Source: Planctomycetales bacterium (GTDB taxonomy: Bacteria > Planctomycetota > Planctomycetia > Pirellulales > S012-138). Taken from it: a stretch of 32,365 nucleotides of DNA. The notes under the pieces were generated by a model. The model was not told the origin of the DNA, ran no database searches, and saw nothing but the letters and a program-made list of their open reading frames with translations. The position numbers and the translations under genes are program-made. Location: positions 1 to 32,365 of the forward strand of contig WFOE01000043.1 of assembly GCA_015488215.1 (NCBI GenBank), read 5' to 3'. Every line of letters starts with the position of its first letter. Positions within the stretch are counted from its first letter, which is position 1. This document shows, in pieces, positions 1-32,365 of the stretch.

Positions 1-621
1 GACGTAGGCCAGGTTGGCATAGGCGGCCGCGTCGTCGCCCGTGCGACGGAACATGGCCAGTGCCTTGTCGAACTTGCCTTGGGAACCGAGCACCAGGCCC
101 AGGTTCACTGCCGCCCGTTTGTGGCCCGGGTTGGCCTGAAGGGCCTGTTCCAGATACTGCTGGGCGACATCCAAACGGTGCTGCAAGTAGTACAGGTAAC
201 CCAGGTCGGCCAACAGATCAGGCGAGCGTTGGCCCAACTGGTAGGCTTGCTGGAGGTACTGTTCGGCTTGCTCCAGCTTCCCTTCCCGGGCGGCCATCAC
301 CCCCAGGCGATGGTACACGCGGCCGTCGGAAGGGTTCTGCTGCAAGAGCAACTGGTAGGCCCGGCGTGCCCGATCCAGTTGGTTGCGCCGTTCCAGGATG
401 CGGGCCAGTTTGAAGTCGGCTTCGTACTGCTTCGGGTTGGCCGGGGCGGAGGCCGTCACGGCGGCTTTGCCGCTCGGCGGCGAGGGCCGTTGCACCAAGG
501 CCTTTTTGCCGGTGCCAATCTGCGAAATCGACGGCAACGTGGATTCGGTCGTGGTGGCACAGCCCACGGCGGTTCCCAGCACCAGCAGTGCGAGGGCTTT
601 GCGCCAGGCGGAAAAACGCAT
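1..621 (-). CDS. TPR-repeat lipoprotein, C-terminus cut by window edge
   Basis: The frame is open from an ATG at 621 to the first base of the window (207 codons, no stop), so the gene continues to the left. The N-terminus reads as a lipoprotein signal peptide (hydrophobic run ending in a GTAVGC lipobox), followed by a Ser/Pro/Ala-rich linker. From about residue 65, tandem TPR helices follow (for example YHRLGVMAAREGKLEQAEQY and LLADLGYLYYLQHRLDVA). It lies last in a minus-strand run behind the OmpA-like lipoprotein and the secretin. In Tad/Flp pilus loci a TPR lipoprotein (TadD type) is usual, so that role is likely but inferred. Large open frames on the other strand here are shadows. Confidence 0.85.
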   Translation of the reverse strand, partial: MRFSAWRKALALLVLGTAVGCATTTESTLPSISQIGTGKKALVQRPSPPSGKAAVTASAPANPKQYEADFKLARILERRNQLDRARRAYQLLLQQNPSDGRVYHRLGVMAAREGKLEQAEQYLQQAYQLGQRSPDLLADLGYLYYLQHRLDVAQQYLEQALQANPGHKRAAVNLGLVLGSQGKFDKALAMFRRTGDDAAAYANLAYV

Positions 622-711
622 GGTAACTCCTTTTACCGTAACGGTTCGGCAAGTGTTCAGGCGATCCGTCGCCCCTGTTCTGCGGAGGAAGCTCCAACTG
701 GACACTTCAGG

Positions 712-1296
712 CTAGAACCCTCCGCCGAATCCCATTCCGAATCCGAACGGGCCGAACGGTCCCAGGCCGAAGAAGTTCCGCGACCCCCAGCGGCCGATCG
801 CCCGCCGATACGCCGCGGCGTCTTCGGTGGCTTTCATGCCGGGCACATAGGCCGGGGCGACGACCACCCGTTGCTCGGCGTCTTCGATACCCATGGCCGT
901 CAAGGCACGCACGACCACCTCGCGGCGTTTCAGGTCCAGTTCGCGATTAGGATGAACCGGATAGCGGAAGCGGGTGCCCGGACGGACCGAGGTCGTGCTC
1001 CGTTCAATCACCACGGGGAAGTCCTGCCCTTGACGCAGGCGATAGGCGATTTGTTTCACGTGATCCTCGCCGGCCGTGTTCAGCACGTGATCGTTGTATT
1101 GGAACTCGTGCTGGTGGACAACGAAGTCGGACGCTTCGGCGTTGGCTTCCTGGGCACGCATGATTGCGTCGTGCTTAGCTCCCAGGGGTTCCACCGGCGG
1201 GGGAGGCTGGTACACCGCCTGAACCTTGTGCAGGTAGTGACATCCGCCACTGGTTGCCACAACGGCCATCAGTCCCAGTACAAGCAGCTTACGCAT
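712..1296 (-). CDS. OmpA-like lipoprotein, pilus locus
   Basis: A 194-residue protein. The ATG at 1296 is chosen because GGAGGAG lies just upstream and the protein then opens with a lipoprotein signal peptide ending in SGGC; the frame itself stays open to 1524 without a better start. Residues about 75-165 resemble the OmpA C-terminal peptidoglycan-binding fold: a pattern of N-H-V-L-N, a V-V-I-E strand, an arginine-rich helix (LDLKRREVVVRAL) and a final V-V-V-A-P strand. The C-terminus is Gly/Phe-rich (FGLGPFGPFGFGMGFGGGF). It sits 59 nt after the secretin gene on the same strand, so it probably anchors the pilus machinery to the outer membrane or cell wall. The OmpA match is by pattern only and is moderate. 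Confidence 0.75.
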   Translation of the reverse strand: MRKLLVLGLMAVVATSGGCHYLHKVQAVYQPPPPVEPLGAKHDAIMRAQEANAEASDFVVHQHEFQYNDHVLNTAGEDHVKQIAYRLRQGQDFPVVIERSTTSVRPGTRFRYPVHPNRELDLKRREVVVRALTAMGIEDAEQRVVVAPAYVPGMKATEDAAAYRRAIGRWGSRNFFGLGPFGPFGFGMGFGGGF

Positions 1297-1355
1297 TGTA
1301 TCGTCTCCTCCGTGGATTCTTTGGCGTAGGAATTTCGCCCCGGAGCCTGTTGCGG

Positions 1356-2993
1356 TTAGTCCGAAAATCCGCAGGGCCCCTGCACATAGTGGCTTTCCAT
1401 CACCTGGTAGGTGGGAACGTGTTTGGCGTCGATCAGCGCCTGGTGCTTGGCCTTGTGGTAAGCCTGTTGCTGTCGGGGCCAGACGGTGCTGCGGTAGTGG
1501 CAGTTGGGATCCCCTTCGATCCAACCGTGGACGTAGAAGGTCCAGTCGTCCGGTTCGGTCAGGTCAGCTCCCGGCAACAGCAGCGACACGTCTTCCGGCT
1601 CCAGCGGATGCACCAGCTCGGGCGAGACGAGCACGATCAGTTCCGTCTCGTCCCGCTGGACGCTCTTGCGGGTAAACAGGGCGTTGAGCACCGGGATGCT
1701 CTCCACGAAGGGCAAGCCGACCCGGTTTCCTTCCTGCTGGTCCTTGATCAACCCGGCGATAGCCAACCACTGGCCTTCGCGCAGTTCCACGGTGGTGAAC
1801 ACAGCCCGAGTATCCAGCCCCGGAATCCCGTCCACCGTGTTGTCATCATTCAGCGTGCTGAACGAAGGGATGACCTGCAGCCGCACGCGGTCTTTGTCGA
1901 TGATGGTGGGAATGAAGGTCAACTGGGTGCCGAAACCGCGGAACGTGGTGGTGGCGGCTCCCACTCCCTGCACGCCGACCACGGTGGGTACGGCAAACTC
2001 GCCTCCGGCAATAAAGCTGGCCGGACGACCGTTCAGGGCCACCAGCGTCGGCTCGGCCAGAATCTTGGCATACCCTTGCGAGGAGAGGGCATCCAGGGCC
2101 AGGAACACGTCCTCGGTATTGAGCACCACGCTCCCGGCCGCGTCGGTCAGCCCGAGCAGCGTGTTGAACGAAAAGTCGCCCGAGGTGACGTTGATCCGGT
2201 TGCCAAAGCGACGCAAGGCGGTCCGACTCACTTCGGCAATGCGAACCTTGAGCATCACCTGTTTTTCGCCCGGAACGTCCAGCAGGTTGATGACCTTGGT
2301 CGAAGGCAGATCCTGCCCGGCAATGGCCGGCGCGGCGTCGCCCGCCCCCACCGCGTTGAAGTACCACAAGTTGCCCCCCTGCTGGTTGGCCAGTTGATTG
2401 CTGACGATGGCCAGGATTTGGGCCGCTTCTTCCGAGTCGCGGGCTTGCCCCCGCACGATGATCTTGTCGGCCACCGGGATCAGTTGCACGAAGCTGTTGG
2501 GAAACAGCTCGTTGATCCGGTCCTGCAACCGGCCGTATTCCAGCTCCAACTGGTCCTGGGCCAGTTCGTCGCTGGCCACGCGAACCAGGTACCGCAGCAC
2601 CTGAGTTTGATTCTGATGCTCGAACCACAGGGTCATCGTCGTGTGGCCGGACTTCTTGCCAATTAGCTCCAGCTCCGTGGGACTGAACTGCAACACTTCG
2701 GCGATGTCCGGGTTGGTGATCGAGATGCGAAGCACCGGGCTTTTGGTGCGGATGAGCTTCGACTGGTTCGGTTCCAGGTCGAAGGTCAGCTCCGGATTGA
2801 CCACGTCGGCGATCAGATTCTTTTCTTTGGCCTTGGCCTGTGGCGAGGCCGGCACCGGCGAAATGGTGTACATTCGCTCGTCGTTCGGTGGCGGCGACTG
2901 CTGGGCCAAAGCGGGCGTTTCCAGGCTCCCAAGCCCCAAACCGAAGACCCACACCCAGAGAGTGTGTGCAACAAAGAAAGGCTTGCGGGTCAT
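1356..2993 (-). CDS. cpaC: CpaC/RcpA-like secretin of a Tad-type pilus
   Basis: A 545-residue outer-membrane secretin. A signal peptide (about 1-30, ending PALA) is followed by a T2SS/T3SS pilus N-terminal domain (about 68-140, starting LTFDLEPNQSKLI), a BON-like segment (about 150-205) and the secretin domain (about 245-465). Secretin hallmarks are AKILAEPTLVALNGRPASF (309-327), the GQWLAIAGLI strand pair, PVLNALF and ELIVLVSPELV. The order N-domain, BON, secretin is that of CpaC/RcpA in Tad/Flp pili rather than PilQ or GspD. A tail of about 80 residues rich in Tyr and His follows. The start has AGGGGGAA upstream. It is the first gene of the visible minus-strand run; the motor ATPase and TadB/C would lie outside the window. 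Confidence 0.92.
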   Translation of the reverse strand: MTRKPFFVAHTLWVWVFGLGLGSLETPALAQQSPPPNDERMYTISPVPASPQAKAKEKNLIADVVNPELTFDLEPNQSKLIRTKSPVLRISITNPDIAEVLQFSPTELELIGKKSGHTTMTLWFEHQNQTQVLRYLVRVASDELAQDQLELEYGRLQDRINELFPNSFVQLIPVADKIIVRGQARDSEEAAQILAIVSNQLANQQGGNLWYFNAVGAGDAAPAIAGQDLPSTKVINLLDVPGEKQVMLKVRIAEVSRTALRRFGNRINVTSGDFSFNTLLGLTDAAGSVVLNTEDVFLALDALSSQGYAKILAEPTLVALNGRPASFIAGGEFAVPTVVGVQGVGAATTTFRGFGTQLTFIPTIIDKDRVRLQVIPSFSTLNDDNTVDGIPGLDTRAVFTTVELREGQWLAIAGLIKDQQEGNRVGLPFVESIPVLNALFTRKSVQRDETELIVLVSPELVHPLEPEDVSLLLPGADLTEPDDWTFYVHGWIEGDPNCHYRSTVWPRQQQAYHKAKHQALIDAKHVPTYQVMESHYVQGPCGFSD

Positions 2994-3559
2994 TGGTCTT
3001 CCCCCTTGAAGAACGCTTTCAAAACTGGTGAAGTCGGTTGTGTTCCATTTCCGCTAGGAACGGTTCCCACGTCTCGCAGGCCATACGTCTTTGAGGCCAA
3101 CGTCTTTGAGGCCATCGGTCCTGGCGACCAGGAGGTGCCCGGCAGATTCTTTTTCTTTGCCCGGCAGGAACCGACACCTGGGCCATCGCGGTAAGGGTAC
3201 GGCTGTAATGTCGGTATCGGCTCTACGGACAAAGCCGATGAAAAAAATCCTGCCAGTTCTTCCCCTGTTGGGGAGCCCGATCACTGATCGCTGTTACCGG
3301 ACCAGACCGCAAACTCGGTGTCATTTATTCCGGCTGCCTGACCGGCAACGTCATCCTCCCGCGAAGGCTCCAAATTTTCACCGTCCAGGGGAGCGTATCG
3401 ATTTTTCCTCCAAGTTTGTTCTCTTTGCCGCCCGATGATGAACGCTGGAGTACCCGAACTGGGGATTCGATTCTGCGCCGCAGGGCGCGTTGGACTGAGC
3501 AAGGGGCAGCCTTCGGGGATCCGGGCTGCTAGCACGTGTCATAACTGAGGGAACAAGTC
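2994..3559. other. 566-bp intergenic region, secretin leader
   Basis: No convincing gene. The divergent flanking genes (secretin on minus, Cys-rich protein on plus) both read out of it, so it must hold promoters for both, but I find no strong -35/-10 pair. Visible structure: a 15-bp tandem repeat at 3085-3114 with a degenerate third copy at 3069-3083; a 7-bp hairpin ATCGGCT/AGCCGAT near 3214-3237; and a GCAGCC/GGCTGC hairpin near 3503-3525. Short open frames on both strands have no ribosome site and no family resemblance. Confidence 0.6.
3069..3114. repeat. 15-bp tandem repeat, three copies
   Basis: ACGTCTTTGAGGCCA occurs at 3085-3099 and again immediately at 3100-3114. A third copy with three changes (ACGTCTCGCAGGCCA) lies at 3069-3083, separated by one base. 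On the minus strand the unit reads TGGCCTCAAAGACGT, about 75 nt upstream of the secretin start, inside its leader or promoter. Function is unknown; repeated protein-binding sites are one possibility. Confidence 0.85.
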
Positions 3560-4156
3560 ATGCAAACTCAAATAGTGATCTTTCTGGGATTGGTTCTCCT
3601 GGGTGGCGGGCAACCCGCCGACGACAGCTCCCCTTCGGATGCTCCGGCCCCTGTTGCCCGGCAAGCGGAGCCAGCCGAGGCTCCCAGTTGCTGTGATCCC
3701 TGCGATGATTGTTGCCATCACGGCCGCTGCGGGCACGAGTCGGTCTGCCGGTGGATGATGCGCGAAATGTGCCTGGGACCGCTGTTCCACGGCGATTGCA
3801 ACATGGTTCCCCATTCTGCTTACTTCCCGGAACTGCACGGCTACTACTACTTCCGCCCCTACCACTACAGCCACATCCGGCAGCACCAGGAGTTTGTCAG
3901 TAGCTTTGGCGAAGACCCGCGAGCCCCTTACGCTAACACGATCTTCCAGCAGGTGTACAAGCAGATGACGGCCAAGGGTTCCGGTAGCGCCGCGCCCCAG
4001 CGGTTGCCCTTCCCGGCGGCCAAGGCCAAAGCTAAAGGGGACCGCTCAGTGCAGACGTCGGCCCGGCCGGTACTCAAACAAGTCTCGCACCAGCGCGTGA
4101 TTAGCCGGTTGGCGACTCGGCGCGCTCGTAAGCCCGTCCTTTCCCGACGCAAATAA
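3560..4156 (+). CDS. small exported Cys/Tyr/His-rich protein
   Basis: A 198-residue protein of no family I can name, of a kind seen in planctomycetes. The ATG has GAGGGA upstream. A hydrophobic N-terminus (IVIFLGLVLLGG) suggests export. Residues 43-62 form a Cys/His cluster (CCDPCDDCCHHGRCGHESVC) that could bind metal or form disulfides. A middle segment is Tyr/His-rich (ELHGYYYFRPYHYSHIRQHQ), and the last 60 residues are strongly basic (Lys/Arg/Ala), which would suit contact with an acidic polymer or surface. It is a single gene with its own terminator directly downstream. Confidence 0.8.
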   Translation: MQTQIVIFLGLVLLGGGQPADDSSPSDAPAPVARQAEPAEAPSCCDPCDDCCHHGRCGHESVCRWMMREMCLGPLFHGDCNMVPHSAYFPELHGYYYFRPYHYSHIRQHQEFVSSFGEDPRAPYANTIFQQVYKQMTAKGSGSAAPQRLPFPAAKAKAKGDRSVQTSARPVLKQVSHQRVISRLATRRARKPVLSRRK

Positions 4157-4187
4157 CCCGCACCATCCGAAAAACAAGCACCTATAG

Positions 4188-4218
4188 CGGCCGGCCCAAT
4201 GGGGCCGGTCGTTTTTTT
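4188..4218 (+). terminator. rho-independent terminator shared by convergent genes
   Basis: A 10-bp stem (4188-4197 with 4202-4211, core CCGGCCC/GGGCCGG, one G-U pair) with a 4-nt loop is followed by seven T residues (4212-4218). It lies 31 nt after the plus-strand stop at 4156. The minus-strand M48 gene ends in the same element: its stop codon is at 4217-4219, within the T-tract. Confidence 0.9.
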
Positions 4219-5380
4219 ACGGCCCCGAAGCCCCCGCGGCCCGACCGGAATCTCCCGTAATCTCTTCCAGCGGGGGAACCAGCAGCCGGGCCGGAACGGC
4301 TGCATGCACTGGGGTCGATTCAGAGCCCTGGGGGAATAAACGAGCCAGGAACTCCAGGCGCGCCGAAACGGTCGGATGCGAATCTTCCACCACGCCGGCT
4401 TCTTCTTCCGACAGGCGGCGGCGCAGATACTCCAAGGCCAGAGGGCCCGGCTCCTGCCACTGGGCGGCAAACTCCGCCAGAAACGCCCGCCACTGGGTCC
4501 AGTCCTGCGGCATCTCTCCCCGTTCGGCCAGCCGCAACTGGAACTGCGTGGCCACCCACCATTCCTTCAACAGCGTGCGGCTGGCCAGCTCCGCGCCGAC
4601 GACCGTGGCGCTTGCCCAGTCGGCCAGGTACTCCTGCGTGTGCTGCAAGGGGCGATAGACTCTCCGCAACACCCAAAGCACTCCCCAGCCTAGCCACCAC
4701 AGGGGGTCCAGCATCCGCACCCTCAGCCACAGCGGCAGCACCAAATCCCGGTGCAGGGCCTCGGAAAACCGGTACAAGAACACCGTTGTGGTCGTATCCT
4801 GGCCCAGATGGGAAAACTCGTGAGCCAGCAGGGCTTTCAGCTCTCCTACGTCGAAAACCAGCAACTGGGGAATCCCCAGCACCAGCACCAGCCGCCGCCG
4901 TGTATAAATGCCGAACCGCCGCTGCTCGACCACAAAGCATTGCGGCTCCACGCTCAGGCGAATCTCGTCCGGACACGGCTTGTGCAACTGTTCGGCCAGA
5001 TTCCGGCAAAGCTGGTAAAGCGGCTCGGCCTCCTGCGGACTGAGCGAACGGCAAGACGACTCGGCCGGTTGGTCTTCCAGGACCGGGGTGACCAGATACC
5101 GTAACAGCCGTACCGCTTGCCAGGCATAGTACAAGCTGACTGTTCCGAGCAAAGCCAGGACCACTGCTGCCTGGGAGCTGTGCTGTTCGGCGCTGGCCCA
5201 ACGAATCCACCCCCCGATGCTCCACCCGGCCGTGACGAACGCGGCCATGCTCCCTCCCACGGTAAACACCACCACTGCCGTCCAGGCCGCCAAACGCAGG
5301 GTCCAGGCACGCAGACGTATCCCCCAGGGTGGCTTTCTCTCATGGCTCCAGGAGTGTCGGAACAGGGGTTTTGCGAACAT
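4217..5380 (-). CDS. M48-family membrane metallopeptidase
   Basis: A 387-residue zinc peptidase. Two membrane segments lie at about 30-55 and 70-90, then the catalytic domain. HEFSH at 187-191 is the HExxH zinc motif, EYLAD at 250-254 carries the third zinc ligand, and a late SHPTVSARL matches the conserved His-Pro...Arg of M48. The layout resembles HtpX/BepA-type peptidases but with the membrane segments before the domain, so the substrate is unknown; membrane or envelope protein quality control is the usual role. The ATG at 5380 has only a weak GAG upstream. It is convergent with the small Cys-rich gene and its stop lies in the shared terminator. Confidence 0.88.
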   Translation of the reverse strand: MFAKPLFRHSWSHERKPPWGIRLRAWTLRLAAWTAVVVFTVGGSMAAFVTAGWSIGGWIRWASAEQHSSQAAVVLALLGTVSLYYAWQAVRLLRYLVTPVLEDQPAESSCRSLSPQEAEPLYQLCRNLAEQLHKPCPDEIRLSVEPQCFVVEQRRFGIYTRRRLVLVLGIPQLLVFDVGELKALLAHEFSHLGQDTTTTVFLYRFSEALHRDLVLPLWLRVRMLDPLWWLGWGVLWVLRRVYRPLQHTQEYLADWASATVVGAELASRTLLKEWWVATQFQLRLAERGEMPQDWTQWRAFLAEFAAQWQEPGPLALEYLRRRLSEEEAGVVEDSHPTVSARLEFLARLFPQGSESTPVHAAVPARLLVPPLEEITGDSGRAAGASGP

Positions 5381-5552
5381 GACATCAACTCAGTCAAACA
5401 AGCCAAACTGTTCCGGCAACCGGCCCCCCTGGAAATGTAACAACACACTCTGCCCGGCAAGGACGAAGATTGTCTCTCTCCAAGCCAGGGCAAGAAGAGT
5501 CTACCAGAAATAACGGAAAAATGGAAAAGATTGGGTATGTACAAAAAATAGG

Positions 5553-5580
5553 TTGAATGGGAGGTTTTCCCGGGTACAAT
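5553..5580 (+). promoter_or_regulatory. sigma-70 promoter for the sigma-54 activator gene
   Basis: TTGAAT at 5553-5558 and TACAAT at 5575-5580 are separated by 16 bp, close to consensus. Transcription should start near 5587, giving a leader of about 70 nt if translation starts at 5657. Confidence 0.65.
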
Positions 5581-5656
5581 CGCCCATGCCACCGCTCTTG
5601 TGCTTGATTTGTCGCTTGGATGCGGTGAGGTCTTCTTCTGCTGGGAACAAGCGGAC

Positions 5657-7057
5657 ATGGGCCAAGCTGGCAGCGGACTCTGGGGAGTTTTGACCGACGA
5701 TCCGGCTCAGGCCGAAATGCTGCGGCAGAGCTGGCCTGGGCCGTTGCAGTCGTTTTCCTGGAGTGAGCCACCGGCCCGATTCCCCGGGGACGGCGTTTTG
5801 CTGGACCTGTGCCATCCGTCTCGCTGGTCGGATGTGCCGACCATCTGCCACAAGCTCCGCCAGAACCGGGCAGGGGCACTTGCAGTTCTCGGCCTGGTGC
5901 ACCAAGGCATCCCCGTTTCCCAACTCACCTGTGCGGATCAGCACCTGACGGCCGTCCTGCCCATCGATCAGGTGCCGCAATGGCTAGCCCGGCAGAGCCT
6001 CGACTCCTTGCTGAGAATGGAGCAGCAGCTTGCCCCGCAACGGTTCCAGGGACGGCGGGAGCTGACCCTCGACGGCAAGGGCATGTTTTTTACGTACACG
6101 CCCCGTTTGTTCTCTCTGTTTGAAGAACTGCCGGTGGCCGCCCGGCACGATGTAACGGTCCTTTTGACCGGAGAGACGGGCACCGGCAAAACCACCCTGG
6201 CCCGGCTCATCCATCAGATGTCCCCTCGGGCGGCTGCTCCGTTCGTCCACGTGGCCTGCGGCGGACTGGCCAAGGAGCTGATTGATAGTGAATTGTTCGG
6301 TCACGTTCGCGGCGCATTTACTGGCGCGGATCGGAACAAAATCGGCAAGTTCCAGTTGGCCGATGGGGGAACCATCCTGCTGGACGAGATCGAGGTTCTT
6401 GGCCCGGCCCAACAAGCCAAGCTCCTCCGCGTGCTGGAAACCGGCGAGTTCGAGCCGGTGGGTTCGAACAACACTATCCGAGCCAACGTGCGAATCATCG
6501 CCGCCAGCAACGTCGATCTGGAAGCAGCCATCCAGCGGGGCGAGTTTCGCGCCGACCTCTACTTCCGGCTTAAGCAACTGGTGTTTCATCTTCCGCCGCT
6601 GGTCCAACGTCCCCGGGACATCGTTCCCTTGGCCCAGTGGATCATCGAGGAAGCCGCTCAGGAAATGCAAACGCCGATCAGGCTCGTCGAGCCGAAGGTG
6701 TTCGACGTGTTGCGAACCCACCGCTGGCCGGGCAACATTCGCGAACTGCGCAACGAGATGCGCCGCCTGGTGATGTTTTGCCGGGATGGAGTGATCCGGG
6801 CCGGAAGCCTTTCGCCTACGCTGGCCTGCCAGGAAATCCTTGCTCCGGCGGCGGTCGAAACAGCCAATCTCAGTGCCCAGTTGGCCCAGACCGAACGGGA
6901 AAAGATCGAACAGATGCTCCGCCAGCACAACTTCAATCGCACGGCCACCGCCAAGGCACTGGGGATCAGTCGGGTGACGCTCTACAACAAGATTCGCAAA
7001 TACAACATTCGCCTCACCGGCCGTTCCGAGCGACCCTCGGCGGAAACAGACCCATAG
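5657..7057 (+). CDS. sigma-54-dependent transcriptional activator, NtrC family
   Basis: A 466-residue bacterial enhancer-binding protein. The N-terminal 110 residues look like a divergent response-receiver fold: TDD near the start, and D50 in a LLDLCHP stretch that matches the phospho-acceptor strand, but the usual conserved Lys is absent. The AAA+ domain has GETGTGKT (172-179), an intact GAFTGA loop (219-224) for sigma-54 contact, and Walker B LLDEIE (D243). WPGNIREL and a Fis-type helix-turn-helix (TATAKALGISRVTLYNKI) close the protein. A GTG at 5600 would add 19 residues; ATG 5657 is preferred because the fold begins there, though its ribosome site is weak. No histidine kinase is adjacent, so its signal and target operon are unknown. 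Confidence 0.92.
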   Translation: MGQAGSGLWGVLTDDPAQAEMLRQSWPGPLQSFSWSEPPARFPGDGVLLDLCHPSRWSDVPTICHKLRQNRAGALAVLGLVHQGIPVSQLTCADQHLTAVLPIDQVPQWLARQSLDSLLRMEQQLAPQRFQGRRELTLDGKGMFFTYTPRLFSLFEELPVAARHDVTVLLTGETGTGKTTLARLIHQMSPRAAAPFVHVACGGLAKELIDSELFGHVRGAFTGADRNKIGKFQLADGGTILLDEIEVLGPAQQAKLLRVLETGEFEPVGSNNTIRANVRIIAASNVDLEAAIQRGEFRADLYFRLKQLVFHLPPLVQRPRDIVPLAQWIIEEAAQEMQTPIRLVEPKVFDVLRTHRWPGNIRELRNEMRRLVMFCRDGVIRAGSLSPTLACQEILAPAAVETANLSAQLAQTEREKIEQMLRQHNFNRTATAKALGISRVTLYNKIRKYNIRLTGRSERPSAETDP

Positions 7058-7219
7058 AACAGCAAGTCCCGGAAAAAGAGAGCGTATACCACACACCACG
7101 TGCGAAAAACGCCGGCGCTGTTCTCCGAAACCCCGAAGCCGTACGTCTCTTTCGCACGCCGACGAGGCTATCTTCTGCTGCCAAATCAGCACAGCAACCG
7201 CTCACCCTTGACGAAGCGG

Positions 7220-7444
7220 CTAGACAGTCGCCGGCGGACAAAGCGGAGCGGCGGAAGCAGGCTCGCTTGCGGCAGGCGAAACAGCCTTTTGATGTACGGG
7301 GACCAATTCGGCACGGTGGACGGGCACGTCTCGCGGGGCTTCGATCCCCAATCGCACCCGATTGCCGCGAATCTCCAGCACCGTAACCACGATATCGGAG
7401 CCGATGACGATCTTTTCGTCCACTTTGCGGGAAAGAACCAACAT
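7220..7444 (-). CDS. csrA: CsrA, post-transcriptional regulator
   Basis: A 74-residue RNA-binding protein. MLVLSRKVDEKIVIG at the N-terminus, then a V-T-V-L-E-I strand and RLGIEAPRDVPVHR, are the CsrA/RsmA signature, including the C-terminal Arg of the RNA-binding face. ATG 7444 has a perfect AGGAGG (minus strand of 7453-7458) 8 nt upstream; the frame is open further upstream but only out of this RBS. CsrA dimers bind GGA motifs in mRNA leaders to block or stabilise translation. The SD itself contains GGA, which fits autoregulation. After the core (about 50 residues) there is an Ala/Pro-rich tail. In flagellated bacteria fliW often neighbours csrA; it is not seen here. Confidence 0.95.
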   Translation of the reverse strand: MLVLSRKVDEKIVIGSDIVVTVLEIRGNRVRLGIEAPRDVPVHRAELVPVHQKAVSPAASEPASAAPLCPPATV

Positions 7445-7580
7445 CTTGAACACCTCCTTGCACAAGCGGGCAGCGATGGGAACTTTCTTTTGCTGGGCTT
7501 TTCCGTAATGGCCCAAGCGAATGTCAAAGACCGGTTTAGATTGGCGGGAACCAGCAAGGCAGGACAATCGCTTTGTAGGG

Positions 7581-7589
7581 ATTGTAGCA
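7581..7589 (-). promoter_or_regulatory. possible extended -10 promoter of csrA
   Basis: On the minus strand the bases read TGCTACAAT, an extended -10 (TGn plus TACAAT). No good -35 is seen at the usual spacing. Transcription would start near 7574, about 130 nt before the csrA ATG. Confidence 0.4.
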
Positions 7590-7804
7590 ATCAAAATGCC
7601 AGGGGAAAGTGTTCAAGCGGGTTTTTCCCTCAAGATTCAACCCAACCAAGTGAGATGGAAAGATTTGAGAAAATGAATCTCCCTCATGCTAGCATTGCTG
7701 TCATGTGACAGGGGGGAACACCGCATTGTGCAATCGGTCCCCACCCGGTCAATCTGGCAACAGCAAGGCCCCCAGCGGGTAAGTCTTTCCCGGCCGCGCC
7801 AGGA

Positions 7805-7844
7805 AACGAAAATCCCACCAGAACCGCAACGGGCCTGGTGGGAT
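7805..7844 (-). terminator. rho-independent terminator of the haem-protein gene
   Basis: A perfect 10-bp stem (ATCCCACCAG/CTGGTGGGAT; 7812-7821 with 7835-7844) is followed on the minus strand by TTTTCGTTT. It lies 32 nt after the stop of the gene ending at 7877. Confidence 0.85.
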
Positions 7845-7876
7845 GTAGTCGTTTGGGCGATGGGAAATGCAAACGG

Positions 7877-8395
7877 CTATTCCACTGGCAGCGTATAGCT
7901 CAACGCGCCGATCGGTTTGCCGTTCTTGTAGTCTTCGTAGTGCGGGTGGCACATGGTGCATTTTTTCAGCACCACCGGCAGGGGGGTGGCCGCCCGCAAG
8001 TAACGCCGGCCGTCCTTGGTCACCACCTGCTCGTAGTAGCTTTGGCCGCTCTTCAGGGCGGCGATGGCTTTCCGCTCGAAATCGTCGCGAGGGCTGTTGG
8101 CCTCCTCCATCGGCTCGCCAGTGGCATCCAGCAGCCGCACCTCGTGCCAGCCCTTGTCCTTAATGGCGGCAAACAGGGCGATCGCCGCGCTACCGGCCGG
8201 CAGGTCCGATTCGTCGTTGACGTAGTGCTTCGTAATCAGCACCACGGCCGTCTTATAAATGTCGTCCAGCATCCGCACCGTCTTACGGGCGCGAGCTACG
8301 GCCGGGTCGTCCTTCTTGCCCTGGTCGCCGGCAACGGCCACGGCAAGCAGCATTAGGGCCGCCAGGCCCCCCAGTGCCCAGTGTCGCATCGTCAT
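7877..8395 (-). CDS. exported Tll0287-type c-haem protein (DUF3365)
   Basis: A 172-residue protein. ATG 8395 is preferred over the longer frame because AAGGAG lies 8 nt upstream; the protein then starts with a signal peptide (hydrophobic run ending VAVAGD). The body resembles the Tll0287-like/DUF3365 haem sensor fold: an early helix with ARARKTVRML, a middle with LLDATGEP and the closing PLPVVLKKCTMCHPHYEDY. CTMCH (C146, C149, H150) is a c-type haem attachment site. It should be a periplasmic, covalently bound haem protein that senses or carries electrons or gas ligands. It lies 198 nt behind the NsrR-like regulator on the same strand, which fits a redox or nitric-oxide theme. A terminator follows it. 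Confidence 0.85.
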   Translation of the reverse strand: MTMRHWALGGLAALMLLAVAVAGDQGKKDDPAVARARKTVRMLDDIYKTAVVLITKHYVNDESDLPAGSAAIALFAAIKDKGWHEVRLLDATGEPMEEANSPRDDFERKAIAALKSGQSYYEQVVTKDGRRYLRAATPLPVVLKKCTMCHPHYEDYKNGKPIGALSYTLPVE

Positions 8396-8593
8396 ACTTC
8401 TTCTCCTTGTGCACCGTGAGGAAAACAAAAACCACCAAACTCGTTCGATTGCTTTCCGGCAGGCAACAAGCCGGACCGCTCCTTGACAGCGATCCGCCTG
8501 GCCGGGACACAGACGCCGTGGTTCGGGGGAGGGTTTGCCGAGGGCGTAAAGTTCGTGGGGAGGGTTCGCCGGCCGGGTGCGTCTCCTTTTTCA

Positions 8594-9031
8594 CTAGGGA
8601 GGCTGCTCTCCGGTGGCCAACTGCACAAACGCCTCCTGCTGGGGCAGCACGTCGGCCAGCGTAAATCGGTTCAGGTAGTCCAACTGCACCTGGGTGGCCT
8701 GCCGCAGCACGTTTCGCAGAGGACAACCGCGTTCAATGACACATACTCCCTCGGCGTGAACGCACTCCAGCAGGTCCAGCGTGCCTTCGAGCTGTTCAAT
8801 CACCCAGCCCAGACGAATCTCCTCCGGGGATGCGGCCAGTTGGATGCCTCCTCCGGCCCCGCGCATGCTGCGTACCAACTTCAGCCGCACCAGGGATTGA
8901 ACCACCTTGGCCAGGTGATGCTCGGAAATCCGGTAAAACCGCGCCACTTGTGCCACGGAGGCCCGCCCTGGATGCAACGCCAGGTACATCAGCGTTCGCA
9001 GGGCGTAATCGGTATGCAGCGATAAGGCCAT
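8594..9031 (-). CDS. Rrf2-family regulator, NsrR-like
   Basis: A 145-residue winged-helix regulator. ATG 9031 is taken in preference to TTG 9040, which also fits the frame. HTDYALRTLMYLALHP at the start, VARFYRISEHHLAKVV in the recognition helix region and RGAGGGIQLA in the wing are typical of NsrR/Rrf2. Three cysteines, C90, C97 and C103, are spaced to hold an iron-sulfur cluster (C-X6-C-X5-C; E. coli NsrR has C-X4-C-X5-C), and D8 matches the Asp that ligates the cluster in Streptomyces NsrR. The likely job is repression relieved by nitric oxide or by cluster damage. Targets are inferred: its own promoter and the downstream haem-protein gene. Confidence 0.88.
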   Translation of the reverse strand: MALSLHTDYALRTLMYLALHPGRASVAQVARFYRISEHHLAKVVQSLVRLKLVRSMRGAGGGIQLAASPEEIRLGWVIEQLEGTLDLLECVHAEGVCVIERGCPLRNVLRQATQVQLDYLNRFTLADVLPQQEAFVQLATGEQPP

Positions 9032-9052
9032 CGTGGACAAGCCTTACACAAA

Positions 9053-9082
9053 ACAGGTAAAACAAGTACTGAATATACCTGT
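9053..9082. promoter_or_regulatory. dyad operator candidate for the NsrR-like regulator
   Basis: ACAGGTA (9053-9059) and its exact inverse TACCTGT (9076-9082) are separated by 16 bp. The right half overlaps the -10 box of the regulator's own promoter and the left half lies just downstream of the expected start, so a bound dimer would block transcription. The same site lies about 190 bp upstream of the divergent sulfatase. Confidence 0.55.
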
Positions 9083-9099
9083 AAAAACCGGACCGTCAA
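9072..9099 (-). promoter_or_regulatory. sigma-70 promoter of the Rrf2 gene
   Basis: On the minus strand, TTGACG (9094-9099) and TATATT (9072-9077) are separated by 16 bp, close to consensus. The start should lie near 9065, giving a leader of about 34 nt. Confidence 0.75.
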
Positions 9100-9270
9100 C
9101 TCCTTTTCGGCTTCTGGGGCACAAAAACATAGCTTGAGGTTTTTACCCCTGCCAAAAACTTTTCCCCATCGTTGCCCTTTGCCCCGGGGGAAAGTAGCCT
9201 GCATGGCAAGCCGGCAAATCAGATATGCCGATCCTTCAATTTCCCCCTCCCTTCCCGGAAGTCTGCTGCC

Positions 9271-10866
9271 ATGAAACGCCGAGGACTTGCCCAGTGGCCT
9301 CCGACGCGGCTGCTCCTGCCGGCCGTGTTGACCGTGGGTTGCTTCTTGCCGGCTCTGACCATCGGCACAGTACGGACCGTCCGGGCCGAAGCAAAACGGC
9401 CGAACTTTGTCATCGTGCTGGCCGACGATCTGGGCTACGGCGACTTGGGCTGTTACGGCAACTCCCAGGTCCGCACCCCGCATCTGGATCGCTTCGCCGC
9501 TCAAGGGATGCGGTTCACCGACTACTACGCCCCGGCCCCGAATTGCTCGCCTTCGCGTGCCGGACTGATGACCGGACGCACGCCCTACCGCCTGGGCATC
9601 TATAACTGGATTCCCTACGGCTCGCCCATGCACGTGCGGCGCGGCGAGTTGACCATCGCCACGCTGTTGCGGCGTCACGGATACAGCACGTGCCATGTGG
9701 GCAAGTGGCATCTGAACGGCTCGCTGACCGATCCGAAGCAGCCGCAGCCTTCCGATCACGGGTTCGACCACTGGTTCTCCACGCAGAACAACGCGTTGCC
9801 TTCGCACCGCAACCCGGAAAACTTCGTCCGCAACGGCCGTCCGGTGGGACCGCTGCGGGGCTATTCGGCCCAGTTGGTGGTCGACGAGGCCATCCGCTGG
9901 CTTACCCGGCTGCGAGACCCGCAAAAGCCGTTCTTCTTATTCGTCTGTTTCCACGAACCGCACGAGCCGATTGAAACCGACCCGCGATTCAGCCGGCTGT
10001 ATCCCCAGCAGGGAAAACCCAGCCCGTTTGATCCCTGGACTTCCACGCTGGCGGCCCACCACGGAAACATCACTCAGATGGACCATCACTTCGGGCGACT
10101 GATGGCCGCGCTGGACCGGCTGGGAGTAAGCGACAACACGCTGGTGTTCTTCACCAGCGACAACGGACCGGCCATTACTCGCTGGCATCCGCACGGCTCG
10201 GCCGGACCGCTCCGCGCCAAGAAGGGGCACTTGTACGAAGGCGGGATTCGCGTTCCGGGGCTGTTACGGTTTCCGGGCCGTGTCAAGCCCGGCGTGGTGT
10301 GCCGCGAGCCGGTCTGCGGCGTGGACCTGCTGCCGACGATCTGCCAACTGGCTGGAGTGCCCTTGCCCCAGGATCGCCCGCTGGATGGAACCAGTTGGGT
10401 GCCGCTGTGGGAGCAAGGGGGCCGGTTGCAACGTAACCGGCCGCTTTACTGGCAGTTCAACTTCGCCCGCAGCGAGCCTCGGGTGGCCCTGCGTCACGGC
10501 CCCTGGAAGCTGTTGGCCACGATTACTCACCCGCTCCCCGGCGGAGGCGACATCCGGGCCGAGGACCAGGAAGCAATCCAGCAGGCCCGACTCGTCCGGT
10601 TCTTTCTGTACAATCTGCGCGACGATCCGGGCGAGCAGACCGAGCTAGGCCAGCGGCATCCGCAGGTGCTGGCCGAAATGAAACAGCGGATGCAGAAGTA
10701 CTACGACGACGTTCAGGCCGAATCCCCCCGCTGGCCGGCCTGGCAATGGCCCCGCGCCGAAGGCAAACGTATCCGCCGCTACATCCAGCAGCGGCGCCGC
10801 CAGTGGGAACGGAATCCCAGGCAGCGGCCCGAGGAAACCCTCTCCCCCGGCCGGTCGTCCGAGTAG
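9271..10866 (+). CDS. formylglycine-dependent sulfatase, exported
   Basis: A 531-residue arylsulfatase-family enzyme that hydrolyses sulfate esters. The start at ATG 9271 gives a signal peptide (LLLPAVLTVGCFLPAL...) and has GGAAG upstream; an open frame reaches back to 9172 without cause. Signature CSPSRAGLMTGR has C92 as the Cys to be converted to formylglycine. Metal ligands appear in ADDLGYGD (D52, D53) and FTSDNGP, and GKWHLNG is the usual catalytic Lys/His segment. Planctomycetes carry many such enzymes for sulfated polysaccharides; the substrate here cannot be told. No dedicated formylglycine-generating enzyme is in the window. The ABC ATPase gene begins 4 nt downstream, so the two are probably translated together. 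Confidence 0.95.
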   Translation: MKRRGLAQWPPTRLLLPAVLTVGCFLPALTIGTVRTVRAEAKRPNFVIVLADDLGYGDLGCYGNSQVRTPHLDRFAAQGMRFTDYYAPAPNCSPSRAGLMTGRTPYRLGIYNWIPYGSPMHVRRGELTIATLLRRHGYSTCHVGKWHLNGSLTDPKQPQPSDHGFDHWFSTQNNALPSHRNPENFVRNGRPVGPLRGYSAQLVVDEAIRWLTRLRDPQKPFFLFVCFHEPHEPIETDPRFSRLYPQQGKPSPFDPWTSTLAAHHGNITQMDHHFGRLMAALDRLGVSDNTLVFFTSDNGPAITRWHPHGSAGPLRAKKGHLYEGGIRVPGLLRFPGRVKPGVVCREPVCGVDLLPTICQLAGVPLPQDRPLDGTSWVPLWEQGGRLQRNRPLYWQFNFARSEPRVALRHGPWKLLATITHPLPGGGDIRAEDQEAIQQARLVRFFLYNLRDDPGEQTELGQRHPQVLAEMKQRMQKYYDDVQAESPRWPAWQWPRAEGKRIRRYIQQRRRQWERNPRQRPEETLSPGRSSE

Positions 10867-10870
10867 TCCC

Positions 10871-12385
10871 ATGTCCCGTCCCCCCGACAGCCTGCCGTCG
10901 CCCGTGCTGGAAGTGTGCCGGGTGTCCAAGCGGTTCGGGGCCGTGGTGGCCCTGGACCGCGTGGAGTGGGAGCTTCGGCCGGGGCGAATCCACGCCCTGG
11001 TGGGAGCCAACGGGGCGGGCAAGAGCACGCTGACCAAAATCCTGGCCGGCGCCTTGCAACCGGACGAGGGCCAGTTGCGGCTCGACGGCCGTCCGGTCCG
11101 GTTCGCCTCGCCCCAGGATGCCCTGGCCGCCGGGGTGGCCACCGTGTACCAGGAACTTTCCGGCGTGGGAGCCCTTTCGGTGGCTGAGAACCTGTTTCTG
11201 GGGCGCCAGCCGGTGCGGCGAGGCCGCGTGGACTGGCCGGCCATGTACGAACAGGCTCGCCACATCCTGGCTCCTTTCGGCCTGAAGATCGATCCGCGAC
11301 GCCGACTGGACCGCTACCCGCTGGTAGTGCGGCAGGTGGTCGAAGTGGCTCGGGCGGTGCATCGGGGGGCCCGGGTGCTGTTGCTCGACGAGCCCACCAG
11401 CGCCCTAAGCCGGGCGGAAGCCGAGCAACTGTTCGGCATCGTCACCGGCCTGGCCTCCTCGGGCGTGGCCGTGGTGTTCATCAGCCATTTTCTGGACGAG
11501 GTGCTGCGGCTTTGCCAGCGGGTAACCGTGCTCCGCCAGGGACGCGTGGTGCTGGATGAGCCCACGGCCCAAGTGGATAGGCACCATCTGGTGCAGGCGA
11601 TGCTTGGCAGCGGGCACCAAGCGGAGCTTCAGGCCTGGGAACAAACCCTGCGGCGTCTCTCCCCTCCGCAGGGCCCCCTGGCTTTGACCACCTGCGGCCT
11701 GGAAGCACCGGGGCTGTTTCGGCAAGTGGAGCTGGCGGTCCACCGGGGGGAATGTTTGGGGCTTTTCGGGCTGGCCGGGGCCGGGCACCTGGAGCTGGTC
11801 GAAGCCCTGGCCGGAGCACTCCGCCCGCGGCAAGGCACAATCCGCCTGCGGGAAAATCCGCTCCCGCTGGGCAACGTCCAGGCGGCCGTGCGGCGCGGCG
11901 TGGTGTTCGTCAGCGGCGACCGTGCCCGGGAGCTGAACTACCTGGGCACCGTGGCGACCAACACCACCGTGGGTACGCTGCGGCAGCATTTCCCTTGGGT
12001 GGTAACACGCCGCCGGGAAGAAGCCCTGGCCCGAGGCGTGTTGGAACAAGTCGGCTGCCGCCCGCTGGCGCCGGCCCTGCCCGTGGGCCAGCTTTCCGGC
12101 GGCAACCAGCAAAAGGTGGTCTTTGCCCGCTGGCTGCTGGGACAGGTGAACGTACTGCTGTTGCAGGAACCGACCCGAGGGATGGACGTCGGAGCCAAAG
12201 AGGAAGTGATGCAACTGGTCGGCCGGCTCAAGCGGCAAGGGGCCGCGGTGGTGCTGGCCAGCAGCGAGCCGGAACTGGTGCTGGCCCACGCCGACCGGGT
12301 GCTGGTGATGCGGCGGGGACGCATCGTGGCCCGACTGGAACAGGGCACGGTGGACAAAGCCCGGCTGCTGCAATTGGCTTCTTGA
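10871..12385 (+). CDS. CUT2-type sugar ABC transporter ATPase (RbsA/MglA-like), orphan
   Basis: A 504-residue protein with two ATPase domains, as in RbsA and MglA. Domain 1 has Walker A GANGAGKST (45-53), Walker B LLLDEP (D173) and a signature LVVRQ (151-155) where LSxxQ is usual. Domain 2 has the degenerate Walker A (GLAGAGHLE) normal for this class, a full signature LSGGNQQK, and LLLQEPTRGMDVGAK, in which Q432 replaces the Walker B Asp. It would power uptake of a monosaccharide or related ligand with a membrane permease and a binding protein. Neither is adjacent; the sulfatase precedes it by 4 nt and a convergent HIT gene follows by 17 nt, so partners must lie elsewhere. Confidence 0.9.
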   Translation: MSRPPDSLPSPVLEVCRVSKRFGAVVALDRVEWELRPGRIHALVGANGAGKSTLTKILAGALQPDEGQLRLDGRPVRFASPQDALAAGVATVYQELSGVGALSVAENLFLGRQPVRRGRVDWPAMYEQARHILAPFGLKIDPRRRLDRYPLVVRQVVEVARAVHRGARVLLLDEPTSALSRAEAEQLFGIVTGLASSGVAVVFISHFLDEVLRLCQRVTVLRQGRVVLDEPTAQVDRHHLVQAMLGSGHQAELQAWEQTLRRLSPPQGPLALTTCGLEAPGLFRQVELAVHRGECLGLFGLAGAGHLELVEALAGALRPRQGTIRLRENPLPLGNVQAAVRRGVVFVSGDRARELNYLGTVATNTTVGTLRQHFPWVVTRRREEALARGVLEQVGCRPLAPALPVGQLSGGNQQKVVFARWLLGQVNVLLLQEPTRGMDVGAKEEVMQLVGRLKRQGAAVVLASSEPELVLAHADRVLVMRRGRIVARLEQGTVDKARLLQLAS

Positions 12386-12402
12386 ACCGCACCGCCTGCC
12401 GT

Positions 12403-12744
12403 TTAGCCCGGCGGCCACTCCATCACCCGGCCGCCGATGACGTGCACGTGCAGATGCCAGACGGTCTGGCCGGCTTCCACCCCGCAGTTGATTACCACAC
12501 GATAGTCGCTCAGCTTGTGTTGCTGGGCTACCTGGTTGGCTACCAGCAGCAGATGGCCAAGCAGTTCCCGGTCTTCCTCCGTGGCGTCGCGCAGCGCGGG
12601 AATCTCCTTGCGCGGAATGACCAGCACGTGGACGGGAGCCTGCGGGTTGATGTCGCGAATGGCCAGGCAGAGTTCGTCCTGATACACCACGTCGGCGGGT
12701 AGCTCGCCGTCGATAATCTTCTTGAACACGGTTTTTTCAACCAT
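12403..12744 (-). CDS. HIT-family hydrolase, HinT-like
   Basis: A 113-residue protein. ATG 12744 has GGGAGGGAG upstream and gives the usual HinT N-terminus (VEKTVFKKIIDGELPADVVY). The catalytic HIT triad is WHLHVHVIGGR, followed by the HinT-type ending MEWPPG. Such enzymes hydrolyse nucleoside phosphoramidates or aminoacyl-adenylates in the cytoplasm as homodimers. It lies 68 nt behind the Trm112-like gene on the same strand and is likely co-transcribed with it. It converges with the ABC ATPase gene with a 17-nt gap. Confidence 0.95.
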   Translation of the reverse strand: MVEKTVFKKIIDGELPADVVYQDELCLAIRDINPQAPVHVLVIPRKEIPALRDATEEDRELLGHLLLVANQVAQQHKLSDYRVVINCGVEAGQTVWHLHVHVIGGRVMEWPPG

Positions 12745-12812
12745 GCGGGAACTCCCTCCCAGTGATACAGCAAGAGGACGCGGAATCGTTTGCTTTCCAA
12801 GCACCTTGCCGG

Positions 12813-13082
12813 CTACGGCGATTCGTCCAGGCGAACCGCTTCGTCGGCCAGCATGCGGGGAATGCCGTCCAGCACCAGGTAGGCCACTTGCCCGTCTTCG
12901 CGCACCAGAGCGGCGTCAATCCGTCCCTGAACGGCCCTGCCGTTCACGTCGGTCAACTCGCCTTGTTCTTGCCTGCGGCGCAGTTGCTCTAGCAGCGCCG
13001 GCTCGGCCAGCGACAAGCTCTGGCGGGTTTCGGGGCAGCGGAGCAGGGCCAGCAGTTCGGGGGAGATTGCCGAATCGCTCAT
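12813..13082 (-). CDS. Trm112-like small protein
   Basis: An 89-residue protein. The Trm112/YcaR pattern is visible as LLALLRCPETRQSLSL at the start and AYLVLDGIPRMLADEAVRL at the end. In most members two CPxC-like pairs bind zinc; here a single Cys remains (C16, in CPET) and no second pair is seen, so it is unlikely to bind zinc in that way. A Gln/Arg/Leu-rich helix (about 28-45) is inserted between the two parts. Trm112 proteins are partners of methyltransferases in eukaryotes; the bacterial role is not settled. The start ATG 13082 has a poor ribosome site; the frame is open further upstream to 13751 only as the shadow of a plus-strand gene. Confidence 0.8.
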   Translation of the reverse strand: MSDSAISPELLALLRCPETRQSLSLAEPALLEQLRRRQEQGELTDVNGRAVQGRIDAALVREDGQVAYLVLDGIPRMLADEAVRLDESP

Positions 13083-13271
13083 GAGGCAGACTTTTCGGAT
13101 TGGGGAAACTGGTCCACTTAATCCCCTTATAGGAAATCTGCCGATATAGGACCAGCGGCGGCTGGACCGCCCTTCCCGTGGGCTGCTATCGACCAGAAGC
13201 CGCCGGAAAGATGAGTTCCAAGTCACAAGTTTTTTTGTGGCAACGTCTTCCGAAGAAAATGGAGCTGGGCC

Positions 13272-13895
13272 ATGTCTCTGCCACCGGTGATGCGGCACCT
13301 GGCCATCCTCATGCTCTTTGCCGGGGTCACACTCGCCCCCCGGGGGGCCTTTGCCCAGGAAATCCGCTACGTTCGCCGCAACGGGGTGCTGTACCAGGAG
13401 CAGGTCTGCCGTCGCTGGCGGCCGGTAACGCAAACCACCTACCAGACCATCGAGCAGGTGGTTTACCGGGAAGAAGTCTCCACCCAGCAACAGGAAGTAA
13501 CCACGGTGGTGCGCACGCCGGTGGTGGAGTACGTCTGGGAGCCCTACCTGTACGGGCGTTGGAACCCGTTTCGGCGGCCGGCCCTGGCCTATCGTTGGGT
13601 GCCGCGAACCGTCTGGCGCGAAGAGGTGCGCAAGGCGAAAGTGCCCGTGACGGTGCGGAAGCTGGTGCCCGAAAAACGCATCCAGCGCGTGCCGGTCGTA
13701 ACCCAACGCTGGGTGCCCGAGGAAGTGGTCATTGCTCGCATTGCGGTGCAAACGGCCCCTTCACCCTGCCGAACCGGCCCGGCACCGGTCATGGTGGCCG
13801 GAGTGCCCATCGGTGGGGTACGGCGTTTGGAAAGCGACCCGCCCCGCACGGCCAACATCGCCTGGCGTCCGGCTCGCTCTACCGCGCAACGCTAG
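13272..13895 (+). CDS. exported basic protein with repeated Trp/Val/Arg motifs
   Basis: A 207-residue protein of a type found in planctomycetes, with no assigned function. The ATG has GGAG 7 nt upstream. A signal peptide (MRHLAILMLFAG...GAFAQ) is followed by about 130 residues of strand-like repeats rich in Val, Thr, Arg, Glu and Trp, with recurring patterns such as YRWVPRTVWREEV and TQRWVPEEVVI, and VTQTTYQTIEQVVYREEV. This looks like a repetitive beta structure, perhaps cell-wall or surface associated. The tail (from about 165) is Pro/Ala/Arg-rich and carries one Cys. It stands alone; no operon partner is close. Confidence 0.8.
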   Translation: MSLPPVMRHLAILMLFAGVTLAPRGAFAQEIRYVRRNGVLYQEQVCRRWRPVTQTTYQTIEQVVYREEVSTQQQEVTTVVRTPVVEYVWEPYLYGRWNPFRRPALAYRWVPRTVWREEVRKAKVPVTVRKLVPEKRIQRVPVVTQRWVPEEVVIARIAVQTAPSPCRTGPAPVMVAGVPIGGVRRLESDPPRTANIAWRPARSTAQR

Positions 13896-14068
13896 CCCTG
13901 CCAGCATCGCGGGCGATTTCTGGTGAGAAAACCGTACACTGCCCAGCCAGTCCCGGTGCGCCGATGAGCCAGACCATGTTCCATTGACGCTGGCTGGCCG
14001 AATCCTCTAAAAGCCCCCGGTAAATCGGTCGTGGCGGAGTAAGTTCCGTTTGATGGCAATGGGACGCC

Positions 14069-14623
14069 ATGCTGTTGGCCCAAGGACTGGCCAGCCACCT
14101 GTTTCTGGCAGGGGTGCTGGTCATCACCGTAACGCTTCTGTACCGCACACAGCGGCGTTTGTTGCAGATGCGCCGTAGCAGCGGAGAGCGTTTGCCGGCC
14201 AAGAGGGCCCCGGCTGCTTCGCTGTCCGCCAACCTGGTTCTGGCCGGGCAAACGAATCCGGCCGCCCGTTGGGAAGTGGAACTGCACCAGGTGGCTCGGG
14301 ACTATCTGGCTCAGATGCAAACCCAATCGGCGGTGCTGGAACAGCAGCTCCGCGAAGCCAGGGCGCTTTCGGCCCGGCTGGCCGAACAACTGGAGCAACT
14401 CCAACAACTGCAAACCCTAACGTCGGAACCCGGCCAGGGACAAGCCGGTTCTCACACACTGGATTCGGAAACTCTCCATCCCGGCATTCCGGATCAGGTG
14501 TTGCAACTGGCCGCCCAAGGGCTTACGGCCCGGCAGATCGCCGCCCGGCTGCACCGCCCCCAGGGCGAAGTGGAACTGCTGCTGCGGCTCCACGGCGGCT
14601 CGGCTGCGGCGAAGAAGGGCTGA
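14069..14623 (+). CDS. membrane-anchored coiled-coil protein with HTH-like C-terminus
   Basis: A 184-residue protein with no confident family. A single membrane helix (about 3-24, LASHLFLAGVLVITVTLLY) is followed by a basic stretch, a coiled coil (about 75-120, YLAQMQTQSAVLEQQLREA and SARLAEQLEQLQQLQTL) and a C-terminal helix-turn-helix-like segment (DQVLQLAAQGLTARQIAARL then EVELLLRLHG). That ending resembles the small DUF2802-type HTH domains, by eye only. The DNA-binding idea is open since the protein would sit at the membrane. The ECF sigma gene follows by 139 nt on the same strand; a shared role is possible but not shown. Confidence 0.75.
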   Translation: MLLAQGLASHLFLAGVLVITVTLLYRTQRRLLQMRRSSGERLPAKRAPAASLSANLVLAGQTNPAARWEVELHQVARDYLAQMQTQSAVLEQQLREARALSARLAEQLEQLQQLQTLTSEPGQGQAGSHTLDSETLHPGIPDQVLQLAAQGLTARQIAARLHRPQGEVELLLRLHGGSAAAKKG

Positions 14624-14653
14624 TCCGCGGCGGCTCTCCCGGCGGGCAGTTGC

Positions 14654-14682
14654 TTGGAAACGGGGCTGGCTTCGGGAATAAT
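14654..14682 (+). promoter_or_regulatory. promoter candidate for the ECF sigma gene
   Basis: TTGGAA (14654-14659) and AATAAT (14677-14682) are 17 bp apart, a fair sigma-70 promoter. GGAAAC at 14656-14661 also matches the -35 box common to ECF sigma factors, so autoregulation is possible. Transcription would start near 14689. Confidence 0.45.
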
Positions 14683-14734
14683 GGGGGAGTTCGGAGGCGA
14701 ACCCTCGATGCGGGGGTTGCCTTTGCGATGGTTG

Positions 14735-14755
14735 CTTTGCTGCGGAGCAAAGGAG
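14735..14755 (+). promoter_or_regulatory. hairpin overlapping the ECF sigma ribosome-binding site
   Basis: CTTTGCT (14735-14741) pairs perfectly with AGCAAAG (14746-14752) across a GCGG loop. AGGAG (14751-14755) starts in the 3' arm and lies 7 nt before the TTG start. The folded leader would partly mask the Shine-Dalgarno. Confidence 0.55.
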
Positions 14756-14762
14756 TCCCCCG

Positions 14763-15272
14763 TTGGCATTGTCCCGCCGCCAGTTTCAGCAACTGGTCGA
14801 AGACCACGGGCCGGCTTTGTACCGTCTGGCCTACCGGCTGGTAGGCGATGCGCACGAGGCCGAAGACGTGGTGCAAGAGACGTTTCGGGCGGTGTGGCGT
14901 TGCCGGGCACGGTTCGACGCTTCGCGCAGCCAGCGGGCGTGGTTGGTGGCGATCCTGCGCCGGCGTGTGGCCGACCACTGGCGTGCTCGGGCTCGCCGGG
15001 ACTGGGTTACCGGAATCGATTTGCCTGAAGAGCCCGTCTGGTCCCCGGAACCCGGCAGCCAGCAGTTTAGGGACGAAATCCAGCACGCGCTGGAGCAACT
15101 TCCCGAACAGCTTCGGGAAACCCTGCTGCTGGTGGTCGTCGGCGAACTGACCCACCAGCAGGCCGCCCAGGTGTTGGGCGTGCCGCTGGGCACGGTGCTT
15201 TCGCGCGTGGCCCGAGCCAGAACCCGGCTGCGAAAGCTGCTCCAGGACAAACGGGATTCCCTGATTTCCTGA
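14763..15272 (+). CDS. ECF-type RNA polymerase sigma factor
   Basis: A 169-residue sigma factor. Region 2 is residues about 10-75 (LVEDHGPALYRLAYRLVGDA, then EDVVQETFRAVW and RAWLVAILRRRVADHW); region 4 is about 110-160 (ALEQLPEQLRETLLLVVV, ELTHQQAAQVLGVPLGTVLS). The start is an unusual TTG, chosen because AAAGGAG lies 7 nt before it and the family's N-terminus fits. No zinc-finger anti-sigma gene is adjacent; instead the next gene, 26 nt on, is a YfbK/vWA-like membrane protein. What it regulates is unknown, though self-regulation is suggested by the GGAAAC element upstream. Confidence 0.92.
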   Translation: MALSRRQFQQLVEDHGPALYRLAYRLVGDAHEAEDVVQETFRAVWRCRARFDASRSQRAWLVAILRRRVADHWRARARRDWVTGIDLPEEPVWSPEPGSQQFRDEIQHALEQLPEQLRETLLLVVVGELTHQQAAQVLGVPLGTVLSRVARARTRLRKLLQDKRDSLIS

Positions 15273-15298
15273 GCAGAACGAATCGGGCACCAGGGAAC

Positions 15299-17446
15299 GT
15301 GCCGCGTAGCGATGCCCTCAAACCCCAGGGCAGAAACGCGGCTCCGCAACCAGGGGGTGGCTCCGTGTTTGGGTTCCGCGCAATCGGCAAAGTTCTGCTC
15401 TGCCGGACCGGCAAAGTCCTGCTCCGATTGTTTGGCCGCGCGGGGGGAGGAGGCGGCGGTGAACAGCCCGGCGGCCCATCCGAATCGGCCGGAACCGGTT
15501 TGAGCGACGGTCCCAGTCCACGAGCCGCCGCTGTACCGCCGGAGGAAGCGCAGCAGGCGGGAGACGCTCGTAGCAACCAGCAGCCGAGGGCGGACTCGCT
15601 CGGCTCTCTGGAAGAACAGCTCCGGCAGGTCCCTGCCCCGGAGTCGGTGGCCCGAACCGGAAACTGGCAACACTGGGCCAGTTCGCTGGCCGAGCGGATC
15701 GTGGAGGAGGAAACGCCTCCGCTGCCCTGTGGTTCCCCCGGGCACTTGCTGCGTCTTTGGGTTCCCCGGCCCATGCTCTATGCCGCAACCGGGGCGCTTT
15801 TGCTCTTGCTGGGTTGGGGCACTTGGCTGCTTTGGCCCCCGGGAGGCTCAGCCCCCGGACCGCAGAATCCGGTGACCGAAGAACTCCGCCCCCAACCAAC
15901 AGGGGGGAATGCAAACGGCCGTGGCGTTTTGGCTGGTCGAAAGACGGACCGGTCCCGGGCCGAGACGCCCCGTTGGGAAACACGACAGATAGCCCTGCCG
16001 CCGCAGCAGCCGAGGGTGCCGTGGGCCGTGGTGGTAACGGGCCTTGGTCGCGAAGAAGCCTCCGCGCAGGCTGGTCCGGCTCGAACCACTTGGCCCTTGA
16101 GTCCCAGACAGGACGCTATCGTGCGGCTGCGTCCCTGGACCAGCACCCGCGCCTGGTGGCAGGCGAAACGGCATTGGCCGCCTGGGGAACAAACGGCCCC
16201 GCTGGATTTTTTGACCGCCACGATTGCTCGTCCCGCGGCTGGATTAGGCTCCGCAGCAGTCCCATGGGAAACCGCTCCGTGGCATAATCGTCCCCGATTG
16301 TGGGCCGAGGTGGCTCCCGACCCGCTCGATCCGCAAACCCGCTGGCTGCTGGTGTTGGTGCAGGCACCGGCTCCCGCACCGCAGGACGATCGGGCGCAAG
16401 ACCTGATCGTGGTCGTGGCTCCTTCCGACCAGTTTCGGAACAGCTACGGCTTTTTCGCCCTGGGCGAAGAGTTGACTCACCTGGCCTCGCGGCTCCGGCC
16501 GGCCGATCGGCTGTTGGTGCTGGGCAACGGAGGGCGTCTGCACTTTCGGCTCCAGGGCCGGCCGGATCGCGATGCCTTGGAACGCACGTGGCAGCGCGTG
16601 CAAAGCCAGACTCCAGCCCAGTTGCGGCAATCGCTCCAGCAGGCCGCAAGTGTGGCGCACCGCTGGACTCGTGCCGACGTGGAAGCTCGGCGCCACTGCA
16701 ATCTGCTGGTGGTAACAGACCTGCCGTGGTGGACCGCGACGGCGCCCGAGGCCCTGAGGTGGGCTCGTCACTGGGGGCAAGCGATTCGCCGCGTGCGAAG
16801 CGTGGCACTCCTGCGTCCCGAGGGAGAGGTTGTTCCGGGTGACGGATGGCCGCTGGTGGCCGGGGTGTGGCGGATGCGACACCACCGCTGGCAAGACGCG
16901 GAACAGCTCCGGCACGTGTTCTGGGAAGCAAGCGGCGGGGGGTTCGGTCGGCCGGTACGGATGCGTCTGCAAGTGGGCTGGTGCGGCCAGCAGGTTCGCT
17001 GGTTCCGTTTGCCTTCGGTTTCTAAACAGCCGGGGGGGACCCGTCAGCTCTCGGCCATAGCCGACTTAACCGGCACAATTGCCCCGGGTGGTCTGGTTGC
17101 GGCGATGCTTCAGTTTGCTCCCCGACAAGGTGGCCCAGGACCTTTGTTGGCGAATCCCCGGTCGCAGACGCTTGTCGGCTGGCTGGAAGTGCATTGGCAA
17201 ACGGAGTCCCAGGGGTGGAGACGTCTACGCCAGCCAGTCGGCGTGCCCCGCAGCGGGACACGGCAAGACGGCTCGCCGTTGTTTCGGGCGGCCTGGTTGA
17301 GCGTTTATGCAGCCGGGGGCGTTCGTCATCCGCAAAAGCTCCGCAGGTGGCCGGCTCTCTGGAAAGGGTGGTTCCCCGGACCGGATGCTCCTCCGCGCTT
17401 GCGCGAACTGGTACCGTTGGTTGAAAGACGCACCGGCTTCAACTAA
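15299..17446 (+). CDS. degenerate YfbK/vWA-like membrane protein, sigma-factor partner
   Basis: A 715-residue protein from a GTG start 26 nt after the sigma gene. The N-terminal 158 residues would be cytoplasmic and low in complexity (Gly/Pro/Ala/Gln), then one membrane helix (about 159-180, MLYAATGALLLLLGWGTWLL). The rest follows YfbK-type proteins: an N-domain (about 260-355, ending RLWAEVAPDPLDPQTRWLL), a vWA-like domain (about 366-515) and a C-domain (about 540-600). The vWA metal site DxSxS is replaced by VVVAPSDQF, so metal binding is probably lost. Its place beside an ECF factor without anti-sigma suggests it may hold or regulate the sigma factor through the cytoplasmic part. The exact start is uncertain: a 63-codon frame from ATG 15312 overlaps its beginning. 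Confidence 0.72.
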   Translation: MPRSDALKPQGRNAAPQPGGGSVFGFRAIGKVLLCRTGKVLLRLFGRAGGGGGGEQPGGPSESAGTGLSDGPSPRAAAVPPEEAQQAGDARSNQQPRADSLGSLEEQLRQVPAPESVARTGNWQHWASSLAERIVEEETPPLPCGSPGHLLRLWVPRPMLYAATGALLLLLGWGTWLLWPPGGSAPGPQNPVTEELRPQPTGGNANGRGVLAGRKTDRSRAETPRWETRQIALPPQQPRVPWAVVVTGLGREEASAQAGPARTTWPLSPRQDAIVRLRPWTSTRAWWQAKRHWPPGEQTAPLDFLTATIARPAAGLGSAAVPWETAPWHNRPRLWAEVAPDPLDPQTRWLLVLVQAPAPAPQDDRAQDLIVVVAPSDQFRNSYGFFALGEELTHLASRLRPADRLLVLGNGGRLHFRLQGRPDRDALERTWQRVQSQTPAQLRQSLQQAASVAHRWTRADVEARRHCNLLVVTDLPWWTATAPEALRWARHWGQAIRRVRSVALLRPEGEVVPGDGWPLVAGVWRMRHHRWQDAEQLRHVFWEASGGGFGRPVRMRLQVGWCGQQVRWFRLPSVSKQPGGTRQLSAIADLTGTIAPGGLVAAMLQFAPRQGGPGPLLANPRSQTLVGWLEVHWQTESQGWRRLRQPVGVPRSGTRQDGSPLFRAAWLSVYAAGGVRHPQKLRRWPALWKGWFPGPDAPPRLRELVPLVERRTGFN

Positions 17447-17759
17447 AACGAAATTGCTCCCATCTCGGAGGCAACCATCACTTCTGGAGCTGGTCCGGGA
17501 ACAGGAACAGGAACAGGAAGAGGAACCGATGCACCCCTTCCGCCAGGCGGCCCCGCCGGGCACGCAACGGCCAGGTTGTTTGCTTGGGAAAACCAATCCC
17601 TCTAAAATAAGCTCCCCGCCGGCTCTGCTTCCCGGCGACGAGCAGTCTTCTTTGATTGCTTGCCGGGTCGGTGGGTCGCATTCCGAAGGCAAGAGGAAAG
17701 TTGCCTTCTTTGCAGAGCACATCACCCCGATGCAGCCGCCTCGACGCGAGGAAAAAACC
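17447..17759. other. 313-bp intergenic region with GGA-rich repeat
   Basis: No gene. An upstream extension of the next gene's frame crosses it but lacks a ribosome site and overlaps the previous gene. The main feature is the GGA repeat at 17498-17524. A hairpin CGCCGG/CCGGCG lies near 17617-17636 without a T-tract. No strong promoter was found for the following TPR operon. Confidence 0.5.
17498..17524 (+). repeat. five GGA motifs at 6-nt spacing (GGAACA repeat)
   Basis: GGA occurs at 17498, 17504, 17510, 17516 and 17522, in tandem units of GGAACA (last units GGAAGA and GGAACC). It lies about 235 nt upstream of the double TPR gene, possibly in its mRNA leader. GGA is the core of CsrA binding sites, and csrA is in this window. 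Confidence 0.8.
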
Positions 17760-20700
17760 ATGAAACGGATTCTGCTTTCGGCCATTGTGTTGGTCGCATG
17801 GGTCGCTTTTGGGTTCGGCCCGCTACCGGCTCCCGCACAAGAGCCCGTTTCGGAGTTCCTCCAGGCCTTGCGAACCAAGGGCTACTACGACGCGGCCGAG
17901 TGGTATTTGAGCAGCCTGCAAGACAAACCCTACGTGCCGGCCGAAGTCAAGCAGACGATCCCCTACGAACTGGGGCTAACCGCGCTCAGCGCAGCCGGTC
18001 AGGTCCGCAACCTGAAGCAGCGGATGGAGATTCTGGACCGGGCAGCCGACTACTTCCGAAGGTTCATCAAACAGGCCCCGCAGCATCCCTTGGCTCCGGA
18101 CGCCAAATTGCAGTTGGGCAACGTCGAAGTAAGCCGGGCCGAAGGCGTGCTGTTCCAGGCTGAACGTACCGACGACCCGGAAGAAAAGAAAAAGCTGACC
18201 CAGCAAGGGCAGAAACTCTACGAAGGGGCGCTGGAGATTTTCAAAACAGCGGCCGCCGAGTTTGAAAAAATCTATCGGAAATATCCCAAAGCCAGCTCCG
18301 ATCCCAAAGTCAAGGAAGCCCGCCGCAAAGCATACTCGGACTGGGCCAAGAGCCGCCTGCTTTGGGGGCAGACCGAGTTCCAGTTCGCTTTGCACTTCGA
18401 TGAAAAGAATCCTCGCCGCAAGCAACTGCTGGAACAGGCCCAGCAGCGGTTCAACAAACTCTACATCCACAACCGGACTCGGCTTCTGGGACAGATGGCC
18501 CGGCTGTTCGAAGGCCGCTGCTACCAGGAGATGGGACGCCTGCGCGAAGCCCTGGGCGCTTACAAGGATGTGATCGAAGTAACCGAAGTGGCCGCCGAGG
18601 AACCGGCGTTCCGCAACCTGATGAACAAGGCCATTGCCTTGCAATTGGAAGCCTGGAACGATCCCAAACAGGCTAAGTACGAAGCGGTCGTCGAGACGGG
18701 AATCAAATGGCTGGAAAACGCGCTGGGCGAAGAAGACCGGTCCCAGGAAGGGCTGATTATCGCCTACCAGACGGCCAAGGCGGCTGATGCGCTAATCAAA
18801 AAATGGGGAAAAGACCCCAAGCGGAAAAACGACACCGCCAAGCTCCGCCGCGAGCTAGTCAAGCGCCTGCGGCCAGTGGTGCGCATCCCAAATCCCCACC
18901 GCGAGGCCGCACGCACCTTGCTGGCCAAGTACGAAAAGCTGAGCGATAAGCCAATCGACTTCGCTGACGCCCGGGATCGGGCCACCGTGCTGCTCGAAAC
19001 CGCCCAGGAAAAACAGGCCGAACTGGACGAGGAACTGGCCAAAGGAGCCCAGGCCGACAAGAACAAAGTGGAACAGCTCCGTCAGGAGGTGCGCGCCCAG
19101 TGGGAAAACGCCATCAAGATGCTCCGCACGGCGCTGGATATGCAAGATGAAAGCACCACGCTGGAAGACCTTCATACCCTCCGCACTCAGATGGCATTAG
19201 CCCACTTCCGCCTGGGCCACTACTACGATGCGGCCATACTGGGCGAATACCAGGCCCGCTTCTACCCCACCGCGCCCGGTTCGTTGGATTGCGCCAAAAT
19301 CGCCCTGCGTAGCTACCTGGATGCTTACAACCAAGAAGGGGTCGATGCCCGGCCGTTCCATGCCCGAAAACTGATGGGCGTGGCCGAACTGCTGGCTCGC
19401 AACTGGCCCAACGATCCCACCAGCGACTTCGCCTGGATCGTCCTGGGTAAACTGGCCGCGCGGGAAGGGGATATCGAGCAGGCTGTCCAGTATTACGACC
19501 GCGTGCGTTCTGATTCCCCGCAACGCCCGTTGGCCGATCTGGAGTCCGGGGCACTGCTCTGGCGTCAATACCTGGAGCAGCTCCAGGCCAAGAAAACCCC
19601 TTCGGCCCAGTTGAAGCAACTGGTCCGCCAGGCCCAGGAGCGGATGGAACGAGGGATTACCAAGCTGAAGGACCAGCCGCTTTCTTACAGTCGCCTTAGC
19701 GGAATGCTTTCCCTGGCCCAGCTCTACTTGCAGCAGGGCCGGGCGGCCGATGCGCTGAAGTTGCTCCAGGCGCCCCAGGGTCCCTTGGCCGTGGCCGCCA
19801 ACGGGGATCCGGTCATTCGGGACAAGCTGAAGTTCGTTGAGGAAACCTACAAGGCGGCGTTGCGAGCCTACGTGGGCGTCCGGCAAATGGACAAGGCCAA
19901 AGAGATGATGGCCAAATTGCGGCAATTGGTGCAGCAAGAAGGCGGAGCCGACGCCGAACGCTCCCAGCGGTTGATGGCCATTTATGCCTCGTTGGGTAGA
20001 GACCTGGAGCGCCAGATCGCGGCATTGAAACAGGATTCCTCCAAGCAACAGGAACTCAAAACGCTGATCGAAGGGTTTGAATCTATCTTGGGCGAAATCG
20101 CCGCCAACCCACAAGCCAGCCCCGGCATGCTTAACTGGGTGGCCGAGACGTTTCTGAGCATGGGTAAGGGGCTTAGCGGTTCTCAGACTGCCTCGGCCGA
20201 CGCGGCCCGCTACTACGCCCAGGCCGCCGCCGCCTACGAGCGTCTGATCAAGCTCATGGAAACCGAAAAACCGGAAGCAGTTCCCGCGCTTCAGGTGCGG
20301 CTGGCCCACTGCCTGCGGCAGCAAGGCAAGTTCAAGGACGCAATCAATCTGCTGATCAAAGTTCTGGCCAAAAAACCCAGCGCCCTGGATGGCCAGAAGG
20401 AAGCGGCCTACACGTTCCAGGAATGGGGACGAAAGGCGAAATCGGACCGCTACTACCGCTACGCCATGGCCGGTCGCTTCAGCAAAAAGACGCGCAAGCG
20501 GCTTGTCTGGGGCTGGGCCTACATGTCCCGCATCCTGCAACGCAACGAAAAACTCCGTAGCGATTTCCACGAAGCCCGCTACAACCTGGCCTTGTGCCAT
20601 TACGAGGTGGCCCTGTTGCAACAGGATCCGGCCAAGAAGAACGACTACCTGAAGCGAGCCAAGCAGGACATCGCCATTACCTACCGCTTGTTTCCCGAAA

Positions 20701-22085
20701 TGGGCGGCCCGGACTGGCAACCCCGCTACGATCGGTTGCTGAAACGCATCCAGCGCGAACTGGGGGAACCAACCGAAGGACTGCTGGCTTTGAAACCCCC
20801 GGAGAAACCCCAGCAACCAGAACGAACTTCGTCTTCGGACTCCGGCACCGCGGTGGCTGCCAACACCCCTTCGCCGCCGCAGTCGGGCTCGGGAAGCGGC
20901 GGTTCTTCACAATCCTCGTCCACACCAGCAGATCCAGGAGGAACCAACATGCTGATTTGGCTTGTGATTCTCGCCGTTGGTTTTGGTGCAGCTATCGGCG
21001 TCCCGATTTTCATGTACAAAAAACAACGCCGACGCCGTAAAGCCGTCTTGGTCCCCTTGCTGCTTCTGGCTCTGCATCTCCCCGGCCAGGCAATGGCCGA
21101 TACGATCCGTCTCAAGGACGGCAAGGAAATCATCGGCACCATCCCTCAAGGAGGCATCACCCGGACCGAGCTCAAAATCCAGCGGGCCGGCAAGACGGAA
21201 ACCGTCCCGGTCAACCAGATCGAATGGATCAGCCTGGACCGAGAACCCCCCGCGTTGCGGACCATTCGCCGTCAGGTAACCAACGGGAATTACGATCTGG
21301 CATTGAAGAACTTCGCCCAGTACCGCGACCTGGACCCCAACAATGTGCAAGACCTGGTGGTCAAGCAAGAGGTGGAGTTTTACAAGGCGATGGCTCTGGC
21401 CAGAAAGGCCCTGCGCGACGGAAACCAGAACGAGCTGAAAACGGCCGGCAAGGCGTTGACCACGTTTCTGAAAAACAACCAGGGTTCGTGGCACTATTTT
21501 CAGGCCAACGAGCTGATCGGGCAGTTGCTCATGGCCTTGAACATGCCCGACCAGGCCGTCAAATACTACGCTCGCCTGGAAGAGGCTCCTTGGCCCGACG
21601 TGAAGCTGCGGGGCATGGTCCTGCAAGGGCAAGCACTGCTGAGCCAGAAAAAGCCGGCCGAAGCGTTGCAAGTGTTCCAGCAGGTGATCGCCCAGGCGCA
21701 AGGCAAGCCGGAGCTGAAAGACCTGTTGCTCAGCGCGACGGTTGGCCGGGCCGAAGCGCTGGCCGCCCAGGGCAAGTTCGAGCAGGCAGTGCCCATTCTG
21801 GAAGGAATTGTGGCCAAAGCCTCTCCCACAGACTACGAGCTGCGAGCCCGGTTGTACAACGCCCTGGGACGCTGCTACCTGAATGCGAACAAGCCGCGCG
21901 AAGCTCTGTTGGCTTTCTTGCGCGTGGACCTGCTGTATAACCGCAGTTCCCAACAGCACGCCGAAGCGCTGTATCACCTGACCCAACTGTGGCGCAAGCT
22001 CGGCCGTCCGGAACGGGCCGACGAAGCGCATGCCCGGCTGATGACCCGCTACAAGAACAGCCCCTGGGCCAAAGCGGCTCCGTAG
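17760..22085 (+). CDS. double TPR membrane protein of an ExbB/ExbD operon
   Basis: A 1441-residue protein. ATG 17760 gives a clear signal peptide (MKRILLSAIVLVAWVAFGF...APAQ) and GAGG lies upstream; an earlier frame start is rejected. Residues about 30-1010 are helical TPR-type repeats in the periplasm. A Ser/Pro/Gly linker (about 1025-1060) leads to one membrane helix (1064-1086), a basic turn (KKQRRRRK) and a second hydrophobic helix (about 1096-1113) that also looks like a signal peptide. A second part follows: a small beta segment (DTIRLKDGKEIIGTI) and more TPRs to the end. Related planctomycete loci usually have two TPR genes here, so this looks like a fusion. An in-frame ATG at 20949 with perfect AGGAGG could also make the C-terminal part separately. 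It leads the ExbB/ExbD genes. Confidence 0.85.
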   Translation: MKRILLSAIVLVAWVAFGFGPLPAPAQEPVSEFLQALRTKGYYDAAEWYLSSLQDKPYVPAEVKQTIPYELGLTALSAAGQVRNLKQRMEILDRAADYFRRFIKQAPQHPLAPDAKLQLGNVEVSRAEGVLFQAERTDDPEEKKKLTQQGQKLYEGALEIFKTAAAEFEKIYRKYPKASSDPKVKEARRKAYSDWAKSRLLWGQTEFQFALHFDEKNPRRKQLLEQAQQRFNKLYIHNRTRLLGQMARLFEGRCYQEMGRLREALGAYKDVIEVTEVAAEEPAFRNLMNKAIALQLEAWNDPKQAKYEAVVETGIKWLENALGEEDRSQEGLIIAYQTAKAADALIKKWGKDPKRKNDTAKLRRELVKRLRPVVRIPNPHREAARTLLAKYEKLSDKPIDFADARDRATVLLETAQEKQAELDEELAKGAQADKNKVEQLRQEVRAQWENAIKMLRTALDMQDESTTLEDLHTLRTQMALAHFRLGHYYDAAILGEYQARFYPTAPGSLDCAKIALRSYLDAYNQEGVDARPFHARKLMGVAELLARNWPNDPTSDFAWIVLGKLAAREGDIEQAVQYYDRVRSDSPQRPLADLESGALLWRQYLEQLQAKKTPSAQLKQLVRQAQERMERGITKLKDQPLSYSRLSGMLSLAQLYLQQGRAADALKLLQAPQGPLAVAANGDPVIRDKLKFVEETYKAALRAYVGVRQMDKAKEMMAKLRQLVQQEGGADAERSQRLMAIYASLGRDLERQIAALKQDSSKQQELKTLIEGFESILGEIAANPQASPGMLNWVAETFLSMGKGLSGSQTASADAARYYAQAAAAYERLIKLMETEKPEAVPALQVRLAHCLRQQGKFKDAINLLIKVLAKKPSALDGQKEAAYTFQEWGRKAKSDRYYRYAMAGRFSKKTRKRLVWGWAYMSRILQRNEKLRSDFHEARYNLALCHYEVALLQQDPAKKNDYLKRAKQDIAITYRLFPEMGGPDWQPRYDRLLKRIQRELGEPTEGLLALKPPEKPQQPERTSSSDSGTAVAANTPSPPQSGSGSGGSSQSSSTPADPGGTNMLIWLVILAVGFGAAIGVPIFMYKKQRRRRKAVLVPLLLLALHLPGQAMADTIRLKDGKEIIGTIPQGGITRTELKIQRAGKTETVPVNQIEWISLDREPPALRTIRRQVTNGNYDLALKNFAQYRDLDPNNVQDLVVKQEVEFYKAMALARKALRDGNQNELKTAGKALTTFLKNNQGSWHYFQANELIGQLLMALNMPDQAVKYYARLEEAPWPDVKLRGMVLQGQALLSQKKPAEALQVFQQVIAQAQGKPELKDLLLSATVGRAEALAAQGKFEQAVPILEGIVAKASPTDYELRARLYNALGRCYLNANKPREALLAFLRVDLLYNRSSQQHAEALYHLTQLWRKLGRPERADEAHARLMTRYKNSPWAKAAP
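20936..20951 (+). promoter_or_regulatory. internal Shine-Dalgarno and start inside the TPR gene
   Basis: AGGAGG (20936-20941) is followed 7 nt later by ATG (20949-20951) in the same frame as the long gene. Starting here would give a 378-residue product, residues 1064-1441: two hydrophobic helices then the second TPR domain. The same bases encode Asp-Pro-Gly-Gly-Thr-Asn of the long protein, so chance is possible. Confidence 0.5.
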
Positions 22086-22200
22086 CTGCCCATCCGGGGC
22101 TGCTTTACCCTTGTTCGGAAACCAAGTAGGATCGACGGTGTGGTCCCTTCGTGGAACTCCCTTCGCACTTCCAAGCCGATTCACAAAAGGAGCTGAACGA

Positions 22201-23073
22201 ATGCGTGGTGTAACCCCCTGGTTGGTAATCGGATGTCTGGTCGGTGCCATGGTGGTCGCCTGGGCTGCCATGCCGCTTTCTTCGGCGGCGCTTTCCGTCG
22301 CTGCGGCCCAAGAGGAAGAGTTCGAAGAAGACGGCGGCGCGGCGCAGAACCAAGGGGGAGGTCAGGCCGCCGGAGAACAACAGGGTGATCAGGCCCCCGC
22401 TGGAGCACAGGCCGGAGGAGAAGAAGAACCGAAAAAACAAAGCCAGCTTCAGTGGGTGCTGGGCGCCTTGGGGTGGTTCTTCTCCCTCGTCTTCCTGGCC
22501 CTCAGCTTCACCCTAGTGGCCTTGATTGTGATGAACCTGCTGACCACCCGGCGGGACAACATCGTCCCCCTGGACCTGGTCCAGGCGTTCGAGGAGTTCC
22601 TCAACGCCAAGAAGTACAAGGAAGCTTACGAACTGGCCCGCGAGGACGAATCCCTGCTGGGCCAGGTGCTTTCGGCCGGGTTGAGCAAGCTGCAGGCCGG
22701 CTACAACAAGGCCATCGAGGCGATGCAGGAAGTGGGCGAACAGGAAAACATGAAGCTCGAACACCGCCTGAGCTACATGGCCCTCATCGGGACCATCAGC
22801 CCCATGGTCGGGCTGTTCGGTACGGTTTGGGGGATGATTTCCTCGTTCAACGTAATCGCCACCGCCGGCGGGCAGCCCAAACCGGCCGAACTGGCCGGCG
22901 GTATCTCCACCGCGTTGCTGACCACGTTGATTGGTCTGGCCATCGCCATTCCGGCCATTGCCGCCTACAACATCCTCCGCAACCGTCTGGCCCGCCTGGT
23001 GCTGGAAGCCGGCATCATCAGCGAAAACCTGATGAGCCGCTTCGAGCCGATGGCCGGCGCCCGCAAGGCATAG
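22201..23073 (+). CDS. exbB: ExbB/TolQ/MotA-family proton channel
   Basis: A 290-residue inner-membrane channel subunit. ATG 22201 has AAGGAG upstream; an earlier in-frame start at 22111 is rejected. It has an extra signal-like helix (about 8-35) and a Glu/Gln/Gly-rich linker (about 37-80) before the core. The core has three membrane helices: about 83-110 (LGWFFSLVFLALSFTLVALI), then ISPMVGLFGTVWGMI and ALLTTLIGLAIAIPAIAAY, both typical of ExbB/TolQ. ExbB pentamers with ExbD use the proton gradient to do work across the periplasm. It lies 115 nt after the double TPR gene and 58 nt before the first exbD. Confidence 0.93.
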   Translation: MRGVTPWLVIGCLVGAMVVAWAAMPLSSAALSVAAAQEEEFEEDGGAAQNQGGGQAAGEQQGDQAPAGAQAGGEEEPKKQSQLQWVLGALGWFFSLVFLALSFTLVALIVMNLLTTRRDNIVPLDLVQAFEEFLNAKKYKEAYELAREDESLLGQVLSAGLSKLQAGYNKAIEAMQEVGEQENMKLEHRLSYMALIGTISPMVGLFGTVWGMISSFNVIATAGGQPKPAELAGGISTALLTTLIGLAIAIPAIAAYNILRNRLARLVLEAGIISENLMSRFEPMAGARKA

Positions 23074-23131
23074 TCCCGGCCTGGGCAGGTCCCTGTGTCC
23101 GCAGTTCCCCGTCTCCCGTGAGGCGTGCCCC

Positions 23132-23587
23132 ATGAGGTACAAAAAGGCCGACAACGAGCTGCTGGAAGCCGATCTGACTCCGATGATCGACATGACCTTC
23201 CAGCTCATCGCCTTTTTCATGCTGATTATCAACTTCACCGAAGCGGAGCAGGATCAGCGGATCCAGCTTCCCAAGAGTGAATTGGCCCGTCCCCCCGAAC
23301 AGCCCTTCGAGGTGGCCTTGACCATCCAGTTGATGAAGGACTCGAAGACCGACCAGGAGCTGATCATCTACGGGGGCGAGGTCATGCCGCTGGCCAACCT
23401 GCAACGCGTGCTGGCCCGGGAACGCGAATACCTGACCCGGACCAAACGCAGTCCCGCGGACGCCACGATTATCATCCGCGCCGACGGCAGGGCCAAAACC
23501 GGCGTGGTCCAACAAATCATCGAAACGTGCCAAGAGGTGGGATTCGAGCAGTTCGCCCTGCGCGCCCAACAGGAAGAAGCCGGCTGA
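23132..23587 (+). CDS. exbD: ExbD/TolR-family protein, first copy
   Basis: A 151-residue protein with a short cytoplasmic start, one membrane helix (about 18-38) and a periplasmic domain. LTPMIDMTFQLIAFFML holds the conserved Asp in the helix (ExbD Asp25 equivalent), which carries protons with ExbB. The periplasmic part has the usual strand-helix pattern, with ATIIIRADGRAKTGVVQQII. ATG 23132 has GTGAGG upstream at a slightly long distance. It lies between exbB and the second exbD in a tight operon. Confidence 0.93.
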   Translation: MRYKKADNELLEADLTPMIDMTFQLIAFFMLIINFTEAEQDQRIQLPKSELARPPEQPFEVALTIQLMKDSKTDQELIIYGGEVMPLANLQRVLAREREYLTRTKRSPADATIIIRADGRAKTGVVQQIIETCQEVGFEQFALRAQQEEAG

Positions 23588-23608
23588 TCCCGTGGAGGTC
23601 CATCGCCG

Positions 23609-24109
23609 ATGAAAATACGCCATCGTGACAGCGACAGCGGAAAAATCCAACTGGAAATGACGCCGATGATTGACATCGTTTTCCAGTTGCTGGTGTTTTT
23701 CATCATGACGTTCAAAGTGGTGGCCGTCGAAGGGGATTTCAACATCAAGATGCCCCGGATGTCGGCCGGAGGGGCCCCTTCGGATCAACTGATTCCTCCC
23801 CTGCGGGTGCGGCTGACCACGCCGCAAGACCCCAACGCCCCGGTCTGCGGCATCTATTTCGGCCAGCGGCAGCTCGCCTCGTTCGAGGACCTGCGCAACG
23901 AAGTAGCGGCCACCGTCGGCGGTGGAGGCCCCAACGCCGACGCCGACGAATACGAAGTGGAACTGGATTGCGACTTCGACCTGCCCTACCGCTTTGTCAT
24001 CGACGCCATCACGGCCGTCTCCGGCTACCGCGACCCCAGCTCCGGTCAGATTGTGCCGCTGGTACGCAAGATCAAGTTCGCCCCGCCTCGCCAGGCAAGC
24101 GGCGGTTAG
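23609..24109 (+). CDS. exbD: ExbD/TolR-family protein, second copy
   Basis: A 166-residue paralogue 21 nt after the first exbD. The membrane segment LEMTPMIDIVFQLLVFFIM has the same conserved Asp. The periplasmic domain differs: an acidic loop with Gly/Asn/Asp (GGGGPNADADEYEVELDCD) and a Gly-rich end. Two unlike ExbDs suggest a heteromeric complex with one ExbB. GGAGG lies 11 nt upstream of ATG 23609. No TonB gene follows. Confidence 0.93.
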   Translation: MKIRHRDSDSGKIQLEMTPMIDIVFQLLVFFIMTFKVVAVEGDFNIKMPRMSAGGAPSDQLIPPLRVRLTTPQDPNAPVCGIYFGQRQLASFEDLRNEVAATVGGGGPNADADEYEVELDCDFDLPYRFVIDAITAVSGYRDPSSGQIVPLVRKIKFAPPRQASGG

Positions 24110-24404
24110 CCGCCGGCAAGGGGCCTCTGGGGGGCCGCATTTCCGCTTCGTGTGCCCTTTCCGGTGCGGTGCGCATCTTCAACGTTTTTGGTTTCTTGTA
24201 ACCAAACTGCGGCGGCAGTCCAGTCCGCCCCTGACTCGGGGTGGCGGCGATGCTATCGCCAGGGGAAATGTTTCGCCACAAAATTAGTAGTCCTGCCGGG
24301 GACGTTCGGGTAGAATGACTCGGTGTGGCTGGTGGCAACTCCGGCACCGCCGGCACTGGCCCAGTGGTTCTGACCGGCAACTTGTTCCCAAGGGGGTGTT
24401 TCGC

Positions 24405-24842
24405 ATGTCCGATTCAACCCGTGCCGAAACTTTACCCACTTCACGACAGGATACTCCTTGCGAAGCGGGCGTCCTGGAATCCGGGAAGATTCTTAGCGAA
24501 GAGCAAATCCAGCGGATCAAGGAAGTGGTGGAACAGGCTTCGGCCCAAGTCGTCCTGGACGACGAAGCCGACGGCGATGGGGCCGTGGTGGCCACGATGA
24601 GCAACGGGCGGCATCTGATTACGCTGGCCCTCCCGCTGGGCGACCGGATTGACCCGGCCACCGCCGAAGCCGACGCGCTGCTTTTCTGCCATGCCCGGCA
24701 GGTCATTACCCGGCTGCTGCAAGATCGGGAATGTCTGCTAGAAGAAAACGCCCGACTGCGGCAGCGGATTGCGGAGCTGGAAGGACTGCTACGGGACCAG
24801 TTGCGCAAAGAGGATTCCCTCTCGGCCTCGCGTCCTCGTTAG
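24405..24842 (+). CDS. small cytoplasmic coiled-coil protein, unknown
   Basis: A 145-residue protein without signal peptide or membrane segment. ATG 24405 has AGGGGGTG 8 nt upstream, so a longer open frame from 24315 is not used. Residues about 30-85 are an acidic alpha/beta region (ILSEEQIQRIKEVVEQAS, VVLDDEADGDGAVVATMSNG) and the last 50 form a coiled coil (LLQDRECLLEENARLRQRI, ELEGLLRDQL). I do not recognise a family. It lies 295 nt after exbD, so probably its own unit. Confidence 0.75.
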   Translation: MSDSTRAETLPTSRQDTPCEAGVLESGKILSEEQIQRIKEVVEQASAQVVLDDEADGDGAVVATMSNGRHLITLALPLGDRIDPATAEADALLFCHARQVITRLLQDRECLLEENARLRQRIAELEGLLRDQLRKEDSLSASRPR

Positions 24843-25097
24843 CCCCTGCTGGCCGCAACACGCCGTGTAAAAGTCTCGAAATTTCCTCTAAGCAGGTCTA
24901 GACAGCAGCACCTCTGCGGCATCGGCTTTGTAGGCTCGGGCCGGACTTTTCCCTGCCGGACGAACTCTTTGGGCAGAGTGACGCATTCGACCGGCCACGG
25001 GTAAGAAGCGACGCTCTCCCCGTTCGAGAGAAGAAAACCCGCGGGGATTTCCAGACCGCTGGGTCGGGCACAAGCGTCGTTTCGCCCTGGGGCGGAG

Positions 25098-26495
25098 TTA
25101 TTCTTCTTCCTCTCGCTGGCGGCGGATTTTGTCCAGCAGCTCGGCCACGTCGTGGTAGCCGAAATCCATTCCGGCCAGTTCGGTCAGGAGTTCCTCGGCC
25201 CGATCCAGGTTCTTTAGCCCCAGGGCCAGGCGTCCTGCGCGATAAAGGGCGCGTTTTTTCAGTTCTTCCTGGTGGTCGGGGATTTGGGCCAGGGCTTCCT
25301 CGTAGTTGGTCATGGCCAGCTTGTACTGTTTGATCTGCTGGAAGCACTCGCCCAGGGAAAGCAGCACTTCGCCTTTGCGTCGGGGGTCCTTGCGGGCTTC
25401 CTGAAGCTGCTTGATTGCTTCCTGGTACTTGCCCAGCCGCTTGAGCCGCAGCCCCAGTTCCAAACGATAACTCACCTGGTTGGGGTACCGCTCGCTGCGG
25501 CTGCGGTAGTAGTCCAGCTCGGCCAGCAACTGCTCGCGGAGTGCTTGCTGGGCGCGGGCTTTGGCTTCTTCGGTTTTTTCTTCTGCGGCGCGTTGCTGGG
25601 CCACGGCGGCGTTTTCGCGCACGCGCCGCAGCCGGGCGTCCTCCAACCGTTCGCGCACGCTCAAGTCCCCCCCGGAGACTTCCAGGGCTTTTTCCAGCGT
25701 TTGTTCCGCTTCGGCCAGCCGGTTTTCGGCCGTGTAGTAGTCGGCCAGCTCGATGTAGTTGGACACTTCCTGGGGATTGCGCTTGATAGCCCGTTGGAGC
25801 TCCTCTTCGCGACTGCGTTTGGTTTCGGTGGCCTGGGCGCCAATCATCTGCCCGGCGGCGGCCACTTCGGCAGCCGATTCGGCCGATTCGTAGCCGCCCT
25901 TGGTGATGGTCTTTTTCACCTGGGCGTTGGCCAGTCCTTTGCGGGCCTGTTCGTCTTCGGGATTGGCCTTGAGCACACGGCGCCAGTAGAGCATGGCTTT
26001 GTCGAACTGCCCGGCCCGTTCCATCGCCTGGGCCATTTTGCGGTTCAGCTCGGCGTGTTCCGGATCGGCGGCCAGTCCGGAAGAAAGGTACGTGACGGCG
26101 CATTCGTTGTGGCCCAGCTCGGCGCAGGCGTCGGCCAGCGTAAGCAGCGTGCCGATGTCCCAGGGGTTGAGCTTCAGCAGCTCCACACCGTTTTTGAACA
26201 CGGCGTCCCAGTCCTGTTTGCGAGCGGCGGCGGCCAGCGCCGTTTTGTTTTTCGCCCCACGGATGGCGGCCAATCGGGCCCCCTTTTTGTTGTTGTTGTA
26301 GAACTTTTGCAGGGCTCCCAGCAGGTTCTGGGCATAGACGGCGTTGCCCGGATCGCCCACCACGCATTGGGCGAACAGGTCGGCGGCGTATTCGTAGTTG
26401 CCGCGTCCCACGGCCCGACTGCCGTGATCGAACAGTTGCTGCAACCGCTTTCGGGCCGCAGGCGACAGTTCCTGGGGAGTGGATTGGCTGCTCAT
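25098..26495 (-). CDS. cytoplasmic TPR protein with coiled-coil middle
   Basis: A 465-residue protein with no signal peptide. TPR-like repeats run about 20-200 (YEYAADLFAQCVVGDPGNAV, AVTYLSSGLAADPEHAEL, KAMLYWRRVLKANPEDEQA), then an Ala/Glu-rich segment and a long charged coiled coil (about 275-325, with RRVRENAAVAQQRAAEEKTE), then more TPRs (about 330-440). It ends in a run of acidic residues (RRQREEEE). Proteins of this shape are common in planctomycetes; it likely acts as a scaffold, but no partner is visible. ATG 26495 has a poor ribosome site. It is divergent from the CobA-HemD gene, with palindromes between. Confidence 0.88.
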   Translation of the reverse strand: MSSQSTPQELSPAARKRLQQLFDHGSRAVGRGNYEYAADLFAQCVVGDPGNAVYAQNLLGALQKFYNNNKKGARLAAIRGAKNKTALAAAARKQDWDAVFKNGVELLKLNPWDIGTLLTLADACAELGHNECAVTYLSSGLAADPEHAELNRKMAQAMERAGQFDKAMLYWRRVLKANPEDEQARKGLANAQVKKTITKGGYESAESAAEVAAAGQMIGAQATETKRSREEELQRAIKRNPQEVSNYIELADYYTAENRLAEAEQTLEKALEVSGGDLSVRERLEDARLRRVRENAAVAQQRAAEEKTEEAKARAQQALREQLLAELDYYRSRSERYPNQVSYRLELGLRLKRLGKYQEAIKQLQEARKDPRRKGEVLLSLGECFQQIKQYKLAMTNYEEALAQIPDHQEELKKRALYRAGRLALGLKNLDRAEELLTELAGMDFGYHDVAELLDKIRRQREEEE

Positions 26496-26555
26496 GCGAA
26501 CGGTCGTCCTGTAGAAAAGGTGCCTAAGGGACTAGGCCCCGGCCGGTTCCGCCCC

Positions 26556-26600
26556 GGGGAGCGAGCGGCTCGCGGCTCCCCCGAGCCGCTGGTCAGCGGC
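26556..26600. repeat. cluster of overlapping GC-rich hairpins
   Basis: Three inverted repeats share bases. GGGGAGC (26556-26562) pairs with GCTCCCC (26575-26581). AGCGGCTCG (26564-26572) pairs with CGAGCCGCT (26582-26590). GCCGCT (26585-26590) pairs with AGCGGC (26595-26600). Only one of the overlapping pairs can form at a time. It lies 111 nt before the CobA-HemD start and 60 nt from the divergent TPR start. Confidence 0.75.
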
Positions 26601-26710
26601 CCCCAAGTCGGCCAAACTTGCACTGGGGAGTTGTCTGCCGCCGGCCGGCTTCGGCAACCCCTCTTGGCTGTTATTCTAACTCTCCCTGCTTGGAATTGGA
26701 AACGTCCGCC

Positions 26711-28237
26711 ATGAACGTCCCGGCCTTGGGCAAAGTTTACCTGGTGGGAGCCGGTCCGGGAGACCCCGGGCTGATTACGCTGCGCGGAATGCGCTGCCTG
26801 CAACAGGCCCAGGTGGTCTTGTACGACTATCTGGCCTCCCCCCAACTGCTGCACCATGTTCCCGCCGAAGCGGAGCGGATTTGCCTGGGCAAGCACGGCA
26901 CGGGACGCATGCTCTCCCAGGCCGAAGTGAACCGGCGGATGATTGAAGCGGCTCGGGCAGGCAAAACGGTCGTGCGACTCAAGGGAGGCGATCCGCTGCT
27001 GTTTGCCCGGGTGGCCGAGGAGCTCGAAGCCTTGCAACAGGCGGGCATCCCGTTCGAAATCGTGCCTGGAATCACGGCCGCCCTGGGGGCGGGTGCCTAC
27101 GCCGGGGTGCCGCTCACCTATCGGGGAACCGCTTCGGCCGTGGCGCTGCTGACCGGCCGCCAGGAAGACAATCCCCAGCAGCCGCTCGATTACGCCGCGC
27201 TGGCCCGGTTCCCCGGCACGCTGGTGGTTTACATGGGGGTAACCACCGCCGGGGAGTGGAGCCGCCAGTTGATACAGCACGGCTTGTCGGCCGAGACGCC
27301 CGTGGCGCTGATTCGCCGCTGCTGCTGGCCGGATCAGCAGACGCTGCGCTGCCGCCTGGGCGAAGTGCCCGAGCTGATTGCCCGGGAACATCTGCGCCCG
27401 CCGGTGCTGGCAATCGTGGGCCAAGTGGCCGCCTTGGAGCGGAACTGGCCGCTGCCGCAACGGCCGCCGCTTGCCGGAGTGCGGGTGCTGGTTACCCGAG
27501 CGGCCGAGCAAGCCGGGGAGCTGGCCCGGCTGCTTGAACAGCACGGGGCCGAGGTGTGGTTCCAGCCGGTCATCCGCATCGAGCCGCCGGAGGACTGGGC
27601 CCCGGTAGACCGCGCCTTGGACCGGCTTGCCGACTACCACTGGCTGGTCTTTTCCAGCACCAACGGCGTGCAGTGGTTCTTCCGGCGGCTTTGGCAGCGG
27701 GGCTACGACCTGCGCCGGCTGGGCGGAGCGAAGCTGGCGGCCATCGGTCCGGCCACCGCTCGGGCCTTGGAAGAACGGGGGCTGCGCGTCGATTGCCATC
27801 CGGAGCAGTATCGGGCCGAACGCCTGGCCGAAGCCCTGGCTCCCGAAGCTGCCGGGAAACGTTTCTTGCTGCTTCGGGCCAGCCGGGGCCGCGAGGTGCT
27901 GGCCGAACGGTTGCGGCAGGCCGGTGCCGTGGTGGACCAGGTGGTGGTCTATCGCAGCACCGACGTGACCGAGCCCCGGCCCGAGGTCGAACGCCTGCTC
28001 CAGCAGGGAGGCGTGCACTGGATTACCGTCACCAGCTCGGCCATCGCCCGTAGCCTGGTGCGAATGTTCGGCCCCCGGTTGCGCAGCGCCCGGCTGGTGA
28101 GCATCAGCCCGGTTACCAGCGACACGCTGCGGGAACTTGGCTACCCGCCGGCAGCCGAAGCGACCGAGTACACCATGGCCGGAGTGGTCGAAGCCCTGCT
28201 GGCCGCCCAGGGGAAACAAGCCGACTCCAGCCGGTGA
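26711..28237 (+). CDS. cobA-hemD: fused uroporphyrinogen-III methyltransferase / synthase
   Basis: A 508-residue fusion of two tetrapyrrole enzymes. The N-terminal half (about 1-245) is SUMT/CobA, which uses SAM to methylate uroporphyrinogen III toward sirohaem or B12: YLVGAGPGDPGLITLRG (10-26), VVRLKGGDP, and IVPGITAALGAGAYAGVPLT are its hallmarks. The C-terminal half (about 255-500) is HemD, which closes the macrocycle: LVTRAAEQAGELARLLEQHG at its start and WLVFSSTNGVQWF, LLLRASRGREVLAERLRQAG, ITVTSSAIARSL later. The ATG at 26711 is chosen by the domain start; the ribosome site (GGAA) is weak. Both steps work on the same intermediate, and such fusions are known in several bacteria. Confidence 0.95.
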   Translation: MNVPALGKVYLVGAGPGDPGLITLRGMRCLQQAQVVLYDYLASPQLLHHVPAEAERICLGKHGTGRMLSQAEVNRRMIEAARAGKTVVRLKGGDPLLFARVAEELEALQQAGIPFEIVPGITAALGAGAYAGVPLTYRGTASAVALLTGRQEDNPQQPLDYAALARFPGTLVVYMGVTTAGEWSRQLIQHGLSAETPVALIRRCCWPDQQTLRCRLGEVPELIAREHLRPPVLAIVGQVAALERNWPLPQRPPLAGVRVLVTRAAEQAGELARLLEQHGAEVWFQPVIRIEPPEDWAPVDRALDRLADYHWLVFSSTNGVQWFFRRLWQRGYDLRRLGGAKLAAIGPATARALEERGLRVDCHPEQYRAERLAEALAPEAAGKRFLLLRASRGREVLAERLRQAGAVVDQVVVYRSTDVTEPRPEVERLLQQGGVHWITVTSSAIARSLVRMFGPRLRSARLVSISPVTSDTLRELGYPPAAEATEYTMAGVVEALLAAQGKQADSSR

Positions 28238-28259
28238 TTCCCGCAACGGAACCGCTTCC

Positions 28260-28276
28260 CGCCGGAAAGTCCGGCG
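28260..28276. repeat. short hairpin after cobA-hemD
   Basis: CGCCGGA (28260-28266) and TCCGGCG (28270-28276) pair perfectly with a 3-nt loop, 22 nt after the stop. No T-tract follows, so it is not a standard terminator. Confidence 0.5.
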
Positions 28277-28445
28277 CGCGGGCGGGGAGCCTGGGCCGGG
28301 GCTTCCGGCCGCCGCGGTGCCGGTGGGAGCAAGGCGGTTGGCGCCGCGGGGCGACTGGGGCATCTTTTACTGGCTGTCCCAAAACTTCCGGCTGCAAACA
28401 CCACGCCCGAGGATTGGAGCACCACCGGAGAGGGTTTGGGGACAC

Positions 28446-28477
28446 GCTCTTAGGGCGAAACCCCGCTGAGCTTTTTT
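28446..28477 (+). terminator. weak terminator or attenuator before the antiporter gene
   Basis: GCTC (28446-28449) pairs with GAGC (28468-28471), with an inner GGG/CCC pair, followed by six T residues (28472-28477). It lies 18 nt before the next start codon and only 7 nt before its AGGAG. It could end cobA-hemD transcripts or act as an attenuator. Confidence 0.4.
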
Positions 28478-28495
28478 GCCGACAGGAGCCGCAGG

Positions 28496-29944
28496 ATGGG
28501 ACACGGTTGCGCGCTGCTGGCTGCCGCCGGGGGCGAGCCAGGACAGGTTTCCGCCGCAATAACGGCCGGATTCGCCCTGCTGTTGCTGGGGCTCATCGTG
28601 GCTCTGGCCCTGGAAGAAAAACTGCACGCCAAAAAGTCGGTCATCGCCGGTTTCTTTGCCATGGTCTGCCTGCTGGCGGGCACCTGGTGCGACATCCTGC
28701 CTTTTGAGCCGGTGGTGGTCGGCAGCCAACTGGTCAAAGACAACCCCGAACTGCACTCCGGCGGACACGAAGTGGCCCTGCCGGTTTACGTACCGGCCAT
28801 CGACTGGGAAGTGCTGGCCATCATCTTCGGTGCGAGTTTGTTCGTCGATGTGGTTTCCCGCAGCGGACTGTTTTCCTGGATCGCCATCAAAGTGACCAAA
28901 GCCACCCGTGGCGACCCGTTCCGGCTGCTGTTGGCCTACGGCGTGCTGACCGTGGTGTTTTCGGCCGTGTTGAACAACGTAACGGCCATGATTATCGTCG
29001 GCTCGCTCACGGCCGTTTCCCTGGAAAAGCTGGGACGCAGCGACAAGCTGCTGGGGTTTCTGCTCATCGAAGGGCTGCTGACCAACGTGGGCGGGCTGCT
29101 GACGCTCATCAGCTCTGTGCCCAACATCATCCTGGGTTCGGCGGCGGGCATTTCGTTCGTGGAGTTCCTTTTGCGCAGCAGCCCCTTCGTGCTGGCGGCC
29201 ACGGCCGGCACGCTGCTGCTGGGGGCGTGGCTGTTCGGCATCCGCCCGCTGGCCGACGAAGAGCAGCGCCGCCAGGCGGCCGAGCAGGTGGCCGGCTTTG
29301 ATGAAAACAACGACGTAACCAGCCCGGGATTCTTCTGGTTCTCGGCAGCCATGACCGCGCTGTTCATCCTGACGATTGCTTCGGCTTCGGCCTTGCCGCT
29401 GGTGAAGGATTTGCGAATGGGGTTTGTCGCGCTGAGCTTCGGCGGCGTGATGCTGCTGCGGTACAAGGACGTGGCGGACCGGTTCTACAAGGCCATCGAC
29501 TGGGACCTGCTGGGCTTTTTCGCCGCGTTGTTCGTGGTCATCTACGTAATGGAGCACGCCCAGGTGTTGCATGCCCTGGGCCGGGCGGTGCAATGGGTGG
29601 TTCGCTTCGACGAACCGGGAACCAAGGACGTGGGCGTGCTGCTGGTGGGTTCGGCGGCTTTCAGCTCGGTTACGGACAACATCCCCCTGGCAGCCATGCT
29701 GGCTCAGATTCTGGGAGCCGCAGGCGTGCCGGGCGATTCGCCCCTGTGGTGGGCGGTGATTTTCGGGGCCAACCTGGGCGGGAACCTTACGCCCATCGGG
29801 TCGGCTTCCACCCTGGTGGCCGTCACGCTGATGCACAAGCACCAGGTGCCGATGAGCTTCGGCGGATTCGTCAAGGCGGCCCTGCCCTACGCGGCAGGGC
29901 AGTTGCTGGTGGCCTTGTTGTACGTGTTGATCTTTCTAAGCTAG
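28496..29944 (+). CDS. ArsB/NhaD-superfamily ion transporter
   Basis: A 482-residue protein with 11 to 13 membrane helices. SAVLNNVTAMIIVGSL and SSVTDNIPLAAMLAQILG are the paired Asn/Asp motifs of the two pseudo-symmetric halves, and GANLGGNLTPIGSASTLVAV is the closing motif of the family. These proteins export sodium, arsenite or dicarboxylates; the DN-type motif and helix pattern favour a NhaD-type sodium/proton antiporter, which is likely but not proved. ATG 28496 has AGGAG 7 nt upstream. It stands alone between cobA-hemD and fabI. Confidence 0.88.
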   Translation: MGHGCALLAAAGGEPGQVSAAITAGFALLLLGLIVALALEEKLHAKKSVIAGFFAMVCLLAGTWCDILPFEPVVVGSQLVKDNPELHSGGHEVALPVYVPAIDWEVLAIIFGASLFVDVVSRSGLFSWIAIKVTKATRGDPFRLLLAYGVLTVVFSAVLNNVTAMIIVGSLTAVSLEKLGRSDKLLGFLLIEGLLTNVGGLLTLISSVPNIILGSAAGISFVEFLLRSSPFVLAATAGTLLLGAWLFGIRPLADEEQRRQAAEQVAGFDENNDVTSPGFFWFSAAMTALFILTIASASALPLVKDLRMGFVALSFGGVMLLRYKDVADRFYKAIDWDLLGFFAALFVVIYVMEHAQVLHALGRAVQWVVRFDEPGTKDVGVLLVGSAAFSSVTDNIPLAAMLAQILGAAGVPGDSPLWWAVIFGANLGGNLTPIGSASTLVAVTLMHKHQVPMSFGGFVKAALPYAAGQLLVALLYVLIFLS

Positions 29945-29999
29945 TAGAATCTTTTGGCTCCTGAAGGGGCCAACCCTAACCAACAAAGGAAACCCGGCC

Positions 30000-30836
30000 A
30001 TGGCACTGTTCGAAGGCAAATGCGGCTTGATCCTGGGAGTGTTCAACCGGCAGTCGATTGCCTGGGCAATCGCCGAGGAGATTCTCCGCCAGGGGGGGCA
30101 GTGCGGTTTTTCCTACATGCCGGACCGGCCCGACGCCCCCCGGCCCAAGAATCGCGCCCGGGTGGAAAAACTGATCCAGGACCAGCCCGGAGCAAAGTTC
30201 CTGCACCCGATGGACGTAACCCGAGACGAAGACATTGACGCATTCATGGCAGAAGCCCGCAAGCACTTCGGGCAAATCGACTTTCTGCTGCACTCCATTG
30301 CCTTCGCTCCGCCGGAAGACCTGAAGCGGGACACGATTGACACTTCCCGGCAAGGGTTCCATACGGCGATGGACATCAGCGCCTACAGCTTGATTGCGGT
30401 AACCCGAGCGGCACGGGACTTGTTCAAAGACCGGGCGGCCGTGTTGACGATGACCTATTTCGGCGGCGAAAAGGCCGTGCCTGGCTACAACGTCATGGGC
30501 GTCTGCAAAGCGGCCCTGGAAGCGATTGTCCGCTATCTGGCTTTCGATCTGGGACCGCAGGGCGTGCGGGTCAACGCGTTAAGCGCCGGGCCGCTGCAGA
30601 CCATCTCCGGCCGGGGGGCGGGCGTGGACCGCATGCTGGCCCTCTACGAGGCGATGGCCCCCCTGGGCCGCAACATCACGCACGAGCAGGTGGGCCGTGT
30701 GGGGGCGTTTCTGCTTTCGGACCATTCCGACGGCATCACCGCCGAGGTGTTGCACCTGGACGCTGGCTACAATGCCATGGGCTCCCCGGGCCGGCTGCTG
30801 GAACGTCTGGAGCAGGCCGACGGTTCGGGCCGATAG
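30000..30836 (+). CDS. fabI: enoyl-ACP reductase FabI
   Basis: A 278-residue NADH-dependent reductase for the last step of each fatty-acid elongation cycle. GVFNRQSIAWAIA (about 14-26) is the FabI cofactor motif. The catalytic set is Y153 (TYFGGE), Y163 and K170 (YNVMGVCK), with the Y-X6-K spacing of FabI rather than the Y-X3-K of other short-chain reductases. SAGPLQTISGRG is the substrate-loop flank. AAAGGAA lies about 8 nt before ATG 30000. It is 55 nt after the transporter and probably a separate unit. Confidence 0.95.
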   Translation: MALFEGKCGLILGVFNRQSIAWAIAEEILRQGGQCGFSYMPDRPDAPRPKNRARVEKLIQDQPGAKFLHPMDVTRDEDIDAFMAEARKHFGQIDFLLHSIAFAPPEDLKRDTIDTSRQGFHTAMDISAYSLIAVTRAARDLFKDRAAVLTMTYFGGEKAVPGYNVMGVCKAALEAIVRYLAFDLGPQGVRVNALSAGPLQTISGRGAGVDRMLALYEAMAPLGRNITHEQVGRVGAFLLSDHSDGITAEVLHLDAGYNAMGSPGRLLERLEQADGSGR

Positions 30837-30852
30837 GGCAAAAGAGCGTGCG

Positions 30853-30881
30853 TTGACCCCTGCCGGAGCCAGCGCTATACT
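30853..30881 (+). promoter_or_regulatory. strong sigma-70 promoter for tRNA-His
   Basis: TTGACC (30853-30858) and TATACT (30876-30881) are exactly 17 bp apart. Transcription would start near 30888, about 76 nt before the tRNA. Confidence 0.8.
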
Positions 30882-30963
30882 TGGAGTTGATCGCGGTTCG
30901 GCGGCTGGCAAAGGCGGAGTAAGTGGTTCCGTTGTGCAGCTCCCGGCCCGAGATGTTTTGCAC

Positions 30964-31038
30964 GGTGGCTGTAGCTCAATTGGTTAGAGCGCCAGACTGT
31001 GGATCTGGAGGTCGGGGGTTCGAGTCCCCTCAGCCACC
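30964..31038 (+). tRNA. tRNA-His (anticodon GUG)
   Basis: A full cloverleaf is present. The acceptor stem is GTGGCTG (30965-30971) with CAGCCAC (31031-31037). The extra G at 30964 faces C73 at 31038, as is specific to tRNA-His. The anticodon stem is CCAGA/TCTGG with anticodon GTG at 30999-31001, and the T loop is GGTTCGAGTC. CCA is not encoded. Confidence 0.97.
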
Positions 31039-31134
31039 CTGGGTTTCTCCAGGTGCAGGTGCATTTCGGTTCCGGGGGGCGCAGTCGGCCAGAGTTGGTA
31101 GGCTGGTCCTCGTCTGACTGCGAGTGGGGCACTG

Positions 31135-32217
31135 ATGCGTGTGGCATTCCATTGCGGGTGTGGGACGGTCATCCAGGTGGACCCGTCCACCGTTGGCCGC
31201 TGGATGCGGTGTCCGGTATGCCACCGCAAAATCACTCGCAGTCAACTACAAGGCCCTCGGGCCCGCCCGGTGGGCGCTTCCGGGCAAGAGGAAGCCCCGG
31301 TTTCTGAGGGCAGCGGGTTGCCGGGGCATTGGAGCCAGTCTCCCCCGCCTTCGCTGCCTTGGGGGTGGATCGGTGCCGCAGCCGGGGTGTTGCTGCTGTT
31401 GGTGTTAGTACTGCTTGCTCGTAGCCTTTGGCAAACTTACGGAAAGCAACTGCTTGTGCAGCAGCAACCCAAGACCGATGCCGCCTCCGATTCCGTACCG
31501 GAGCGGGGGGCCGCTCTCCAGGGAAAAAAAGGCCAACCGGCGGCCTCGAGCGTCGAAAACAACACCGGTTCGAGCCAACCACCTGCCGGCAACCTGGCCT
31601 CTTCCCAGCCCGCCGCCACGCCTCGACCATACAAGGGACCTGCCCCCAGCCCCAGTCTGGCGACCGGCGGCGGTCAGCTTCCGGCTACCGGGCCGCCGAC
31701 TTCCACGCCCAGGCAACCGACCAGAGCGGTGACTCAAACGCCCTTACCCTCGGCAACCGCTTTGGCACCGGTTACGGAACCCTCGTGGAACCGAGTCGTG
31801 GATCGCCAAGGAGCCTTTGAGGTGATGTTCCCTCAGGGACGCATTTCCCGGGAACAGACCGCCGGAGCTTATGGAACGATGCACATGCAGTTGGCCCTGA
31901 CGCGCTGGGGAGAGTTCCGCGTCATCTACACGGACTTTCCGCCCAGTGTGCCCCTGCGGAATATGAACGATGTGCAGCGGACGCTGGCTCCGATGCTGCA
32001 AGAATCCTACGGCCAAGTGCAAGGTTCTCCGCGGCAGCTCCAGTTGCACGGATTTCCCGGGATAGAACTCCGGCTCGTCAAATCGTCCAAGTTGACCGTG
32101 ACCAGGATGTTTCTAGTTCGCCGCCGGGTGTATCTGGTGCTTTGGACCGGCTCGCAACAACCCAGATGGCTGGACCGCTTCTTCGGCTCGTTCGATCTGC
32201 CCTGGGCGCGCCGGTGA
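31135..32217 (+). CDS. zinc-ribbon, single-pass membrane protein with PsbP-like C-domain
   Basis: A 360-residue protein. The first 33 residues are a zinc ribbon (C7, C9, C26, C29: HCGCGTVIQV... RCPVCHRK). One membrane helix follows (about 75-97, WIGAAAGVLLLLVLVLLA), then a long Ser/Pro/Thr/Gln linker (about 100-215). The C-terminal domain (about 220-357) begins WNRVVDRQGAFEVMFP and includes FRVIYTDFPPSVPL, LQLHGFPGIELRL and RRRVYLVLW, a pattern common in planctomycetes and like the PsbP/DUF1795 fold. The ribbon faces the cytoplasm and the domain the periplasm. Function is unknown. The start has only a weak ribosome site. The gene begins 97 nt after tRNA-His. Confidence 0.8.
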   Translation: MRVAFHCGCGTVIQVDPSTVGRWMRCPVCHRKITRSQLQGPRARPVGASGQEEAPVSEGSGLPGHWSQSPPPSLPWGWIGAAAGVLLLLVLVLLARSLWQTYGKQLLVQQQPKTDAASDSVPERGAALQGKKGQPAASSVENNTGSSQPPAGNLASSQPAATPRPYKGPAPSPSLATGGGQLPATGPPTSTPRQPTRAVTQTPLPSATALAPVTEPSWNRVVDRQGAFEVMFPQGRISREQTAGAYGTMHMQLALTRWGEFRVIYTDFPPSVPLRNMNDVQRTLAPMLQESYGQVQGSPRQLQLHGFPGIELRLVKSSKLTVTRMFLVRRRVYLVLWTGSQQPRWLDRFFGSFDLPWARR

Positions 32218-32302
32218 GGCAAAAAGGGCGTGGAGGCTTGGGGGGATGGGGGGAGCTTCCGCTCCGAGGCGAGAACAAACGCCAATTCTTGGAAACGGCG
32301 AG

Positions 32303-32322
32303 CCGGGGACTTCAGTCCCCGG
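32303..32322. repeat. perfect palindrome, REP-like
   Basis: CCGGGGACT and AGTCCCCGG (9-bp arms, 2-nt loop) lie 86 nt after the last gene. GC-rich palindromes of this kind with a central GGGACT/AGTCCC are often dispersed in bacterial genomes. No T-tract follows. Only one copy is in the window. Confidence 0.5.
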
Positions 32323-32365
32323 AGGAAAAGAACGAGCAAGCGTTTTTCTCCGGACCTCCCCGGAC

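Follow-up and report, generated by a model that had tools for sequence, protein, structure and literature searches.

Within the 32,365-nucleotide stretch of planctomycete DNA analyzed here (the window), two exported TPR proteins are joined within one open reading frame on the forward strand (17760–22085, 1441 codons), and this fusion is a genuine, genus-specific joining of two neighbouring operon genes. On balance, the features of its sequence favour reading the frame as a polyprotein, one that would be exported, returned to the cytoplasm, re-exported and cut by signal peptidase I. Relatives encode the two halves as two genes, which bears out the original prediction that the frame holds two complete exported TPR proteins.

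The frame begins at ATG 17760 (MKRILLSAIV...), preceded by the SD-like sequence GAGGAAAAAACC, and terminates at the stop codon at 22083–22085. A first signal peptide (MKRILLSAIVLVAWVAFGFGPLPAPAQ, 17760–17840; cleavage point approximate) leads into the gene-1 part, a large protein with Pfam TPR matches (17841–20795) that is an open frame of its own in the relatives examined. It is followed by a linker rich in Ser, Gly, Pro and Gln (20796–20948), which is coding in the fused genus only and has no counterpart at the gene-1 end in 44 relative loci. Downstream of the linker, the junction consists of the membrane helix LIWLVILAVGFGAAIGVPIF (20952–21011), the residues MY, the basic turn KKQRRRRK (21018–21041) and a second signal peptide core, AVLVPLLLLALHLPGQAMA (21042–21098), which ends in an AxA signal peptidase I motif directly before the initial D of the mature gene-2 part (21099–22082). 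The motif reads AMA/D here and AGA/D in the second fused species (the slash marks the predicted cut). Just three segments of the 1441 residues reach a 19-residue Kyte-Doolittle mean of at least 1.3, namely the N-terminal signal peptide (2.30), the junction helix (2.45) and the second signal-peptide-like helix (1.78), and the same three are found in the second species. The junction helix, KKQRRRRK and the second signal-peptide-like helix are all present as originally described. In the gene-2 part, which also matches Pfam TPR, a small five-stranded beta domain (about 21099–21233) precedes the TPR helices, and AlphaFold2 modelled the 378-residue form comprising this part with a mean pLDDT of 91.7. 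A fold search with the gene-2 part returned mostly generic TPR structures. The beta domain shows a weak match to the N-terminal domains of the Leptospira families NF047503 and NF047433.

To place the fusion among relatives, we compared 44 relative loci (about 39 genomes, with some loci overlapping), in all of which a stop codon closes gene 1, and gene 2 follows as a separate gene that begins with a signal peptide of its own. Both genomes of the same family with an intact locus (G003 and G004) carry the genes separately. Gene 2 was recovered in 356 of 397 genomes in a survey of the order and in 200 of 249 in a survey of the class; among the matches listed (about 150 places per survey), uninterrupted frames of fused length occurred in the present genome (G000) and in one other (G002), and no further fused frame appeared. 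Two candidate fusions were rejected upon inspection: the 1443-residue frame of G004 is in fact 373 residues long with a stop between the genes, and in the 1400-residue frame of G062 a TGA separates the genes. Plasmid-borne relatives were looked for and none were found.

The second fused genome (G002; contig JALSGI010000051.1, locus L031) belongs to another species of the same genus and shares the fused frame, with 79% protein identity and a dS of about 1.0 between the two. It keeps the helix (hydropathy 2.53), an identical basic turn, and the AGGAGG element with the same 7-nt spacing to an in-frame ATG. Across the junction the two sequences have otherwise diverged, both remain open, and the sole indel, one whole codon, lies in the linker. 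The original prediction had allowed that an assembly error might have produced a fusion that close relatives lack; the comparison with related genomes that it proposed instead returned a second fused species beside 44 separate loci. Both fused genomes are draft assemblies and no fusion is known outside the genus, which is what the loss of a stop codon through assembly or sequencing error might look like. However, the fused frame recurs, with the same helix and basic turn, in a second species whose junction has diverged, so a shared error is very unlikely; the lone indel of a whole codon also argues against it, as does the helix, an addition beyond what a simple missing stop would leave. We accordingly give such an error almost no weight. 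The fusion is seen in two genomes of one genus, and in a third species (G001) the contig ends inside gene 1.

The junction probably arose when the gene-1 stop codon was lost and what had been intergenic sequence came to be read in frame, since the junction length is about that of the gene-1 tail plus the intergenic stretch in relatives. No hydrophobic segment occurs at the gene-1 C-terminus in any of the 44 relative loci, where the maximum 19-residue hydropathy mean is 0.87 whereas the two fused proteins reach 2.45 and 2.53, and a search for an origin of the linker and helix in another gene gave no convincing match in the same or related genomes. We estimated selection between the two fused species over stretches of 10–22 codons, for which dN/dS values are imprecise and should be taken as rough. 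Purifying selection is indicated for the helix (0.20) and for the 10-codon stretch of the basic turn (0.07), and relaxed constraint for the linker (0.57) and the second signal-peptide core (0.52). These values bear on a neutral alternative, in which stop-codon loss left a functionless fused part and most gene-2 protein comes from initiation at the gene's own start. The fast evolution of the linker and the match of junction length to the gene-1 tail and intergenic stretch of relatives are in keeping with this account, yet random read-through is not expected to yield a strong 20-residue helix and a conserved basic cluster, and both of these are constrained; we consider neutral loss quite improbable. 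The two fused species share an identical AAAAAAC run within the basic turn (21018–21024, codons AAA AAA C), and it is kept in the second species even though AAG is the commoner lysine codon there. Frameshifting at this run (21018) is unsupported, as the shifted frames close inconsistently between the species and share no early stop.

Read from these sequence features and from hydropathy, the frame suggests a distinct topology. The N-terminal signal peptide would direct export of the large TPR part; transfer of the chain would be stopped by the added helix, a putative membrane anchor, and KKQRRRRK would keep the turn on the cytoplasmic side. The signal peptide retained from gene 2 could then restart export, now of the second TPR part, which would most likely be freed by a signal peptidase I cut after AMA. 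Both halves would be delivered to one side of the membrane, the first TPR part remaining anchored by the helix in the inner membrane, next to the TolQ/TolR-like motor that the following genes encode. A strong helix and KKQRRRRK do precede the second signal peptide, and they fit a topological need, because a chain whose gene-1 part has been exported must re-enter the cytoplasm for a second signal peptide to work. In both species the second helix combines a short core with a Pro-Gly break and an AxA motif, and, by inspection, AMA/D and AGA/D align with the signal peptides at the N-termini of gene-2 proteins encoded separately in relatives. The same segments could alternatively belong to an uncut protein, the second helix serving as an anchor and both TPR parts sitting on one inner-membrane hairpin. 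The helix pair with its basic turn makes a plausible hairpin, and fusion would fix a 1:1 stoichiometry; nevertheless, the short core, the Pro-Gly break and the AxA motif before the mature start resemble those of a cleavable signal peptide in both species, and we regard the uncut protein as unlikely. The topology, the cleavage and the association with the motor are predicted properties of the polyprotein.

Two products could also be obtained by initiation within the frame. An AGGAGG (20936–20941) is followed after the 7-nt spacer AACCAAC by an in-frame ATG (20949–20951), a candidate ribosome-binding site and start for the 378-residue C-terminal form, and the sequence confirms this arrangement as originally reported. 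In such a scheme, which is compatible with the polyprotein, the cell would make the full-length protein and an extra gene-2 protein from ATG 20949, the latter carrying a helix and a signal peptide of its own. Several observations favour it. AGGAGG-7-ATG is kept in both species where neighbouring codons have diverged, and ATG 20949 is, in each species, the sole in-frame start of the 1441 codons with AGGAGG, GGAGG, AGGAG or AAGGAG at 5–9 nt. When synonymous codons were shuffled with the protein held fixed, AGGAGG appeared at that spacing in 2.1% of shuffles for this genome and 2.4% for the second species (P about 0.02 per species). Furthermore, an SD-like site precedes gene 2 in most relatives, the chance of an in-frame match inside a 300-base junction is near 0.001 (by arithmetic from a reversed-pattern control), and among 30 genomic sites of the motif that were examined this one alone is flanked on either side by several hundred open codons.

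Other measurements weigh against internal initiation. The two species are related, so their two P-values are not independent. Although the stretch from SD to ATG is identical at 15 of 16 bases between them, 11% of the gene's 16-nt stretches do as well, and we reject any special conservation of the site. An unusually open mRNA is rejected likewise: the RNA opening energy at the 20949 site falls at the 31st and 43rd percentiles, unremarkable values that give no sign of weaker structure there than elsewhere in the mRNA. Genome-wide (both strands, 4.29 Mb), AGGAGG-N5-9-ATG occurs 137 times compared with 65 for the reversed control pattern, only about a twofold excess, so that about half of such motifs, taken alone, are real. 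Gene-2 starts in relatives lie nearer the mature protein, closer to ATG 21012, the nearest to the usual gene-2 start, which has no SD here. The original interpretation stands in part, and its predicted separate 378-residue form is plausible at most: the SD-ATG pair is conserved, but the case comes from two related sequences with modest statistics and an RNA that is not unusually open. We hold internal initiation to be possible, if doubtful. In-frame internal starts that yield a C-terminal form do occur; that of Cas11b in an archaeal CRISPR-Cas system has been shown experimentally (PMC11899642), and the present case resembles it at the level of a sequence signal.

Signal peptidase I cleavage at AMA/D, which the original prediction did not consider and for which the added helix would adapt the topology, appears the likelier route to two products, and it requires no internal start. 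A combination, in which the second protein is made both by cleavage and from the internal start, would supply anchored and free TPR proteins in unequal amounts to one motor; we think this rather unlikely.

The surrounding genes place the fused frame in a motor operon, all on the forward strand. Directly downstream lie a MotA/TolQ/ExbB-family proton channel (22201–23073; PF01618, 4e-31; TIGR02796 tolQ, 1.3e-28, below cut-off), whose start at ATG 22201 was chosen by eye after AAAAGGAG, and two ExbD/TolR-family proteins (23132–23587, PF02472, 5e-20; 23609–24109, PF02472, 3e-15). The order gene 1, gene 2, TolQ, TolR, TolR is widely conserved in relatives. This gene context, in which the TPR parts share an operon with a TolQ/ExbB gene and two TolR/ExbD genes, agrees with the proposal of a shared motor. 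Upstream, the cluster is headed by an ECF-type sigma factor (14763–15272; PF04542, 1e-20; PF08281, 4e-15), which is also found upstream in four relative loci (L034, L082, L090 and L097), and its position suggests dedicated regulation of the motor operon. Between the sigma factor and the fused frame lies a 715-residue protein with one membrane helix (15299–17446) and no Pfam match, hence none to vWA, and without a visible DxSxS metal site. A clear vWA protein is encoded upstream of gene 1 in three relative loci (L032, L034 and L082), and hhalign gave a weak match between these and the 715-residue protein (E 6e-4, probability 29%); judging by sequence, the latter may be a divergent, decayed or repurposed vWA relative.

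Gene clusters in the PVC group that combine vWA, TPR, TolQ-like and two TolR-like genes have been proposed to be motor-driven force transducers (PMC12204202). The present cluster is like them in that TPR, TolQ-like and two TolR-like genes are adjacent, and unlike them in that two TPR genes form one frame and a 715-residue protein without a vWA domain recognisable by Pfam occupies the vWA place; in the relatives the vWA gene lies upstream, whereas it is often downstream in the published clusters (PMC12204202). The fused gene therefore belongs to a known, uncharacterised motor class, within which the fusion itself is new. The Tol-Pal system offers a second comparison, as CpoB/YbgF too is an exported TPR protein whose gene neighbours those of a TolQR-type motor. 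The match of the gene-2 part to YbgF is weak (3e-12), and the equivalog cut-off of TIGR02795 (CpoB/YbgF), 90.1 bits, exceeds the scores of both the 378-residue form (47.2) and the whole frame (62.4). Unlike CpoB/YbgF, the protein described here is part of a fused frame and has an extra beta domain, and no match to TolB or Pal was obtained among the window genes scanned.

Polyproteins processed by signal peptidase are common in viruses and, to our knowledge, rarely described in bacteria; our literature searches for usable bacterial precedents found none. The nearest known to us is FbcH of Bradyrhizobium japonicum, a cytochrome b/c1 precursor in which one frame gives rise to two subunits of a membrane complex, which signal peptidase separates by cutting at an internal signal sequence. 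The first protein of FbcH is a membrane protein that already ends inside, whereas the first part here is soluble and exported, and for this reason a helix had to be added. The unfused relatives examined keep two exported proteins as neighbours in a conserved, uncharacterised motor operon, and their joining in a single genus suggests that both products work together in the same complex. It further suggests that the cell tolerates, or benefits from, inner-membrane tethering of the larger TPR protein. More generally, the junction outlines a route by which one exported protein may be fused to another, when a single membrane helix, followed by a basic turn, is added in front of an old signal peptide.

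At least two other TPR-ExbB loci are present in the same genome (C107:57409–58778 and C255:30257–34145; loci L038, L043, L052 and L054), in which a single TPR frame of about 1100 residues adjoins an ExbB gene, and these appear to encode paralogous motors. Elsewhere on the contig of the fused gene, a secretin is encoded on the reverse strand (1356–2993; PF00263 and PF13629, the latter a T2SS/T3SS pilus N-terminal domain).
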